Shown here piece by piece: positions 1 through 64,000 of a stretch of DNA of 64,000 nt. The translations under genes and the position numbers were made by a program. Each line of letters opens with the position of its first letter. Within the stretch, counting starts at the first letter, position 1. Below the pieces are notes generated by a model. It searched no databases and was not told where the DNA came from. It worked only from the letters and a program-made list of their open reading frames with translations. Source of the stretch: Asanoa ferruginea (GTDB lineage Bacteria > Actinomycetota > Actinomycetes > Mycobacteriales > Micromonosporaceae); contig NZ_QUMQ01000001.1 in assembly GCF_003387075.1 (NCBI RefSeq), positions 3,410,001 through 3,474,000 of the forward strand, written 5' to 3'.

Positions 1-2271
1 TTCGGGGTCGTCGCCGTTGACGTGGAAGATCGGCGCCTGGATCATCCGGGCGACGTCGGTCGAGTAGAGCGACGAGCGCGAGTATTCCGGCGCGGTGGTG
101 AAGCCGACCTGGTTGTTGACCACCACGTGCACGGTGCCGCCGGTGCGGTAGCCGCGCAGCTGCGAGAGGTTGAGCGTCTCCGCGACCACGCCCTGGCCCG
201 CGAAGGCCGCGTCGCCGTGGATGGCCAGCGGCAGGACGGTGTAGCCCTCCAGCTTGAGGTCGATGCGGTCCTGCTTGGCCCGGACGATGCCTTCCATCAC
301 CGGGTCGACGGCTTCGAGGTGCGACGGGTTGGCGGTCACCGAGACGCTGATCGCGTGCTCACCGTCGGGCGTCGTGAACTTGCCGTTCTGGCCCAGGTGG
401 TATTTCACGTCGCCGGAGCCGTGCGCCGACTTCGGGTCGATGTGCCCCTCGAACTCGGAGAAGATCTTCTCGTAGGGCTTGCCGACGATGTTGGCGAGCA
501 CGTTGAGCCGGCCGCGGTGGGCCATCCCGATCACGACCTCGTCGAGGTCGCCCTCGGCGGCGGTCTGGAGCACCTCGTCGAGCAGCGGGATCAGCGACTC
601 TCCACCTTCGAGCGAGAAGCGCTTCTGGCCTACGTATTTCGTCTGCAGGAAGGTTTCGAACGCCTCGGCCGCGTTGAGCCGGTTGAGGATGTGCTTCTGC
701 TCCTCCGGCGTCGGCTTCTCGTATTTGCGCTCTATCCGGTCCTGGATCCAGCGCCGCTCTTCCGGGTCCTGGATGTGCATGTATTCGATGCCGACCCGGC
801 GGCAGTAGCTGTCGCGCAGCACGCCGAGGATGTCGCGCAGCTTGAGCGTCTGCTTGCCCGCGAAACCGCCGACCGGGAAGCTGCGGTCGAGGTCCCACAG
901 GGTCAGATCGTGCTGGAGCACGTCGAGGTCGGGGTGCCTGCGCATCTTGAACTCGAGCGGGTCGGTGTCGGCCATCAGGTGACCGCGCACCCGGTAGGCG
1001 TGGATCAGCTCGATCACCCGCGCGGTCTTGTCGATCGCGCCCTCGGAGCTGACCGCGACGTCGCGCATCCAGCGGACCGGCTCGTAGGGGATCCGCAGCG
1101 AGGTGAAGATCTGGTCGTAGAAGCCGCGCTCGCCGAGCACCAGCTCGTGGATCGCCTTGAGGAACTCGCCGGACTGCGCGCCCTGGATGATCCGGTGGTC
1201 GTAGGTGCTGGTCAGCGTGATGATCTTGCTGACGGCGAGGTCGGCCAGCCGCTCTTCGGACATGCCGGCGTAGGGGGCCGGGTATTCCATCGCGCCGACG
1301 CCGATGATCGTGCCCTGGCCGACCATCAGCCGGGGCTGCGAGTGCACGGTGCCGATGCCGCCCGGGTTGGTCAGCGAGATCGTCGTGCCGGCGTAGTCGT
1401 CCATGGTCAGCTCGTTGCGCCGGGCCCGCCGGACGATGTCCTCATAGGCCTGCCAGAACTGCCGGAAGTCCATCGCCTCGGCGCCCTTGATCGACGGCAC
1501 GACCAGAGTGCGGGTGCCGTCGGGACGCTTGAGGTCGATCGCGATGCCCAGGTTGATGTGGTTGGGCTGCACGACCGCGGGCTTGCCGCCGACCTCGGTG
1601 AACGAGTTGTTCATCTCCGGGATCTCGCGCAGCGCGCGGACCATCGCCCAGCCGATCAGGTGGGTGAAGCTGACCTTGCCACCCCGGCCGCGGGCCAGGT
1701 GGTTGTTGATCACGATGCGGTTGTCGACCAGGAGCTTCGCGGGCACGGCCCGGACGCTGGTCGCGGTCGGGACCGCGAGAGAGGCGTCCATGTTCTGGAC
1801 GATGCGCGCGGCGACGCCACGCAAGGGGGTGGTCTCGGCAGCCTTATCGGCCGCGGGCGCCGCGGCCTTGCTGGCGGGAGGAGAGGTCTTGGCGGGGGCG
1901 GGGGTCGTGGCGGGTCGCGGCTGCGCCGGGGCCTTGACGGCCTTCGCGGGGGTTTCCACCTTGCCGTCACTCTTCGCAGTTGCCGGGGTTACCTTCGCGG
2001 CGGGCTTCGCATCGGCCGCACGGGGCTCGGGGGACGTGGCCGCACCGGGGGCGTCGGTGCCGGCGCGGGCGGCCGTCTGCTTCGCGGTCTTGGCGGTGGC
2101 CTGAGTGGGCGAGGAGCCGTCACCGTCTGGGCGATAGTCGGCGAAAAAGTCGTGCCACGCCGGGTCTACGCTCTTCGGATCCGCGAGATAGCGCTGATAC
2201 ATCTCGTCGACGATCCACTCGTTGGGGCCGAAACCCGCCAGTGGGTTATCGGATGTCTGCTGGCTCGACAC
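1..2271 (-). CDS. kgd: Multifunctional 2-oxoglutarate decarboxylase / dihydrolipoyl succinyltransferase (Kgd/OdhA type), 3' part outside window
   Basis: Fused E2o-E1o component of the actinobacterial 2-oxoglutarate dehydrogenase complex, converting 2-oxoglutarate towards succinyl-CoA (or succinic semialdehyde) in the TCA cycle. 757 residues are visible; family members are about 1200-1270, so the C-terminal E1 part runs off the left edge. Residues 1-45 match the E1o N-terminal helix ([11 protein letters not shown]), residues 50-125 are an Ala/Pro/Lys linker, about 130-390 is the catalytic E2 acyltransferase domain with DHRIIQG (catalytic His359), and the ThDP-binding E1 region follows ([26 protein letters not shown]). 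There is no lipoyl domain, as is normal for OdhA. The GTG start at 2269-2271 is preceded by a GAAGAGG-like site; the N-terminus matches the family. Cytoplasmic. Confidence 0.96.
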
Positions 2272-2344
2272 GGCCGGTAATCGCCTCTTCCGCGCGCTGT
2301 GTGTATGTGTGAGAAGTCGGGTCCAAGGCTACGCCGCGCGACAT

Positions 2345-2369
2345 GGACGGCCGTCGCCGACGTCCGTCC
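2345..2369 (-). terminator. GC-rich hairpin between the ABC operon and kgd
   Basis: A 25-nt near-perfect palindrome: arms 2345-2356 and 2358-2369 pair with a single mismatch around one central base. It lies 35 nt after the stop of the permease gene at 2405 (leftward transcription) and about 75 nt before the kgd start. It has no U-tract, which is usual for actinobacterial terminators. It could also sit in the kgd leader. Confidence 0.5.
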
Positions 2370-2404
2370 GTGTCACGTCTCACAGGTTAAAACGCGGGAA
2401 GATG

Positions 2405-3235
2405 TTAGGAGATGTCGCGCGTGCGTGTGATGAGGGTTCCGACAGTGCCGGTGACCACGGCCCAGGCGACCAGGATCACGCCGCCGACCCAGTAGGCCGG
2501 CTGGTCGGGAAGGTCACGCCCAGCGACCATCAACCCGGAAGCGATCGACGGCAGTGCGTATTGCACGTTGTTGATCCACGGCTGGTCGAGCGACTGGGAG
2601 AGCAGCGTGAACAGGAAGCCGACGATCGCGGTGCCGAGCACATAGGCCAGCACGGCCGTCACGGTCGCCGCGATCTGGCTGCGCATCAGCACGCCGATGC
2701 CCACGCCGAAGATGCCCCAGAGCAGGTAGGCCAGGCCGTTGAGCAGGATGGCCCGCTGCACCGACGAGTCGCCGAAGTGGGTCGGCAGGTTTTCGCTCTG
2801 GAAGAAGATCATCGTGGCCGGGATGTTGAGCGCGGTCGTGATCAGCCAGAACAGCACGCCGATGATCGAGGCGACGCCCAGCTTGGCGCTGATCACCGAG
2901 GTGCGGTGCGGCGTCGCGAGGAACGTTGCTGTCGCGGTCTGGTGATGGAACTCGTTGGTCACCATCAGGATGCCGAGCAGCACCACGAACAGCAGGCCGC
3001 AGAACTGGCCCGAGGTGTAGAGGTTGGCCGCCTGGTAGACCTGGTCGCTCACGGCGGCGAGGTTGGCCGCGTCTTCCGGCGAGACGTCGGTCGGCGGCGC
3101 CTGGGTCAGCGTGAAGTGGGCGAACAGCGCGTTGAGCGCGAACGTCGCGGCCCAGGTCACGATCGCGCCCAGGGCGAAGAGCCACCAGGTGTTGGTGGTC
3201 AGCAGCTTGCGGAACTCGGCCTTGACCAGCCTCAT
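2405..3235 (-). CDS. ABC transporter permease, ABC-2 type
   Basis: 276-aa integral membrane subunit partnering the ATPase encoded just upstream; its start overlaps the ATPase stop in an ATGA at 3232-3235, so the two are translationally coupled. An N-terminal cytoplasmic segment (MRLVKAEFRKLLTTNTWW) typical of ABC-2 permeases is followed by a TM helix (about 17-37), a short extracellular loop, and five further hydrophobic segments (about 80-100, 115-140, 165-190, 195-220, 245-265). The substrate cannot be told from sequence; this small-permease/DrrA-like ATPase layout is usual for drug, lipid or peptide export. Confidence 0.88.
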   Translation of the reverse strand: MRLVKAEFRKLLTTNTWWLFALGAIVTWAATFALNALFAHFTLTQAPPTDVSPEDAANLAAVSDQVYQAANLYTSGQFCGLLFVVLLGILMVTNEFHHQTATATFLATPHRTSVISAKLGVASIIGVLFWLITTALNIPATMIFFQSENLPTHFGDSSVQRAILLNGLAYLLWGIFGVGIGVLMRSQIAATVTAVLAYVLGTAIVGFLFTLLSQSLDQPWINNVQYALPSIASGLMVAGRDLPDQPAYWVGGVILVAWAVVTGTVGTLITRTRDIS

Positions 3236-4146
3236 CGGATGCCCGCCTTTCCGGCCGTGAGCTCCAGGAACACGCCTTCGAGGTCGGGGCGCTCGGGGGT
3301 CAGCTCGTGCAACTCGACACTTGCGGCCAGGGCCGCCTTGCCGACCGCGGGCGCCTCGACGCCGGTGACCAGCAGCGTGCCGTCGGCACGCGGGGTGACG
3401 ACGGCGCCCGGGATGCCGGCCAGCGCCGCGGCCAGCGCGTCGGCCTGTGGGGTGCGGACCCGGACGTGGGCCGAGGTCGACATCGAGGCGAGCACCTCGG
3501 CGACCGGGCCCTGCCGGACCAGCTTGCCGGCCGCGATGATGACGACGTCGTCGGCCAGCAGCTCCATCTCGGAGAGCAGGTGGCTGGAGACGAGCACGGT
3601 GCGGCCCTGCTTGGCCAGGCTCTGTAGGAAGCCGCGCATCCACCGGATGCCCTCGGGGTCGAGGCCGTTGGCCGGCTCGTCGAGGATCAGCACCTTCGGG
3701 TCGCCGAGCATCGCGGCCGCGATGCCCAGCCGCTGGCGCATGCCGAGCGAGTAGCCCTTGAACTTGCGCTTGGCGGCCGGCGTCAGGCCGACCAGCTCGA
3801 GCACGTCGTCGGCCCGGTGGTCGGGCAGTCCGGCGGCGGCGCACAGCACCCGCAGATGGTTGCGGCCGGTGCGGCCCCGGTGGGCGGCCGACGCCTCCAG
3901 CACCGCGCCGACGGTGCGCACCGGGTCGGTCAGGTCCGCGTAGCGGGCACCGCCGATGGTCGCCGTGCCGGCCGTCGGTGTGACCAGGTTGAGCAGCATG
4001 CGCAGGGTGGTCGTCTTGCCGGCGCCGTTGGGGCCGAGGAAGCCGGTGACCCGGCCCGACTGCACGGTGAACGAGAGACCGTCGACGGCCAGCAGGTTCT
4101 TATAGCGTTTGGTGAGACCGGAGACCGTTATCTGGCCGTCGGACAT
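3232..4146 (-). CDS. ABC transporter ATP-binding protein, DrrA/CcmA-like
   Basis: 304-aa nucleotide-binding subunit. Visible motifs: Walker A GPNGAGKTT near residue 40, the signature in the variant form YSLGMRQRLGIAAAML, Walker B VLILDEPANGLDPEG, and the H-loop VLVSSHLLSEME. Residues from about 215 form the C-terminal extension of DrrA-type exporters. ATG at 4144-4146 has GGGAG about 5 nt upstream. It energises the permease immediately downstream. The 70-nt gap to the preceding gene on the same strand leaves open whether it has its own promoter. Confidence 0.93.
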   Translation of the reverse strand: MSDGQITVSGLTKRYKNLLAVDGLSFTVQSGRVTGFLGPNGAGKTTTLRMLLNLVTPTAGTATIGGARYADLTDPVRTVGAVLEASAAHRGRTGRNHLRVLCAAAGLPDHRADDVLELVGLTPAAKRKFKGYSLGMRQRLGIAAAMLGDPKVLILDEPANGLDPEGIRWMRGFLQSLAKQGRTVLVSSHLLSEMELLADDVVIIAAGKLVRQGPVAEVLASMSTSAHVRVRTPQADALAAALAGIPGAVVTPRADGTLLVTGVEAPAVGKAALAASVELHELTPERPDLEGVFLELTAGKAGIR

Positions 4147-4216
4147 CTCACTCCCTTTCCCCCCGGGGTGGCATGGCCGCCACACCATACCGGTGCCCTC
4201 CGCCGAGATGCTGCCC

Positions 4217-4864
4217 TTAAATGGCGATCCAGGTGGCCCGGGCGTGTGCCAACAGGTCGCCGCCGGCCGAATAGAGGGCGGTGTGCACCGCGGCCTTGCG
4301 CCCTTCGGTCCCGGCCAGCGCACCGACCAGCACGTTCTCGCTGCCAGGGGCCGGTAGCGCGGTGACCACGGCGGCCATCCGGCCCAGCACGTAGGCCCGG
4401 CCGGGGGACAGGACCGACCAGCCGCCGGGGCAGTCGAGCGCCGCCCACACGGTCTCCGGCCCGACCTGCGCCGGCGCGGTGAACGGGGCGGCGACCACGC
4501 CGTCGACCGGCCCGGGAAACACCCGCAGCCCGTCGGCCCGCTCGGGGCCGCAGACGTAGCAGGTCGGGAACGGATGGTCGGCGAAGCCGGCGTAGCTCCG
4601 GGCGGCGTCGGTGGCGGCCGCGAGCGTGACCGGCGGCGCGCCGACCCCGAACGGCGGGACCGAGCGGACCGTCGCGACGACCGCGCCGGTCGGGTCGAGC
4701 ACCCGGTCTTCGTCTGCGGCGAACGGCACGTCGAGCGGTGGCGGCTTGACCAACGTGACCTCGGGGATGCCGGTGCCGACCAGTGCCGCGAAGGTGCCGG
4801 CCGAGTAGCCGCCGTTGCCCGTGCCCGGCGGTCCGTTGAACCGGGCCGCGATGACCATCTCCAC
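4217..4864 (-). CDS. Conserved hypothetical protein, possible hotdog-fold thioesterase
   Basis: A protein of about 215 aa that I cannot name with certainty. It has a central CYVCGPERADGLRVFPGP segment (two close cysteines) and an overall pattern (GNGGYSAGTFAALVG near the N-terminus, CPGGWSVLSPGRAYVLGRMA later) that resembles acyl-CoA thioesterase-like hotdog proteins in actinobacteria. No signal peptide or TM segment is seen. I prefer the GTG start at 4862-4864, which has GGGAG at 4874-4878 nine nt upstream; an ATG at 4856-4858 two codons later is the alternative. It lies divergent to the acyltransferase pair and upstream of the ABC transporter. Confidence 0.7.
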   Translation of the reverse strand: MEMVIAARFNGPPGTGNGGYSAGTFAALVGTGIPEVTLVKPPPLDVPFAADEDRVLDPTGAVVATVRSVPPFGVGAPPVTLAAATDAARSYAGFADHPFPTCYVCGPERADGLRVFPGPVDGVVAAPFTAPAQVGPETVWAALDCPGGWSVLSPGRAYVLGRMAAVVTALPAPGSENVLVGALAGTEGRKAAVHTALYSAGGDLLAHARATWIAI

Positions 4865-4972
4865 GTGCACACACTCCCACACCAGCGCGGCGCGTCCGGC
4901 GTTCACGCAATCGACATCCCTGGACAGGTTCTCCGACACGCATGTGGTAGCCAGCACACTTACACAGAACGC

Positions 4973-5704
4973 ATGGACCTCCTGACCAGGACCGGCGGCT
5001 ACACCCTGCTGATCGCGGACAACGCGCAGCAGGTCGCCGCCGCCCAACGGCTGCGCTACCAGGTGTTCGCCGGGGAGCTGGGCGCGACCCTGCACACGAC
5101 CGTGCCGGGCCACGATGTCGACGAGTTCGACGACGCCTGCGACCACCTGATCGTCCGCGACGACAAGTCCGGCGAGATCGTCGGCACCTACCGGATGCTG
5201 CTGCCCGGGCGCGCACCGCGCCGCTACGCCGAGACCGAGTTCGACCTCTCCGCCCTGGACCCCCTGCGGGACCTGCTGGTGGAGACCGGCCGCTCGTGCG
5301 TCGCACCCGAACACCGCTCCGGCGCCGTGATCAACCTGATGTGGGCGGGCATCGCCCGCTACCTGCACCTGCACAACAAGCGCTGGCTCGGCGGCTGCGC
5401 CTCCATCTCGCTGGAAGACGGCGGAAAGACCGCCGCGGCGGTCTGGGAGCGGGCTCGCACGAAGCACCTGTCGCCGCCCCGGATGCGGGTCCGGCCGCAC
5501 CACCCGTGGGAGATCCAGCCGGCCGAGGCGTCGTCGACGTCGGCGCTGCCGCCGCTGCTCCGCGGCTATCTGCGGCTCGGCGCCTGGGTTTGCGGGCCGC
5601 CGGCCTACGACCCGGACTTCGACGTCGCCGACCTCTACGTGCTGCTGTCCACGGACCGGATCGACCCCCGCTACCGGCGTCACTTCCTCGGGGAGTCGGA
5701 ATGA
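4973..5704 (+). CDS. GNAT-like acyltransferase, OlsB (ornithine-acyl-ACP N-acyltransferase) type
   Basis: 243 aa, matching the OlsB/hemolysin-like acyltransferase family that transfers a 3-hydroxyacyl chain from ACP to the alpha-amino group of ornithine (lyso-ornithine lipid formation). Visible family features are AAQRLRYQVFAGELGA near the N-terminus, GEIVGTYRMLLP, the ETGRSCVAPEHRSGAVI block, and GGCASISLEDGGKTAAAVW. The next gene begins inside its stop (ATGA at 5701-5704) and is a PlsC-type acyltransferase, the same order as olsB-olsA operons. No convincing Shine-Dalgarno precedes ATG 4973-4975, so leaderless translation or a different start is possible. The substrate amine is inferred, not shown. 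Confidence 0.78.
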   Translation: MDLLTRTGGYTLLIADNAQQVAAAQRLRYQVFAGELGATLHTTVPGHDVDEFDDACDHLIVRDDKSGEIVGTYRMLLPGRAPRRYAETEFDLSALDPLRDLLVETGRSCVAPEHRSGAVINLMWAGIARYLHLHNKRWLGGCASISLEDGGKTAAAVWERARTKHLSPPRMRVRPHHPWEIQPAEASSTSALPPLLRGYLRLGAWVCGPPAYDPDFDVADLYVLLSTDRIDPRYRRHFLGESE

Positions 5705-6543
5705 GCCTCTGGCGGCCGCAGAACGAGTGCGGCACCGACTGCCTGCTGACGCCGGACGAACCCGGGCAGGCGCCGAAGGCGGTGCAGGTCCTGCGGTTCG
5801 TCCGGCTGATCGGTGCGCTGCTGGTCGGCGGGCTGCTCGTGCCGGTGCTGCCGCTGCTCACCGAACGCGGCCGGGACCGGGCCGGGCGGGCCTGGGCCCG
5901 ACTGACGCTGGCCGCGCTCGGCGTGCGGCTGCGGCTGCGCGGCCGGCCACCGAAGAACCGCGCGCTGGTGGTGGCCAACCACGTCTCCTGGCTCGACATC
6001 GTCGCGCTCCAGGCCGTGGCACCGGGCCGGATGCTGGCCAAGGTCGAGGTGAAGCGCTGGCCGCTGTTCGGCGCGCTGGCCGCGTCGGGCGGCACGATCT
6101 TCGTCGACCGGGCCAGGCCGAAGACCCTGCCCGACACGGTGGCTGACGTGGCCGCCGCGCTCCGCGCCGGCGCCGTGGTCACCGTCTTCCCGGAGGGCAC
6201 CACGGGCTGCGGCTCCGAGGTCGGCACGTTCCGCCCGGCGATGTTCCAGTCCGCGATCGACGCGGGCGCGCGGGTGGTCCCGGTCGTGCTGCGGTACGGC
6301 AGTCCGGCGGCCTCGTTCATCGGCGACGAGACACTCTGGAGCTCCGTACGCCGGGTGCTCGCCATGCCCGAACTGGTCGCGTCGGTGACCATCGCGCCGG
6401 CCCTGCACCCGGAGCCCGCCGCGTCCCGCCGGGCCCTGGCCCGGGTGGCTCAGGCGGCCATCGGCACGCCGGTGTTCGCCGCCGCCGCGCCGGCCCGTGT
6501 CGAAGTCGAGCCGCAGCCGGTGCCGCTGGCTCTGGCGGCATAG
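5701..6543 (+). CDS. 1-acyl-glycerol-3-phosphate-type acyltransferase, OlsA/PlsC family
   Basis: 280-aa membrane-associated O-acyltransferase. It has the NHVSWLD motif I (His94, Asp99) and FPEGTT motif III (Glu165), with a hydrophobic N-terminal helix (about 29-52, RFVRLIGALLVGGLLVPVL). Coupled by a 4-nt overlap to the OlsB-like gene, so the likely role is acylation of lyso-ornithine lipid (or another lyso-aminolipid) at the cytoplasmic membrane. It could equally be a phosphatidic acid-forming PlsC. The C-terminal 40 residues are Ala/Pro-rich and poorly conserved in such enzymes. Confidence 0.85.
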   Translation: MSLWRPQNECGTDCLLTPDEPGQAPKAVQVLRFVRLIGALLVGGLLVPVLPLLTERGRDRAGRAWARLTLAALGVRLRLRGRPPKNRALVVANHVSWLDIVALQAVAPGRMLAKVEVKRWPLFGALAASGGTIFVDRARPKTLPDTVADVAAALRAGAVVTVFPEGTTGCGSEVGTFRPAMFQSAIDAGARVVPVVLRYGSPAASFIGDETLWSSVRRVLAMPELVASVTIAPALHPEPAASRRALARVAQAAIGTPVFAAAAPARVEVEPQPVPLALAA

Positions 6544-6578
6544 CCGCAGAGCAAGGAGTGATCCCGAGGCCGCTGGCC

Positions 6579-6598
6579 TATCGCGATGTATCGCGTTA
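6579..6598. promoter_or_regulatory. Palindromic operator, probable PadR-family binding site
   Basis: A 20-bp palindrome with arms CGCGAT (6582-6587) and ATCGCG (6590-6595), plus flanking TA/TA; only one symmetrical pair mismatches. It lies 28 bp before the GTG of the DUF4097 gene and overlaps or abuts a -10-like TATGCT at 6597-6602, a good place for a repressor. The downstream PadR gene is co-transcribed, so autoregulation is the natural inference. Confidence 0.6.
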
Positions 6599-6625
6599 TG
6601 CTCAAGCGGCTTCGGGAGGTGAGCC

Positions 6626-7459
6626 GTGTCCAACAGTTGGACCGTCGACGAACCGCGTCAGATCGTCATCGAGACGCCCTTCGAGCGGGTCGACGTCGAC
6701 CTCTTCTCCGGCCGGGTCAACCTGGTCGGCGGTGACGATGGCCGCGCACGGGTCGACGTCAACCGGATCGGGCGCAACCCGGTGATCGTCGAGGTGGTCG
6801 ACCGTACCCTCGTGGTCCGGCACAACCGCCGTCCGAGGTTCCCCGGCGTGCTCTGGTGGCTCGGGCAGATCCGCCGCCGGTTCCGGGTCGACGTCTCGAT
6901 CGGCGTGCCCCGCTCGACCGCCGCCCACGTGCGGCTGGTCGACGGCGCGGTGGTCGCCGCCGGCCTGCGCACCGACACCGAGGTCGACCTGACCTCCGGC
7001 CGGATCACCCTGATGGGGCTGGGCGGGCGCACCCGGGCCAAGGTCGTCTCCGGGCCGGTCGAAGCGCTCGGTGTCGACGGCGACCTGAGCCTGAGGACCG
7101 TCTCCGGCGAGCTGATCCTCGCCGACAGCGCGGCCGACCGGGTGGAGATGACGACCGTCTCGGGCTCGGTCACGTGTGATCTTGATAATGCCCACCACCG
7201 CGAGCTGCGGCTGCACACCACCTCCGGCAGCGTCACGGTGCGGGTCCGCCAAGACGCCGACCTGGCCGTCGACCTGCACACCCAGTCGGGGCAGATCACC
7301 ACCGCTTTCGCGGGACTGGGCGCGGAGAAGCACGGCGCTTCGCAGCACCGGCGCGGCGTTCTCGGGCCGGGAACCGGCAAACTCTGGGCGACGACCGTTT
7401 CCGGCAGCATCGCCCTGCTGGCCCGGCCGGTCGACGACGACGAGGAGACGCCGGAATGA
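6626..7459 (+). CDS. DUF4097-type beta-helix ('putative adhesin') protein
   Basis: 277 aa with the repetitive pattern of DUF4097 proteins: short strands ending in SG-type turns (VSGPVE, VSGELI, VSGSVTCDL, TSGSVTVR, QSGQITT, VSGSIAL), which predicts a right-handed beta-solenoid. No signal peptide or TM helix is present, so it looks cytoplasmic despite the family's 'adhesin' label. GTG 6626-6628 is preceded by GGGAGGTGA at 6614-6622. It overlaps the PadR regulator by four nt (ATGA at 7456-7459). This gene pairing recurs in actinobacteria; the molecular function is unknown. Confidence 0.85.
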   Translation: MSNSWTVDEPRQIVIETPFERVDVDLFSGRVNLVGGDDGRARVDVNRIGRNPVIVEVVDRTLVVRHNRRPRFPGVLWWLGQIRRRFRVDVSIGVPRSTAAHVRLVDGAVVAAGLRTDTEVDLTSGRITLMGLGGRTRAKVVSGPVEALGVDGDLSLRTVSGELILADSAADRVEMTTVSGSVTCDLDNAHHRELRLHTTSGSVTVRVRQDADLAVDLHTQSGQITTAFAGLGAEKHGASQHRRGVLGPGTGKLWATTVSGSIALLARPVDDDEETPE

Positions 7460-8046
7460 CGGCCGTGTTCAGCCACGGGCGGTTGCGCCTTTACCTGCTC
7501 AAGCTGCTCGACGACGGCCCGAAGCACGGCTACGAGCTGATCCGGCTGCTGGCCGACCGGTTCCACGGCACCTATTCACCCAGCGCCGGCACGATCTACC
7601 CGCGGCTGGCCCGGATGGAGACCGAGGGCCTGGTCACGCACACCGCGGCCGGTGGCCGGAAGACCTACGCGATCACCGACGGCGGCCGCGCCGAGCTGCG
7701 GCAGCGGGCCGGTGAGCTGGCCGCGCTGGAACAGGACATCAACGCCTCGGTCGCCGATCTCGCCGCGGAGATCCAGGCGGAAGTACGCGGTGCCACCCGC
7801 GACCTCAAGCGCGAGCTGCGCGAGGCGGCCCGGCAGACCCGGCGCGGATCATGGTCGGTCGACGCGCCGGTGGTCGGGCCCTACCCCGGAACCGACCCGC
7901 GCGACGACTTCGACCGGCGGCTGGTGGCGTTCACCGACGAGGTGCGCGGGATCGTCCGCCGTGGGCGATTCAGTGACGACCAGCTCCGCACCGCCTCCCG
8001 CCTGCTCGACGGCGTGCTCGACGGGCTCCGGCGGATGCAGAGGTAA
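7456..8046 (+). CDS. PadR family transcriptional regulator
   Basis: 196 aa. Residues 1-80 are the PadR winged helix (LYLLKLLDDGPKHGYELIR, SAGTIYPRLARMETEGLV, RKTYAITDGGRAEL). The rest is a helical dimerisation/effector region with a long charged helix (about 85-135). The start codon overlaps the stop of the DUF4097 gene, so both are made from one transcript. Probably represses its own operon through the palindrome at 6579-6598. The inducer is unknown. Confidence 0.92.
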   Translation: MTAVFSHGRLRLYLLKLLDDGPKHGYELIRLLADRFHGTYSPSAGTIYPRLARMETEGLVTHTAAGGRKTYAITDGGRAELRQRAGELAALEQDINASVADLAAEIQAEVRGATRDLKRELREAARQTRRGSWSVDAPVVGPYPGTDPRDDFDRRLVAFTDEVRGIVRRGRFSDDQLRTASRLLDGVLDGLRRMQR

Positions 8047-8108
8047 TTTGCGCATCGCGCACAGCGGACTTTCAGCTTCAGTCCAGCAGCGCCACAGCGT
8101 ACGGGTAA

Positions 8109-8822
8109 ATGATGGGTGTCATGGCCGCACCACAGACCGAGGCGAGACTCCTCGTGGTCGAAGACGACCCCAACATTCTTGAGCTGCTCTCAGCCAGCTT
8201 GAAGTTCGCGGGCTTCGACGTGAGCACCGCGACGAGCGGCAGCTCCGCGGTCAGCGCGGCCAAGGACCGCCGCCCCGACCTGGTCGTCCTCGACGTCATG
8301 CTGCCCGACCTCGACGGGTTCGAGGTGATAAGGCTGATGCGCGAAGGCGGGACCCGCACCCCCGTGGTGTTCCTGACCGCGCGCGACGCCACCGACGACA
8401 AGATCCGGGGCCTGACCCTCGGCGGCGACGACTACGTCACCAAGCCGTTCAGCCTCGAAGAGCTGACCGCCCGCATCCGGGCCGTGCTGCGCCGCACCAC
8501 GGCCGGCGACCAGAGCGCCTCCCGCCTCACGTTCGCCGACCTCGAGCTCGACGAGGAGACCCATGAGGTCTACCGCGCCGGCCAGCGGGTCCAGCTTTCC
8601 CCCACCGAGTTCAAGCTGCTGCGCTACCTGATGCTCAACGCCAATCGGGTCCTGTCCAAGGCGCAGATCCTCGACCACGTGTGGAACTACGATTTCCGCG
8701 GCGACGACAACATCGTGGAGAGCTACATCTCCTACCTGCGTCGCAAGATCGACAACGGACAGCCGCGGCTGATCCACACCCTGCGTGGCGTCGGATACGT
8801 TCTGCGCAAGCCAACGGCCTGA
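8109..8822 (+). CDS. Two-component response regulator, OmpR/PhoB family
   Basis: 237 aa. Receiver domain about 12-127 with acidic pocket VVEDD, phosphoacceptor Asp62 (LVVLDVMLPDLDGFE), Thr (VVFLTARD) and Lys (DYVTKPFS); winged-helix DNA-binding domain about 140-237 (QLSPTEFKLLRYLML, IVESYISYLRRKID, HTLRGVGYVLR). Closest in character to the TrcR/MprA-like regulators of actinobacteria. In-frame starts at 8109, 8112 and 8121 are all possible and none has a strong ribosome site; family alignment would favour starting near MAAPQ at 8121. First gene of an operon with the sensor kinase (12 nt later) and the HtrA protease. Confidence 0.95.
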   Translation: MMGVMAAPQTEARLLVVEDDPNILELLSASLKFAGFDVSTATSGSSAVSAAKDRRPDLVVLDVMLPDLDGFEVIRLMREGGTRTPVVFLTARDATDDKIRGLTLGGDDYVTKPFSLEELTARIRAVLRRTTAGDQSASRLTFADLELDEETHEVYRAGQRVQLSPTEFKLLRYLMLNANRVLSKAQILDHVWNYDFRGDDNIVESYISYLRRKIDNGQPRLIHTLRGVGYVLRKPTA

Positions 8823-8833
8823 CCGGGGTGCCG

Positions 8834-10483
8834 ATGTTGGCCCCCCTGCGTGGCACACCGCTGCGCGTCAAGCTCGTCGCCGCCGTGCTGGCGCTCGTGA
8901 CGGCCGCCCTGCTCGTCATCGGGGCGGCCAGCACCTTTTTCCTGCGCAACTATCTGCTCGACCAGGTCGACGGCAACCTGCGCAGCCTCAACAACAACGT
9001 GCAGGCGCTGCTCCGCGACAACATCCAGTTCGCCGTCGGCGACAACGCGTTCGCGGTCGCGTCGACCCCGGCGCAGCCCACGCTCAACGACCTGAGCAGC
9101 AAGCCGAGCCAGCTCTTCACGCCCGACGGGCCCGACCTGCCGCAGAACTACGCAGGCCTTCAGCAGGAGTTGCAGAAGCACCACACCGACCCCTACACGA
9201 TCAAGGCGATCGGCAGCCAGACCCGCTGGCGGGTGCTGATGGTGCAGCCGCAGGACAGCAACGCGATCGTCGCGGTCGGCTTCAACCTCTCCGACGTCGA
9301 CCACACCGTCAAACAGCTCCTCTGGATCGACGGCCTGGCCGGCGGCACGGTGCTGATCGTCCTCGCCACGCTCGGCGCCGGGATAGTCCGGAGCAACCTG
9401 AAACCGTTGCGCCAGATCGAGCGCACCACGGTGGCGATCGCGGCCGGTGACCTGAGCCAGCGCGTGCCCGACCCGGAGCCGGGTGTCGACGAGCCCAAGA
9501 CCGAGCTCGGCCGCCTCTCCCGGGCGCTCAACGCGATGCTCACCCAGATCGAGACCGCCTTCGCCGCGCGGGCCGAATCGGAGACCGCTGCCCGCGACGC
9601 GGCCTTCGCCGCGCAGGCGTCGGAGGCACGGGCGTTGCGATCCGAGGAACGCATGCGGCAGTTCGTCGCGGATGCCTCTCACGAGTTGCGTACGCCGTTG
9701 ACCACCATCCGTGGCTTCGCCGAGCTCTACCGGCAGGGCGCCGCCGGCCCGCCGGAAGACACCGCACGCTTGGTCCGTCGGATCGAGGACGAGGCGGCCA
9801 GGATGGGCCTCCTGGTGGAGGATCTCTTGCTGCTCGCCCGGCTGGATCGGGAGCGACCACTGTCGCTGTCCCCGGTCGAGCTGCGCGTGCTGGCCAGCGA
9901 GGCGGTGCAGGCGGCCGGCGCGATGGCCCCGCAGCGACACATCGCGATCGACGTGGCGCCGCGCGCCGGTGCGCTGGTGGTGCGGGCCGACGACGCCCGG
10001 CTCCGCCAGGTGCTCGGCAACCTGCTGACCAACGCGATCATCCACACCCCGCCCGACGCCGAGATCAGCGTCCGGCTCCGCTCCGACGGCGACTACGCGA
10101 TCGTCGAGGTGGTCGACACCGGCCAGGGCCTCTCGGCCGACCAGGCCGAACGCGTCTTCGAACGGTTCTACCGGGCCGACGCCGCCCGGCGCCGCGACCG
10201 GGAGGCCACCAGCACCGGCCTCGGGCTGGCGATCGTGGCCGCTCTGGTCCGCGCGCACGGCGGCAACGTCGAGGTCGACAGCGTGCCAGGACAGGGCTCG
10301 ACCTTCCGGGTACGCCTGCCGTTGGCCACCGGCGGTGGCGACGACGAACACGACGGTCCCGATAACCACGGTGGCCCCGACAGTCCCGCGGGCCACAACG
10401 GCAACGGCACGGATCCGGACCGGCACTCTCAGACAACGCTCAGCCCGGCCCCAGGCCCGTCGCAGAGCGGTGGGGAAAGGTAA
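8834..10483 (+). CDS. Sensor histidine kinase (HAMP, HisKA, HATPase)
   Basis: 549-aa membrane sensor. TM1 about 12-37, an extracellular sensing region about 38-160, TM2 about 163-185, HAMP about 186-240, HisKA with FVADASHELRTPLTT (phosphoacceptor His283), then HATPase with N-box NLLTNAIIHT, VVDTGQGLS and GLGLAIVAALVRAHGG. The last 55 residues are a polar Asp/His/Gly tail outside the catalytic core. Start ATG 8834 has GGGG five nt upstream; a GTG at 8828 is also in frame. Partner of the response regulator just before it. The HtrA gene five nt downstream suggests the signal is cell-envelope or misfolded-protein stress, as in MprAB-PepD. Confidence 0.94.
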   Translation: MLAPLRGTPLRVKLVAAVLALVTAALLVIGAASTFFLRNYLLDQVDGNLRSLNNNVQALLRDNIQFAVGDNAFAVASTPAQPTLNDLSSKPSQLFTPDGPDLPQNYAGLQQELQKHHTDPYTIKAIGSQTRWRVLMVQPQDSNAIVAVGFNLSDVDHTVKQLLWIDGLAGGTVLIVLATLGAGIVRSNLKPLRQIERTTVAIAAGDLSQRVPDPEPGVDEPKTELGRLSRALNAMLTQIETAFAARAESETAARDAAFAAQASEARALRSEERMRQFVADASHELRTPLTTIRGFAELYRQGAAGPPEDTARLVRRIEDEAARMGLLVEDLLLLARLDRERPLSLSPVELRVLASEAVQAAGAMAPQRHIAIDVAPRAGALVVRADDARLRQVLGNLLTNAIIHTPPDAEISVRLRSDGDYAIVEVVDTGQGLSADQAERVFERFYRADAARRRDREATSTGLGLAIVAALVRAHGGNVEVDSVPGQGSTFRVRLPLATGGGDDEHDGPDNHGGPDSPAGHNGNGTDPDRHSQTTLSPAPGPSQSGGER

Positions 10484-10488
10484 ATGTC

Positions 10489-12147
10489 ATGACCGAGCAC
10501 GAAAACCCCCGGCGATCCGACCCCGAGCGGGGTGCCGAGCCGGCCGCCGAATCCGACGCGCCGCAGGCGCCGCGGCCGGAAGGCACCGAGCAGCCGACCG
10601 CCTACCAGCCGGCCGCTGAGCAGCCGACGGCCTACCAACCGGCGGCGGACCAGCCGACGGCCTACCAGCCCGCGGCAGAGCAGCCGACGGCCTATCAGCC
10701 CGCGGTGGAGCAGCCGACCGCGCAGCAGCCCTCCGTCCCTCAGCCGGTCAGCGGCACGCCCGTCACCGGGCAGCCGCAGAGCCCGTGGCAGCCGCCGGCG
10801 TCGCACTACCCGCAGCCGGGCCCGGGCTACCCGCAGGCCGGTTCCGCGCCGGGCTACCCCAGCTACAGCTACCCGTCGGGCCAGCAGCCCGGCTACGGCC
10901 AGCCCGGTTACGGCGCGGCGCACGCGGCCGACGCGGGCCAGACCTACCCGGGCCAGCCGCACCCAGGTCAGGCACACCAGCCGCATGGCACGCCGATCCC
11001 GTGGACCGGCCCCGGCGGTCCGGGTGGGCCGCCGCCCGGCCAGCCCTGGCAGCAGTCGCCCGGCCCGCACCGCCCCAACCGGGTCGGTCGCTGGATCGCG
11101 GCGGCCGCCGTGGCCCTCGTGCTGCTGCTCGGCGCCGGTCTGGTCGGCGGCGTCATCGGCGCCGCGATCAACGGCAACGACAAGGACAACGCCGCCTCCC
11201 GCGCCGCCGCCGCACCGGTGATCAACCGGTCGTCGCTCGCCGAGATCGCGCAGAAGGTCGAGCCGAGCGTCGTCTCGATCACCACCAGCACCGGCGAGGG
11301 CTCCGGCGTCGTGCTCACCGCCGACGGCTACGTGTTGACCAACAACCACGTCGTGGCCAGCGCCAGCGGCGACACCGTCACCGTGGTCTTCGACAACGGC
11401 AAGCGGACCACCGCGAGCATCGTCGGCACCGACCCGAAGACCGACCTGGCCGTCGTCAAGGCCAGCGGCGTCTCCGGCCTGAGCCCGGTCAAGTTCGGCG
11501 ACAGCGCCGCGATGCAGGTCGGCGACACCGTGCTCGCCCTCGGCAGCCCGCTGGGCCTCCAGGGCTCGGTCACCGCCGGCATCATCAGCGCCAAGGACCG
11601 CACCATCCGCACCCAGTCGGAAGACCAGCAGCAGAGCCCCTTCCCGAGCGGCGACCAGCAGCAGACGGCCACCTCCCTGTCCGGCCTGCTCCAGACCGAC
11701 GCGCCGATCAACCCCGGCAACTCGGGCGGCGCGCTGGTCAACACCAACGGCGAGGTGATCGGCATCAACACCGCGATCGCCACCTCGGGCCAGGGCAACG
11801 GCAGCATCGGCGTCGGCTTCGCGATCCCGAGCGCCAAGGCCGAGCAGGTCTCCCAGGCGCTGCGCAACGGTGACAAGATCTCGCACCCGGCCCTCGGCGT
11901 CTCGGTCACCGAGAACGAGAACGGCGGCGGTGCCCTGGTCAGCGGCGTCACCGCCAACAGCCCGGCCGCCAAGGCCGGCCTACAGCAGGGCGACATCGTC
12001 AGCAACTTCGGTGGCCAGACGATCAACACTTCGGACGATCTGGTGTCGGCCGTCCAGTCGCACAAGGTCGGCGATCAGGTGCAGCTCACCTACAGCCGGA
12101 ACGGGTCGGAAAAGACCGCAACCGTGACGCTCGCTGAAGCGTCATAA
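10489..12147 (+). CDS. HtrA/DegP-like serine protease with PDZ domain
   Basis: 552 aa, type II membrane topology: a cytoplasmic arm of about 200 residues rich in Pro, Gln, Gly and Tyr, TM helix about 200-222, an extracytoplasmic trypsin-like domain with triad His287 (NNHVV), Asp319 (KTDLAVV) and Ser412 (GNSGG), and a C-terminal PDZ domain about 460-550. The arm carries five near-identical ten-residue repeats (EQPTAYQPAA type, DNA about 10588-10737) followed by PGYPQ/GYGQPGYG stretches. Co-transcribed with the two-component genes; the likely role is envelope protein quality control under their control. AAAGG lies ten nt upstream of ATG 10489. Confidence 0.94.
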   Translation: MTEHENPRRSDPERGAEPAAESDAPQAPRPEGTEQPTAYQPAAEQPTAYQPAADQPTAYQPAAEQPTAYQPAVEQPTAQQPSVPQPVSGTPVTGQPQSPWQPPASHYPQPGPGYPQAGSAPGYPSYSYPSGQQPGYGQPGYGAAHAADAGQTYPGQPHPGQAHQPHGTPIPWTGPGGPGGPPPGQPWQQSPGPHRPNRVGRWIAAAAVALVLLLGAGLVGGVIGAAINGNDKDNAASRAAAAPVINRSSLAEIAQKVEPSVVSITTSTGEGSGVVLTADGYVLTNNHVVASASGDTVTVVFDNGKRTTASIVGTDPKTDLAVVKASGVSGLSPVKFGDSAAMQVGDTVLALGSPLGLQGSVTAGIISAKDRTIRTQSEDQQQSPFPSGDQQQTATSLSGLLQTDAPINPGNSGGALVNTNGEVIGINTAIATSGQGNGSIGVGFAIPSAKAEQVSQALRNGDKISHPALGVSVTENENGGGALVSGVTANSPAAKAGLQQGDIVSNFGGQTINTSDDLVSAVQSHKVGDQVQLTYSRNGSEKTATVTLAEAS

Positions 12148-12215
12148 GAGCTAGATACGCGCACACCAAGGACTCGCGAGCCGCGTGACCCGCGGAGACG
12201 GTCCTCCTCCCAAAT

Positions 12216-12263
12216 GGTGGCGGGTGGCACGGCCCTCGGGGGTTGGTCGTGCTGCCCGCCACC
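12216..12263 (+). terminator. Strong hairpin terminator after the two-component/htrA operon
   Basis: A 16-bp stem pairs 12216-12231 with 12248-12263 (two G-U type pairs), with a 16-nt loop. It lies 69 nt after the htrA stop and well before the M50 gene. No U-tract follows, as usual in high-G+C actinobacteria. Confidence 0.6.
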
Positions 12264-12406
12264 GCCCATATCCGCCCTCGGTAACCAGTCGGTGACCGCG
12301 GGCGGATGCTCGCTGTGTGTCGCTGTCGGGTTGCAGACGCGAGGTCGATTCCGATCTATGACGGGCCTACTGTGCATCCCCGGTGGTGTAGGGGGAGGCA
12401 GGGGTT

Positions 12407-15400
12407 GTGACGGTCGTCGAGACCCGGGTGAGTGTGTGGGAGGCGCTGGCCGGGCGGGCGCCTGGGCAGCCGGTGGGCCCGCACGACCCCGGCATGTGGG
12501 CGGCCGTCGTCGAGCGGCTCAATCCGGCCCGGGCCAGGCCCGTGCTGCGCGCCGGCATCGAGCAGGCCGAGCTGATCTCCGTACGCGGAGTGCCCTATGT
12601 GATGCTCCGGTCCCCCGACGACCGCGGCGGCGCCTGCTACCTGCGGCTGACGCCGGAAGAGTGGCAGCTCGCGACCCTGATGGACGGCACGCGCACCGTC
12701 GCCCGGCTGGTCGCTGAGTTCGCCCGCATCGGCGGCCGGCTCGCGCCCGACCAGGTCACCCGGGTGGTCGCCGACCTGGCCGCCAACCGGATGCTCGCCG
12801 AGTTGCCGGTCGACGCGTTCCGCCCGCTGTCCAAGGTGCACCGCCGGCCGTGGCCGCTGCGGCTGGGCCGCGCGCTGCTGGCGTTCGCGCAGGGCCGGCG
12901 CACGGTGGTCGCCAACATCGACCCGCTGGTCGGCTTCCTCTACCGGGCCGGCGGGCGCCTCCTTTTCCACCCGGCGGTCGTCGCGTTGCTGGGCACCGTC
13001 GCGCTGGTCGGCCTGGTCGCATTCGGCTGGACGTGGTGGCACGGCGAAGAGTCGATCTTCCTGACCGGCGGCTCCTACGCGACCGGCGCGGCCGTCCTGC
13101 TCGGGCTCAACGTGCTCGCGCTGGCCTGCCACGAGTTCGGCCACGCGCTGGCCACCAAGCACGCCGGCCGGCGGGTTCCGGCGGCGGGCTTCCTCGTCTA
13201 CTTCGGCATCCCGTCGGTCTTCGTCGACACCACCGACGTCTGGATGGCCGGCCGCCGCGCGCGGATGACCACCACGGCCGCCGGTCCCGCCGCGGGGCTC
13301 GTGCTGGCCGGCACCGCCTCGCTGGTCGGCGTCCTGGTGCCGGAGGCGGCGCCGTGGATGTTCAAGCTGGCCTTCGCCTGGTATCTCAACGCGCTGTTCA
13401 ACCTCAACCCCTTCCTCGCGCTCGACGGCTACTACCTGCTAATGGACTGGCTGGAGATCCCCAACCTGCGTGCCCGGGGTCTCACCTTCGTGGTCAGCCG
13501 GTTGCGCCGCCGCCCGCCGCGCTGGTCGCAGCTCGACCGCGAGGGCCGGCTGGTCGCCCTCTACGGCACGGTCGCCGTGCTCTGGCTCGCCATCGCGGTC
13601 AACCTGGGCTGGCGGATCTGGACCGACCGGGTCGCCGGGCTGACGATCGGCCTGTGGCGGTCCGGCTGGCCGGCCCGGGTCCTGCTGTTCGTGGTCGTCT
13701 GCGGGCTGGCCGCACCGCTGGTCTACCTCGCGTTCGGCTGGGTCGCCGGTCAGGTCCGCGCGCTGCGCCGGCGGATCGAATCGCGCCGCCGCGACCTCGA
13801 CGCACCGCGCCGGCTCGACGCGCTGCGGGCCTCGGCCCTCGGCCGGCTGCCCGGCGCGGCGCTGGCCGACCTGGCGGCGGTCGCGACCTGGGTCCGCCCG
13901 CGCACCGGCCAGCAACTCGTCTTCGCCGGCGCCGCCCAGCGCGCGGTCTACGTCGTGGTCGACGGCGCGGTCGAGGCGCGCCGGCCCGACGACCCGTCCG
14001 GCCTGGTCCGGCAGCGGCTCGGCGCCGGCGGCGTGGTCGGCCTGGCCAGCGCGCTGAGTGGGGCACCGGCCGCGCTCGGTTGGCACACCGCCGGCACCAC
14101 CCTGCTGTCCCTCCCGTCTTCGGCGGTATCCCGGGCGATCGGCCCGATCCCCGGCCCGCCACCGGGCGAATGGGACGAGGCCGACCGGCTCTTCGGCGAG
14201 GCGCCCGCGCTGCACGCGCTGAGCGCCGAAGACCGGATGGGTCTGGTCTCCGCCGCCCGGCCGGCCCTGCTCGCACCGGGTGACCCGGTCACGCTCAACG
14301 GCGCCACCGACGCGGTGGTCATCGAGTCGGGCACCGTGACCCTGCCCGACGGCACCGAGTTGCGCCGCGGCACGCTGATCGGCCCGATCGGCGACGGCCC
14401 CGGCGGGACCGTGGCCACCGCCCGCACGCCCACCCGGCTGTGGTCGGTGCCGGCGCTGTCGGGCACCCCCCTGCTGCTCGGTGCTGATCCCAATGCTCTG
14501 GCGCGAGCCTCCGCGGCCGGTGCCGGCCCGCGGGTCGGTGTCCACCCGGTCACTGGCTACCCGCCGCTCGCCGCGCCGCCCGGGCCGCCGCCGGTGATCG
14601 ACGAGAACGTCGACGGCCGGTTCGAACGCCGGCTCTGGTGGCTGGTCTCGCTGCTCCTGCTGCTCGCGCTCCTGCTCACCGCCACCAACTTCATCCCCGG
14701 GCCGGCCTGGGCCGAGATGCCCGCCGACCGGGCACTGCTCGCGGCCACCCGGGGCACCGCCGACGTCGACGTCAACGGCCAGGCGGTGAAGCTGTCCTCC
14801 GGCGACAAGCTCTACGTGACCGAGGGCGACCGGGTGCACCTGCGCGACCGCTCGCGGGCGGAGCTGACCTTCCGCGGCGGCGCGGTCACCGTGCTCTGCG
14901 CCGGGAGCTCGATCGACGTCGGTCCGCTGTGGAGCGAGGGTGACCGGCGCACCGTGCCGCACGGCGAGGTGCGGCTCACCGACGGGCGGGTGCTGGTCGA
15001 CACCGCGAGCACGCGGAGCACGTTCCGGCCGCTGGCCCTGTCGGTCGACGCGAGCGGCGCGAAGCTGACGAATGACGGCGAAGCCTGGTACCAGGCCAGC
15101 GCCGGCGGCGCCAGCTCCGTCTCCAAGGGTCGGGTGCTGGCCGACGACCAGCTCCAGCCGGCCACCGACGCGGCGCTCGACTGTGGCGACGGCCGCGAGG
15201 TGCCGCGCCCGGCCGGGCCGACCGAGGAGCCGACGCCGAGCGACGAGCCGACCCCGTCGGAGCTGCCGTCACCGACCGCGACACCGACGCCGACGGCCAC
15301 GCCGCCGGTCGACGACAACGGCGGCGACAACGGCAACGGCGGCAACCCGCCGCCCGGGAACCCGCCGCCGGGCAACCCACCTCCTGGGAACCCGCCGCCG

Positions 15401-15832
15401 GCCACCCGCCCACCGGTGACCCGTCCGCCCACGACCCCACCCACGTCGCCGGCCGACACCAACGACCCGCCCGAGATCACCTGGCGCAACGATCCTGGCG
15501 GCACGATCGACCAGCAGATCGGTGGCGAGTCGTCGTGCGGCAGGAACGGCACGAGTGCCGGCGCGTCCGTCGTCGTCACCGACGACAACGATCCGGAGCA
15601 GGCGCTCAAGGTCACGGTCTCGTGGAGCGGGTTCGATTCCGGCAGCGACGCGATGTCGTGGGACGGCCCGTTCTTCGGAACGATCGGCCCGGTGCCCTAC
15701 ACCGGCAAGCCCAACGACGGTGGCACGCTGTCGATCAAGGTGACGGCGACCGACTCCGAAGGCGAGAGCAGCACGATCTCGGGCACCGACATCACCGTCG
15801 CGCCCTGCGACTTCCAGAATCCGCCTTCATAA
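12407..15832 (+). CDS. Multidomain M50 zinc metalloprotease: PqqD-like, site-2 protease, two cNMP-binding-like folds, FecR-like, secreted tail
   Basis: 1141 aa, a rare fusion. Residues about 55-135 resemble a PqqD-like winged helix (peptide-recognition element of RiPP pathways). The M50 core follows with HEFGH at 242-246 and third ligand region NLNPFLALDGYYLL (Asp340), within several TM helices (about 187-207, 225-243, 290-312, 385-403, 423-447). Residues about 485-585 and 600-700 look like two cyclic-nucleotide-binding jelly rolls. A TM helix about 743-762 leads to a FecR-like domain (about 770-900), a Pro/Thr/Gly linker with NPPPG repeats (about 940-1020) and an Ig-like outer domain with two cysteines. 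GTG 12407 has GGGGGAGG nine nt upstream. First gene of an operon with the Zn-ribbon and Ca-loop proteins; likely cleaves or matures an exported peptide or protein. Domain calls other than M50 are by eye. Confidence 0.82.
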   Translation: MTVVETRVSVWEALAGRAPGQPVGPHDPGMWAAVVERLNPARARPVLRAGIEQAELISVRGVPYVMLRSPDDRGGACYLRLTPEEWQLATLMDGTRTVARLVAEFARIGGRLAPDQVTRVVADLAANRMLAELPVDAFRPLSKVHRRPWPLRLGRALLAFAQGRRTVVANIDPLVGFLYRAGGRLLFHPAVVALLGTVALVGLVAFGWTWWHGEESIFLTGGSYATGAAVLLGLNVLALACHEFGHALATKHAGRRVPAAGFLVYFGIPSVFVDTTDVWMAGRRARMTTTAAGPAAGLVLAGTASLVGVLVPEAAPWMFKLAFAWYLNALFNLNPFLALDGYYLLMDWLEIPNLRARGLTFVVSRLRRRPPRWSQLDREGRLVALYGTVAVLWLAIAVNLGWRIWTDRVAGLTIGLWRSGWPARVLLFVVVCGLAAPLVYLAFGWVAGQVRALRRRIESRRRDLDAPRRLDALRASALGRLPGAALADLAAVATWVRPRTGQQLVFAGAAQRAVYVVVDGAVEARRPDDPSGLVRQRLGAGGVVGLASALSGAPAALGWHTAGTTLLSLPSSAVSRAIGPIPGPPPGEWDEADRLFGEAPALHALSAEDRMGLVSAARPALLAPGDPVTLNGATDAVVIESGTVTLPDGTELRRGTLIGPIGDGPGGTVATARTPTRLWSVPALSGTPLLLGADPNALARASAAGAGPRVGVHPVTGYPPLAAPPGPPPVIDENVDGRFERRLWWLVSLLLLLALLLTATNFIPGPAWAEMPADRALLAATRGTADVDVNGQAVKLSSGDKLYVTEGDRVHLRDRSRAELTFRGGAVTVLCAGSSIDVGPLWSEGDRRTVPHGEVRLTDGRVLVDTASTRSTFRPLALSVDASGAKLTNDGEAWYQASAGGASSVSKGRVLADDQLQPATDAALDCGDGREVPRPAGPTEEPTPSDEPTPSELPSPTATPTPTATPPVDDNGGDNGNGGNPPPGNPPPGNPPPGNPPPATRPPVTRPPTTPPTSPADTNDPPEITWRNDPGGTIDQQIGGESSCGRNGTSAGASVVVTDDNDPEQALKVTVSWSGFDSGSDAMSWDGPFFGTIGPVPYTGKPNDGGTLSIKVTATDSEGESSTISGTDITVAPCDFQNPPS

Positions 15833-15841
15833 GGAGATTTG

Positions 15842-16057
15842 GTGCTCTGCTGGTTTTGTCAGAAGTCGGCGCGAGGGTCGTGCCGGTTCTGTGGGCGCGG
15901 CGTGTGCGAGGACCACGCCCGATTCGGCCCGTTCCTGTTGGAGGTGCACCGCTCGGAGACGCGCGGCCGCGCCGAGGGTCTGGTCGTGGAAGACGCGGTG
16001 CAATGTGGCACCTGCCGACCCCGTCCACAGCCGGTGCCGATGCCGGAGCTCGACTGA
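15842..16057 (+). CDS. Small zinc-ribbon-like protein
   Basis: 71 aa with three cysteine groups: CWFC at 3-6, CRFCGRGVCEDH about 15-26, and CGTC about 57-60, enough for two zinc sites. No TM or signal peptide. GTG 15842 has AAGGAG (15831-15836) five nt upstream, overlapping the stop of the M50 gene, so translation is coupled; a TTG at 15839 is also in frame. It is sandwiched between the M50 fusion and the Ca-loop protein in the same operon, suggesting an adaptor or chaperone role. I do not recognise a named family. Confidence 0.75.
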   Translation: MLCWFCQKSARGSCRFCGRGVCEDHARFGPFLLEVHRSETRGRAEGLVVEDAVQCGTCRPRPQPVPMPELD

Positions 16058-16096
16058 CGGCGCTACGGTAGGAGCGCGTCGATGGGAGGCCGGGCG

Positions 16097-16897
16097 ATGA
16101 GTGACTTCGACGAGGTGCTGGAGCGACTGGTCATCGACCCTGGGTTCGCCAGTGCCCTCGCGTCCAACCCGGGGCTGGCCCTGGCCAGCTATTCCTTGAG
16201 CGACGACGAGATCTCCCTCCTGCACACCCAGGTCGGCGCCGCCCCGTCGACCGAGCACGGCGTGGAGACCCGGGCCAACCAGTCGAGCACGTTCGGCCTG
16301 CTCGGGTCCTTCGGCGGGCTGCTCGCCGACGGCATCGGCGGCGGCTCGTCGGGCATCGGGCACGCGGCGACCAGCGGCCTCGGCTCCGCAGGCACGAGCG
16401 GCTTCGGCCCGGCCGGTCATGACGCCGCCAGCTTCGGCCCCTACGCGCAGGCCGAGGGCACCCACGGCGGCATGGGCGGCCTGGCCGGCTTCGGCGACGA
16501 GATCGGCCAGGGTCTGTCCGACACGCCGACGGGCTCGGCGGGCATGGGCCACGCGCCGGTGCCCATCGACGGCCTCGGCTCGGCGCCCACCGATCACGTG
16601 GGCCTTGGCGCGGCGCCGCCTTCTGGGCCGCCGGAGGGCTACCACACCCGCGTCGACGTCGACGGTGACGGCGACTGGGACAAGCACGTGCTGCTCGGCC
16701 GCGACGACGGCGGTGTCGACATCCTGGTCGACAACAACCACGACGGCCGCGTCGACTTCGTCGGGCACGACACCGATGCCGACGGGCTGGTCAACTCGGC
16801 CGACTACGACAAGAACAACGACGGCTTCTTCGAGAAGACGATGTACGACGACAACGGCGACGGCTGGATGGACCGCACGGTTCCGCACCACCCCTAG
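16097..16897 (+). CDS. Ca2+-loop repeat protein with RiPP-leader-like N-terminus
   Basis: 266 aa in three parts. Residues 1-47 (DFDEVLERLVIDPGFASALA, then NPGLALASYSLSDDEISLL) resemble the conserved leader-like segment of Franean1_4349/Nif11-type precursors. Residues about 60-185 are Gly/Ser/Ala-rich low complexity. Residues about 188-262 carry five EF-hand or thrombospondin-3-like loops (DVDGDGDWD, DNNHDGRVD, DTDADGLVN, DKNNDGFFE, DDNGDGWMD). There is no Sec or Tat signal, so if exported it needs a dedicated route. ATG 16097 has GGGAGG seven nt upstream; ATG 16082 is a weaker alternative. Its position after a PqqD/M50 fusion makes it the probable substrate of that protein (inference). Confidence 0.75.
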   Translation: MSDFDEVLERLVIDPGFASALASNPGLALASYSLSDDEISLLHTQVGAAPSTEHGVETRANQSSTFGLLGSFGGLLADGIGGGSSGIGHAATSGLGSAGTSGFGPAGHDAASFGPYAQAEGTHGGMGGLAGFGDEIGQGLSDTPTGSAGMGHAPVPIDGLGSAPTDHVGLGAAPPSGPPEGYHTRVDVDGDGDWDKHVLLGRDDGGVDILVDNNHDGRVDFVGHDTDADGLVNSADYDKNNDGFFEKTMYDDNGDGWMDRTVPHHP

Positions 16898-16970
16898 GGC
16901 CTAAACGGCCGAGATTGCTCTGGCGCTGATGGTGATCGACGTACACCATTGCGTCAGGGAGGTGTTCGGG

Positions 16971-18221
16971 GTGGTAGCCATCGCCACGGATTCGCTGACC
17001 AAGGTGTTCGACGACGGCACCGTGGCGGTCGACCAGGTCAGCCTGACGGCCGGCGCGGGGGAGTTCCTCGTGCTGCTCGGGCCGACCGGTTGCGGCAAGT
17101 CGACGATCCTGCGGCTGGTCGCGGGCCTGGAGGCGCCGAGCGCGGGGCACGTGCTGATCGACGGCCAGGTGGTCGACCACCTGCCGTCCCGCGAGCGCCG
17201 GCTGGCCATGGTCTTCCAGGACTACGCGCTCTATCCACATCTGACGGTCGCGCAGAACATTGGCTTCCCGCTGCGGGTCCGCCACGAGACCGCGACCGAT
17301 GTGTCGGCCCGGGTCAACGAGGTCGCGGGCCAACTCGGCATCACCCCGCTGCTGCGCAAGCTCCCCGGCGCCCTGTCCGGCGGCGAGCGGCAGAGGGTGG
17401 CGATGGCGCGGGCGATCGTACGCCAGCCGCTCGGGTTTCTCCTCGATGAGCCGCTGTCCAACCTGGACGCCGGCCTGCGCGCCGAACTTCGGTCCGATGT
17501 CGCCGCGCTGGCCCGCAGGCTCGGCGTGACCACCCTCTACGTCACGCATGATCAGTCCGAGGCGATGACCATGGCCGACCGGGTCGCGGTCCTCCGCCGC
17601 GGCGTGTTGCAGCAGGTCGGGCCGCCGGAGCAGGTCTACAACGACCCCGCGACGCTGTTCGTCGCCGCGTTCCTGGGCACCCCGCGGACGAGCCTGCTGG
17701 AGGGCGCGGTCTACGCCGACGGCGACCGCGTGGTGCTCGACCTCGGCTCGCAGGTGATCGAGTTGCCCGCCGACCATCCGGTGCGGGCCCGGCACACCGA
17801 CCGGGTCACCCTGGCGCTGCGGGCCGACGCGCTGACGCCGGCGCCGCCCGGGCACGGCGGGCCCACCCTGTCGGGCACGGTGCGGCTGGTCGAGCATCTC
17901 GGCCACGAGGCGCTGGTGCACGTCGACACCGGTGCCTTGCCCACGTCGACGGAGCGGTCCCGGCTCGAGGTGCCCGACGCGCCGACGCTCGCACGCATGC
18001 GGCCTGCTGCGCGGCCGGCGACGGCAAAGACGGAATACGGCTTTTATCCGGTGTACGACCCGGAGCTGCCCGGCGAACCGCCCACGGTCGGCGAGGTGGT
18101 GGTGCGGGTGCCGGTGGCTGGGCTGCCGCGTTTGGACGAGACCATCACGTTGGCCGTCGACGTCGACCGGCTGCTGCTCTTCGACCGCACGGGTGCGCGG
18201 ATCCGGCTGTCAGCCCGGTAG
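16971..18221 (+). CDS. ABC transporter ATP-binding protein, UgpC/MalK type (orphan)
   Basis: 416 aa: Walker A GPTGCGKST, signature LSGGERQRVAMARAI, Walker B LLDEPLSNLD, H-loop YVTHDQSEAM, then a C-terminal MalK-like OB/TOBE region (about 235-416) as in MsiK/UgpC multi-sugar ATPases. GTG 16971 has AGGGAGG eight nt upstream; the in-frame start at 16929 lacks one. No permease or binding protein lies nearby, consistent with a shared ATPase serving several sugar importers. The C-terminal domain has an unusual extra segment (about 330-375, TEYGFYPVYDPELPGEPP). It converges on, and overlaps by 12 bp, the kinase gene on the opposite strand. Confidence 0.9.
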   Translation: MVAIATDSLTKVFDDGTVAVDQVSLTAGAGEFLVLLGPTGCGKSTILRLVAGLEAPSAGHVLIDGQVVDHLPSRERRLAMVFQDYALYPHLTVAQNIGFPLRVRHETATDVSARVNEVAGQLGITPLLRKLPGALSGGERQRVAMARAIVRQPLGFLLDEPLSNLDAGLRAELRSDVAALARRLGVTTLYVTHDQSEAMTMADRVAVLRRGVLQQVGPPEQVYNDPATLFVAAFLGTPRTSLLEGAVYADGDRVVLDLGSQVIELPADHPVRARHTDRVTLALRADALTPAPPGHGGPTLSGTVRLVEHLGHEALVHVDTGALPTSTERSRLEVPDAPTLARMRPAARPATAKTEYGFYPVYDPELPGEPPTVGEVVVRVPVAGLPRLDETITLAVDVDRLLLFDRTGARIRLSAR

Positions 18222-20009
18222 GCCGGCGAGCGCCAGGTCGAGCCGCTCCGCATATGGGCGGCTGATGGCGCCTTCGCCGGCGCGGACCGCGACCTTCTCT
18301 CTCAGCATCGTGACCTGGTCGGCGCGGGCCTGGGTGTTGTGCAGCTCGCGGAGCAGGTTGCGCAGGTCGACGGCGGTGTCGCGGCGGATGGCGCCCGCCT
18401 GCTGGCCTTCGTCGATCACACCTTCGAGGTGGCTCATCGCCTCGCCGAGGGATCCGGCCGTGGTCGGTTCCGGCTGGGGTTGGCGAGCTGGTTCGGGGTT
18501 GGCGGGTGGTTCGGTCGTCGGCGCGGGCTGGGCCGTCACGCTGCCGGGGGATGCGTGGTCGTCGCGGAGCAGCGGGACCAACGCGGCGGTGCCGACGGCG
18601 AGCACGGCGGCGATCGCGGCGGCGACCAGAACGGCTCGCCGCTTGCGGGCGCGTCGCACGCCCGGCAGCGCCGATGTGGCCTGTGGCCCGGGTTCGCTTC
18701 GCGGCGAGTGATCGTTTTGCCGCGCCGGTCCGGCCTGCGGCGTCGGTCCGGTCTGCGGCGTCGGTCCGGTCTGCGGCGCGGGTCCGCCGTTGCCGGAGGG
18801 CCCGGCTTGCGGCGCGGGTGGGGTGTTGTTTGTGGCTCCGGCCTGCGGCGCGGATTCGGTGTGCGGCATGGATTCGGCCTGCGACGTTGGTTCGGCCTGC
18901 GACGTTGGTTCGGCCTGCGACGTTGGTTCGGCCTGCGACGTTGGTTCGGCGTGCGACGTCGGTCCGGCCTGGGACGTCGGTTCTGTCTGCGGCGTCGAAC
19001 CAGGCTGCGGGGTCGAACCAGGCTGCGCCGTGGGACCGGGCTGCGGCATCGAACCAGGCTGCGCCGTGGGGCCGGCCTGCGCCGTGGGACCGGGCTGCGG
19101 GGTTGGTCCGGGCTGCGGCGTGGGATCGGCCTGGGGAGCTGGACCGGCCTGCGGTGCGGCATCGGCTGTGGGCGGTGGCGTTGCCGCCGCGGCGCGGAGG
19201 GTTACCGCGACGGCGTGCGCTGTCGGCCTGGCGGCCGGGTCGCGGGCCAGGCAGCGCAGGCAGAGGTCGGCCACCGCGGGCGGCAGGCCCGGCACCTCGG
19301 GCGGCGCCGGTTCGATGCCGGCCCGCAGCGCGCGGGTCAGGTCTTCCCACGTGTCGGCCGGCACGGGAACACGGCCGGTCAGTGTCTCGTGCAGCAGCAC
19401 CCCCAGCGCGTAGCTGTCCGTCGCCGGCTGGGCGGGCGTGCCGTCGAGGCGCTCCGGAGCGACGTAGGCCGGCGTGCCGAACGTCTCGCCCTCGGCGTCT
19501 TCGTCGGGGGCGCCGATGCGGGTCGCGATGCCGAAGTCGAGTACCTTCGCGCCGGTCGCGGTCATCATGATGTTGGCCGGTGTCACGTCGCGGTGCACGA
19601 TGCCGAGCCGGTGCGCCGCCGCGAGCGCCTCGGCCACCTGGGCGCAGACCTCGATCGCGGTGCGCCAGGGCAACGGGCCCTCGGTCAGCCGGGCCTCCAG
19701 CTCTTCGCCGGCGAGCAACTCCATGACCACGAACGCGGTGACCGTGCCGTCCGGCGCGACCGTCTCGGCGTAGTCGTGCACCGTCGCGACGTGTGGATGG
19801 ACGAGTTGGGCGGCCGCGCGGGCCTCGTCGCGGACCATGTCGCGGAAGCGTGGGTCGGCGGCCAGCGAGGCGGAGAGCACCTTGACCGCGACGGTGCGGT
19901 CGAGCACCTCGTCGCGGGCCCGCCAGATGACCGACATGCCGCCGGCACCGACCCGGTCGATCAGCCGGTAGCGGCGGGCCAGGAGAGCGCCCGGAGTGAG
20001 CGTGGACAT
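18210..20009 (-). CDS. Membrane Ser/Thr protein kinase with repetitive linker
   Basis: 599 aa. Kinase domain about 13-275 with glycine loop GAGGMSVIW, Lys43 (VAVKVL), catalytic loop HRDVTPAN (Asp141; Thr replaces the usual Lys of HRDxKPxN), DFG 158-160 and GTPAYVAPE. Residues about 295-450 are Pro/Gln/Thr repeats (PTPQPG, EPTSQA types). One TM helix lies about 460-482, followed by an extracellular Pro-rich stretch and a predicted helical domain (about 525-599, GSLGEAMSHLEGVIDEGQQA) instead of PASTA repeats. ATG 20007-20009 gives a family-like N-terminus (MSTLTPGALLARRY). Divergent from the patatin gene; its 3' end overlaps the ATPase gene by 12 bp. Confidence 0.9.
   Translation of the reverse strand: MSTLTPGALLARRYRLIDRVGAGGMSVIWRARDEVLDRTVAVKVLSASLAADPRFRDMVRDEARAAAQLVHPHVATVHDYAETVAPDGTVTAFVVMELLAGEELEARLTEGPLPWRTAIEVCAQVAEALAAAHRLGIVHRDVTPANIMMTATGAKVLDFGIATRIGAPDEDAEGETFGTPAYVAPERLDGTPAQPATDSYALGVLLHETLTGRVPVPADTWEDLTRALRAGIEPAPPEVPGLPPAVADLCLRCLARDPAARPTAHAVAVTLRAAAATPPPTADAAPQAGPAPQADPTPQPGPTPQPGPTAQAGPTAQPGSMPQPGPTAQPGSTPQPGSTPQTEPTSQAGPTSHAEPTSQAEPTSQAEPTSQAEPTSQAESMPHTESAPQAGATNNTPPAPQAGPSGNGGPAPQTGPTPQTGPTPQAGPARQNDHSPRSEPGPQATSALPGVRRARKRRAVLVAAAIAAVLAVGTAALVPLLRDDHASPGSVTAQPAPTTEPPANPEPARQPQPEPTTAGSLGEAMSHLEGVIDEGQQAGAIRRDTAVDLRNLLRELHNTQARADQVTMLREKVAVRAGEGAISRPYAERLDLALAGLPG
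18873..18962. repeat. 18-bp in-frame tandem repeat within the kinase linker
   Basis: Four perfect copies of an 18-bp unit (18873-18890, 18891-18908, 18909-18926, 18927-18944; unit TTCGGCCTGCGACGTTGG on the + strand) plus a fifth copy with two changes. It encodes the six-residue EPTSQA-type repeat on the minus strand. The unit length is a multiple of three, so copy-number change keeps the frame. Confidence 0.9.
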
Positions 20010-20109
20010 GCGTGCACCTGCCGGCGAAGGAGGGGATCGATTCAATCTCGGCGATGCCTGGTGGCTTGTCAACCGGGGGCGGCACCGCCGGTCATGCCAG
20101 GATGGGCGG

Positions 20110-20958
20110 GTGGGTAGCGGTCGAGTGGCGTTCGTGCTGGGTGGCGGCGGTGTGTTGGGCGCCGTCGAGGTCGGCATGTTGCGCGCGCTCTTTCGCGCCG
20201 ACATCAAGCCCGATCTGGTGATCGGCACCTCGATCGGCGCGGTCAACGGCGCGCTGGTCGCCGCCGACCCGACCGAGGCGGTGACCGACCGGCTGGTCCG
20301 GCTGTGGGCGAGCCCGGAGGCCAGCGAGGTCTACGGCGACTCGGTGGCCCGGCAGTTGCGTCGCTTCGCGGCCCGCACCCACCTGCACTCGCCCCGGCCG
20401 CTGCGGCGGCTGCTGGAGCGCGAACTCGGTGAGAACACCACGTTCGAGGAGCTCAAGATCCCGTTCCGGTGCTGCGCCGCGAGCATCGAGCGGGCCGCCG
20501 AGCACTGGTTCTCCACCGGGCCGGTGGTCGACGCGGTGCTGGCCAGCGCCAGCGTGCCGGGGCTGCTGCCGCCGGCCGAGATCGGCGAGGAGCACTACGT
20601 CGACGGTGGGATCGTCAACTCGATCCCCATCGGCGAGGCGGTCAGCAGTGGGGCACGGCACATCTTCGTGCTTCAGGTCGGCCGGATCGAGCGCCCGCTG
20701 ACACCTCCTCGCCGGCCCTGGGAGGTGGCCCAGGTCGCGTTCGAGATCGCCCGCCGGCACCGCTTCGCGCGCGAACTGGCGGCCCTGCCCGACGATGTAA
20801 CCGTGCACGTGCTTCCCACCGGGGGCCTGGAGCCCCGCGACGACACGCCCTGGGCCTACCGCGACATGGCCGCGGTCGGCCGCCGGATCAGCCGCGCCTA
20901 CACGGCCTCGCGGCGCTATCTCGTCCAGCACCCGCTCGCCGCCCGGGACGACGGCTGA
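20110..20958 (+). CDS. Patatin-like phospholipase
   Basis: 282 aa with the patatin Ser-Asp dyad signatures: oxyanion loop GGGGVLGAVEVG at about 11-22, nucleophile elbow GTSIG (about 38-42) and DGG (about 160-162). It probably hydrolyses phospholipids or lysophospholipids; no signal peptide or TM segment, so cytoplasmic or peripheral. GTG 20110 is preceded by an AGGATGG-like site. The acyltransferase that follows starts within its stop codon (TGATG), implying a coupled deacylation/reacylation pair. Confidence 0.9.
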   Translation: MGSGRVAFVLGGGGVLGAVEVGMLRALFRADIKPDLVIGTSIGAVNGALVAADPTEAVTDRLVRLWASPEASEVYGDSVARQLRRFAARTHLHSPRPLRRLLERELGENTTFEELKIPFRCCAASIERAAEHWFSTGPVVDAVLASASVPGLLPPAEIGEEHYVDGGIVNSIPIGEAVSSGARHIFVLQVGRIERPLTPPRRPWEVAQVAFEIARRHRFARELAALPDDVTVHVLPTGGLEPRDDTPWAYRDMAAVGRRISRAYTASRRYLVQHPLAARDDG

Positions 20959-21998
20959 TGGGCCCGCCGCCCCGCTGGCTGCGACGGATCCTGCTCGCAC
21001 CGCTGGTCATCGCCCTGGCGTTGGTGCTGCTGACCACGCTGCCGGTCTGGCTGTTGCTCGCCTCGGCGGTGTCGCCGCTGGTCCCCGGCCGGTTGCGGCC
21101 ACTGCGGGTGATCTGGCTCGGCACCGTCTACGTGGTCTGGGACGCGTGCGCGCTGGTCACCATGTTCGCGCTGTGGGTCGCGTCCGGCTTCGGCTGGAAG
21201 GTGCGGGCGCCGGCCTTCCAGCGGGCACACTACGTACTCGTCGGAGCGTTTCTTCGGTTTCTGTTCGCGCAAGCCCGCTGGACGCTCAAGCTGCGCCTCG
21301 ACATCGCCGGCAGCGACCCCGACACCGCCCTGCCCGGCCGGCCCGAGTTGGTGGTATGCCGGCACGCGGGGCCGGGTGACTCGTTCGTGCTCGTACACGC
21401 GCTGGTTAATTGGTTTGATCGAGAGCCCCGGATTGTCCTGAAAGACACGTTGCAGTGGGATCCGGCCGTCGACGTGATGCTCAACCGGCTGCCCAACCGG
21501 TTCATCGCGCCGCAGCGCGACCCCGACGGGCTGGAGAAGCTGGTCGGCAACCTCGCGGTCGGTCTCGACGAGAACGACGCCTTCGTGATCTTCCCGGAGG
21601 GTGGCAACTTCACGCCGCGCCGCCGGCTGCGGGCGATCGAGTTGCTCCGTTCGCGCGGGCTTTACCGGATGGCGGCGAAAGCGGAGAAGATGCGCAACGT
21701 GCTGGCGCCGCGCCCCGGCGGGCTGCTCGCCGCGCTCGACGCCGCACCCGACGCCGGCGTGATCTTCGTGGCGCACACTGGCCTCGACCGGATGCTCACG
21801 GTCGGCGACGTGTGGCGCGAGCTGCCGATGGACAAGCAGATCACCATGCGGTTCTGGTCGGTGCCGCCGGAAGACGTGCCGCAGGGGCGGGAGCAGCGGA
21901 TCGAGTGGCTCTACGACTGGTGGGCCAAGATCGACGCGTGGATAGAGGAAAACCGGCCGTTGGTCGGCGCGCCTGAAAGGCATCTGACGGCTTCCTGA
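20958..21998 (+). CDS. Membrane acyltransferase, PlsC-like (lipid remodelling)
   Basis: 346 aa. N-terminal TM helices about 9-38 and 54-78, then an acyltransferase-like domain with CRHAGPGDS (His-x4-Asp in place of NHxxxxD) and FPEGGNFTP. The usual Asn before His is Arg, a recognised variation in distant 1-acylglycerol-phosphate acyltransferases. Overlaps the patatin stop by one base, so the two likely act in turn on the same lipid. The C-terminal region (WLYDWWAKIDAWIEEN) matches the lipid acyltransferases of this subgroup. Confidence 0.82.
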   Translation: MGPPPRWLRRILLAPLVIALALVLLTTLPVWLLLASAVSPLVPGRLRPLRVIWLGTVYVVWDACALVTMFALWVASGFGWKVRAPAFQRAHYVLVGAFLRFLFAQARWTLKLRLDIAGSDPDTALPGRPELVVCRHAGPGDSFVLVHALVNWFDREPRIVLKDTLQWDPAVDVMLNRLPNRFIAPQRDPDGLEKLVGNLAVGLDENDAFVIFPEGGNFTPRRRLRAIELLRSRGLYRMAAKAEKMRNVLAPRPGGLLAALDAAPDAGVIFVAHTGLDRMLTVGDVWRELPMDKQITMRFWSVPPEDVPQGREQRIEWLYDWWAKIDAWIEENRPLVGAPERHLTAS

Positions 21999-22037
21999 GT
22001 ACGCGCACTCTATGCCGCGGGCCGGAATCCGGCCAGG

Positions 22038-25000
22038 ATGCGGAGCGTGACCTATCCGTGCCCGTCCTGCAAGGCGCCCGCGTCGCTGGAAACCGGCTGT
22101 CCCAGCTGCGGCCGGGGGCCGGATCCCGACGCCGACGAGGTCGTTCGGCTCAACGCGGAGATCGCCGAACTGACCATTTCGGTCGAACAAGCGCGCCAGG
22201 TGTACGCCGAGCGCGCGGCCCAGTTGGCCGCCGCACACCGCCGGCGCGAAGACGCGGCCGCGCGAGTCCGGGCGGCGACGTTCCTGGGTTTCGGCCCGGC
22301 GCCGTTGCCTGCCCCTGTGCCCGCGCCGGCCCCGCTTGTCGGTGGGCCGGCCGGTGAGACGACTCCACGTACCGCGCAGAATGTTTTGTTCGTCCTTGGT
22401 GGACTGTTGGTCGGCGCGGCCGCGATCGTGTTCACCGGCGTGGCCTGGGCGACCTATGGCGTGGCCGCGCGGGCGGTGATCCTCGCGGTGGTGACCGCGC
22501 TGGTGCTCGCGGTGCCGCCGGTGACCGCGCGGCGCGGGCTGCGCTCGACCGCCGAGACGTTCGCGGCGATCGGCATGCTGCTGGTGGTGCTCGACGGCTA
22601 CGCCGCCTGGTATGCGGACCTGTTCGGCATCGGCTTCATCGACGGAGCGGGCTACGCGGCAATGGTCTGCGCCGTGACCGCTGCGGTCGGAGCGGGGTAC
22701 GGGCGGCTGACCCGCCTCGGCGCGCCCGGGTTGGCCGCGCTGGTGGCCGTCCAACCGGTGCTGCCTCTCATAGCCGACTGGGTCGACGCGTCGGCGTTCG
22801 GCTGGTCGCTGGCCTTCGCCGGCACGGCCGCACTCGACCTGGCGGTGGTGCGGTTCGCCGGCGGCCCGGCGCGGGTGGTCGGCTGGATCGCTTTCGGGTG
22901 CGCGCAGGTCGCCACGGGGGTGTGCGCGCTCGCCGTGCTGGTCTTCGACACGGGCGTCCCGGCGCTGCTCACCGGTGTGCCAACGTTGCTCGTGGCCGTG
23001 CTGCTCGCCGCGGCCGGCCCGGTCGGCCGGGTGGCCTGGCTGAGCACGGTCGGCGCGGCGACGGTGCCCCCGGCGCTGGCGATCGTGGTGCTCCGCCCGG
23101 TGGCGCAGTCACACGGTGCGATCCTGCTGATCGTCGCGGCGGCGACCGTGCTGGTGATCGCGCTGGCCGCGCTGCGGTTGCCGGTCGCCCGGCCCGGTGC
23201 GTTGCTGACGGCGGGCGTCTTCCTGTTGATTTCCGGGAGCGCCGCGGTGACCGTCGCGGCCTTCACGATGGCCGAGTCGACGCCGGCGTTCACCGCTCCC
23301 GGCGCCAACGCGGCAGACCTGCCGCAGGATTGGCAGCTACCGGCGGCGCTGGTGCTCGGCGCGGTGGCGCTCGCGCTGCTCGTGCCCCGCACCTGGCGCA
23401 CCGCGACCCTGACCGGCGGCGCCGCGCTGGCGGTGCTGGCCCTGCCGACGTGGCTGCCGCTGTCGTGGTGGGCCGTGTCCATGATGGACCTGGTGCTGGC
23501 GGCGCTCCTGCTGCTGGCGTTGCGCCCCGCCCTGGAACTCACCATCGTCGCGGCGACGCTCACCGTGCACGGCGTGGTGGTCGGGCTGGCCCGCCCATGG
23601 TCGACGGCAGCGGTCTTCGGTGCGGTGAGCCTGCTGGGGCTGGCGGCCGCGGTCCGGTCCCGGCGTGGTGCGGCGCAGTGGTGCGCGGTCGGGCTGGCGG
23701 CGTTCCCGGCGGCGGTCGCCGCGACGGTCTACGCGGCCGGTGCCGGTGGGGCCTGGCCGGCCCGGGCGGGGCTGGCGGCGATCGTCGTTCCGTTGGGGGC
23801 GACGTTCGTGCTCGGGCGGCTGCCGCGCTTCGCCGGCTACGCGTCGGCAGCGGCTGTCGCGCTCGCCTTGTCGGCCGTGGTGGCCGGGGTTTGGCCGGCA
23901 CTGTCCGATCTGGACGAACCTGCCGGCGTCTACCCTTCGGCGGCATTGCTGGTCGTCGTCCTCGCCGCGCTTGGGGCGCGCGGCCTCGCGCGGGTGGCGA
24001 CCTGGGTCGCGGCGGTGCCGCTCACGTTGCTGGCCGTAGTCGCGGCCGTGCCGACGCTGGGTGCACTGCTGTTCGGGCCCTATGGCTGGTGGGAACACGC
24101 CTGGTCGGGGGCGCCGAGTGGCGTCGGCCTGACGCCGTCGGGCGAGGTCGAGTTCACGGCAGGGCCGGCGGCGACACTCCTGATTCTGGCGGCGGTCAGC
24201 GCCACGCTCATCCTGCGCACTCCAACTCCGGCTCGCGTCGCGACATCTTTCGGCGGCTCGGCCGGCCGCGACCCGGGCGCGGGGTCCTTGGTTGGACCGG
24301 CATCCAACGACGACCCCGCGCCCGTCGGATACGCGACCCCTGCAAGTGGGCCAGCCTCCGCAAGCGGCCAGACCCCCGCCGGTGGCTTAGCGCCGACGGA
24401 AGGTCCGGCGTCTGCGGGCGGCCCGGTTTCTGCGGGCGGCGAGCCCTTCGCAACCGGTCCGACGGCTGTTGGCGGTCTGGCGTCTGCAGCCGGCCCGGCG
24501 TCTGTGGGTGGCCCCTCCGCAAGCGGCGAGGCCTCCGCAAGCGGCGAAGCGTCCGCAACCTTTCCGGCGGCCGCCGACGGTCCGGCGCCGATGAGCGGCG
24601 CGGCTTCTGCCGGCCGTTGGGCGCCGATGGACGATCCGGCCTCCGCCAGTGGACCAGCGCCGTCGCACGGTCCGGCGCCGACAGTTGGCGGAGAACAGCC
24701 TTCGGGCACCGCCCCGGAAGACGTCTCAGTGGGTGCCGGTGCGGCCGACCAGAAGGTAGGTGACCCGGTCGCCCCGCCGGCGCGTTCGGCGGAAACCCTC
24801 GCTGGGGCGCCGGGTTACCGGCCCTTTGTCGTGGTCCTGCGTGACCCGGTCGCGCGAGGCTTCGCCCTGGTTGTGGCCGGATTCCTGGCCGTCGCTGGGG
24901 TGCTGGCCCTACTCGCGATCGCCGGCACACCATGGCCAACGGTCCCCTCGCTCGCCCTCGCGGCCGGCATTGCCTTCGGCATCACGGCCGCTGTGCGGCC

Positions 25001-25964
25001 GGCGCGCGCCGGGGCAGTCCTACCCGCGCTGCTATTGGCCGCCGCCGGCCAAGCCGGCCTGCTCCCCACCGAAGCCGGCACCCTCGCCGCGCTCGGTGCC
25101 CTGATCGCGGCCGGCGCCGCCGCTGGCGCGGCGGGAACGACAACCCCAGCCCGGATAGCCGGCTGGCTGACGGCGATCGGAGCGGCGGCCGGCTTCGCGA
25201 TCGCCGCGGTCGCCGCCGCCGACCTACCGCTGGAAACTGCCGCCTTCCCCGTGCTGGCAGTCGGGGTGCTCGCGCTGGCCCTCGGCTACCTCTTGCACCA
25301 ACGCCGACCGGGATTGGAAGCCCTGGCAGTCGACGCGGTCGGCCATATCGCGGTGCTCCCCGCGCTCCTGCTGGCCTGGAACGACCTGCGCCTGGCAGCC
25401 GCCGTAGCCACGATCTGGGGCGCCGTCCTCGGCATCCGCGCCGTGCTGAAGGGCGAAAAGGCCCGCTGGCGGCTGGCCTTCGCCGCGGCGGCGAGCGAGT
25501 TGCTCGCCTGGTGGCTCTTGCTGGCGGCCCAGGACGTCGCGCTCCGGGAGGCCTACACGCTCCCGGCGGCGGCGCTCGCATTGGTCACCGGCTACGTCGC
25601 GCTCCACCGGAACGCGAGGCTAGGTAGCTGGCTCGCCCTCGGGCCCGGCCTGGCCGCCGCCCTGCTGCCCAGCCTCACCTCGATCATGGTCGAGGGCGGC
25701 CAACCCTGGCGCCGGCTGCTGCTCGGTGCCGCCGCGATCGTGATCGTGCTGGTCGGCACCCACCGGAGATGGCGGGCGCCGGTCGTCGCCGGTGGGCTCA
25801 CCCTGGTCGTGCTGATCATCCACGAGCTGGCCGTGTGGGACCTGTTGCCGCGGTGGGCCTACCTCGCTGCCGGTGGCTTGGCGTTGATCGCCGTCGCGAT
25901 CACCTATGAGCGGCGGCTGCGCGATCTGCGCCGGGTTCGGGGCGCGCTGGCCCGGATGACCTGA
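22038..25964 (+). CDS. Large polytopic membrane protein, SCO7613 C-terminal-domain-like
   Basis: 1308 aa. Begins with a zinc ribbon (CPSCKAP..CPSCGRGPDPDADE, about 8-32), a short coiled coil (about 36-80), then two dozen or more hydrophobic helices in two blocks (about 115-725 and 930-1295). Between the blocks lies about 155 residues of Ala/Gly/Ser/Pro low complexity (24300-24720). This layout matches the actinobacterial 'SCO7613 C-terminal domain' membrane proteins, whose function is unknown. GTG at 22047 (AGGA eight nt upstream) may be the true start rather than ATG 22038. Stands alone after the patatin/acyltransferase pair. Confidence 0.8.
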   Translation: MRSVTYPCPSCKAPASLETGCPSCGRGPDPDADEVVRLNAEIAELTISVEQARQVYAERAAQLAAAHRRREDAAARVRAATFLGFGPAPLPAPVPAPAPLVGGPAGETTPRTAQNVLFVLGGLLVGAAAIVFTGVAWATYGVAARAVILAVVTALVLAVPPVTARRGLRSTAETFAAIGMLLVVLDGYAAWYADLFGIGFIDGAGYAAMVCAVTAAVGAGYGRLTRLGAPGLAALVAVQPVLPLIADWVDASAFGWSLAFAGTAALDLAVVRFAGGPARVVGWIAFGCAQVATGVCALAVLVFDTGVPALLTGVPTLLVAVLLAAAGPVGRVAWLSTVGAATVPPALAIVVLRPVAQSHGAILLIVAAATVLVIALAALRLPVARPGALLTAGVFLLISGSAAVTVAAFTMAESTPAFTAPGANAADLPQDWQLPAALVLGAVALALLVPRTWRTATLTGGAALAVLALPTWLPLSWWAVSMMDLVLAALLLLALRPALELTIVAATLTVHGVVVGLARPWSTAAVFGAVSLLGLAAAVRSRRGAAQWCAVGLAAFPAAVAATVYAAGAGGAWPARAGLAAIVVPLGATFVLGRLPRFAGYASAAAVALALSAVVAGVWPALSDLDEPAGVYPSAALLVVVLAALGARGLARVATWVAAVPLTLLAVVAAVPTLGALLFGPYGWWEHAWSGAPSGVGLTPSGEVEFTAGPAATLLILAAVSATLILRTPTPARVATSFGGSAGRDPGAGSLVGPASNDDPAPVGYATPASGPASASGQTPAGGLAPTEGPASAGGPVSAGGEPFATGPTAVGGLASAAGPASVGGPSASGEASASGEASATFPAAADGPAPMSGAASAGRWAPMDDPASASGPAPSHGPAPTVGGEQPSGTAPEDVSVGAGAADQKVGDPVAPPARSAETLAGAPGYRPFVVVLRDPVARGFALVVAGFLAVAGVLALLAIAGTPWPTVPSLALAAGIAFGITAAVRPARAGAVLPALLLAAAGQAGLLPTEAGTLAALGALIAAGAAAGAAGTTTPARIAGWLTAIGAAAGFAIAAVAAADLPLETAAFPVLAVGVLALALGYLLHQRRPGLEALAVDAVGHIAVLPALLLAWNDLRLAAAVATIWGAVLGIRAVLKGEKARWRLAFAAAASELLAWWLLLAAQDVALREAYTLPAAALALVTGYVALHRNARLGSWLALGPGLAAALLPSLTSIMVEGGQPWRRLLLGAAAIVIVLVGTHRRWRAPVVAGGLTLVVLIIHELAVWDLLPRWAYLAAGGLALIAVAITYERRLRDLRRVRGALARMT

Positions 25965-26064
25965 TCGGGCCGCCCGAGGCGGTCGGGGGGTAGGGCTGGC
26001 ACCACCATGGGTTCGGGGGACCGTGGGCTTCTGGCGAGGTCATCTTCCCGGAACGCTGGTGGGC

Positions 26065-27078
26065 ATGACAGTGATCGCCCAGGAACGGGCCCAGGAAAGA
26101 CGCGGGAGCGACTTCGCCCAACTGTCCCGCGAAATCGCCGCTGCGGGCCTGATGCGGCGGCGTCCGGGGCGATACGTGCTGACCGTGGGCCTTGTCGGCC
26201 TGTTCTTCGCCGGATCGTGGGCGGCCTTCGTCCTCGTCGGCGACTCGTGGTGGACGCTCGCCGTCGCCGCGGTGCTGGCCGTGGCGACCACCCAGGTGGC
26301 GTTCCTCGGCCACGACGCCGGCCACCGGCAGATGTTCCGCAGCCGCCGGCCCAGCGACATCGCCGGATTGACGGCGGGCAACCTGGCCACCGGGCTCAGC
26401 TTCGGCTGGTGGATCGACAAGCACGCGCGGCACCACGCCAACCCCAACCACGAGGACCACGACCCGGACATCGGCGAGGGCGCCCTGGTCTGGACCGAGA
26501 AGCAGGCCGCGAAGCGCACCGGCTTCGGCCGTTGGGCCGCCCGGCACCAGGCGTGGCTGTTCTTCCCGCTGCTCACCCTCGAGGGCCTCAACCTGCACGT
26601 GGCGAGCTTCCGGGCGCTGTTCAGCGTGCCGATGCGACACCGCCGAGCCGAGGCCATCTTGATGGTGCTGCACACCGCCGGCTATCTCGCCCTGGTCTTC
26701 TCCGTGCTGCCGGTCGGCAAGGCGTTCGCCTTCATGGCCATCCACCAGGCGCTCTGGGGTGTCTACATGGGACTCTCGTTCGCCCCCAACCACAAGGGCA
26801 TGCCGATCCTGACGGCGGAAGACGAGCTCGACTTCCTGCGCAAGCAGGTGCTCACCTCGCGTGACGTGCTCGGCGGCCGCGGGGTCGACGTCGCGCTCGG
26901 CGGGCTCAACTTCCAGATCGAGCACCACCTGTTCCCGAGCATGCCGCGGCACAACCTGCGCCAGGCGGCACCGATCGTGCGGGCCTACTGCGCCGAGCAG
27001 GGCGTGCCCTACGTGTGGACCGGGCTGGTCGACTCCTACCGGCAGGCGCTGCGCCACATGGACAGCGTCGCCGACTGA
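26065..27078 (+). CDS. Membrane fatty acid desaturase
   Basis: 337 aa di-iron membrane desaturase. All three histidine boxes are intact: HDAGH (83-87), HARHH (120-124) and QIEHH (284-288, the front-end/acyl-lipid desaturase form). Hydrophobic segments about 38-58, 62-80, 175-190 and 215-240 place the boxes on the cytoplasmic face. There is no fused cytochrome b5. Introduces a double bond into membrane acyl chains; position specificity cannot be read from sequence. ATG 26065 has a modest GGAA 11 nt upstream; an in-frame GTG lies at 26059. Confidence 0.93.
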   Translation: MTVIAQERAQERRGSDFAQLSREIAAAGLMRRRPGRYVLTVGLVGLFFAGSWAAFVLVGDSWWTLAVAAVLAVATTQVAFLGHDAGHRQMFRSRRPSDIAGLTAGNLATGLSFGWWIDKHARHHANPNHEDHDPDIGEGALVWTEKQAAKRTGFGRWAARHQAWLFFPLLTLEGLNLHVASFRALFSVPMRHRRAEAILMVLHTAGYLALVFSVLPVGKAFAFMAIHQALWGVYMGLSFAPNHKGMPILTAEDELDFLRKQVLTSRDVLGGRGVDVALGGLNFQIEHHLFPSMPRHNLRQAAPIVRAYCAEQGVPYVWTGLVDSYRQALRHMDSVAD

Positions 27079-27088
27079 CCCGGACAAG

Positions 27089-27130
27089 CCCGTACCCCCA
27101 TCGGAGCGGGGGCGCCGACAGGGGTACGGG
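27089..27130. terminator. Bidirectional terminator between convergent genes
   Basis: Perfect 10-bp stem, 27089-27098 with 27121-27130 (CCCGTACCCC/GGGGTACGGG), and a 22-nt loop that can fold further. It sits between the stop of the desaturase gene (+) and the stop of the lipoprotein gene (-), 10 and 20 nt from each. Confidence 0.75.
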
Positions 27131-27150
27131 AGGGGGAGAGCAATGCCTAC

Positions 27151-27915
27151 TTACTTGGCGCCGATGGCCTGGAGCAGCGTCTCCGGTGCCTCGACTACGT
27201 CAGCGGCCGGCGGTGCGGCGACCGTGACGGTGGCGCCGAAGTCCGAGTAGGTAGTGGTCATCTTGCCGAGCTGGGCGTCGATCGAACTCAGGTCGATGGT
27301 CAGCTCGGTCAGCCGTCCCTGGTCGTCGACCTTCGCGGTGAACGGGACCTTGTTGCCCTTGCCGCCGAGCAGGTCGACCGAGACACCGCTGCCGGCGACC
27401 TTGGTCAGGTCGATCGAGCCGCTGTAGCTGCCGTCGCCGGTTTCGGTGACGTCGGCCATCCGCTCGACGAACTTGCCGGCACCGGCCGCGTCGCCGTCGG
27501 GCAGCGCGTCGAACGTGGTGCCGGCCAGCCGGGCACCGTCGATGTGCAGCCACTTGTTCGGCTCGACGCCCGGAACGCCGGTCGCCTGGAGCCAGGCGTC
27601 CTCGCCGACAGAACGCAGGTCGACGCTCGACGTCGTGCCGATTCGTACACTCATGGTGGCTTTATCGGCTCTTGGGTCGAGGTTTCCGGTGCTCTTCACG
27701 GTCGCCGACTCGAGGGTGACCTTCACCGTGTCGTCGTTGAGCTTCTGCGCGGCCGCGGTCAGCTCCGCGGTCGCCGCACTGGGTGGCGACGCGTCGGACG
27801 CGCCGGCCGATGGGGTGGACGAAACGATCGGCGCGGTGGTGTTTCCGCAGCCGGCGAGTCCAATGCAGAGCGCGGCGAACACGCCGAGCCCGGTGGTCGC
27901 TAGTCGTATCCGCAT
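27151..27915 (-). CDS. Lipoprotein, LppX/LprG-like, copy 1
   Basis: 254 aa. Signal peptide with lipobox LAGC (mature Cys about 23), then a Ser/Ala/Pro tether and a domain of about 195 residues in which beta-strands of the LolA/LppX type can be guessed (AAQKLNDDTVKVTLESA, LTKVAGSGVSVDLL, VPFTAKVDDQGRLTELTIDL). Members of this fold carry lipids across the envelope in mycobacteria. Paralogue of the next gene in the same orientation, 41 nt away; the two share the LNDxT, STGxLDP, DDQGRLT and YSDFGAxVTV patterns. Confidence 0.82.
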   Translation of the reverse strand: MRIRLATTGLGVFAALCIGLAGCGNTTAPIVSSTPSAGASDASPPSAATAELTAAAQKLNDDTVKVTLESATVKSTGNLDPRADKATMSVRIGTTSSVDLRSVGEDAWLQATGVPGVEPNKWLHIDGARLAGTTFDALPDGDAAGAGKFVERMADVTETGDGSYSGSIDLTKVAGSGVSVDLLGGKGNKVPFTAKVDDQGRLTELTIDLSSIDAQLGKMTTTYSDFGATVTVAAPPAADVVEAPETLLQAIGAK

Positions 27916-27956
27916 GCGGGCAAAGGTGCCCGGTCCACCCCAACGGCAAACGTCGA

Positions 27957-28718
27957 TCAGCCGCCGGTGAGCATCTTGACGACGTCGTCGGGCGCGGGCA
28001 CGGTCTCGCCGGCCGGCGGCGGCTCGACCGTGACGGCCGCGCCGAAGTCGGAGTAGGTCGCCGTGGTCTTGCCCGCGCTCGGCTCAGCCGGGGTGATGTC
28101 GATGGTCGTGCTGGTCAGCCGGCCCTGGTCGTCGACCGTAGCGGTGAACGGCAGCGCCTTGAACTTCTCCCCGAGCGTGGCCGCGGCGGCCGCGTTGGTG
28201 CTGGTCTTGGTCAGGTCGATGGTGCCGCTGAACTTGCCCGGACCGTCTTTCTTGATGTCGGCCAGCGCGTCGAGGATGCGCTGGGTGCCGGCCGGGTCGT
28301 TCTCGGGGAAGACGTCGAACGAGGAGCCGGCGAGCCGCTCCCCGCTGATCTTCAGCCACTTGCCGCCCTCGATGCCCGGCAGGCCGTCGGCCTGAAGGTA
28401 GACGTCGGTGCCGATGGTGCGAATCTGGATTTTCAGCTCACGCCCGGCGGCGGACACCGTCATCGTCATCTCGCCGAGCTTGTTCTTCGGGTCGAGACTG
28501 CCGGTGCTGTTGCTGCCGGCCGAGGCCAGCTTCATCTTCATGGTGGTGTCGTTGAGCTTGCGCGCCGCGGCGGCGAGCTCGTCTGTCGCGCTGGCCGGGG
28601 CGGCCGAGGTGGCGGCGGGAGCGCCGCCCGTCGAACCGCTGTCGCTACCGCATCCCGTGAGAGCGAGGGAGAGGGCGGACAGCGCAGCAAGCCCCGTAAT
28701 CAATCGTCGTATCCGCAT
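27957..28718 (-). CDS. Lipoprotein, LppX/LprG-like, copy 2
   Basis: 253 aa, lipobox LTGC after a signal MRIRRLITGLAALSALSLAL, Gly/Ser/Ala tether, then the same LppX-like domain as copy 1 (ARKLNDTTMKMKLASA, TGSLDPKNKLGEMTMTV, VDDQGRLTSTTIDI). Start chosen at ATG 28716-28718, which gives the same MRIR start as copy 1; a TTG two codons upstream is also open. The pair probably arose by tandem duplication; sequences have diverged widely except in the core. Confidence 0.82.
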   Translation of the reverse strand: MRIRRLITGLAALSALSLALTGCGSDSGSTGGAPAATSAAPASATDELAAAARKLNDTTMKMKLASAGSNSTGSLDPKNKLGEMTMTVSAAGRELKIQIRTIGTDVYLQADGLPGIEGGKWLKISGERLAGSSFDVFPENDPAGTQRILDALADIKKDGPGKFSGTIDLTKTSTNAAAAATLGEKFKALPFTATVDDQGRLTSTTIDITPAEPSAGKTTATYSDFGAAVTVEPPPAGETVPAPDDVVKMLTGG

Positions 28719-28828
28719 GTCCAACAGTTAACCGGCGCCGTCAAATCAGCGGCGGACGCGGTGTGAGACCTCGCGCGCTGTCCACAACCGCCGTTGCGCG
28801 GGTGCGCGCGGAGGGTAGGGTCTCTGGC

Positions 28829-29122
28829 GTGGCAGAGGTGTTGGGCGCCGATGACCTGCAGGCAGCGCTGGCGGGTCTCGACGGTTGGGCGGGTGATCCG
28901 TCGGGGATCAGCCGCGACGCCGAGCTGTCCAGCTTCCCGGGCGCGATCGCAGTGGTCGACCGCGTCGCCGAGGTGGCCGAGGCGCTCGACCACCATCCCG
29001 ACATCGACATCCGCTGGCGGCGCCTGCGGTTCACGCTGAGCACCCACTCCGCCGGCGGCGTCACGGCCAAAGACCTCGACCTGGCCCGCCGCATCGACAC
29101 GATCGTGCGGGAGGCCGCATGA
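28829..29122 (+). CDS. Pterin-4a-carbinolamine dehydratase
   Basis: 97 aa, full length for the PCD/DCoH family, which dehydrates 4a-hydroxytetrahydropterin. Active-site signature DHHPDIDIRW (about 53-62) and the HSAGGVTAKDLDLA end are intact. GTG 28829 has AGGG eight nt upstream. The next gene starts inside its stop (ATGA at 29119-29122). No pterin-dependent hydroxylase is present in the window. Confidence 0.93.
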   Translation: MAEVLGADDLQAALAGLDGWAGDPSGISRDAELSSFPGAIAVVDRVAEVAEALDHHPDIDIRWRRLRFTLSTHSAGGVTAKDLDLARRIDTIVREAA

Positions 29123-30225
29123 GGTTCGAGATCAGCCGGGTGCTCGATGCCATCGAGGGCCGGCTCTGCCTCGACCCGGCACTCGCCCGCGCGGTCCTCG
29201 ACCTGGGCGAGGTGAGCCGCTTCCAGGACCTAGACGGCGGCCGCCCGGCAACGCTGCTGCGCCTGGGCATCTCGGTCGACGCGCTGGGCCGCCAGGTCGA
29301 AGAGGAAAACGTCCCGGTCTACGTGATCGCGCCGCGCGCGCTGATCTCCGACGCCGACCTGACCTCCAACGAGCGCATGGTGGTGCGCCGCTGGGCCGAC
29401 GACGGCCGCATCGAGGTCCTCCGCGAGCCCGGCGACCGGATGCTCGAAGTCGCCGAGCTGCTCGGCCTGCCAGTGCTCAGCCGCAACCGTTTCGACGGCG
29501 CCCGGCAACGCTACGGCTGGCTGGCCCAGCCGGGCCGCCTGCTCGCCCCGGTCACCGGCCCCGGCGGCCCGACCCTGATCGCCCGCGTGGGCGGCGGAGC
29601 CCACCCGGGCACCGCCGACCCGTCACCCGCGGGCATGAAGCTGCTGTCCCGCCTGTGGCGCTGCCCGGAGCCAGGCTGCTCGTCCTACGGCGCGAAGCCG
29701 GCCGGACGCCCTGGCGGCCAGCCACCACCCACGCTGCGCACAGGCGCACCCACCTGCCCCCGCCACGAGCAGCGCCTGGGCGACGGTGGCCCGCGCCCGC
29801 GAGTCGAGGTGCTTTCGGCCCGCGTCGGCGGCGTGGTCCGGCAACGCTTCGTAGTCGCCGCCGACCACCCGGTCACCGTCGGGCGCGCCCCCGACCGAGG
29901 CGTGATGCTCGGCCAGTGGTTGACCGACGAGGCCCGGCGCTGGATCAGCCGCAACCACGTCCGCTTCGAGCTACACGGTTCCGACCTGGTCGTGAGCGAC
30001 GTGAGCACCAACGGCACGGGCCTGCGCCCGGGCGGCTCGATCGACGACGACAACCGCGTGACGCTGAAGTCGCAAAGCCGCGCGCTGGGGCTGGGCGACG
30101 TGGTCGAGCTCTTCCCGGGGGTCCAGATAGCCCGCTCCCGCACCTGGACCAGCGGCGGCGTCACCAACCCGGCCTCAGTGATGGCCGAGGCGCCGACCAT
30201 GTCCATGCGCGCCCTCGACCGATAA
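29119..30225 (+). CDS. FHA domain protein
   Basis: 368 aa. The C-terminal part (about 245-345) is a forkhead-associated phosphothreonine-binding domain (VTVGRAPDRGVMLG, SRNHVRFELHG, VSDVSTNGTGLR). The N-terminal 140 residues are a conserved alpha/beta region (LTSNERMVVRRWADDGRIEV, GLPVLSRNRFDGARQRYGWL) that I cannot assign, and the middle has a possible zinc site (CPEPGCSSYG, CPRHEQ). Coupled to the pterin dehydratase by a 4-nt overlap. It may read out Ser/Thr kinase signalling, but the kinase partner is not shown by the sequence. Confidence 0.87.
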   Translation: MRFEISRVLDAIEGRLCLDPALARAVLDLGEVSRFQDLDGGRPATLLRLGISVDALGRQVEEENVPVYVIAPRALISDADLTSNERMVVRRWADDGRIEVLREPGDRMLEVAELLGLPVLSRNRFDGARQRYGWLAQPGRLLAPVTGPGGPTLIARVGGGAHPGTADPSPAGMKLLSRLWRCPEPGCSSYGAKPAGRPGGQPPPTLRTGAPTCPRHEQRLGDGGPRPRVEVLSARVGGVVRQRFVVAADHPVTVGRAPDRGVMLGQWLTDEARRWISRNHVRFELHGSDLVVSDVSTNGTGLRPGGSIDDDNRVTLKSQSRALGLGDVVELFPGVQIARSRTWTSGGVTNPASVMAEAPTMSMRALDR

Positions 30226-30274
30226 GAGCAGATCCGGCGATAAGGGCAGATCCGGTGATACGGGCAGATCCGGT
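30221..30274. repeat. 18-bp tandem repeat at the end of the FHA gene
   Basis: Three tandem copies of an 18-bp unit (about GATAAGGGCAGATCCGGT) at 30221-30238, 30239-30256 and 30257-30274, with two or three differences between copies. The first copy contains the FHA gene's TAA stop, so the array begins in coding sequence and continues into the intergenic gap. Confidence 0.85.
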
Positions 30275-30358
30275 CCCGGGTCCGCCGGGGGCACGACCGT
30301 CGCTCCCGCCGGGGATCGCTCCGCCTTCGCTCCGCTTGCCAGGTCCGCGTTTGGTTTT

Positions 30359-30371
30359 GGGGCTTCGCCCC
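30359..30371 (+). terminator. Short TTC-loop hairpin
   Basis: Perfect GGGGC-TTC-GCCCC hairpin at 30359-30371, preceded by a T-rich run and about 135 nt after the FHA gene stop. A candidate terminator for the pterin dehydratase/FHA operon. Confidence 0.45.
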
Positions 30372-30420
30372 TTGCCCCGTTCCTCGGGCCTTTGCCCCGG
30401 GCCCGACACCTCCGCGGAGA

Positions 30421-31060
30421 TCTGCCCGAGCCCGTAGTGGCGGCGGCCGAACCCGCGATGCGGACCACGCGGCCGCAATGCCAACCATGCGCCCGCTTGC
30501 AGGCCACGCGGGTCAATGTCAACCTCGCCGGTGCCCGCTTGCGGCCGCGCGGGTCGCGATGCCCATTCGCGTGCCCGCCTGCACGCCACGCGGGTCGCAG
30601 TGGCGCCGCACCGCCCCGGACGGCGCTGCCCCGCCGGCGTGGCGGCGCCGCCACCCCGGCCATGACCCAACCCTGCGTGCCACGCGGGTCGCGGTGCCAA
30701 CCACGCCCGTGCCTGTTTGCGGCCGCGTGGTCGCGATGCCAACCGCGTGCCCGCTTGCAGGCCACGCTGGTTGCAGTGGCGCCGTGCCGCCCCCGGCCGG
30801 CGCTGCCCCGCCGGCGTGGAGGCGCCGCCATCCCGGCCACGACCCAACCCTGCGTGCCACGCGGGTCGCGGTGCCAACCACGCTCGTGCCCGCTTGCGGC
30901 CGCGCGGGTCGTGCAAGGCCAACCGAGTGCCTGCCCTGCGGGCCACGCGGGCCGCAATGGCGCCGCGCCGCCCGGACGGCGCTGACTAGCCGGCGTGTCG
31001 GCGCCGCCACGCCGGCCACGACCCAACCTGCGGGCAATCTAGGAAAGAGAATGCGGCCCG
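30421..31060. repeat. Nested satellite, period about 177-180 bp
   Basis: A convergent intergenic gap filled with imperfect tandem repeats. The block around ACGACCCAACCCTGCGTGCC recurs at about 30662, 30839 and 31019, giving periods of 177 and 180 bp; about two and a half full units are visible with an older partial unit to the left. Each unit holds two related sub-repeats of about 40 bp ending in GCCACGCGGGTC or GCCGCGCGGGTC, plus a GC block (GGCGCTGCCCCGCCGGCGTG). Open frames of 60-280 codons run through it on both strands, but they are products of the repeat and lack ribosome sites, so I call no gene here. Confidence 0.85.
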
Positions 31061-31156
31061 AGCAGCAATTTGTTACCTAGATTCGCTGGTCAGCAGCAGC
31101 AGCGGCGGCACCGCGGGGCTCGGGGCCGCGGCTTGGGCGGCGGACATCGCACGCCT

Positions 31157-31303
31157 TGATCGTTTGTCGCGGATCGGTGCCTCAGACGGCTTCCGCCATG
31201 ATCATGTGTGTCAGGCCTGTACGACACGCCGCGCTGGGTGTCGATGAGCTGCAAACGATCAGGCAAAACCGCCTGGCCAGCCCTGACCAGATGCAAACGA
31301 TCA
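31157..31303. repeat. Dispersed TGCAAACGATCA 12-mers
   Basis: Two perfect direct copies of TGCAAACGATCA at 31250-31261 and 31292-31303, exactly 42 bp apart, and an inverted ten-base partner (TGATCGTTTG) at 31157-31166. They lie between the satellite and the palindrome downstream of rocD. The spacing of four helical turns suggests protein binding, but none is known. Confidence 0.6.
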
Positions 31304-31345
31304 CTGGCCAGCCGCCGGGTGCATTTCGCCGGAAACTCGCGGACC

Positions 31346-31414
31346 CCTTGCTCTGCACCCCTATAGGCACCACCTAACGGTTAGAGGTGGTTCCTATAGG
31401 GGTGCAGAGCAAGG
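31346..31414. repeat. 69-nt palindrome, TTGCTCTGC family, element 1
   Basis: Arms 31346-31375 and 31385-31414 form a 30-bp stem with one mismatch (31368/31392); the 9-nt loop AACGGTTAG lies in a CTAACGGTTAG core. The ends carry TTGCTCTGC and GCAGAGCAA. It lies 54 nt after the stop of rocD (leftward) and could act as its terminator. The three elements at 42.2-42.5 kb share the same ends. Confidence 0.92.
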
Positions 31415-31467
31415 AACCGCAGCAAGGGCCCAAACAGGACCCTTGCCGCGAATTACCGTCCAGCGGG

Positions 31468-32682
31468 TTACTTGAGGATGGCCTTCAGGGCCGCCACCGC
31501 GACGTCGATGTCGTCCTTGTCGATGATCAGCGGCGGCGCCAGGCGCAACGTCGACCCGTGCGTGTCCTTGGCCAGTATTCCGCGCTCCGCCAGCCGCTCG
31601 CAGGCCTCGCGGCCCGTCATCAGCGCCGGGTCCACGTCGATGCCGGCCCACAGACCGCGGCCACGAACGGCCAGCAGGCCGTCGCCGACCAGGTTCTCCA
31701 GTTCGGCGTGCAGGTAGGCGCCCTGCTCCTTGGCCTTTGCCTGGTAGACGCCGGTCTTCAGGAGCTTGACCACCTCGATGGCCACCGCGCAGGCGAGCGG
31801 GTTGCCGCCGAACGTTGAGCCGTGCTGGCCTGGCTTGATCACGCCGAGTACGTCGGTGTTGGCCGCGATCGCCGAGACCGGCACGATGCCGCCGCCCAGG
31901 GCCTTGCCCAGGATGTAGATGTCGGGGACTACCGACTCGTGGTCGCAGGCGAACGTGTCGCCCGTGCGGCCCAGGCCCGACTGGATCTCGTCGGCGACGA
32001 AGAGCACGTCGCGGTCGGTGCACAACGCTCGCACCCCGGGCAGGTAGCCGTCCGGCGGGACCACGACGCCCTGCTCGCCCTGGATTGGCTCGATCAGCAC
32101 CGCGACGGTCGTCTCGTCGATCGCCGCCGCCATCGCCGCCAGGTCGCCGTAGGGGACGATGCGGAAGCCCGGTGTGTAAGGGCCGAAGTCGTCGTGGGCG
32201 TCCGGGTCGTCGGAGAACGAGATGATCGTCGTGGTGCGGCCGTGGAAGTTGCCGGCCGCGACGACGATCGTGGCCTGGTCGGTCGGGACGCCCTTGACCT
32301 GGTAGCCCCACTTGCGCGAGATCTTGATCGCGGTCTCGACCGCCTCGGCGCCCGTGTTCATCGGCAGGACCTGGTCCTTGCCGCACAGGTCGGCCAGGCC
32401 CGAGCAGAACTCGGCGAACTGGTCGTGCACGAACGCCCGGCTGGTCAGCGTGACGCGGTCGAGTTGGGCGTGTGCCGCCGCGGTCAGGGCCGGGTGGCGA
32501 TGACCGAAGTTGAGCGCCGAATAGCCGGCCAGGAAGTCGAGGTAGCGCCGGCCGTCGATGTCGGTCACCCACGAGCCTTCGGCGGTCGCGATCACGACCG
32601 GCAGTGGGTGGTAGTTGTGTGCCGTGTGGCGTTCCGCGTCGCGGATCGCGGCGGGCGTGCGCAGCACGTCGTCGAGAATCAT
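31468..32682 (-). CDS. rocD: Ornithine aminotransferase
   Basis: 404-aa class III PLP aminotransferase converting ornithine plus 2-oxoglutarate to glutamate-5-semialdehyde and glutamate. Family features: GYSALNFGHRHPAL, MNTGAEAVETAIKISRKWGY, NFHGRTTTIISFSDD, the Asp motif FVADEIQSGLGRTG, and the PLP lysine in ILGKALGGG. ATG 32680-32682 overlaps the stop of the hydrolase gene by four bases, so the two form one operon for arginine-derivative and ornithine breakdown. Confidence 0.95.
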   Translation of the reverse strand: MILDDVLRTPAAIRDAERHTAHNYHPLPVVIATAEGSWVTDIDGRRYLDFLAGYSALNFGHRHPALTAAAHAQLDRVTLTSRAFVHDQFAEFCSGLADLCGKDQVLPMNTGAEAVETAIKISRKWGYQVKGVPTDQATIVVAAGNFHGRTTTIISFSDDPDAHDDFGPYTPGFRIVPYGDLAAMAAAIDETTVAVLIEPIQGEQGVVVPPDGYLPGVRALCTDRDVLFVADEIQSGLGRTGDTFACDHESVVPDIYILGKALGGGIVPVSAIAANTDVLGVIKPGQHGSTFGGNPLACAVAIEVVKLLKTGVYQAKAKEQGAYLHAELENLVGDGLLAVRGRGLWAGIDVDPALMTGREACERLAERGILAKDTHGSTLRLAPPLIIDKDDIDVAVAALKAILK

Positions 32683-33524
32683 GAGTCGGCTCCTCCGCCC
32701 GGGCGCAGTTCGAGCGTGCAGCACTTCGGCCCGCCGCCCGCTTTGCGCAGTTCTGACATGTCTACACCGATTGTGCGGTAGCCCCGCTCGCGCAACGCCT
32801 CCGCCAGGCCGGCGGCCTGCGTCGGCAGCACCACGGTTGACCCGTCGCTGACCGCGTTGAGCCCGAGCACCTCGGCGTCTTCGATCGTCGCCAGCACCGC
32901 GTCGGGGAACAGCCGGCGCAGCACCGCCTGCGAGCCCGGCGAGAACGCCTCGGGCAGGTAGGCCACCTTCGCCGGCCCGACCCCGTCGGAACCGGACAGC
33001 ACGCACAGCGCGGTGTCGAGGTGGTAGAAGCGCGGGTCGACGAGTTGCAGCGTGATCACCGGCCGGCCGAGCACCTCCTGGGCCCGGGCGTGCGCGGCGT
33101 GCGTGGTGCGGAACCCGGTGCCGGCGAGCACCACGTCGCCGGCGAGCATCAGGTCGCCTTCACCCTCATTGACAAACTTCGCTTCGTGTACGGCGTAGCC
33201 GGCGCGCTCGAACCACGACCGGTAGGCCGGCCCCTCGTCGGCCCGCTCGGGATCGCGGAACTGGACGGCGAGCACGGTGCCGTCGACCACGGTCGCGCCG
33301 TTGGCGGCGAACACCATGTCGGGCAAACCGGGCAACGGGTCGATTTCCTCGACAGTGTGGCCGAGGTCGACGAAGACCTCGCGTAGCTTCGTCCACTGCT
33401 CGATCGCCAGCGCCGTGTCATAGGGCGCGGTCGGGTCCATCCACGGATTGATCTTGTAGTTCACGGCGAAGTACGTCGGCCGACACATGAGGTATCGCCG
33501 CCCGCCGACCGAGTCCATCGTCAT
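32679..33524 (-). CDS. Dimethylargininase-like guanidino hydrolase (amidinotransferase superfamily)
   Basis: 281 aa, the beta/alpha-propeller fold of DDAH/arginine deiminase enzymes. Visible: LPDMVFAANGA (substrate-binding region), EGEGDLMLAG, the His motif FYHLDTALCVL, and the catalytic Cys near the C-terminus in GGPKCCTLELR (Cys268/Cys269). Most actinobacterial homologues beside rocD are named dimethylargininase (releasing citrulline and dimethylamine); an arginine dihydrolase that makes ornithine directly would fit the rocD pairing even better and cannot be excluded. Three in-frame repeats upstream (33568-33628) may be regulatory. Confidence 0.82.
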   Translation of the reverse strand: MTMDSVGGRRYLMCRPTYFAVNYKINPWMDPTAPYDTALAIEQWTKLREVFVDLGHTVEEIDPLPGLPDMVFAANGATVVDGTVLAVQFRDPERADEGPAYRSWFERAGYAVHEAKFVNEGEGDLMLAGDVVLAGTGFRTTHAAHARAQEVLGRPVITLQLVDPRFYHLDTALCVLSGSDGVGPAKVAYLPEAFSPGSQAVLRRLFPDAVLATIEDAEVLGLNAVSDGSTVVLPTQAAGLAEALRERGYRTIGVDMSELRKAGGGPKCCTLELRPGGGADS

Positions 33525-33567
33525 GCGGCAACGCTATGTGCGCAGGTCGGACCGGGGCCATGGGAAA

Positions 33568-33628
33568 CGATTGCGTCCACCGGAAGATCGTTGCGTCATT
33601 CGAGGGCGGCACCCTTGATTCGTTGCGC
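33568..33628. promoter_or_regulatory. Three TTGCG direct repeats upstream of the arginine/ornithine operon
   Basis: CGATTGCGTC at 33568-33577, GATCGTTGCGTC at 33586-33597, and GATTCGTTGCGC at 33617-33628. The first two are spaced 20 bp apart, two helical turns. They lie 44-104 bp upstream of the hydrolase start. Such operons are often controlled by Lrp/AsnC-type proteins, so this may be an Lrp-like site; no such gene lies in the window. Confidence 0.4.
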
Positions 33629-33653
33629 GGCCGGAAACGCCCCAGAACAGCAT

Positions 33654-33685
33654 TTTGGGGGGCAGCCACACCGCTGCCCCCCAAA
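33654..33685 (-). terminator. Perfect 13-bp hairpin
   Basis: Arms 33654-33666 and 33673-33685 (TTTGGGGGGCAGC and its complement) pair perfectly around a 6-nt loop. It is 80 nt after the stop of the DUF4190-like gene (leftward), so it is probably that gene's terminator. Confidence 0.7.
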
Positions 33686-33765
33686 CAACCACGGGGTCTG
33701 TGAACCACTTCACCCAGGTCTAGCCGGAACGGTTGTCCGTGCCGCTCCGAGATCACTAATGCCCG

Positions 33766-34653
33766 CTAGAACCGGTCCACAAACTGTGAGTCGAGCCACC
33801 CACGGAGCCGCTCGACCCAGTCGCCGTCGGTGGTGGGCCAGCCGAAGGCGCCGGAGAACGCGAGGATGCCGATCACCACGGCGGCGCCGCCGATGAGCAG
33901 GCCGAGCATGGCGTCGAACTTGCCGGCCACGTGCCGCTTGCGGGTCGCGCTGAACGCGAACATCGCCAGCAGCACACCGATCGCGCCGACGGCGATGCCG
34001 TAACCGGCGAGCGCGCCGCTCAGCACGAGGAACATGCCGCTGATCCCGAAGACCAGGCTCAGCGTCGCGAGCCCACTGGTCCGCGGCCGCGGGCCCGCCG
34101 GCACGACCGGGGTCGGCTCGGTCTCCGGCTCGGTGGGCCGGACGTCGGTCGGCTTGGTGTCGGTCGACCGGACGTCGGTCAGCCGACCGTCGGCGCGGCG
34201 GCCGTCGGCGAGGTCGGTGCCGGCGAGACGCCGCTCCGCCGCCGTCGGCGCGTTGGGACCGGCCGGCGACGTGGGATCGACCGGCGTCGTGTCACGGACC
34301 GGCGTCGTGTCACGGACCGCGGTGTCACGGACCGGCGTCGTGTCACGGACCGCGGTGTCGCGGACCGGTGCCGTGTCACGCACCGGCGCCGTGTCGCGGA
34401 CCGGGGACGTGGAACGAACAGGAGCGGTGGCACTGGCCGGCGCGGTGGCGCTGGCCGGCACAGGCTCGCCGGCCGGCACGGGGGCGCCGGTCGCGGGATC
34501 GGTCACCCGGGTGCGGTCGCGGTCGGACCAGCGGCCCCACAGGGTCGGCCGCTCAGCGGGCCGGTCGCGGACGACGTCCGGGTCGGTCGCGGTGCGGTTC
34601 TCGTCCACTTCGGCGCGTTCTTCGCGCCGAGCGAACGAAGGAATCTTGACCAC
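33766..34653 (-). CDS. DUF4190-like membrane protein with repetitive N-terminus
   Basis: 295 aa. Residues about 60-130 repeat a PVRDTxPVRDT pattern (with PASATAPASAT before it), residues 130-190 are charged and polar, and the last 100 hold two or three TM helices (about 195-213, 216-238, 252-270) in the DUF4190 style (LATLSLVFGISGMFLVLSG). GTG 34651-34653 has GGAGGTG about six nt upstream. Function unknown; no close neighbour in an operon. Confidence 0.78.
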   Translation of the reverse strand: MVKIPSFARREERAEVDENRTATDPDVVRDRPAERPTLWGRWSDRDRTRVTDPATGAPVPAGEPVPASATAPASATAPVRSTSPVRDTAPVRDTAPVRDTAVRDTTPVRDTAVRDTTPVRDTTPVDPTSPAGPNAPTAAERRLAGTDLADGRRADGRLTDVRSTDTKPTDVRPTEPETEPTPVVPAGPRPRTSGLATLSLVFGISGMFLVLSGALAGYGIAVGAIGVLLAMFAFSATRKRHVAGKFDAMLGLLIGGAAVVIGILAFSGAFGWPTTDGDWVERLRGWLDSQFVDRF

Positions 34654-34717
34654 AGCACACCTCCATCAAGGGTTACCGACGAGGTGTTACCCACAGTGGC
34701 CAGAATCCATGCCTAGC

Positions 34718-36094
34718 TCACAGAACCCCCAGCGCGTCGACCGTCTTGCGGGCCGCGATCAACACGGGATCCCAGACGGGGGCGTACGGCGGTGCGTACC
34801 CCAGGTCGAGCCCGACCATCTCCTCGACGGTCATGTTGTTCCACAGTGCGACCGCGAGCGGGTCGATCCGCTTCGCCGCCTCGGACCGACCGACGATCTG
34901 GGCGCCGAGCAGTCGCCCGGTGCCCCGCTCGGCGAGCAGCTTGATGGTCATCGGGTCGGCGCCGGGGAAGTAACCGGCCCGGTTGGTCGACTCGACGGTG
35001 GCGGTGACGAACGAGTAGCCGGCCGCGTCGGCCTCGCGGGAGAGCAGCCCGGTGCGCGCCACCTCGAGGCCGCAGACCCGGGTCACCGCGGTGCCGATCA
35101 CGCCGGGGAAGGTTGCGTAGCCGCCGCCGATGTTGATCCCGGCGACCCGGCCCTGCTTGTTGGCGTGGGTGCCGAGCGGGATGTGCACCGGCTGGCCGGT
35201 GACCCGGTGCACCGACTCGACGCAGTCGCCGACCGCCCAGACACCCTCCTTGCCGATCACCCGCATCCGCAGGTCGACCCGGACGCCGCCGGTCGGGCCG
35301 AGCGGCAGCCCGGCCGTGCTGGCCAGCGCGGTGTTGGGCCGGATGCCTAGACCCAGCACGACCACGTCGGCGGGGATCGAACCCTGGTCGGTGTGCACCG
35401 CGGACACCACGTCGTCGCGGTGGTCGAGGCCGGTGACCGCCAGGCCGCTGCGTACGTCGACGCCGAGCGTGCGCATCGTGTCGGCGACCAGCTTGCCCAT
35501 GTCGGGGTCCACCGTCGACATCGGCTGCGCGCCGCGCTCGATGAGCGTCACCGAGAGCCCGCGGTTGATCATCGCCTCGGCCATCTCCACGCCGATGTAG
35601 CCGCCGCCGACCACCACCGCGTGCTTGGGCTTCGGGTCGCGGTGCAGCCAGGCGTGCAGGGCGTCGCCGTCGTCGAGGGTCTGCACGCCGAAGACGCCGC
35701 GGACACCCTCCACGGCCCAGGGCGGATGGATCGGCAGCGCGCCGGTGGCGTACACCAGTTGGTCGAAAGGTTCGCGCACTTCCCGCCGGCCCTCGTCGAG
35801 CGCGACGGCGACCACCTCGCGGCGGTCGAGGTCGATGTCGACCACCTCGTGTCGCGTGCGCACGTCGATGTCGAAGTCGTCGCGGAACACCTCGGGCTTG
35901 CGGGCGATCAACTCGCTGCTGTCGTCGACCAGGCCGCCGACCCAGTAGGGGATGCCGCACGCCGAGTAGGACGTGTAGCGGCCCTTCTCGAAGGCGACGA
36001 CGGACAGGTCGCCAACGGGCCGGCGCTTGCGGGCCTGGGACGCCGCGGACATGCCGGCCGCGTCGCCGCCGATGACGACGAGGCGCTCAGCCAC
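34718..36094 (-). CDS. Pyridine nucleotide-disulfide oxidoreductase, CoA-disulfide-reductase-like
   Basis: 458-aa flavoprotein. FAD motif VVIGGDAAGMSAASQARK at the N-terminus, a single redox cysteine at 46 in SYSACGIPYWVGG (the CoADR/NADH oxidase type rather than the paired cysteines of glutathione reductase), NAD(P) motif VVVGGGYIGVEMAEAM, and GVWAVGDCVES. Start GTG 36092-36094 overlaps the YbdK stop by eight nt, so it is co-translated. Probably reduces CoA disulfide or a per/polysulfide, or O2; exact substrate not readable. Confidence 0.88.
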   Translation of the reverse strand: MAERLVVIGGDAAGMSAASQARKRRPVGDLSVVAFEKGRYTSYSACGIPYWVGGLVDDSSELIARKPEVFRDDFDIDVRTRHEVVDIDLDRREVVAVALDEGRREVREPFDQLVYATGALPIHPPWAVEGVRGVFGVQTLDDGDALHAWLHRDPKPKHAVVVGGGYIGVEMAEAMINRGLSVTLIERGAQPMSTVDPDMGKLVADTMRTLGVDVRSGLAVTGLDHRDDVVSAVHTDQGSIPADVVVLGLGIRPNTALASTAGLPLGPTGGVRVDLRMRVIGKEGVWAVGDCVESVHRVTGQPVHIPLGTHANKQGRVAGINIGGGYATFPGVIGTAVTRVCGLEVARTGLLSREADAAGYSFVTATVESTNRAGYFPGADPMTIKLLAERGTGRLLGAQIVGRSEAAKRIDPLAVALWNNMTVEEMVGLDLGYAPPYAPVWDPVLIAARKTVDALGVL

Positions 36095-37229
36095 GGGTCT
36101 GCGTCGCGAGGTAGTCGATCACCTGACTCATCTCTCCGGTGCGGGTGAAGACCGAGCGCTGGCGGGCGGCGCCGGTGCCGTGGGTGTGCAACCGCCCCAG
36201 AAGATACGTCACCGTTTCGAGGTCGCCGTGCCGTTCGAGGTGCGGACCGACCCGCTCGAACAGCCGGCGCATCAGTTGCCAGGCGGGGTGGGTGCCGCCC
36301 TCGAACAGGTCGCAGGCGATGCCTTCCAGCCCGTCGTGCGAGGCGCGCCAGTGCGCGGCGACCAGCAGGTGGTGCTCGATCGGCAGCGCCGGGCGGCCGG
36401 CCTCGATGTCTTCGAGCGCGGCCGAGACCAGACCCCGGATCAGGGCCGCGACCAGGATCGTGTCGTCGATGCTGAGGCAGACGTCGCCGATCCGGATCTC
36501 CACGGTCGGCAGGTGCGACGAGAGCCGGGCATACCAGTAGAGCATTCCCTCGTCGAGCAGCATGCCGGAGTCGATGAGCTGCTCGACCAGGGTGAGGTAG
36601 TGGGTGTGCGACTCGAGCCACGGCGTCGGGCCGACCGGGGGCCAGCGGTTCCAGAGCACCGAGCGCCAGCTTCCGTAGCCGGTGTCGCGTCCGTTGTAGA
36701 ACGGCGAGTTGACCGTGGCCGCGTGCAGCACCGGCAGCCAGGGGCGCAGGTGGTTGAGCACCTCGATGCCGATCTCCGGGCCGGGGATGCCGACGTGCAC
36801 GTGCATGCCGTTGTAGCCCGGGCCGGGGGAGACCATGCCGTAGCGCTCGATCATCCGGTGGAACCGCGGGTCGTCGAAGATCGCCGGGCTGTTGTCGTCG
36901 GGCGGGCCGGCCGGGCCGGTGCCGACGGCGAGCATCTGGAAGCCGGCGCGCTCGGCGGCTTCCGACAGGCCGGAGCGCAGCATGCCCAGCGAGTGGGAGA
37001 GCGCGTCCAGCTGGAGGCCAGGTGGGCTGCCGATCTCGATCTGGCTGGTCAGGAACTCGTGCTGCACCTGCCCGCGCAGGTCGGGCGGGACCTCGGCGAG
37101 GACGGCTTCGGCCGCCTCGGCGGCCGCACCGGTCGCCGGGTCGACCAGGAGGAACTCCTCCTCGACGCCGACGGTCAGCAACGCGCGGTCAGCATCCCGC
37201 TCGGCGGCCTCTTGCACCAGTTCTGACAT
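36087..37229 (-). CDS. Carboxylate-amine ligase, YbdK/GCS2 family
   Basis: 380 aa, full length for the family that makes gamma-glutamylcysteine-like bonds from glutamate and an amine. Motifs include VGVEEEFLLVDPATG, QHEFLTSQIEIGSPP, YNGMHVHVGIPG and LPTVEIRIGDVC. YbdK proteins have weak glutamate-cysteine ligase activity; actinobacteria rely on mycothiol, so its physiological product is unclear. Overlaps the CoADR-like gene, suggesting a shared low-molecular-weight-thiol function. Confidence 0.93.
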   Translation of the reverse strand: MSELVQEAAERDADRALLTVGVEEEFLLVDPATGAAAEAAEAVLAEVPPDLRGQVQHEFLTSQIEIGSPPGLQLDALSHSLGMLRSGLSEAAERAGFQMLAVGTGPAGPPDDNSPAIFDDPRFHRMIERYGMVSPGPGYNGMHVHVGIPGPEIGIEVLNHLRPWLPVLHAATVNSPFYNGRDTGYGSWRSVLWNRWPPVGPTPWLESHTHYLTLVEQLIDSGMLLDEGMLYWYARLSSHLPTVEIRIGDVCLSIDDTILVAALIRGLVSAALEDIEAGRPALPIEHHLLVAAHWRASHDGLEGIACDLFEGGTHPAWQLMRRLFERVGPHLERHGDLETVTYLLGRLHTHGTGAARQRSVFTRTGEMSQVIDYLATQTRG

Positions 37230-37272
37230 GAAACCATCGTTACCCAGCCTTCCGGCTCACGAAGCGTAAGCG

Positions 37273-38052
37273 TCATCCCTCGGAAGAGGGCAGATCCGGC
37301 CGTCCGGCGATCATGTTCTGCACCCAGTCCTTGCCGGCGATTATCGGCGTGCGGATCCGCCGTTCCCGGGTTATCGCCCGGGCCATCTTGCGTTTCGCCC
37401 GCGGCGTGTCGCGCTGGTAGCGCCAGCGGGCCCAGGGCGAGTGCGGCCGGGCCAGCCGGATCGCACCGACCAGGATCAGGATCGGGATGAACAGCCCGAT
37501 CAGGCCGGTCCAGATCTTGCCCTTGAACAGCGTGACGCCGGCGAGCAGGAAATTGGCCACCAGCACGGCCGATCCGACGAGCCACGTGCTGACCGTGGCC
37601 CCGCTGGTGGTCATGAAGTTGTCGACGCCGATCGGTCGCACCCCGACGAGCAGCAGGCCGGTGAACGCGACCGCGATGAAGACCGCGTCGACCGAGGTGC
37701 GCCCCTTCTCCGACCAGTAGACGTCGTCGAGGTGCAGGATCAGCGAGAACTCGTCGAGTACGAGCGCCGCGCCGAGGCCGAAGATGCCGGCGAACACCGC
37801 GTTGGCCGCGCCGTTGTCGGTGTTCAGGGCGAAGCCGGTGACCCCGGCGATGAGCATGAAGATCACCCCGAACACCACGTGGTGGATGTGTGTCCCGCCG
37901 GGGCTGACGTTGCCGGGCCACCATTTGACGTTCGCGCGGATCATCCGGACGGAGAACCGGATGAAGGCGAACGTGACGATGAACCCCGCGAAGAAGCAGA
38001 ACAGCGGCAGTCGCCCCGTATCGACGATCGTGCGGGTAAACCAACCACCCAT
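37273..38052 (-). CDS. Integral membrane protein, unknown function
   Basis: 259 aa with about six TM helices (near 15-40, 58-78, 85-105, 125-145, 155-175, 182-205) and a basic C-terminal tail (RWRYQRDTPRAKRKMARAI). A GGTHIHHVVFGVIF segment in TM2 has paired histidines, and LDEFSLILHLDDVYW follows. I do not recognise a characterised homologue. ATG 38050-38052 has AGGAGGTGG eight nt upstream; a GTG at 38064 lies inside that site. Divergent from lysX with a 106-bp shared promoter region. Confidence 0.75.
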   Translation of the reverse strand: MGGWFTRTIVDTGRLPLFCFFAGFIVTFAFIRFSVRMIRANVKWWPGNVSPGGTHIHHVVFGVIFMLIAGVTGFALNTDNGAANAVFAGIFGLGAALVLDEFSLILHLDDVYWSEKGRTSVDAVFIAVAFTGLLLVGVRPIGVDNFMTTSGATVSTWLVGSAVLVANFLLAGVTLFKGKIWTGLIGLFIPILILVGAIRLARPHSPWARWRYQRDTPRAKRKMARAITRERRIRTPIIAGKDWVQNMIAGRPDLPSSEG

Positions 38053-38093
38053 CGGCGTACCCACCTCCTGACGCCTTTTAAGTCCGTTTTATG

Positions 38094-38117
38094 AGAATCA
38101 TTCTAGGTAGCTGCCTA
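38094..38117. promoter_or_regulatory. Two palindromes in the lysX divergent promoter region
   Basis: A perfect 11-bp palindrome AGAATCATTCT (38094-38104) in a Fur/Zur-box-like context (TGAGAATCATTCTAG), joined to a second palindrome TAGGTAGCTGCCTA (38104-38117, one mismatched pair). They sit between the membrane protein start (38052) and the lysX start (38159). Confidence 0.45.
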
Positions 38118-38158
38118 TCGTCTGAGTTGGGTTCTGCCGACACCGGGAGGTCGCCGCC

Positions 38159-41100
38159 GTGACCATGACAGTTGAGGAGGCCGCCGAGACCAGCGGCGCG
38201 CTGCCGATAGCTCGCCCGCGCGGCCTGGCCTGGGGTCGTTACGTCCCGCGCATCTTCGGCATGATCATGTGGATCGTCGCGATCATCTCCGGCATCGCGG
38301 CCTTCGGCCACATCTTCCGCACCGGCGTGCAACCCATCCGGGAGACCATCGACGCGCTGATCATCCCGGCACCGGCCAACATCGCGTACGCCGTGTTCCT
38401 GGCCGCGCTCGCCACCGCGACCCTGCGCCGCAAGCGGGTCGCCTGGTGGCTGCTGACCATCTACTTCGGCCTGAGCGTGCTGATCACCACGATCATCGGC
38501 CTGATCGTCACGATCGTGCCGGACGGGGAGCTGATCGACGACGCCGGCAACCGGCTCTTCGACACCACCGGCGAACTCGTGCTGCTCTGGTGCGGGCTCG
38601 GCGTCTCGGTGATCGCGCTGACCGCCCTGATCCTGTTCCGCGGCGAGTTCTACGCGCACGTGGCGAAGGGCAGCGTACGCCGGGCGCTGGTGGTCTTCTT
38701 CGGGCTTCTGCTCGTCGGCATCGGACTCGGCCTCAGCCTGGTCACCGCGTTCCCCGGGAGCCTGACCGGGACCGGCAACCAGCTCGCCTACGCGACGGAA
38801 CGCGTGCTCGGAGGCGGCTTCAGCTTCGACATCACCCGGGTCGGTGAGGCGCCCGGCTGGGTCAGCTTCGTGCTCGGCCTATTCGGCGCGATCGCGGTGT
38901 TCGCGGCGCTGGCCACCCTGCTGCGCTCGCAGCGCCGCAACGCCGAGTTGCACGCCGGCGACGAGTCGCGGATCCGCATGCTGCTGGCCAAATATGGCGA
39001 CCGGGACTCGCTCGGCTACTTCGCAACCCGGCGGGACAAGTCGGCGATCTTCTCGTCGACCGGCAAGTCGGCGATCACCTACCGGGTGGTCAACGGCGTG
39101 AGCCTGGCCAGTGGGGACCCGGTCGGCGACCCGGAGGCGTGGGGACCGGCGATCGACGCCTGGCTCGCGCAGTCCCGCTACTACGCGTGGACACCAGCGG
39201 TCATGGGCGCGAGCGAGGAAGGCGCCATCGCGTACGCCCGGACCGGTTTGAAGGTCATCCATCTCGGCGACGAGGCGATCCTGCTCACCCGGGACTTCAA
39301 GCTCGACGGCCGGGAGATGCGCCCGGTGCGGCAAGCGGTCAACCGGGTCGAGCGGGCCGGCTACACCGCCGCCGTGCGCCGGCACTCCGACGTCCCCGAG
39401 GCGGAGATGAAGGAGCTGTCGGCGCTGGCGACGAGCTGGCGCGACACGGAGAGCGAGCGTGGCTTCTCGATGGCGCTGGGCCGGCTCGGCGACCCGGCTG
39501 ACGGTCGTTGCGTGCTGGTCGAGGCGATCGACAAGAACAACCAGGTCAAGGCGATCATCTCGCTGAGCCCATGGGGCAGCCGGGGCCTGTCGCTCGACCT
39601 GATGCGCCGCGCGCACGACGCCGAGAACGGCGCGATGGAGTTCATGGTCGCCGAGCTGATGGAGGCGGCGCCGCGGCTCGGCGTCGAGAAGGTCTCGCTG
39701 AACTTCGCCGTCTTCCGTGCGGTCTTCGAGGAGGGCGCCCGGATCGGCGCGGGCCCGATCCTGCGGTTGTGGCGCAAGCTGCTGCTGTTCTTCTCCCGCT
39801 GGTGGCAGCTCGAGTCGCTCTACCGGTCCAACGCGAAATACCACCCGACCTGGCAGCCGCGTTACCTGTGCTTCGGCGAGCGCCGCGAGCTGGCCCGGGT
39901 CGGCATCGCGTCGGCGATCGCCGAGGGCTTCATCGCGCTGCCCGGCAGTCCGGGTTCGCAGCTCGACGTGCTCCCGCCGGACTACGAGGAGCGGGCGGCG
40001 TCAGCGGAGGAGATCGACGCCGCGGCCGCACCGGCGGCGCCGGGTGCGATCGACCACAAGGCACCGGAGCAGATGCGGGTACGCCTCGCCAAGCGCCAAC
40101 AGTTGATCGACGCGGGCATCGACCCGTACCCGGTCAACTATCCGCGGACCGACACCTGCGCCGAGGTGGCCGCCGCACACCGTGACCTGCCGCCGGACCG
40201 GCGCAGCGGCGACAAGGTGGGCGTGGCCGGCCGGGTGATGCTGATGCGCGACCACGGCGGCATCCTGTTCGCGACGATCCGCGACTGGAGCGGCGACCTG
40301 CAAGTGATGCTCTTCGGCAACGCCGCGGTCGACAAGTGGGACCACACGATCGACATCGGCGACCACGTCGGCGTCTCCGGCGAGGTGATCACCACCCGCA
40401 CCGGCGAGCTGACCGTCGAGGCGACCTCGTGGCAACTCAACGCCAAGTGCCTGCGCCCGCTGCCCGACAAGCACCGCGGCCTGGCCGACCCGGAGGCCCG
40501 GGTCCGGCAGCGCTATCTCGACCTGGTGACCAACAAGCGGTCGCGGGACATCCTGCGGGCCCGCAGCAACGCCATCTTCGCGTTGCGCGAGTCGCTGGTC
40601 GGCCGCCGCTACCTGGAGGTCGAGACGCCGATCCTGCAACGGATCCACGGCGGTGCCAACGCCAAACCCTTCACCACCCACATCAACGCGTACGACCTGA
40701 AGCTTTATCTGCGCATCGCCCCTGAGCTGTATCTCAAGCGCCTCGCGGTCGGCGGCGTCGAGCGGGTCTTCGAGCTGGGCCGGACGTTCCGCAACGAGGG
40801 CGCCGACTACAGCCACAACCCGGAGTTCACGGTGCTGGAGGCCTATCAGGCCTACGCCGACTACGACACGATGCTGCGGCTGACCCGGGAGCTGATCCAG
40901 GACGCGGCCATCGCCGCACATGGGCGGGCGGTGGCCCGGCGGCCGGGCACCGACGAGGAGGTCGACATCTCCGGCGACTGGCCGGTGCGCACCGTCAACG
41001 AGGCGGTGTCGACGGCGCTCGGCGAGGTGGTCGACGCCGACACGGATGTGGCCACGCTGCGCCGGTTCTGCGACAAGGCCGAGATCGCCTATGACCCGAA

Positions 41101-41521
41101 GTGGGGCCGCGGCGCGGTGTTGCTGGAGCTCTACGAGCACCTGGTCGAGTCGAAGACGGACCTGCCGACGTTCTACAAGGACTTCCCGACCGAGGTGTCG
41201 CCGCTGACCCGCCAGCACCGGCACGACCCGCGGCTGGCCGAGCGCTGGGACCTGGTCGGCTTCGGCTTCGAGCTGGGCACGGCGTACTCGGAGCTGATCG
41301 ACCCGGTCGAGCAACGTCGCCGGCTGACGGAGCAGTCGTTGCTGGCGGCCGGGGGCGACCCGGAGGCGATGGAGCTGGACGAGGATTTCCTACAGGCACT
41401 GGAGTACGCGATGCCGCCGACCGGTGGCCTCGGCATCGGGGTTGACCGCGTGGTCATGTTGTTGACCGGCCGGTCAATCCGCGAGACGCTGCCGTTCCCC
41501 CTCGTCCGCGCGGCGTCGTGA
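38159..41521 (+). CDS. lysX: LysX: bifunctional lysyl-phosphatidylglycerol synthase / lysyl-tRNA synthetase
   Basis: 1120 aa. N-terminal MprF-like TM region (about 25-250), a cytoplasmic phosphatidylglycerol lysyltransferase domain of DUF2156 type (about 255-610, [26 protein letters not shown]-independent; [19 protein letters not shown]), and a full class II LysRS from about 638 ([20 protein letters not shown]; motif 2 [11 protein letters not shown]; motif 3 [13 protein letters not shown]). It charges tRNA-Lys and transfers lysine to phosphatidylglycerol, lowering surface charge and raising resistance to cationic peptides. GTG 38159 has GGGAGG eight nt upstream. A DUF998 gene follows, as in other actinobacteria. 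Confidence 0.95.
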
Positions 41522-41531
41522 GGCTGGCGTC

Positions 41532-42209
41532 GTGAGGCCGGCGCGCTGGCCGGCGGCGGCGCTCGGGGCGTCGTCGGTGCTTTACAGCTCGTGGCTGCTC
41601 GGCCCGTGGCTCAACCCGCGGCTGGGCTTGACCACCGGGCTGGCGAGCGATCTGGCCGCGGCCGACCAGCCCTGGCACGAGGTCTTCCGCTACTGCGACG
41701 TGGCGGCGGGCTCGCTGGCCCTGCTCGGCTCGGCCCGCATGCTGGTCGGCGGGCGCGGTGACCGACGGCTGCGCTGGCACCGGCTTCGCGCGGCCGAGCG
41801 CACGGCCTGGGTCTTCGTCGCGGTGTTCGCGCTCGCGACCATCTTCGACGGCGGCCTGACCGCGCTGCCATGTGCGCCGTCGATCGACCCGGGCTGCCCG
41901 GGCAACCTGTCCGGCGGGCTGCTCGAAACCCTGCGCGACCCGCACACCCTGACGTCGGCGTTCGCGGTCATCGGCGGGGTCGGCTCGATCCTGGCGTTCT
42001 GGCGGTCGTCCCGCGCGGGCAGCACGGACCGGACGTGGGCGGCCGGGCTCAGCGTCGGCAGCCTGGCGGTCAACGTGGGTCTCCTGGTCGAGCTGGCCCG
42101 CAACGGTGATCACGAAGGCATCTGGCAGCGGGTGGAGCTGGCCAACCTGGCCGCGTGGCTGGTCTATGCCGCCGTGCGCAGTCAGCAACCGCCTCGCCGG
42201 CCGGCATGA
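41532..42209 (+). CDS. DUF998 family membrane protein
   Basis: 225 aa with about six TM helices, a conserved loop with cysteines (LPCAPSIDPGCPGNLS, about 118-132), and the DUF998 arrangement. GTG 41532 is ten nt after the lysX stop, so the genes form an operon; DUF998 proteins often follow LysX and may help move or stabilise the aminoacylated lipid (inference). Confidence 0.83.
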   Translation: MRPARWPAAALGASSVLYSSWLLGPWLNPRLGLTTGLASDLAAADQPWHEVFRYCDVAAGSLALLGSARMLVGGRGDRRLRWHRLRAAERTAWVFVAVFALATIFDGGLTALPCAPSIDPGCPGNLSGGLLETLRDPHTLTSAFAVIGGVGSILAFWRSSRAGSTDRTWAAGLSVGSLAVNVGLLVELARNGDHEGIWQRVELANLAAWLVYAAVRSQQPPRRPA

Positions 42210-42220
42210 GTTCGCAGGCT

Positions 42221-42285
42221 TTGCTCTGCACCCCTGTAGGCAACACCTAACCGTTAGAGGTGCTGCCTACAGGGGTGCAGAGCAA
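42221..42285. repeat. 65-nt palindrome, TTGCTCTGC family, element 2
   Basis: Arms 42221-42248 and 42258-42285 form a 28-bp stem with one mismatch (42243/42263); loop AACCGTTAG inside a CTAACCGTTAG core. The arms match element 1 at most positions (ACCCCTGTAGGCAACACC versus ACCCCTATAGGCACCACC). It starts 12 nt after the stop of the DUF998 gene. Confidence 0.92.
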
Positions 42286-42310
42286 GCGGGGTGATCCCCG
42301 CTTGCTCTGC
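42277..42310. repeat. Alternative palindrome joining elements 2 and 3
   Basis: Perfect 15-bp stem, 42277-42291 with 42296-42310, with loop TGAT. It uses the right end of element 2 and the left end of element 3 as its arms, so in RNA or cruciform DNA it competes with both larger hairpins. Confidence 0.85.
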
Positions 42311-42364
42311 TGCCAGATACGCCCCACTCCGGCGGTCGCCGGGGCGTATCTGGCAGCAGAGCAA
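42302..42364. repeat. 63-nt palindrome, TTGCTCTGC family, element 3
   Basis: Arms 42302-42325 and 42341-42364 form a perfect 24-bp stem; the 15-nt loop 42326-42340 can fold again around GGCGG. It shares the TTGCTCTGC and GCAGAGCAA ends but has different inner arms (TGCCAGATACGCCCC) and lacks the CTAAC core. Confidence 0.9.
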
Positions 42365-42388
42365 AGCCACCGCGGCGGTGATCTCCCC

Positions 42389-42453
42389 TTGCTCTGCTCA
42401 CAAATACGCAACACCGCTAACGGTTAGGTGTTGCGTATTTGTGAGCAGAGCAA
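42389..42453. repeat. 65-nt palindrome, TTGCTCTGC family, element 4
   Basis: Arms 42389-42415 and 42427-42453 form a perfect 27-bp stem; loop region with the CTAACGGTTAG core at 42417-42427. The inner arm TCACAAATACGCAACACC shares its last part with element 2. It ends 70 nt before the FAD oxidase start. Confidence 0.92.
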
Positions 42454-42522
42454 AGCCTCCGGCGTTGGGCCCCGACCAGGCGGTGGATATGCGTAAAATG
42501 TTCAGGTTCGGAGGTGTGCGCG

Positions 42523-43959
42523 ATGACTGTGACCGCGACGACCGTCCAAGGCGGCCTGGCGACCCTGACCGACGAGATCATCAGTGAGTTGCGGGACCGG
42601 GTCGGCTGCCCGGTGCTGGCGCCCGAAGATCCCGGGTTCGATGCGATTCGCGAGGTCTACAACGCGATGCACCCCGGTGAGCCGGCGCTGGTGGTGAGCT
42701 GTTCCGGCACCGCCGACGTGATCGACGCGGTCCGGTTCGCCCGCGACAACGGGCTGGTCGTGTCCGTTCGCGGCGGTGGGCACTCGATCGCCGGACTGTC
42801 CGCATCGGACAATGCACTGCTGATCGACCTCGCCCCGATGCATGCCGTGCAGGTCGATCGCGCGGCCCGGGTCGCCCGCGTGCAGGGCGGTGCCGTCTGG
42901 GGCGACGTTGATCGGGAGACGCAGGCGTTCGGCCTCGCCACCCCCGGCGGGGTGGTCTCCGACACCGGCGTCGCGGGGCTCACTCTCGGCGGCGGCTATG
43001 GCTGGCTGCGCCGGCAGCACGGGCTGGCCTGTGACCACCTGGTGTCGGCCGAGGTGGTCGGCGCCGACGGGCGGGTGCGGACCGCCTCCGAGAACGAGAA
43101 CGCCGACCTGCTGTGGGCCTTGCGCGGTGGCGGTGGCAACTTCGGGGTGGTCACCTGGTTCACGTTCGCGCTCGAGGAGATCGGGCCGACCGTGGCGTTC
43201 GTCGGCACGTTCTACCCGGTCGCGGAGGCGGCGCAGGTGATCCGCGGGTGGCGCGACTATGTGAACGTCGCGCCCAACGAGGTCACCGCCACCTGCCTGA
43301 CCATCACTTTGCCGGCCGACCCGGAGTTGCCCGAGGCCGTGCACGACCAGGCCTGCGTGGTGATCGGCGGTGTCTACGCCGGTGACGCCGAGCGCGGCAT
43401 GGACATCCTCCAGCCGCTGCGCGAACTCGGCACACCGTTGATGGACATGTCGCAGCCGATGCCGTTCACCGCCGTGCAGTCGGGGTTCGACGCCTTCTTC
43501 CCGCGCAACACCATGCAGGCCTACTGGAAGTCGCGCTATCTGTCGGAGTTGAGCGACGCCGCGGTTGACTTCGTCGCCGCCAAGGCGGCCGAGCGGCCCA
43601 GCCCGATGACGCTCGTCAACGTGTTCCACATGGGCGGTGCGATCGCCGACGTGCCCGTTGGCGCGACGGCCTTCGCGCAGCGGTCGTCGCCGTTCCTGCT
43701 CTCGATCGACGGCAACTGGACCGATCCGGCCGACAACGACAGAAATATCGCATGGGTACGCGACACCTTCGCCGAATCAGCCCGGTTCGGCAATGACGGC
43801 GTGTATCTCAACTTCACCGGCAGCGCCGAGGAGCCGGCGGAGAGCGGCGTGGACAGCGCGTTCGGTGCCAACCTGCGGCGGCTCGCCGAGGTCAAGGCCA
43901 AATATGACCCGACCAACGTGTTCCGCGCCAATAACAACATCACGCCCGCGTCCGGCTGA
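42523..43959 (+). CDS. FAD-linked oxidase, berberine-bridge-enzyme-like
   Basis: 478 aa with the PCMH FAD-binding domain (LVVSVRGGGHSIAGLSAS, in which His is the usual covalent FAD link; VQGGAVWGDVDRE; LGGGYGWLRRQHGLACDHL) and the C-terminal BBE segment (YLNFTGSAEEP, KAKYDPTNVFRANNNI). The second covalent cysteine of bicovalent BBEs is not seen at its usual place. Oxidises an alcohol or sugar, or a secondary-metabolite substrate; not determinable. ATG 42523 has GGAGGTG six nt upstream. It has no operon partner; the preceding 313 bp hold the palindromes. Confidence 0.9.
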   Translation: MTVTATTVQGGLATLTDEIISELRDRVGCPVLAPEDPGFDAIREVYNAMHPGEPALVVSCSGTADVIDAVRFARDNGLVVSVRGGGHSIAGLSASDNALLIDLAPMHAVQVDRAARVARVQGGAVWGDVDRETQAFGLATPGGVVSDTGVAGLTLGGGYGWLRRQHGLACDHLVSAEVVGADGRVRTASENENADLLWALRGGGGNFGVVTWFTFALEEIGPTVAFVGTFYPVAEAAQVIRGWRDYVNVAPNEVTATCLTITLPADPELPEAVHDQACVVIGGVYAGDAERGMDILQPLRELGTPLMDMSQPMPFTAVQSGFDAFFPRNTMQAYWKSRYLSELSDAAVDFVAAKAAERPSPMTLVNVFHMGGAIADVPVGATAFAQRSSPFLLSIDGNWTDPADNDRNIAWVRDTFAESARFGNDGVYLNFTGSAEEPAESGVDSAFGANLRRLAEVKAKYDPTNVFRANNNITPASG

Positions 43960-44028
43960 TCATCAGCATGTTTTCAGGTCCCTCGGGTAGGAATCACGGC
44001 TACCGCGAACTACCTGAGGAGATGAGGC

Positions 44029-44676
44029 ATGGCGCTGGCCGCTGAAGGCGACCCCCGCGATCTTGGTGGACTCACCGGCTGGGTGGCCGGTGTGCTCGAC
44101 TCGCTCGGCGCCGCCGGGGTGGGGCTGCTGGTGGCGCTGGAGAACCTGGTGCCGCCCATCCCGAGCGAGATCGTTCTCGCCCTGGGCGGCTTCCTGGCCA
44201 GCGAGGGGCGGATGAGCCTGCCGATCGTGATCGTCGCCGCGACGGCCGGGTCGGTGGTCGGTGCGCTGGTGCTCTACTGGCTCGGCCGCAGCCTCGGCGA
44301 AGACCGGCTCAAGCGCTGGCTCGACCACATCCCGCTGGTCGACGCCGACGACCTCGACAAGGCCGACAAGTGGTTCGAACGCCACGAGAACGCGGCCGTG
44401 CTGCTCGGGCGCTGTGTGCCAGTCGTACGCAGCCTGATCTCCATCCCGGCCGGCGCCAACCGGATGCCGCTGCCCCGGTTCGTCGCGTTCACCACGCTCG
44501 GCTCAGCGGTGTGGAACTCGCTCTTCGTCGGCGCCGGGTTCGCCCTCGGCTCCCGCTGGGAGCAGGTCGATCAGTATGCCCGCTGGTTCGACTATGCGAT
44601 CCTGGCGCTCGTGGTGATCAGCGTCGGCCTGTGGGTCAACAAGAAGATCCGTAAGCGCCGGGCCGTGCACCGGTGA
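44029..44676 (+). CDS. DedA family membrane protein
   Basis: 215 aa. DedA/SNARE-associated fold: LVALENLVPPIPSEIVLALGGFLA near residues 35-58, GSVVGALVLYWLGRSLGE, and the basic GRCVPVVRSLISIPAGANRM (Arg-rich reentrant region, about 125-145). Probably a lipid scramblase/undecaprenyl-phosphate or polyamine-type transporter, by analogy with UptA/YqjA. GAGGAGATGAGG precedes ATG 44029. The next gene starts in its stop (GTGA at 44673-44676). Confidence 0.92.
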   Translation: MALAAEGDPRDLGGLTGWVAGVLDSLGAAGVGLLVALENLVPPIPSEIVLALGGFLASEGRMSLPIVIVAATAGSVVGALVLYWLGRSLGEDRLKRWLDHIPLVDADDLDKADKWFERHENAAVLLGRCVPVVRSLISIPAGANRMPLPRFVAFTTLGSAVWNSLFVGAGFALGSRWEQVDQYARWFDYAILALVVISVGLWVNKKIRKRRAVHR

Positions 44677-45479
44677 CGTCAGACGCCGACCTCGCGATCG
44701 CGGCGGCGTGGGCCGGTGCCGACGTGGTCCGGCGCTACTACGGCACGCCGGTCGACCACTTCGCCAAGTCACACCGCGACTTCGCGACCACCGCCGACCT
44801 GGAGGCGGAGCGGGCGATCCTCGCGGTGATCCGGGCCGAGCGGCCCGACGACGCGTTCCTGGGCGAGGAGAGCGGCCGGAGCGGGCCGGCCGGGCCGCGC
44901 ATGTGGATGGTCGACCCGCTCTGCGGCACGCTCAACTTCGCCGTCCAGACGCCGCTGGTGGCTGTCAACGTCGCGCTGCGCACCGCGACCGGGGTGACCG
45001 TCGCCGCCGCGGCGGACCCGCTGGCCGGCGAGCTCTTCTGGACCGACGGCACCGCCGCCTGGTTGCGCCGCGCGGGCGAGGACGAGCGCCTGGTCCCCAC
45101 CGGCGACTCCCGGCTGGTCGACCTCAACCTCGACCCGCCGTTTCCCAACGCCGACGTCTTCCGGGCCACCACGCTGCTGGCCGACCCGGAGTTCGGTGCC
45201 GCGTTCGGGCCCCGGGTGCTTTCCACAACGCTCGCGGTCGCCTGGGTGGCGGCGGGCCGGCGGGCGGCCTACGTGACCGACGGCCACTTCGAGGACAGCG
45301 TGCACTTCGCCAGCGGTCTCGCGATCTGTCGGGCGGCGGGCTGCGTCGTCACCGGGATCCACGGGCAGCCCCTGCACACGGGCATCGGCGGCCTGCTGGT
45401 CGCCGCCGACGCGCAGACCCACGCCGCGCTGCTGCGGTTGGTGCGCAAGCAAGAGAGCCCCGCCGCCGCCACGCCCTGA
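44673..45479 (+). CDS. Inositol-monophosphatase-family protein with altered metal site
   Basis: 268 aa. Conserved GEESG (Glu, metal 1) and WMVDPLCGTLNF, but the usual D-P-x-D-G-T is D-P-L-C-G-T, so the second metal-binding Asp is Cys. The late WDxAAG motif is FEDSVHFASG. The change is accompanied by normal upstream residues, so it is a family variation rather than a broken gene; activity as a phosphatase is uncertain. Translationally coupled to the DedA gene. Substrate possibly a phosphorylated lipid or sugar. Confidence 0.8.
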   Translation: MTSDADLAIAAAWAGADVVRRYYGTPVDHFAKSHRDFATTADLEAERAILAVIRAERPDDAFLGEESGRSGPAGPRMWMVDPLCGTLNFAVQTPLVAVNVALRTATGVTVAAAADPLAGELFWTDGTAAWLRRAGEDERLVPTGDSRLVDLNLDPPFPNADVFRATTLLADPEFGAAFGPRVLSTTLAVAWVAAGRRAAYVTDGHFEDSVHFASGLAICRAAGCVVTGIHGQPLHTGIGGLLVAADAQTHAALLRLVRKQESPAAATP

Positions 45480-45497
45480 GGCAGTGACGGCGGCGGG
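45459..45497. terminator. Bidirectional GC hairpin overlapping a stop codon
   Basis: Perfect 10-bp stem (45459-45468 with 45488-45497, CCCGCCGCCG and its complement). The IMPase-like gene's TGA lies in the loop, and the chitinase gene ends on the opposite strand at 45510. Probable shared terminator. Confidence 0.6.
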
Positions 45498-45509
45498 TCG
45501 ACTAGCCGG

Positions 45510-47069
45510 TTAACCGAACTGCGCGGTGATCCGGGTGAACTCCCAGTCCGGCTGCGCGATGCTGGAGCAGTCGGAGCTGAGCGGGCCGCCGGCGCAACCG
45601 CGGTCGCGGTTGACCGACCAGAACGCCAGGCGGGCCAGGCCGTGCGACTTGGCCCAGTCGCGGACCGAGGTCCACTGCGCCGTCGTGGTGATCTCGCCCT
45701 GGTCTGACCGGCCGTTCATGCCGGAGATGCCCATGTGGGCGTACGCCGTCGCGTCGGACCAGCCGTTGGCGGTCTTCAGCGCGTTCTTCAGGCCTTCCGA
45801 GGAGCTGACCGTCGACGCGTACATGTCGGCACCGCCGCCGAAGTTGAACGGCATGATGGTCCAGACGTCCACATTGGCCTGTAGCGCGGCGCCCTGGTTG
45901 ATCAGGCGGGTGCCCCAGTAGGTCGGGCCGGTGGTCGCGGTCGGGATCGTAACGATGGTCTTCAGGTTGGGGTTGTTCTGCTTGAGGATCTTCAGCGCGC
46001 CGAGGATCCGGTCCTGCACGACCTCGCTCTCGAACTCGTCGGTGTTCTCGACGTCCATGTCGATCGCCTTGAGGCTGTAGGTGTTGATCACCGACTGGAG
46101 CACGCTCGCCAGGGCCGACGCGGAGGAGCAGTTGGGGCCGAGCTTGTTGCCGCTCCAGCCGCCGACCGACGGGATGATGTCGCCGCCGGCGGCCCGGATC
46201 GCCGCGATCTGCTGTGCGTCACCGGCGCTGTTGATCGGCCGGTTGCCGTCCCAGGCGGCCGTGCAGCCGCCGCCGGACAGCACGAACGCCTTGGTGAACC
46301 ACTTGACGCCGGTCGCCGACATCACCGTGGTCACGTTGGGCACGTTGCCCCACGAGTAGATGTAGGGCGCCGCACCCATCGCGCCGCTGCCACCGCCGGT
46401 GCAGCCGGTGGTGGTGCCGCTGACGGCGGCGCTGCGAGCCGACTCACCCTGCGCGTTGTAGGCCGCGACCGTGTAGGAGCGCGAGGTGCATGCCGCCAGC
46501 CCGCCGATCGTGGCGCTGGTGCCGGTCACCGTCGCGCGGACGGTCGTGCCCTCGTAGACCCGGTAGCCGGTGACCGTGCCGGACGAGGCGTTCCACGCCA
46601 CCGTGATGGAGTTGGCCGTCGTGCCGGTGACCCGCACGTTGCCCGGTGTGGGTGGCGCGCCCGGGTTGGTCGGCGGGCCGCCCGCACAGGACGAGCCGTT
46701 GACCGTGCAACTGGTCGGGTCGCCGTTGCCGGCAGCGACGAAGCCGAAGCTGGCCGTCGCGTTGGGGCCGAGGGTGCCGTTCCAGCCCTTGTTGGTGAAG
46801 GTGAAGTGCTGGCCGCTGCGGACCAGGTCGGCGTCCCAGAAACTGCCGACCGAGGTGCCGCTGGGCAGGTCGAACTGGACGTTCCAGGACGTGATCGTCG
46901 ACGACGTGTTGTTGGTGACGGTGAACCTGGCCTCGTATCCCGAACCCCAACTCGAGGTGCGGACGAAGGCGGCGGTGGCGGCGGACGCCGCGGGCGCGAC
47001 GGCCACGCTCAGCGCCATGGCCGCGACGGCCAGGCCGGCGGTGACGACGGCCTTCCTGCTGAATTTCAC
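45510..47069 (-). CDS. Secreted chitinase, CBM2-FnIII-GH18
   Basis: 519 aa. Signal peptide about 1-31 (ends ASAATA), CBM2 about 33-128 (WGSGYEARFTVTNNTSSTI..FTNKGWNG; two cysteines), fibronectin type III about 140-225, and a GH18 catalytic domain about 232-519 with AIDMDVEN (D337, D339, E341 acid/base). The missing initial Asp of DGxDxDxE is replaced by Ala, seen in some chitinase subgroups. Hydrolyses chitin outside the cell. GTG 47067-47069; its GAGGAG overlaps the stop of the upstream chitinase (TGAGGAG), so the two are co-translated. Confidence 0.9.
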   Translation of the reverse strand: MKFSRKAVVTAGLAVAAMALSVAVAPAASAATAAFVRTSSWGSGYEARFTVTNNTSSTITSWNVQFDLPSGTSVGSFWDADLVRSGQHFTFTNKGWNGTLGPNATASFGFVAAGNGDPTSCTVNGSSCAGGPPTNPGAPPTPGNVRVTGTTANSITVAWNASSGTVTGYRVYEGTTVRATVTGTSATIGGLAACTSRSYTVAAYNAQGESARSAAVSGTTTGCTGGGSGAMGAAPYIYSWGNVPNVTTVMSATGVKWFTKAFVLSGGGCTAAWDGNRPINSAGDAQQIAAIRAAGGDIIPSVGGWSGNKLGPNCSSASALASVLQSVINTYSLKAIDMDVENTDEFESEVVQDRILGALKILKQNNPNLKTIVTIPTATTGPTYWGTRLINQGAALQANVDVWTIMPFNFGGGADMYASTVSSSEGLKNALKTANGWSDATAYAHMGISGMNGRSDQGEITTTAQWTSVRDWAKSHGLARLAFWSVNRDRGCAGGPLSSDCSSIAQPDWEFTRITAQFG

Positions 47070-47078
47070 GACTGCTCC

Positions 47079-48929
47079 TCAGGGGAGGGTGGCGAGGTGG
47101 GGGTCGACGGTGTTGGCGAACTGGTTGCCGTTGCTGACGTCCCAGTTGATCGACCAGGTCATCGCGCCGCGGATGCCCGGGTAGGTGCGCGGCGGGCGGA
47201 AGCTGCCGCAGTTGGTGCCGCGGGCCAGGCAGTCCAGCGCCTGGTTGACCAGGCTCGGTGAGACCACTCCGCCGCCCGCGGCGCCAGGGCCGGCGGGCAG
47301 GCCGAGGGACACCTGGTCGGGCCGCAGCCCGGCCTCGAGCTGGATGCAGGCCAGCGCGGTCATGAAGTTGACCGTGCCCTGCGAGTAGGCGAACGACTGG
47401 TCGCAGCCGAGCATCGAGCCGGAGTTGTAGAACTGCGTGTGTACGACGGTGAGAATGTCGCGAATGTCGAGGGCCAGCTTGAAGTAGGACACCGTCGGGT
47501 TCTGCATGTCGATCGTCTGCGGCGCCATCGTGATGATCAGGTTGGCGCCGACCCGGCTGCGGAGGTTGCGCAGCGCCTGGCCCATGAACGTGGGGTTCAG
47601 GCCGTTCTCGAGGTCGATGTCGACGCCGTCGAAGCCGTACGAGGAGATGAGGTTGAACATCGAGTTGCTGAAGTTGGTGGCGCTGGCGGCGTCGTTGACG
47701 GCGACCCGGCCCGCCTCGCCTCCGACCGAGAGGATCACCTTCTTGCCGCGCGAGTGCAGCGTGGCGATGTCGGCGCGGAAGTCGGCGTCGGAGTAGCCAC
47801 CGAGCGCGGCCGACAAACCGGAGTCGACGGCGAACGTGACGGCGCCCGGTGTGGCGGTCGACTCGGCGAAGGCGACCGCGATCAGGTCGTAGGCGGCGGG
47901 GGTGTCGCGCAGCCGCAACTCGACGGCGGGGTTGACGAAGTTGTGCCAGTAGCCGGTCAGGAAGTGTGCCGGCAACGGCCCGGTCGAGCAGCCGGTGGTG
48001 GTGCCGCTGACGGCGCCGCTCCGGGCCGACTCACCGGCGGTGTTGTAGGCCGCGATGGTGTAACTGTGGTTCTGACAGGCGCCGAGGCTGCCGATGGTCG
48101 CGGTCGTGCCGGTGACCGTCGCGCGGACGGTGGTGCCCTCGTAGACCCGGTAGCCGGTGACCGTGCCGGTGGACGCGTTCCAGGCCAGCGAGATCGAGGT
48201 CCCGGTGGTGCCGGTGACCCGGAAGTTGCCGGGCGTGCCGGGCACCTGTGGGCCGGTGCCGCCGCTGGTCGTGCCAGTGACGGCGGCGCTGCGGGCCGAC
48301 TCACCCGCGCTGTTGTAGGCCGCGACGGTGTAGGTGTGCGTGGTGTTGGCGGTCAGCCCGCTGACCGTGGCGGAGGTCCCGGTGACGGTCGCGCGCAGCG
48401 TGCTGCCCTCGTAGACCCGGTAGCCGGTCACAGTGCCGCTGCTGGCGCCCCAGGCGAGCGAGATGCTGGTCTGCGTCACGCCGGTGACGCTCGGCGCCCC
48501 GGGTGTGCCCGGCACCTGCGTGCCCGGGTCGGTGCCGCCGCCGCACGAGGCGCCGTTGAGCGTGCAGTTGGCCGGTGCGCCGGCGCCGGCGCCGATCAGC
48601 CCGAACGAGGCGGTGCCACCCGGCGCGAGGGTGCCGTTCCAGGACTTGTTGGTGAAGCTGAAGCGCTGGCCGGAGCGGGTCATGTCGGCGTCCCAGAAGC
48701 TGCTCACCGAGCTTCCCGACGGCAGGTCGAAGGCGACCGTCCACCCGTTGATCGTGGTCGTGCCGCCGTTGCTGATCGTGTATTTGCCCTCCCAACCGGA
48801 GCCCCAGTCGGAGGTCTTGACGAAGGTCGCGGTCGGTCCGGCGGCCATGGCGGGTGCGGCCACCGCCACGGCGGCCACCCCACCGAGCAGGGTGACCGCC
48901 GCGGTGACCATCACAGTCCGCAAGCGCAT
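47079..48929 (-). CDS. Secreted chitinase, CBM2-FnIII-FnIII-GH18
   Basis: 616 aa. Signal peptide about 1-30, CBM2 about 32-130 (WGSGWEGKYTISNGGTTTI), two fibronectin type III modules (about 143-225 and 230-312), GH18 about 320-616 with full FDGVDIDLEN motif (Glu441) and YWHNFVNPAVELRLRD, the ChiD-like group. First gene of a two-chitinase operon under the promoter at 48975-49003. Extracellular, releasing chito-oligosaccharides; the FnIII modules are nearly identical to those of the downstream chitinase (GYRVYEGTTVRATVTGT). Confidence 0.93.
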   Translation of the reverse strand: MRLRTVMVTAAVTLLGGVAAVAVAAPAMAAGPTATFVKTSDWGSGWEGKYTISNGGTTTINGWTVAFDLPSGSSVSSFWDADMTRSGQRFSFTNKSWNGTLAPGGTASFGLIGAGAGAPANCTLNGASCGGGTDPGTQVPGTPGAPSVTGVTQTSISLAWGASSGTVTGYRVYEGSTLRATVTGTSATVSGLTANTTHTYTVAAYNSAGESARSAAVTGTTSGGTGPQVPGTPGNFRVTGTTGTSISLAWNASTGTVTGYRVYEGTTVRATVTGTTATIGSLGACQNHSYTIAAYNTAGESARSGAVSGTTTGCSTGPLPAHFLTGYWHNFVNPAVELRLRDTPAAYDLIAVAFAESTATPGAVTFAVDSGLSAALGGYSDADFRADIATLHSRGKKVILSVGGEAGRVAVNDAASATNFSNSMFNLISSYGFDGVDIDLENGLNPTFMGQALRNLRSRVGANLIITMAPQTIDMQNPTVSYFKLALDIRDILTVVHTQFYNSGSMLGCDQSFAYSQGTVNFMTALACIQLEAGLRPDQVSLGLPAGPGAAGGGVVSPSLVNQALDCLARGTNCGSFRPPRTYPGIRGAMTWSINWDVSNGNQFANTVDPHLATLP

Positions 48930-48974
48930 GAAGTTCCTCCCCAGGCCCGCGCTTACATTGATGAGATGGCCAAT

Positions 48975-49003
48975 TATTAAGACTGTTTACAGATACTTGT
49001 CAA
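48975..49003 (-). promoter_or_regulatory. Consensus promoter for the chitinase operon
   Basis: On the minus strand: -35 TTGACA (48998-49003), 17-bp spacer, -10 TTAATA (48975-48980). Transcription would begin near 48968, about 40 nt before the chitinase ATG at 48929. The -35 begins four bases after the stop of the GH16 gene, so the chitinases have their own promoter. Confidence 0.7.
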
Positions 49004-49006
49004 TAC

Positions 49007-50389
49007 CTAGTTTCGGAACTGGAGCCAGTTGACGTTGACGAAGTCGTTCGGCTGCCCACTCGTGAAGGTCAGGAAGACCGTGTGGGTGCCCGTGGTCGGG
49101 GTGATGTTGCCGGGCACCGAGCGCCAGCTCTGCCAGCCGCCGGTGTTGGCCAGCGCGAAGCTGCCGATCGGGGCGTTGCTCCGGCTGTCCAGCCGCACTT
49201 CGACCAGCCCGCTGATGCCGCCCGCGGCGCCCGACGCCACGCGGGCGACGAAGTCGCGCGCGGGGGTCGAGCCGAAGTTGATGTTGTTGAACTGGACCCA
49301 GTCGCCACTCTTGACGGCACCGATGTTCTGGCCGCCCTCGCTGCACGCCTCGACGATCACGCCACTCTGCGCGTTGAACGACTCGGCCTGGATCTGGTTG
49401 TAGGCACTGCCGCCGCCACCCGGGTTGGTCGGCGGGGTGGTCGGCGGGTCGGTGGGCGTGGTGCCGCCACCGCGGGTCCACACCGCCACGTAGTCGACCA
49501 GCATCGGCCGGCCGGACACGGTGGACGCGGTCGGCGTGCCGGAGCCGGCGACGCCGTTGGGGAAGGCGCCGCCCATCGCGACGTTGAGCAGGATGAAATA
49601 GCCGGCGTGGTTGGTCATGTTGGTCCAGTGCGGCTCGCCGACCTGGGCCTGGGTGACGGTGTGGAACAGCGTGCCGTCGACATACCAGCGCAACTGCTGC
49701 GGGCTCACGCTCGCGTCCCACTCGAACCGGTAGGTGTGGAACGCCGACTGGCACGAGGAGCCGGGGCAGGCGCGCGAGGTGCCGAGGCCGTTGAACTCGT
49801 TGCACGGGCCGCCGGGTGCGACTCCACAGTGGAGAACGCCCCAGACGGAGTTGATCCCGTTGACGTTCTCCATGATGTCGAACTCGCCGATGCCGGGCCA
49901 GTTCCAGTAGTTGCCCCGGAACGGTGCGCCGAGCGCCCAGAACGCCGGCCAGTAGCCGGCCGCCTGCGCGCCGGTCACGTTGGGCATCTGGACGCGGCCC
50001 TCGATCCGCAGCACGCCGCCGGCGGGTGCCTTGAAGTTGCTGCGGGTGGTCTCGATCCGGGCCGAGGTCCACTGCCCGGAACCGTTGCGGATCGGGGTGA
50101 TCCGCAGGTTGCCGGAGCCGTCGAGACTCACGTTGGACGCGCTGTTGGTGTAGGTCTGGATCTCGCCGGTGCCCCACTGGGCAGGACCGCCCGGATAGGC
50201 GGTGCCGGTGTCGATGATCCAGTTGGCCGACGAGGGCAGGGCGTTGGCCGAGCCGTTGAAGTCGTCACTCCAGGCCAGGCTCCAGCCCGAGGGCGTGGCC
50301 GGCACGGAGGCGTTGGCCGTGACCGTCGTTGCGACGGCCGCGACGCTGATGGTGACGGTGGCGATGGACAGCAGGACGCGACGTTTCAT
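49007..50389 (-). CDS. Secreted GH16 endo-beta-glucanase with CBM6
   Basis: 460 aa. Signal peptide about 1-27, GH16 laminarinase-like domain about 35-300 with GEFDIMEN (Glu169, Asp171, Glu174 catalytic triad) and GYWPAFWALG, a short Thr/Pro linker (TPTDPPTTPPTNPGGG), and a CBM6-like module about 325-460 (QAESFNAQSGV, GQNIGAVKSGDWVQFNNIN). Cleaves beta-1,3-(1,4-)glucans of fungal or plant walls. ATG 50387-50389. The strong promoter and LacI-type operator lie just upstream (50422-50469). Confidence 0.93.
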   Translation of the reverse strand: MKRRVLLSIATVTISVAAVATTVTANASVPATPSGWSLAWSDDFNGSANALPSSANWIIDTGTAYPGGPAQWGTGEIQTYTNSASNVSLDGSGNLRITPIRNGSGQWTSARIETTRSNFKAPAGGVLRIEGRVQMPNVTGAQAAGYWPAFWALGAPFRGNYWNWPGIGEFDIMENVNGINSVWGVLHCGVAPGGPCNEFNGLGTSRACPGSSCQSAFHTYRFEWDASVSPQQLRWYVDGTLFHTVTQAQVGEPHWTNMTNHAGYFILLNVAMGGAFPNGVAGSGTPTASTVSGRPMLVDYVAVWTRGGGTTPTDPPTTPPTNPGGGGSAYNQIQAESFNAQSGVIVEACSEGGQNIGAVKSGDWVQFNNINFGSTPARDFVARVASGAAGGISGLVEVRLDSRSNAPIGSFALANTGGWQSWRSVPGNITPTTGTHTVFLTFTSGQPNDFVNVNWLQFRN

Positions 50390-50421
50390 GTAAAGCCTCT
50401 CTCCTGCGGGGGACGGTGCCG

Positions 50422-50435
50422 TGAGAGCGCTCTCA
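50422..50435 (-). promoter_or_regulatory. LacI-family operator upstream of the GH16 gene
   Basis: Perfect 14-bp palindrome TGAGAGCGCTCTCA at 50422-50435. This form is the standard LacI/GalR half-site around central CG and resembles CebR-type boxes that control glucanases in Streptomyces. It overlaps the predicted transcription start of the promoter at 50441-50469, so a bound repressor would block it. The regulator gene is not in the window. Confidence 0.8.
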
Positions 50436-50440
50436 GAGGG

Positions 50441-50469
50441 GTTGTATCGGACATACTCACGAATGTCAA
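50441..50469 (-). promoter_or_regulatory. Consensus promoter for the GH16 gene
   Basis: Minus strand: -35 TTGACA (50464-50469), 17-bp spacer, -10 TACAAC (50441-50446). The -35 overlaps the stop codon of the YidC-like gene (50466-50468), so the promoter lies at the very end of that gene. Confidence 0.75.
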
Positions 50470-51140
50470 TGGGTGGGACGGCGCAACACGAGATGCTCCA
50501 GCGCCGTCCACGAGGTGGTCGTGACCAGGTACAACGTCGCCGCCAGAGGCAGCACCAGCGCCGTCGGGATGGTGAGAAAGGACATGAAGGGCATCAGCTT
50601 GGCCAGCCCGGTCGCCTGCGGCCCGAGTTGGCGCCGCGACCGCCGTGCGAAGAACACCGCGAGCAGGATCAGAAGCAGCAGGAGTACGCCGTAAAGCGGC
50701 AGGACGCTGCCGCCGAGGCCCTGCATGAGGTGGTGGCCGAGCGGCACGCCCCACAGCTCGCCGGCCGGAGGCGCGATGGTGAACGTGCGATACATGACCA
50801 TGAAGAACGGCGCCTGTACGAGGACCGGCAGGCAACCGGCGAGTGGCGAGGTGCCTTGCTCGCGATAGAGGGCGGTGAGCTCCGTGCGCATGCGGTCGGG
50901 CTGCTTCCCGTACCGCTGCTGTAGCTCCTGGATCTTCGGCATGAGTGCCGTGCGGCGACGCTCGCCGCGGACGGCGGCGAGGCTGAGCGGGGCCACCGCG
51001 AGCCGCACGGCGACGGTGAACGCGACGATGGCGAGAGCCATCGCGGCCGGGCCCGCGACGGGCGCGATGAAGGCGGCGATTCCGGACAGGACGGACGTTG
51101 CGGCGCCCACGGCGCCGTCGAGTGGAGCGAAGGCAAGCAT
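50466..51140 (-). CDS. YidC/Oxa1 family membrane insertase (short paralogue)
   Basis: 224 aa with the five TM helices of the Oxa1/YidC core (about 12-45, 100-120, 140-165, 185-205) and a charged cytoplasmic hairpin (ALMPKIQELQQRYGKQPDRM). It lacks the large extracytoplasmic domain of Gram-negative YidC and is shorter than the rnpA-linked actinobacterial copy (about 300-400 aa), so it is likely a second, specialised insertase. ATG 51138-51140 with GAGGAAAC upstream. Operon with the small membrane protein upstream. Confidence 0.88.
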   Translation of the reverse strand: MLAFAPLDGAVGAATSVLSGIAAFIAPVAGPAAMALAIVAFTVAVRLAVAPLSLAAVRGERRRTALMPKIQELQQRYGKQPDRMRTELTALYREQGTSPLAGCLPVLVQAPFFMVMYRTFTIAPPAGELWGVPLGHHLMQGLGGSVLPLYGVLLLLLILLAVFFARRSRRQLGPQATGLAKLMPFMSFLTIPTALVLPLAATLYLVTTTSWTALEHLVLRRPTH

Positions 51141-51220
51141 GGTCGTTTCCTCGACTGATGGGGGTGCCCGCGCGCGGCGGCAGGACCGCACGGCGCGACC
51201 GGGCGGAACGGGTGAAGGGA

Positions 51221-51502
51221 TCAGGCGAGGTGGAGCGACGGTGCACGCGGACGGGGACGACCGGCCCCGTCGGGATCAAGCGCGCGTGGCGTGCGCCGGG
51301 ACTGGGCCCGGGCCCGTAACCGGGTGCCCCGGGCGGCGTTGCCGGACCGGTCGTGCCGACCGATCACCAGGCCGCCGAGGGTGGCCGCGACCAGCAGGGC
51401 GGCGGCGAACGCGGCGAGCAACGTCAGCGGCGACGCCGGGCCAGACGTGTCGACCAGGGCGAAGAGCAGCGCCCCGGTGAGCGTCGAGATGACCAACCGC
51501 AC
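51221..51502 (-). CDS. Small membrane protein, possible DUF6412
   Basis: 93 aa with two TM helices (about 3-22 and 27-47), then a basic Arg/Pro-rich tail (RHDRSGNAARGTRLRARAQS). Small proteins of this sort precede YidC paralogues in other actinobacteria, where they are sometimes labelled DUF6412. GTG 51500-51502; the ribosome site is weak. The 80-nt gap to the insertase gene suggests an operon. Confidence 0.6.
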   Translation of the reverse strand: MRLVISTLTGALLFALVDTSGPASPLTLLAAFAAALLVAATLGGLVIGRHDRSGNAARGTRLRARAQSRRTPRALDPDGAGRPRPRAPSLHLA

Positions 51503-51574
51503 GCCGACCAGTCAAGCACGTGGCGGCAATAGGTCAACGTTCTTTAGGGCCGGCTTAACAAAAGCCTGCTCACA

Positions 51575-51604
51575 TTGAGAGAACCGCACGCGTCCATCTA
51601 TGGT
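51575..51604 (+). promoter_or_regulatory. Candidate promoter for the DUF1800/DUF1501 operon
   Basis: TTGAGA at 51575-51580 and TATGGT at 51599-51604, 18 bp apart. Transcription would begin about 30 nt before the ATG at 51641. Only partial matches to the consensus. Confidence 0.4.
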
Positions 51605-51640
51605 CCGGCCTGAAGTGGCCGAACGGTGAGGTGGGGGGCA

Positions 51641-53419
51641 ATGGCGCAACCGTCGCGGCATCGGGCCCCGGACCCGTTGGTGCCAAAAGTCGCGCGGCTG
51701 GCGCGGGCCGGCGAGCCCACGCTGCTCAAGCTCGTGCGCAACCGCCGGCAGGTGCTGATGGGCGCCGGCGCGGTGGTGGTCGCCACCGGTGCGGTCGGCT
51801 CCGCGGCCATGGTCATGGGTGGCGGCGACGGGATCGCCGCGGCGCTCGGCGACTCGGCCACCTCGACCCGGTCGCCGCGCGACGCGGGTGCGTTCGCCGA
51901 CCGCGACGCGAGCTACACGCAGTCGCTCGGCGACTCCATCAACCTCGGCGCCGCCGGCCTCGACGACACCTTCAGCGCCGCCGCCGCGGCCGCCGCGAAG
52001 GCCAAGCCGACCAGCCCCAACCTCCTCAGCCGCGATCCGATCCTGCACATGTTGCGGCGGGCCACGTTCGGGCCGACCCGGGCGTTGGTCGACGCGGCCA
52101 CCAAGACCGGCATCGACGAGTGGCTCGAGCGGCAGCTCAACCCCGGGAAGATCGACGACCCGGTGTCGGCCAAGGCGCTCAGCGCGTTCCCGACCGTGTC
52201 GATGAGCACCGCGCAGATCCGCCGCACGGTCAAGGAGGGCGACTTCCAGGCGCAGTTCGAGCTGGGGCAGGCGACCATCGCCCGGCAGTTCTGGAGCGAG
52301 CGCCAACTCTTCGAGGTGATGGTCGACTTCTGGGCCAACCACCTCAACGTGACCAACCCGTTCGACGGCGGGTGGGACGTGCGGACGTCGTACGACAATG
52401 ATGTGATCCGCAAGCACGCGCTCGGCAAGTTCGTCGACATGCTCAAGGCCAGTGCCCGGCACCCGGCCATGCTCCGCTATCTCGACAATGCCGACTCCGA
52501 CCGGCGCTCGGTCAACGAGAACTACGGGCGCGAGCTGTTGGAGTTGCACACCGTCGGGATCGACGGCGGCTACAACGAGAAAGACGTGCGCAACAGCGCC
52601 TACATCCTGACCGGCCGCACGGTGACCAACGAGGGCGAGTTCCGCTACGACTCGGGCCGGCACTGGGTCGACCCGGTCAAGGTGCTCGGCTTCAAGGACA
52701 AGAACGCGTCGCGGTCGAAGGGCCTGGCCGTCGGCGAGAAATATCTGAGCTACCTGGCCACCCATCCGGCGACGGCGAAGAACATCGCCCGCAAGCTGGC
52801 GGTCCGGTTCGTCTGCGACTCCCCGCCCAACGGCCTGGTGCAACGGCTCGCCGACACCTACCTGGAGAACGGCACCGCGATCGCGCCGGTGCTGCGGGTG
52901 CTCTTCCGCTCGCGGGAGTTCTGGATCTCGACGGGGCTCAAGACGCGGCGGCCGCTGGAGAACTTCGTGGCCACCGCCCGCGCGATCGGCATCGCGCCCG
53001 GCTCCGACACGCGGTCCGGCATCGAGGGTCTCTACTACATGACCCAGCGGTTCGGGAACGCGCCGCTGGCGTGGGTGCCGCCCAACGGCTACCCCGACGT
53101 CGCGGCGGCCTGGCGGTCGGCACACGCCACGCTCGCGCTGTGGAACGCCCACCGGTCGCTGATCGAGGGCTGGGAACGCGGGCTGTCCTACCCGAAGGCC
53201 GAGGGACTGGTGGGCAAGCGCCCCGCCACCACGGGTCCCTACCTCGACAGCCTGGCGGCCCGGCTGGTGTTCCAGAAGGTCGCGGCGCCGCACCGCAAGG
53301 CCCTGCTCTCCTTCCTCAGCGCGAAGGACGGCACCGCGGTGCGCAACGCCAGCCTGGGCGGGAAGATCGAGAGCCTGGCTCCGCTGTTGCTCGACTCCAT
53401 CTACCACGCGCTGCGGTGA
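51641..53419 (+). CDS. DUF1800 family protein
   Basis: 592 aa. N-terminal hydrophobic segment (about 33-55, RRQVLMGAGAVVVATGAV) looks like a signal anchor; an acidic Ala-rich stretch follows. The DUF1800 domain (about 120-590) includes HMLRRATFGPT, NENYGRELLELHTVGID, and RNSAYILTGRT. Function unknown. ATG 51641 with GAGG eight nt upstream. The DUF1501 gene follows after four nt; this pair is a recurrent unit of exported proteins. Confidence 0.88.
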   Translation: MAQPSRHRAPDPLVPKVARLARAGEPTLLKLVRNRRQVLMGAGAVVVATGAVGSAAMVMGGGDGIAAALGDSATSTRSPRDAGAFADRDASYTQSLGDSINLGAAGLDDTFSAAAAAAAKAKPTSPNLLSRDPILHMLRRATFGPTRALVDAATKTGIDEWLERQLNPGKIDDPVSAKALSAFPTVSMSTAQIRRTVKEGDFQAQFELGQATIARQFWSERQLFEVMVDFWANHLNVTNPFDGGWDVRTSYDNDVIRKHALGKFVDMLKASARHPAMLRYLDNADSDRRSVNENYGRELLELHTVGIDGGYNEKDVRNSAYILTGRTVTNEGEFRYDSGRHWVDPVKVLGFKDKNASRSKGLAVGEKYLSYLATHPATAKNIARKLAVRFVCDSPPNGLVQRLADTYLENGTAIAPVLRVLFRSREFWISTGLKTRRPLENFVATARAIGIAPGSDTRSGIEGLYYMTQRFGNAPLAWVPPNGYPDVAAAWRSAHATLALWNAHRSLIEGWERGLSYPKAEGLVGKRPATTGPYLDSLAARLVFQKVAAPHRKALLSFLSAKDGTAVRNASLGGKIESLAPLLLDSIYHALR

Positions 53420-53423
53420 GGCC

Positions 53424-54770
53424 ATGACTGTCGACAATGGACCACGCACCGAAGAAGAGCTGGCCCGCTACGGCCCCAACCTGCCGGAAGCGGCGATCCG
53501 GGTGCAGGCCGAAGCGGTCGCCGCCGACCTCCAGGCGCAGCGCGACCAGTGGCGCAAGGGCTTCACCCGGCGCCGGGTGCTCGCCGGAGCGGGTGCGGTC
53601 GGTGTCGCCGGCCTGGCCAACCAGATCGCCACCACCCGGGTCGCGTTCGGCGCGCCGTCGACCACCAACCGCACTCTGGTCGTGGTCTTCCTGCGCGGCG
53701 GCATGGACGGGCTGTCGGTAATCGTGCCGCGCGGCGACCGCAACTATCTCAACGCCCGGCGCGACATCGCCGTGCAGCCCGGCGCGCTGCTCGCCGGCGA
53801 CTCGCGGTTCGGCCTGCACCCGGGGCTCGCGCCGCTGGCGCCGTTCTGGGAGGCCGGCAAGATGGCCGCGGTGCACGCGGTCGCCTCACCGGACGCCAGC
53901 CGGTCGCACTTCCAGGCGCAGGACTGCCTGGAGCGAGGTGCGGCGTCGACCGCCGTGCACACCGGGTTCCTCGACCGGGTGCTCGAGCAGTTGGGCCCGG
54001 GCACCACGTTCCGCGCCGTCGCCGAGGGTGCGGCGCTGCCCCGGTCGCTGGTCGGCGGCCAGAGCAAGCTGGTGTTGCAAGGCATCCGCGAGTTCGACCT
54101 CAACGCCGGCGGCGGCATGCGGGAGAAGACGCTCACCGCGCTGAAGGCGCTCTACACCGGCGTGGGCGACCATCCGCTGGGCTCGCAGGCGGCCGAGACG
54201 CTCAAGTCGATCTCGACCGCCCGGAAGATCGCGCAGAGCGAGTACCAGACCACCGCACAATGGCCCGGCGGCGGCTTCGCCGACCAACTCAAAGACGTCG
54301 CCCGGCTGATCAAGGCCAAGGTCGGCCTGCGGGTCGCGGCCGTCGACATCGGCGGTTGGGACATGCACACCAACATCGGCGGCCCCGACGGCGGCGACAT
54401 GCGCAACCGCCTCAACGAACTCGCCGGCGCGCTGGGCGCGTTCGCCACCGACCTCGGTCCGGCGCTCGACAACACGTCGATCGTGACGATGAGCGAGTTC
54501 GGCCGCCGGGTCGAGGCCAACGGCAACTCCGGGCTCGACCACGGCCACGGCGGCGTGATGCTGCTGCTCGGCGGCGGCATGAACGGCGGCAAGGTGCACG
54601 GCAAATGGCCGGGCCTGTCCGCCGGTGCGCTCGACCAGGGCGACCTGGCCGGTGCCAACGACTACCGTGACGTGGTCAGCGAGCTGCTCGGCGCCCGGAT
54701 GGGCGTCAAAGACGCGAAGAAGATCTTCCCCGGGTACGTGCCGAAGAAGATCGGCATCTTTAAGAGTTGA
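53424..54770 (+). CDS. DUF1501 family protein, Tat-type signal
   Basis: 448 aa. Twin-arginine-like segment [19 protein letters not shown] at about 48-66, then the DUF1501 domain, which is distantly alkaline-phosphatase-like ([67 protein letters not shown]). Likely folded before export. Partner of the DUF1800 protein; together such pairs have been linked to surface or exopolymer-related functions without proof. Its 3' end overlaps the hydrolase gene on the opposite strand by 11 bp. Confidence 0.88.
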
Positions 54771-55587
54771 GGAAGTTGAGCAGGTCGCCCTGGAACTTGT
54801 CCTGCTCGGTCTCGAACAGACCGTGCGGCGCGCCCGGGTAGACCTTCAGCTCGGCGTCCTTGACGATCTTCACGGCCTTCTTCGACGCGTCCGCGAACGG
54901 CACGATCTGGTCGTCGTCGCCGTGGATGAACAGCGTCGGCACGTCGATCGCTTCGAGGTCGCTCGTCAGGTCGGTCTCGGAGAACGCCTCGATGCAGTCG
55001 TAGGCCCCCTTGATTCCGACCGTCATGCACTGCTCCCAGAAGTCGTCGAGGATGCCCTGCGAGACGTCTGACCCCTTCCGGTTGGCGCCGAAGAACTGCG
55101 GTGCGAGGTCCTTGTAGAACTGTGCCCGGTCGTCCTTGACGCCCTCCCGCAGCCCGTCGAAGACCTCCTTGGGTAACCCTTCCGGGTTCTGCTTGGTCTT
55201 CAGCATCAACGGCGGGATCGCGCCGACGAGCAGCATCTTCGACACCCGGTCGGTGCCGTGCCGGCCCACGTAGCGGGTGATCTCGCCGCCACCGGTGGAG
55301 TGTCCGACGAGCACCACGTCGTGCAGGTCGTTGGACTCGATCACCGCAGCCAGGTCGTCGGCGTAGTGGTCGAGGTCGTTGCCCTCCCAGGGCTGGCTGG
55401 ACCGCCCACCACCGCGCCGGTCGTGCGCGAGGCCGCGGAAGCCGTTGTCGGCGACCAGCATCATCGTGTCGTCCCATGCGTCTGCGGTGAGCGGCCAGCC
55501 GTGACTGAAGACGACGGGCTGCCCGCTGCCCCAGTCCTTGTAGAAGATGTCGGTGTTGTCGTTGGTCGTAACGTGTCCGGTGGTCAT
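54760..55587 (-). CDS. Alpha/beta hydrolase, non-haem haloperoxidase type
   Basis: 275 aa. Ser nucleophile in [13 protein letters not shown], Asp in [10 protein letters not shown], His in [11 protein letters not shown], oxyanion [12 protein letters not shown]: the arylesterase/chloroperoxidase family. No signal peptide. ATG 55585-55587 with GGGGGAAA upstream. An inverted repeat lies just upstream (55605-55632). Natural substrate unknown. Confidence 0.92.
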
Positions 55588-55604
55588 GGATTTCCCCCCG
55601 TGGG

Positions 55605-55632
55605 AACGTCGGTCTCCACTCGTTCCGACGTT
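55605..55632. promoter_or_regulatory. Inverted repeat upstream of the hydrolase gene
   Basis: AACGTCGG at 55605-55612 and CCGACGTT at 55625-55632 are perfectly complementary arms 12 nt apart, 18 nt upstream of the hydrolase ATG. Plausible operator for a dimeric regulator. Confidence 0.45.
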
Positions 55633-55687
55633 ACGGGCGGCCCGCTGTCACTTCCGGTGTTCCGCGCCTTCAGTGAATGGTGATGCG

Positions 55688-56191
55688 CTAGGGACCGGCT
55701 AGCCGCGCGACCAGTGCTTCGCCGTCGGGCCACGGCCCGAACCCCGTCGCGCTGTCGAGATGGCCGACGTCACCGGCGTCGACAAGCACCGCGCCCCAGT
55801 TGTCGGCGCATTCGCGGGCCTGCTCCATCGTGCAGTGCGGGTCGGTGCGGCTGGCGACCAGGACCGTCCGGAACGGCAACGGCTGCCGCGCGACATGCAT
55901 CCACTCTGGAGGGATGAAGGGCGGCGTCACGAGGAGCGCCGCGCGCACCGGTCCGTCGTGCCGGGAAGCCCAGTTGGCGACGGTCACGCAGCCCGCGCTG
56001 TGCGCGATGAGGATGGCGGGAGTGCCGTCGGCGTCGACGGCCGCCCGCAGGGCTTCGACCCGCTCGTCGACCACATAGGGCGGCCCGGGTGGCTCCGGCG
56101 CCCACCGATACCCGGGCTTGCGCGCCCACGCCCGCATCCAATGGCCCGCCAACGGAACACCACGGCCCGGCACGAGCAGGTAGCGGGTCAT
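55688..56191 (-). CDS. RBBP9/YdeN-like small alpha/beta hydrolase
   Basis: 167 aa, typical of the short RBBP9 serine hydrolase family. Nucleophile motif AHSAG, Asp in SRTDPHC, His in GHLDSATGFGPWPDG. Cytoplasmic. 10 nt downstream of the TetR gene stop on the same strand, so probably in its operon. Confidence 0.88.
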   Translation of the reverse strand: MTRYLLVPGRGVPLAGHWMRAWARKPGYRWAPEPPGPPYVVDERVEALRAAVDADGTPAILIAHSAGCVTVANWASRHDGPVRAALLVTPPFIPPEWMHVARQPLPFRTVLVASRTDPHCTMEQARECADNWGAVLVDAGDVGHLDSATGFGPWPDGEALVARLAGP

Positions 56192-56201
56192 AGGGGAGAG
56201 T

Positions 56202-56768
56202 CTATTTGACCCCGGCGCCGTCGAGGAGGGCGGCGGCGGTGGTCACGCTGAGGCCGTCGAGGGTGGTGCCGTGCACGACCGTGCGGGCGCCCGAGCCGTC
56301 GAAGACGACGGTGAGTTGGCGGGCCAGCAGGTCGGGGTCGGTGGCTCCGCCGGTGCGGGCCTCGGCGGCGAACCAGTCGGTCAACTCCTGCTTGAACTCG
56401 CGGGCCAGGACCGCCGCCGGGTGGGTCGGGTCGCGCAGGTCGGAGGCGGTGTTGACGAACCGGCAGCCGAAGAAGCCCGGCTGCGCGACGGTGTCTTCTA
56501 GGGCCCGGAAGACGTGCAGGATGCGCTCCCGCGGCTCGGTCACCGTGTCGTCGGGCAGGAAGGCGGCGTGCACCGCCGGCCCGTCCTCGGCCAGCGCCGC
56601 GGCGACCAGCGCGTCCTTGGTCGGGAAGAGCTGGTACATCGACCGCTTCGAGACGCCGGCCGTGGCGCAGATGCGCTCGACGCCGGTCGCGGTCACCCCG
56701 TCGCGGTAGAACAGCGCGGCCGCTGCGGTGAGCAGCCGATCACGTGGTGTAGTCGTCGCCGTTGCCAT
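56202..56768 (-). CDS. TetR family transcriptional regulator
   Basis: 188 aa. Helix-turn-helix about 9-58 (RLLTAAAALFYRDGVTATGV, AGVSKRSMYQLFPTKDALV) and a C-terminal ligand-binding domain. ATG 56766-56768 preferred; a GTG two codons upstream is open. It lies divergent to the SDR pair and almost certainly binds the two operators at 56801-56838, repressing both directions; the ligand may be a substrate or product of the reductases. Confidence 0.93.
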   Translation of the reverse strand: MATATTTPRDRLLTAAAALFYRDGVTATGVERICATAGVSKRSMYQLFPTKDALVAAALAEDGPAVHAAFLPDDTVTEPRERILHVFRALEDTVAQPGFFGCRFVNTASDLRDPTHPAAVLAREFKQELTDWFAAEARTGGATDPDLLARQLTVVFDGSGARTVVHGTTLDGLSVTTAAALLDGAGVK

Positions 56769-56800
56769 CACCACAGCGTAGCGCCGTTTCTTGCGATCGG

Positions 56801-56838
56801 AAACCGATCGGTTTACGGTGTTGGAAACCGATCGGTTT
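56801..56838. promoter_or_regulatory. Twin TetR operators
   Basis: Two copies of the perfect 14-bp palindrome AAACCGATCGGTTT at 56801-56814 and 56825-56838, within identical flanks (GG...AC). Centre-to-centre distance is 24 bp. They lie between the TetR start and the first SDR start, the classic arrangement for a divergent autoregulated switch. Confidence 0.9.
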
Positions 56839-56839
56839 A

Positions 56840-56848
56840 CCCCCCCCC
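56840..56848. repeat. Nine-C homopolymer
   Basis: A run of nine C between the second TetR operator and the Shine-Dalgarno of the first SDR gene. Such runs can change length by slippage; here the effect would be on promoter or leader spacing, not on reading frame. Confidence 0.6.
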
Positions 56849-56860
56849 GGAGGAACAGAG

Positions 56861-57547
56861 ATGCAGATCAGAGGCTCCACCGTCCTGGTGACCGGTGGCA
56901 ACCGCGGGCTCGGCAAGGCCTTCGTCGAAGAGTTCCTCGAGCGCGGGGCCAGGAAGGTGTACGCGGCCGCCCGTGACCCACGCAGCGTGACCAACCTCGG
57001 CGCCGTTCCGATCGCGCTCGACGTGACCGACCCAGCGTCGATCGCCCGCGCGGCGGAGCGGGCCGGCGACGTCACCTTGCTGGTCAACAACGCTGGCGTG
57101 AGCACCTCCAGCCCCACCTTCATCGAGGTCGACCCGGCGGACCTCCGCCGCGCGTTCGACACCAACCTCTTCGGCCCGCTCGACGTGACCAGGGCTTTTG
57201 TGCCGGCGATGGTCGGCAACGGCGGCGGTCACGTGCTCAATGTCGCGTCGGTGCTGTCCTGGCTGCCCAGCGGCGGCTACGGCGCGACCAAGGCGGCGCT
57301 CTGGTCGGCGACCAACGCGCTGCGCACCGAACTGCGGCCGCGCGGCATCGAGGTGACCGGGCTCTACATGGGCTACGTCGACACCGACCTGGCCGCACAC
57401 GTCACGCTGCCCAAGAGCGAGCCCCGGGTGATCACCCGGGCCGCCGCGGACGGCATCGAGGCCGGCGCCGACGAGGTGTTGGCCGATGAGATCACCAAGG
57501 CCGTCCGGGCCGCGCTCGGCGGCGACCCCGCCGCGTTGCTCGGCTGA
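56861..57547 (+). CDS. Short-chain dehydrogenase/reductase, copy 1
   Basis: 228 aa. NAD(P)-binding TGGNRGLGKAF, NNAG motif (LVNNAGVST), Ser in NVASVLSWL, and YxxxK in GYGATKAALWS. ATG 56861 with GGAGGAAC upstream. Under the twin operators; probably induced when TetR binds its ligand. Substrate unknown. Paralogue of the next gene with about four of five residues alike. Confidence 0.93.
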   Translation: MQIRGSTVLVTGGNRGLGKAFVEEFLERGARKVYAAARDPRSVTNLGAVPIALDVTDPASIARAAERAGDVTLLVNNAGVSTSSPTFIEVDPADLRRAFDTNLFGPLDVTRAFVPAMVGNGGGHVLNVASVLSWLPSGGYGATKAALWSATNALRTELRPRGIEVTGLYMGYVDTDLAAHVTLPKSEPRVITRAAADGIEAGADEVLADEITKAVRAALGGDPAALLG

Positions 57548-57569
57548 ATCGATCAGTGAGGAAGAGAAA

Positions 57570-58256
57570 ATGCAGATCAACGGCGCCACCGTCCTGGTTA
57601 CGGGCGGCAACCGAGGGCTCGGCAAGGCCTTCGTCGAAGAGTTCCTGGAGCGCGGTGCCAAGACCGTCTACGCGGCGGCCCGCGACCCACGCACGGTGAC
57701 CACCCCGGGCGCGGTCCCGATCGCGCTCGACGTGACCGACCTGGCATCGATCGAGCGCGCCGCGGCCACCGCCGGCGACGTCACCCTGGTGGTCAACAAC
57801 GCCGGGATCGACACGCTGAACCGCAGCGTCGTCGGCGGCGACCTGGCCGACCTCCGGCGTGAGTTCGAGACCAACCTGTTCGGCCCACTCGAGGTAACCC
57901 GGGCTTTCGTGCCGGGCATCACCCGCAACGGCGGCGGGCACGTGCTCAACGTCGCGTCGGTGCTGTCCTGGTTGCCAGCGGCCGGCTACGGCGCGGCCAA
58001 GGCGGCCCTCTGGTCGGCCACCAACCACCTGCGGGGCGAGCTCAAGCCGCTCGGCATCGGGGTGACCGGGCTCTACATGGGCTACGTCGACACCGACATG
58101 GCGTCCTACACGACGGAGCCCAAGGCCGACCCGCGGGTGATCGCCCGGGCCGCCGTCGACGGTGTCGAGGCCGACGCCGACGAGGTGCTCGGCGACGAGT
58201 TCACCCGGGCGGTGCGGGCCGCGCTCAACGGCGACCCGACGCTGCTGCTCGGCTGA
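57570..58256 (+). CDS. Short-chain dehydrogenase/reductase, copy 2
   Basis: 228 aa, same length as copy 1. VTGGNRGLGKAFVEEF and GLYMGYVDTDMA are almost identical to copy 1; GYGAAKAALWS retains the Tyr and Lys. Divergence is concentrated at residues 83-110 (VNNAGIDTLNRSVVGGDLAD). Starts 23 nt after copy 1 stops, so the pair is a tandem duplication in one transcript. Probably different substrate specificity (inference). Confidence 0.93.
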   Translation: MQINGATVLVTGGNRGLGKAFVEEFLERGAKTVYAAARDPRTVTTPGAVPIALDVTDLASIERAAATAGDVTLVVNNAGIDTLNRSVVGGDLADLRREFETNLFGPLEVTRAFVPGITRNGGGHVLNVASVLSWLPAAGYGAAKAALWSATNHLRGELKPLGIGVTGLYMGYVDTDMASYTTEPKADPRVIARAAVDGVEADADEVLGDEFTRAVRAALNGDPTLLLG

Positions 58257-58280
58257 GCACGCATGCGCACCATGTGCGCG

Positions 58281-58317
58281 CCCCGGGGCGGTTCGGTTTG
58301 GCCGGGCCGCCCCGGGG
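58281..58317 (+). terminator. Terminator after the SDR operon
   Basis: Perfect 11-bp stem 58281-58291/58307-58317 (CCCCGGGGCGG and complement), extendable inward, with TTAACT just after. It lies 24 nt past the SDR stop and before the GH13 ATG at 58333. Confidence 0.65.
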
Positions 58318-58332
58318 TTAACTCCAGAGCAC

Positions 58333-59985
58333 ATGAGTGACCGGTGGTATCAGAAGGCTGTCGTCTACTGCCTCGACGTCGACACGTTCCAGGACTCCGA
58401 CGGCGACGGCGTCGGCGATCTGCGGGGGCTGATCGGCCGCCTCGACTACCTGGCCCGGCTGGGTGTGACCTGCCTGTGGCTGAACCCGATCCATCCCACC
58501 CCCGGCCGCGACGACGGCTACGACGCGAGCGACTTCTACGGCGTCGACCCGCGGCTCGGCTCGCTCGGCGACTTCGCCGAACTGCTGCACGAGGCCGACA
58601 ACCGGGGCATCAAGGTGATTATCGACCTGGTCGTCAACCACACCTCCGACCAGCATCCCTGGTTCCAGTCGGCCCGATCGTCGCCGGACTCGCCCTACCG
58701 CGACTGGTATGTCTGGAGCGACACCGAGCCCAGCGACCGCAACCAGGGCATGGTCTTCCCGGGCGAGCAGGACGAGACCTGGTCCTACGACCGCACCGCG
58801 AAGGCCTGGTTCTACCACCGGTTCTACAAGTTCCAGCCCGACCTCAACTTCGCCAATCCCGAGGTACGCGAAGAGATCAAGCGGATCATCGCCTTCTGGC
58901 TGCAGCTCGGCGTCGCCGGGTTCCGGATCGACGCGCTGCCGTTCATCATCGAGCTGACCGAGCCGGGCAACCCGGACTCCCCGAAGGACTTCGACTTCCT
59001 GACCGAGTTGCGCGAGCACGCGCAATGGCGGCGGGGCGACGCCGTGCTGCTGGCCGAGGCCAACGTCGAGCCGGCGAAGCTGGTCGACTATTTCGGCACC
59101 GGCCCCAAGGCCAACGACCGGGTGCACATGCTCTTCGACTTCATGCTCAACGGGCGGCTGGTGCTCGCCCTCGCCCGCGAGGAGCCGGAGCAGTTGATCG
59201 ACGCGTTGCGGGACACCCCGATGCTGCCGGCGGGCGGGCAGTGGGCCACGTTCCTGCGCAACCACGACGAGATCGACCTTTCCCGGCTCACCGCCGAACA
59301 ACGCGCCGAGGTGTACGAAGCGTTCGGCCCCGACGAGGACATGCGCATCTACGACCGGGGCATCCGCCGCCGGCTCGCCCCGATGCTCGGCAACGACCGG
59401 CGCCGGCTGGAATTGGCCTACGCGCTCCAGTTCTCGTTGCGCGGCACGCCGGTGCTCCGCTACGGCGACGAGATCGGCATGGGCGAGGACCTGTCGCTGG
59501 ACGGGCGGCAGGCGATCCGTACCCCGATGCAATGGTCTGTCCTGCCCAATGGTGGATTCTCGAGCGCGGCATCCGACAAGCTGGTCCGGCCGGTCGTCTC
59601 CGGCGGTGACTTCGGCTACGAACAGGTCAACGTGACCGCACAGCGGCACGACCCGACGTCGTTGCTGTCCTGGTTCGAGCGGATGATCCGCACCCTCCGC
59701 GAGGCGCCCGAGGTCGGTGCCGGCTCGTGCACCCACGTCGACGTCGCGGTGCCGGCCGGCGTGCTGGCGCACCGGGCCGACGGCCCGACCGGCTGCATGC
59801 TGTTCGTGCACAACCTCGGCCGCCGCCCGGCCACCGTCGACCTCGGCAAGCTCGCCATTGACGCCGACCACCCCAACGACGTGCTGGCCGACCAGGAATA
59901 CCCGGAGGTCGGCGACCTTTCCGAGCTCAAGGTCGCGGGCTACGGCTACCGCTGGATCCGCCTCAACCGCAGCCCTGCCAGTTGA
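58333..59985 (+). CDS. GH13 alpha-amylase family enzyme, trehalose-synthase-like
   Basis: 550 aa. GH13 catalytic residues all present: DLVVNHTS (region I), GFRIDAL (nucleophile Asp200), VLLAEAN (Glu242), FLRNHDEID (Asp312). The overall pattern (YCLDVDTFQDSDGDGVGDL near the N-terminus, GYDASDFYGVDP) is that of trehalose synthase/alpha-glucosidase-type enzymes. It probably interconverts maltose and trehalose or hydrolyses alpha-glucosides in the cytoplasm. The preceding sequence has only a weak GAG as ribosome site, and the TM/signal is absent. Confidence 0.88.
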   Translation: MSDRWYQKAVVYCLDVDTFQDSDGDGVGDLRGLIGRLDYLARLGVTCLWLNPIHPTPGRDDGYDASDFYGVDPRLGSLGDFAELLHEADNRGIKVIIDLVVNHTSDQHPWFQSARSSPDSPYRDWYVWSDTEPSDRNQGMVFPGEQDETWSYDRTAKAWFYHRFYKFQPDLNFANPEVREEIKRIIAFWLQLGVAGFRIDALPFIIELTEPGNPDSPKDFDFLTELREHAQWRRGDAVLLAEANVEPAKLVDYFGTGPKANDRVHMLFDFMLNGRLVLALAREEPEQLIDALRDTPMLPAGGQWATFLRNHDEIDLSRLTAEQRAEVYEAFGPDEDMRIYDRGIRRRLAPMLGNDRRRLELAYALQFSLRGTPVLRYGDEIGMGEDLSLDGRQAIRTPMQWSVLPNGGFSSAASDKLVRPVVSGGDFGYEQVNVTAQRHDPTSLLSWFERMIRTLREAPEVGAGSCTHVDVAVPAGVLAHRADGPTGCMLFVHNLGRRPATVDLGKLAIDADHPNDVLADQEYPEVGDLSELKVAGYGYRWIRLNRSPAS

Positions 59986-60030
59986 GCGCGGCGTCCGCTA
60001 CTGTGCGGTAACCAAAGGGGAGGAAGACTC

Positions 60031-60852
60031 ATGGCAGATAACGTTGAGGTCCTCAGACAGCCCGCCGCTGACGCGGCGGCCCGTCTTCCGGTCACGCGAG
60101 TGGCGCTCGTCACAGGGGCGGCGCGCGGGATCGGCGCGGCGACCGCACAACGGTTGGCCGCCGACGGTTTGGCCGTGGCGGTGCTCGATCTCGACGAGAC
60201 CGCGACCAAGTCCACTGTGGAGACGATCACCGCCGCCGGTGGCACCGCGGTCGGCATCGGCGCCGACGTGGCCGACCGCGAGCAGGTCGAGACCGCGGTG
60301 GCCCGGGTGGTGGCCGAGCTGGGTCCGCCGACCGTGCTGGTCAACAACGCCGGCGTGCTGCGCGACAACCTGATCTTCAAGATGACCGACGACGACTGGG
60401 ACACCGTGCTCTCGGTGCACCTGCGCGGCGCGTTCCTGGTCACCCGCGCCGTGCAGGGGCACATGGTGCAGGCCAAATGGGGCCGGATCGTCAACCTGTC
60501 GAGCACCTCGGCGCTCGGCAACCGGGGCCAGGTCAACTACGCGGCGGCCAAGGCCGGCATGCAGGGCTTCACCAAGACCCTGGCGATCGAGCTCGGCCGC
60601 TACGGGGTGACCGCCAACGCGGTCGCGCCGGGCTTCATCGAGACCGCGATGACCGCTGCCACGGCGGCCCGGATGGGCGTCGACTTCGAGGCGCTCAAGA
60701 AGGGCGGCGCCGAGCAGACCGCCGTGAAGCGGATCGGCCAGCCAGAAGACGTGGCCCACACGATCTCGTTCCTCGCCAGCGAGGGTGCCGGCTTCGTGAG
60801 CGGCCAGGTCATCTACGTCTCCGGCGGCCCCCAGCTCGGGGTGCTGTTCTAG
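60031..60852 (+). CDS. 3-oxoacyl-ACP reductase, FabG-like SDR
   Basis: 273 aa. An N-terminal extension of about 20 residues precedes the Rossmann start ALVTGAARGIGAATA; NNAG, Ser (NLSSTSA), YxxxK (NYAAAKAG) and GFIETAMT follow. Typical length for FabG4-like or acetoacetyl-CoA reductases. GGGGAGGAAG precedes ATG 60031. Its end overlaps by four bp the membrane protein gene on the opposite strand. Could act in fatty acid or polyketide reduction. Confidence 0.92.
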   Translation: MADNVEVLRQPAADAAARLPVTRVALVTGAARGIGAATAQRLAADGLAVAVLDLDETATKSTVETITAAGGTAVGIGADVADREQVETAVARVVAELGPPTVLVNNAGVLRDNLIFKMTDDDWDTVLSVHLRGAFLVTRAVQGHMVQAKWGRIVNLSSTSALGNRGQVNYAAAKAGMQGFTKTLAIELGRYGVTANAVAPGFIETAMTAATAARMGVDFEALKKGGAEQTAVKRIGQPEDVAHTISFLASEGAGFVSGQVIYVSGGPQLGVLF

Positions 60853-61268
60853 ACGACCGCGCGGCGCTTGCCGGCGTAGCGGAGCCAGAGCAGGCCGATG
60901 ATCGGCAGGACCAGCGGGACGTAGCCGTAACCGCGGCCGAAGTCGGTCCAGACCGTGTCGTCGGGGAAGGCGGCAGCGTCGAAGACGGTCAGCAGGCCCA
61001 CCGCGACCACGCCGGCAAGCTCGATCGAGCAGCTCGCCAGCGCCACCCGGCGCCACGTCTCGCCGCCCTTGGCCAGGGCGACCGTCGCCACGATGTAGAC
61101 CGCGGCGGCGAACGCCGACAGCAGGTAGGCCAGCGGGGCGTCGGTGAACTTCGTGGCGATCTGCACGACGGCCCGGCCGCTGGCCGACAGCGCGAAGATG
61201 CCATAGACGGCGATCAGCACCCGGCCGGGGCCGGTGCCCAGCGTGCGCGGCGCGGTCGTCTCAGCCAC
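60849..61268 (-). CDS. Small integral membrane protein
   Basis: 139 aa with four TM helices (about 17-36, 43-66, 74-95, 113-130) and a basic end. Start GTG 61266-61268 overlaps the stop of the next upstream gene by eight bases. Unknown function; likely a subunit or partner of the other small membrane protein in this operon. Confidence 0.72.
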   Translation of the reverse strand: MAETTAPRTLGTGPGRVLIAVYGIFALSASGRAVVQIATKFTDAPLAYLLSAFAAAVYIVATVALAKGGETWRRVALASCSIELAGVVAVGLLTVFDAAAFPDDTVWTDFGRGYGYVPLVLPIIGLLWLRYAGKRRAVV

Positions 61269-61629
61269 TCGTCACCACCTGCCACGTCTGGTGCAGGCGC
61301 AACACCAGCACCGGGACCGTCAGACAGACCACAAGGATGATCACCGAGCCCCAGCGGGTCGGCTCCAGCTTGGCCAGCACGTAGCCGAGCGGCGGGAGGC
61401 AGATGATCGTCACGACGTAGCCCAGGAACGTCACCGCGCTGGCCGGCCGGTCGCCGCCCGAGGCCGCGACCGCCGCCGAGATCAGCAGCGCGATCAGCGC
61501 GACCTCGACGAGGGCCAACCCGAGGAGCTGACCGCGGCCCGGCGCGCGTTCGCGCAGCGCCTCGACCAGGGCCCAGACGCCGACCAGCAGCGACAGGCCG
61601 ATCACGAGTCCGGAGAGCGTGCCGTTCAC
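61261..61629 (-). CDS. Small integral membrane protein
   Basis: 122 aa with four TM helices (about 5-23, 33-57, 65-88, 95-115). Start taken as GTG 61627-61629; a GTG two codons upstream is an alternative. Coupled to the membrane protein downstream. Divergent from the oxidoreductase gene with a 54-bp gap. No named family recognised. Confidence 0.68.
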   Translation of the reverse strand: MNGTLSGLVIGLSLLVGVWALVEALRERAPGRGQLLGLALVEVALIALLISAAVAASGGDRPASAVTFLGYVVTIICLPPLGYVLAKLEPTRWGSVIILVVCLTVPVLVLRLHQTWQVVTSG

Positions 61630-61683
61630 GGGCACACCGTACTCGGCGCGAAGGCGCCGCAGCTCATCGGGCAGACTGGGCCC

Positions 61684-62580
61684 ATGCCTCTCCGGTTCGG
61701 TCTGTTCGGCACCGGCCCCTGGGCCACCGCCACCCACGCGCCCGCGATCGTCGCCCACCCCGACGCCGAGTTGGTCGGTGTCTGGGGCCGCGACCCGGCC
61801 AAGGCGGCCGCGCTGGCCGGCGAGACCGGGAGCCGGGCCTACGCCGAGATCGACGCGCTGCTCGCCGACGTCGACGCGGTGGCCGTCGCCCTGCCGCCCG
61901 ACGTGCAGGCCGGGATCGCCGAGCGGGCCGCCGAGGCCGGCAAGCACCTGCTGCTCGACAAGCCGCTCGCGCTCAGCGTCGACGCGGCCGACCGGGTGGT
62001 CGCCGCGGCCGACGAGGCCGGGGTGGCGTCGGTGGTGTTCTTCACCGCCCGGTTCGACGACAAGGTGACCGCTGCCCTCCGCGAGATCATCGCCACCGGC
62101 GGTTGGGAAGGCAGCCGGATGGCCCACCTGAGCTCGATCTTCCAGCCCGGCAACCCCTACGGCGCGTCGCCGTGGCGGCGCACCGAGGGCGGCCTCTGGG
62201 ACGTCGGCCCGCACGCGCTGTCGCAGGTGCTGCCGGTGCTCGGCCCGGTCGCCGAGGTGTCCGCCATCGAAGGGCCGCGGGCCACCACCAACCTGTTGCT
62301 GCGGCACACCTCCGGCGCGGTCAGCACGGTCACCGTGACAGTCGACGCGCCGCCGGCCGCGGTGCTGCGCGACATCACGTTCTTCGGTGAGCACGGGGTC
62401 GCATCGGTGCCGCGCGGCGAGGGCGACGTGCGGGCCGTCTTCGCCACCGCCATCGACCTGCTGATCGCCGAGATCGGCGGCGCCAGCCACGACGTCGGTG
62501 TCCACTTCGGACGCGACGTGGTCGCGGTGCTGGCCGCGGCCGAGCGGTCGCGCGAAGACGGCCGCGTCGCGAAACTCTAA
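61684..62580 (+). CDS. Gfo/Idh/MocA family oxidoreductase
   Basis: 298 aa. Rossmann start RFGLFGTGPWATATHAPAIVAH, the Lys motif as LLLDKPLAL (family EKP, here DKP), and GLWDVGPHALSQVLPVLGP in the C-terminal alpha/beta domain. NAD(P)-dependent sugar or polyol dehydrogenase; substrate unknown. ATG 61684 lacks a clear ribosome site. Overlaps by four bp the convergent GGDEF-EAL gene. Confidence 0.9.
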   Translation: MPLRFGLFGTGPWATATHAPAIVAHPDAELVGVWGRDPAKAAALAGETGSRAYAEIDALLADVDAVAVALPPDVQAGIAERAAEAGKHLLLDKPLALSVDAADRVVAAADEAGVASVVFFTARFDDKVTAALREIIATGGWEGSRMAHLSSIFQPGNPYGASPWRRTEGGLWDVGPHALSQVLPVLGPVAEVSAIEGPRATTNLLLRHTSGAVSTVTVTVDAPPAAVLRDITFFGEHGVASVPRGEGDVRAVFATAIDLLIAEIGGASHDVGVHFGRDVVAVLAAAERSREDGRVAKL

Positions 62581-64000
62581 GCGGCCAGCTGCTTGAGGCG
62601 CAGCCAGCGCAGGGCGGCCGGCAGAGGCATCGGTCGGGAGAACAGGAAGCCCTGGCCGTAGGGGCAGCCGGTGCGGCGCAGCAGGTCGCGTTCCTCGGTG
62701 GTCTCGATGCCCTCGGCGACCACCTCCAGGCCCAGCGTGTGCGCCAGCCGCACGATGCCGTCGACCAGCGCCCGCTGCTGCGCCGACGTCGCGATCGTGC
62801 CGGTGAACAACCGGTCGATCTTGAGTACGTCGAGCGGCACGTGCCGCAGGTAGCTCAGCGACGAGTAGCCCGTGCCGAAGTCGTCGATCGCCACCCGCAC
62901 GCCGAGCCGGCGTACCTCGGCGAGGTCGTCCCAGACCTGCTCGTCGTCGCGGAGCAGCAGGCTCTCGGTGATCTCCAGCATCAGGCACGACGGTGGCAAC
63001 CCGTGCCCGGCCAGCTCACGCTTGATCAGCCGGACGAAGCCGGGCGTGCGGAACTGCCGGGCCGAGACGTTGACGGCCACGTACGGCGCGCCGGTCGGGT
63101 GCTCGCGCCGCCAGGTCCGCGCGGCCTCGACGGCGGTCTTCAGCACCCACTCGCCGATCGGCACCACCAGCCCGGACTCCTCGGCCACGTCGATGAACGC
63201 GTCGGGCGCCAGCCGGCCGCGGGTCGGGTGGTTCCAGCGCAGCAGCGCTTCGAAGCCGGCGGTGTGCCCGTCGGAGAGCCGGACGATCGGCTGGTATTCC
63301 AGCACGAGCTGGTTGTTGTGGATCGCGTGGTCGAGCTCCGCGCGCAGCTCCAACTGCTCGACGATCGTGGTGTGCAACTCGGGCTGGTAGCGCCGCCACT
63401 GACTCTTGCCGGCGCCCTTGGAGACGTAGAGCGCGAGGTCGGCCTGGCGCAGCAGTTCGGCGCCGTCCTCGGCGTCGGCGGTGGTGCCGATGCCGATGCT
63501 GGCCGAGCAGCTGATCTGGTGGCCGGCGATGGTGTAGGGCTCGCGCAGGGCCCGGGTGATCCGGTCGGCGACGTCTTCGACATCGGCCGGCTCGCCGGCG
63601 TCGTCGATCAGCACCGAGAACTCGTCACCGCCGAGGCGGGCCGCCGTGTCGTGCGGGCGCAGCGCGGCGCTGATCCGCCGGCCGACCGCCTTGAGCACCT
63701 GGTCGCCGCTGGCGTGCCCGAGCGTGTCGTTGACCACCTTGAAGTCGTCGAGGTCGATGAACAGCACCCCGACGACGCCGCGCCGCGCGTCGATCGCTTT
63801 CTGCATCCGCTCGGCGAACAGCGCCCGGTTGGCCAGCCCAGTCAGCGCGTCGTGGTTGGCCCGGTGGGTGAGCTCGCGCTCCAGCCGGCGCTTGTCGGTG
63901 ACGTCGCGCAGCGTGAAAACCAGGCCGCGCACGGTCGGGTCGTCGCGCAGGTCGCGGACCGAGATCTCGACCTGCACGGCGGTGCCGTCGGCGCGCTTCA
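62577..64000 (-). CDS. PAS-GGDEF-EAL cyclic-di-GMP enzyme, 5' part outside window
   Basis: 474 residues visible; the start lies beyond the right edge. The left part is a PAS/PAC end (KRADGTAVQVEISVRDL, GLVFTLRDVTDKRRLEREL), then GGDEF with ARLGGDEFSVLI (intact GGDEF; likely active diguanylate cyclase) and an EAL domain with GFEALLRW, EITESLLL, IDDFGTGYSS, and AEGIET (metal-binding residues present; likely active phosphodiesterase). No TM in the visible part. Controls c-di-GMP, which governs development in filamentous actinomycetes. Confidence 0.93.
   Translation of the reverse strand, partial: KRADGTAVQVEISVRDLRDDPTVRGLVFTLRDVTDKRRLERELTHRANHDALTGLANRALFAERMQKAIDARRGVVGVLFIDLDDFKVVNDTLGHASGDQVLKAVGRRISAALRPHDTAARLGGDEFSVLIDDAGEPADVEDVADRITRALREPYTIAGHQISCSASIGIGTTADAEDGAELLRQADLALYVSKGAGKSQWRRYQPELHTTIVEQLELRAELDHAIHNNQLVLEYQPIVRLSDGHTAGFEALLRWNHPTRGRLAPDAFIDVAEESGLVVPIGEWVLKTAVEAARTWRREHPTGAPYVAVNVSARQFRTPGFVRLIKRELAGHGLPPSCLMLEITESLLLRDDEQVWDDLAEVRRLGVRVAIDDFGTGYSSLSYLRHVPLDVLKIDRLFTGTIATSAQQRALVDGIVRLAHTLGLEVVAEGIETTEERDLLRRTGCPYGQGFLFSRPMPLPAALRWLRLKQLAA

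Follow-up and report, generated by a model that had tools for sequence, protein, structure and literature searches.

A possible leader-guided intramembrane protease encoded beside its putative protein substrate in a three-gene operon of Asanoa ferruginea

The window analysed here is a stretch of 64,000 nucleotides from the 9.07-Mb genome of a soil bacterium, the nearest named relatives being Asanoa species. Three packed, consecutive genes on the + strand encode a 1141-aa fusion protein, a 71-aa zinc-ribbon protein (ZnR) and a 266-aa protein that starts with a leader (Table 1). The tight packing claimed in the original prediction was confirmed, with the ribosome-binding site of ZnR overlapping the stop codon of the fusion gene. 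Genes for a response regulator, a histidine kinase and an HtrA protease lie 5' of the fusion gene (window 8109-12147), in an order that resembles mycobacterial MprAB-PepD, and a gene for a sugar-type ABC ATPase follows the leader protein gene. Scans of these four neighbours revealed no RiPP modification or export gene and no daptide modification gene.

Table 1. Positions of genes, domains and motifs in the window (aa, residues of the encoded protein)
Feature	Position	Strand	Basis
Fusion gene, 1141 aa: PqqD/RRE - M50 intramembrane protease - tandem CNB-like - TM - FecR/CSS-like - Pro-rich - beta domain	12407..15832	+	Partial or whole orthologue in 70/72 ZnR-chosen loci
Predicted PqqD/RRE domain, aa 29-132, model order b-b-b-a-a-a	12491..12802	+	Profile matches and model
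M50 membrane core, aa 189-445	12971..13741	+	NF041824 match, hydrophobic segments
HEFGH zinc/catalytic motif, aa 242-246	13130..13144	+	Sequence rows
NPFLALDG second catalytic motif, aa 334-341	13406..13429	+	Sequence rows
First CNB-like domain, aa 461-580	13787..14146	+	
Second CNB-like domain, aa 586-690	14162..14476	+	
Single TM helix, aa 739-763, before putative outer part	14621..14695	+	Hydrophobic segments, model
FecR/cell-surface-signalling-like domain, aa 776-930	14732..15196	+	
C-terminal beta domain, possibly Ig-like, aa 1023-1131, after Pro-rich stretch	15473..15799	+	Model
AAGGAG, ribosome-binding site of ZnR, overlapping stop of fusion	15831..15836	+	
ZnR, 71-aa zinc-ribbon protein (CxxC, CxxC, CxxH, CxxC)	15842..16057	+	Length and column conservation
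GGGAGG, ribosome-binding site of third gene	16084..16089	+	
Leader protein, proposed substrate, 266 aa	16097..16897	+	
NHLP/Os1348-clan leader, aa 1-47, helical	16097..16237	+	HMM and fold
Junction VETRANQSSTFGLLG, aa 56-70, proposed cut region	16262..16306	+	Conserved columns
Variable Gly-rich linker, aa 71-180, mostly predicted disordered	16307..16636	+	
Ca-loop beta domain, aa 181-266; loops at aa 187, 212, 225, 238, 251	16637..16894	+	

A structure model of the fusion (38-sequence input, mean pLDDT 79.0) contains, in order, a b-b-b-a-a-a domain (aa 29-132), a helical membrane core, two beta-rolls, a TM helix, a beta domain, a Pro-rich stretch and a final beta domain. By sequence the first of these belongs with PqqD/RRE domains: profile matches included PaaA, PqqD and, weakly, TbiB1 and PbtF, all of them ranked below spurious designed trefoils, while PF05402 matched four of eight rows of the domain, the window's own row giving no match. 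Profiles and model together point to a PqqD/RRE domain related to PqqD in sequence. The membrane core holds both an HExxH and a distal NPxxxxDG motif, as expected of an M50 (site-2) protease, and the daptide peptidase model NF041824 matched the fusion over aa 74-413 (5.6e-35); Pfam M50 reached only 0.047 in the window's fusion and matched 26 of 38 members (best 7.8e-6).

Fold searches with the model matched the tandem beta-rolls to the regulatory subunits of PKA/PKG, assigning them the CNB fold. Their sequence looks degenerate in Asanoa, where the CNB match was under the cut-off (1.5e-5); in two distant relatives, L191 and L184, these domains look canonical, with PF00027 scores of 3.4e-42 and 2.1e-42. 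The same type of search matched the FecR-like domain to the outer domain of PupR, and Pfam FecR matched none of the 38 members at E 0.1. Big_1 and Big_13 each matched the C-terminal region in one of the 38. The distribution of hydrophobic segments suggests which parts lie inside and which outside. Domain scans, including those of the 38 members, found no transporter domain. Profile, model and fold searches thus bear out the PqqD, M50, cNMP and FecR domains that the original prediction had placed on 12407-15832. In two Phytohabitans genomes (L082:6564-8444, L097:6570-9143) the fusion gene is interrupted, either genuinely or through a sequencing error.

The N-terminus of the third protein had been likened to a RiPP leader, and the homology of residues 1-47 is real: an Os1348-clan HMM matched the leader in 26 of 26 orthologues, and sequence and fold (6lk7) both identify it as Os1348, a member of the NHLP/Os1348 clan. 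Behind it lies a conserved junction, VExRxxxSSxFGL, of which V56, E57, R59 and G67 are invariant in all 26 orthologues. The protein is not an NHLP precursor in the sense of TIGR03793, which has a Gly-Gly leader end and a short core; here the junction is VETRANQSS and the protein 266 aa long. All five calcium loops that had been predicted were found. In the seven leaderless Ca-loop proteins inspected, the start lies close to a WSEFG motif, which some leader proteins have in their linker as well. Stand-alone Ca-loop proteins elsewhere in the family (L302-L308, L310, L045:12465-13001) start close to the DxDGDG domain, and inspection by eye found no signal peptide on them.

The three genes are conserved together, as the original prediction supposed. 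Among 40 loci picked from matches to the third protein, the fusion was present in 38, ZnR in 39 and all three genes in 37, and in most of the 40 the fusion is preceded, as in the window, by the response regulator, histidine kinase and HtrA genes; five of the 38 fusion loci have no two-component or HtrA gene upstream within the stretch fetched. ZnR was 71 aa long in all 39 loci that have it (the start nearest the window's being taken), 43 of its 71 columns did not vary across 12 picked rows, and its start lay at most 60 nt from the fusion stop in 62 of 63 loci. A search with ZnR gave 72 named loci, some on short contigs; 34 of them had a leader and Ca-loop neighbour, 3 a leader only, 16 Ca loops only and 19 neither. 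Across 200 family genomes, a strong leader match (at least 100 bits) was found in 59, every one of which also has ZnR (59/59, vs 80/200 overall); the Fisher value of 3e-33 is overstated, as the genomes are related. The 21 ZnR-only genomes comprise 20 from genus g29 and one that is 69% complete. Another 16 of the 200 gave only weaker leader matches, and ZnR was found in none of the 16.

The state of the HExxH motif was compared with leader presence in 66 rows, namely the window and the 65 of 72 loci with a readable fusion (L089, L091, L104, L108, L127, L129 and L148 were left out). The motif was intact in all 35 rows with a leader protein (33/33 with leader and Ca loops, 2/2 with leader only), whereas it was intact in none of 14 rows with a leaderless Ca-loop protein. 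It was also intact in 14 of 17 rows with neither neighbour, 12 of them from Actinoplanes, where the protease must therefore have other business; the remaining two are L093, whose leader protein is on another contig, and L122, a 7.7-kb contig. In a tree made without the catalytic columns, and with L093 and L122 not scored for leader loss, the leaderless rows form a single clade of 29 (support 100/99). The leader was lost once and HExxH three times, each time inside this clade. The clade makes up 27% of tree length, and all three HExxH losses would fall there by chance with p about 0.02; the events are few, and the co-location of leader loss and HExxH losses is suggestive rather than strong.

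Dead fusion, ZnR and leaderless Ca-loop protein are retained together in 14 loci, which argues that the fusion also has a non-proteolytic role, likely as a scaffold or receptor. Paractinoplanes, a lineage in which the protease is dead and its partner has no leader, constitutes a natural control. Leader distances and PqqD distances did not co-vary beyond species distance in 24 loci (partial r 0.135, permutation 0.14); the corresponding values for the leader and other parts in 24 loci were 0.165 and 0.05 (M50), 0.225 and 0.009 (cNMP) and 0.113 and 0.15 (Ca domain).

In 396 genomes of the phylum, at the thresholds used, PqqD-M50 was found in 26, ZnR in 23 and both in 20. PqqD-M50 occurs without ZnR in G263, G277, G299, G381, G391 and G443, and ZnR without PqqD-M50 in G215, G290 and G307, the last a weak partial match. 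Twenty ZnR loci were fetched from 19 of the 22 other ZnR genomes. A PqqD-M50 gene adjoins ZnR in 16 of these, with ZnR first in L186; it lies 1.8 kb from ZnR in L181, L177 sits at the edge of a contig, and no PqqD-M50 was seen in L194 or L195. In the last two loci (from G290 and G215), the ZnR gene directly follows a gene for a PrsW-family intramembrane protease (1.4e-18 and 1.9e-22; L194:9033-10342, L195:8799-10213); neither genome yielded an M50 of the fusion type. On these cases, which are just two, ZnR looks like a partner of intramembrane proteases in general, not of M50 alone. A gene for a CRP-type regulator follows M50-ZnR in a distant actinobacterium (L184:7236-7952), and similar proteins follow ZnR in L189 and L191.

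A strong leader match was absent from 21 of the 26 phylum genomes with a PqqD-M50 match, and among the 20 phylum ZnR loci only L176 has leader proteins, three of them, without Ca loops; L178 has a weak leader-like match and no junction. In two Frankiales MAGs (L111, L114), a leader protein is encoded upstream of the fusion. We also considered the strong matches to leader model A6 (at least 66 bits), which occur in 5 of 396 genomes, all within the 26 PqqD-M50 genomes. This count was rejected as support for linkage; it is circular because the same five genomes supplied the A6 rows, most of them found by scanning M50 loci. The A6 model added no further strong-match genome, and gave weaker matches in 38 others (E up to 0.01).

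A second architecture was found in genus g17, which has leader matches and no ZnR; the leader model used in this leader-side search contained no row of this kind. Here the leader gene lies immediately before a zinc ribbon-FHA-PqqD-M50 gene in nine of ten loci with a large leader ORF, the tenth being a contig edge. The same gene pair occurs in G027 (L201) and in G381 (L244, found from the M50 side). In G277 and G299, which likewise came from the M50-side search, the leader gene comes immediately after the zinc ribbon-FHA-PqqD-M50 gene within contractile-injection loci, whose genes include gp25 and baseplate J in L245 (493-13613) and baseplate J in L246 (3619-11250). The G277 leader protein (L245) carries an M23 peptidase (1.2e-11) and a weak glucosaminidase-like match. 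FHA-type proteases next to leader genes have no FecR domain, and distant relatives have no FecR-like part; three that were inspected also have no HtrA neighbours. In L247 the M50 neighbour has a leader-like start and no junction.

To our knowledge, the recognition of a leader tag coupled to cutting by a protease is known only from small peptides. Among the papers listed in searches of the open-licence literature, none was recognised as describing the present combination of domains and genes, and the terms M50, metalloprotease, FHA and cyclic nucleotide are absent from the main text of the RRE-discovery paper (PMC12710340). The system is less foreign than the original prediction assumed: the daptide report describes MpaP as an RRE-dependent intramembrane peptidase that removes the leader, and counts PF02163, of the M50 family, among its models for RRE-peptidase fusions (PMC10036551). 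The Asanoa fusion differs from the daptide peptidase in scoring 121 bits against the curated cut-off of 300 for NF041824, in its added CNB and FecR-like parts, and in having a 266-aa protein as its candidate substrate instead of a short peptide. The Asanoa leader is similar to motif 1 (..DPEF..) of NHLP/Nif11/Os1348-clan RiPP precursors and to the LSDEE portion of their motif 2; it differs in having no Gly-Gly end or short core, a linker and a folded domain following instead (PMC2887384). TmcP of the TMcin system, likewise a protease of the site-2 clan, removes a RiPP leader within the membrane, but it is of the DUF3267 type, its precursor spans the membrane, and the term RRE is absent from the main text of that report (PMC13252029). 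The YydH/LiaK epipeptide metalloprotease (NF058609) has a related M50 core (2.1e-9), but the score was 37 bits against a cut-off of 225 and the match spans the M50 part only. Relative to daptides, the novelty would lie in substrates that are long proteins, in the junction, in the sensor domains and in ZnR.

We give about an even chance to the reading that these genes specify an intramembrane protease guided by a leader, together with the protein that it cuts. The PqqD/RRE domain, placed in the cytoplasm, would dock the NHLP-clan leader of the third protein, and the M50 core would then cut at or near the junction, releasing the Gly-rich/Ca-loop protein. The M50 core would be gated from inside by the tandem CNB-like domains and probably from outside by the FecR-like part, and ZnR would accompany the protease throughout this branch as a small partner. 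Such a protease-substrate pair accounts for the presence of a leader and a junction, for gene linkage in both architectures and for the decay of the catalytic motif along with the leader. It accounts neither for the retention of dead proteases beside ZnR and the Ca-loop protein nor for the targets of the intact Actinoplanes proteases. The original prediction that the first protein recognises and cleaves the third thus gains indirect support from the HExxH comparison and from the g17 gene pairs with a differently built PqqD-M50 protein, both docking and cleavage being inferred.

The 14 loci that keep a dead M50 with ZnR and a leaderless Ca-loop protein would be more readily understood if the third protein were a docking regulator, with the leader as a binding module, the Ca-loop domain as a Ca2+ sensor or structural element, and the complex controlling another activity of the fusion. 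Stand-alone Ca-loop homologues elsewhere in the family, on which no signal peptide was seen, are also consistent with this. Pure docking does not, however, predict that HExxH decay should be confined to the clade without a leader, and both the conserved junction and the other cargo borne by related leaders argue against it; we regard this alternative as rather unlikely. Less likely again, in our judgement, is that the fusion is a self-contained RseP/FecR-like device, with an outer FecR-like sensor and CNB switches on the inside. Its target would be a membrane regulator, which the neighbouring HtrA might cut first, and the leader protein would be either a bystander or one client among others. 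The FecR/PupR-like fold, the upstream two-component and HtrA genes and the intact Actinoplanes proteases all fit such regulated intramembrane proteolysis, but those upstream genes are missing from the five fusion loci noted above, and neither the distant relatives nor the FHA-type proteases beside leader genes have the FecR-like part.

It seems very improbable that PqqD-M50 and ZnR form a secretion route in which leader-tagged proteins are exported and the leader is cut during exit. An M23 peptidase with a weak glucosaminidase-like match as one leader cargo, and repeats and a Gly-zipper-like end in the leader proteins of another genus, would be in keeping with export. The M23 cargo, however, is encoded in a contractile-injection locus, where a signal peptide is not expected, and the fusion has no detected transporter domain. 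Nothing supports export of the leader protein by this system, and the earlier suggestion that the first protein perhaps moves the third finds no backing in an operon with no peptide exporter, where the next gene encodes a sugar-type ABC ATPase, or in the stand-alone Ca-loop homologues, which have no signal peptide by eye.

If the protease-substrate reading is extended beyond this operon, it is possible, and we suggest it only tentatively, that RiPP-type leader recognition has been turned to whole-protein maturation in actinobacteria. The leader and an R-x-[SNT]-[KRQ]-[SA]-[SAGT] junction would be read by PqqD-M50 proteases with interchangeable inputs (tandem CNB or FHA), the zinc-ribbon protein would be shared by intramembrane proteases of two unrelated folds (M50 and PrsW), and one branch would serve contractile injection systems and prepare cell-wall hydrolases. 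RRE-leader recognition would then not be confined to small natural products, but would mark long proteins for intramembrane cleavage; functions would follow for the 71-aa zinc protein, the PqqD-M50-CNB and FHA-PqqD-M50 proteins and the long NHLP-clan proteins, and the readable junction would make substrates predictable from sequence.

Leader-like proteins also occur with no M50 gene in the stretch fetched. Twelve of these (L198, L199, L202, L207, L208, L209, L212, L213, L214 and L299-L301) have no junction by eye; the junction is kept in L197, L200, L206, L210, L215, L294 and L298, with M50 elsewhere in the genome or outside the stretch. The g17 loci with short leader peptides have the junction in 3/3 and no M50 within the stretch. 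Short leader peptides (ORFs of 105-125 aa) with the same junction and no M50 nearby lie at L197:8627-8941, L206:9657-10031 and L298:8171-8545, and such peptides are possibly second substrates in trans. The large leader protein at L196:9171-11453 has Ca-loop repeats (DxDxDGxPxF), Gly/Pro repeats and a Gly-zipper-like hydrophobic C-terminus. The fourth leader gene of G576 (L297:3055-5079) adjoins an ORF matched by the PqqD model alone.
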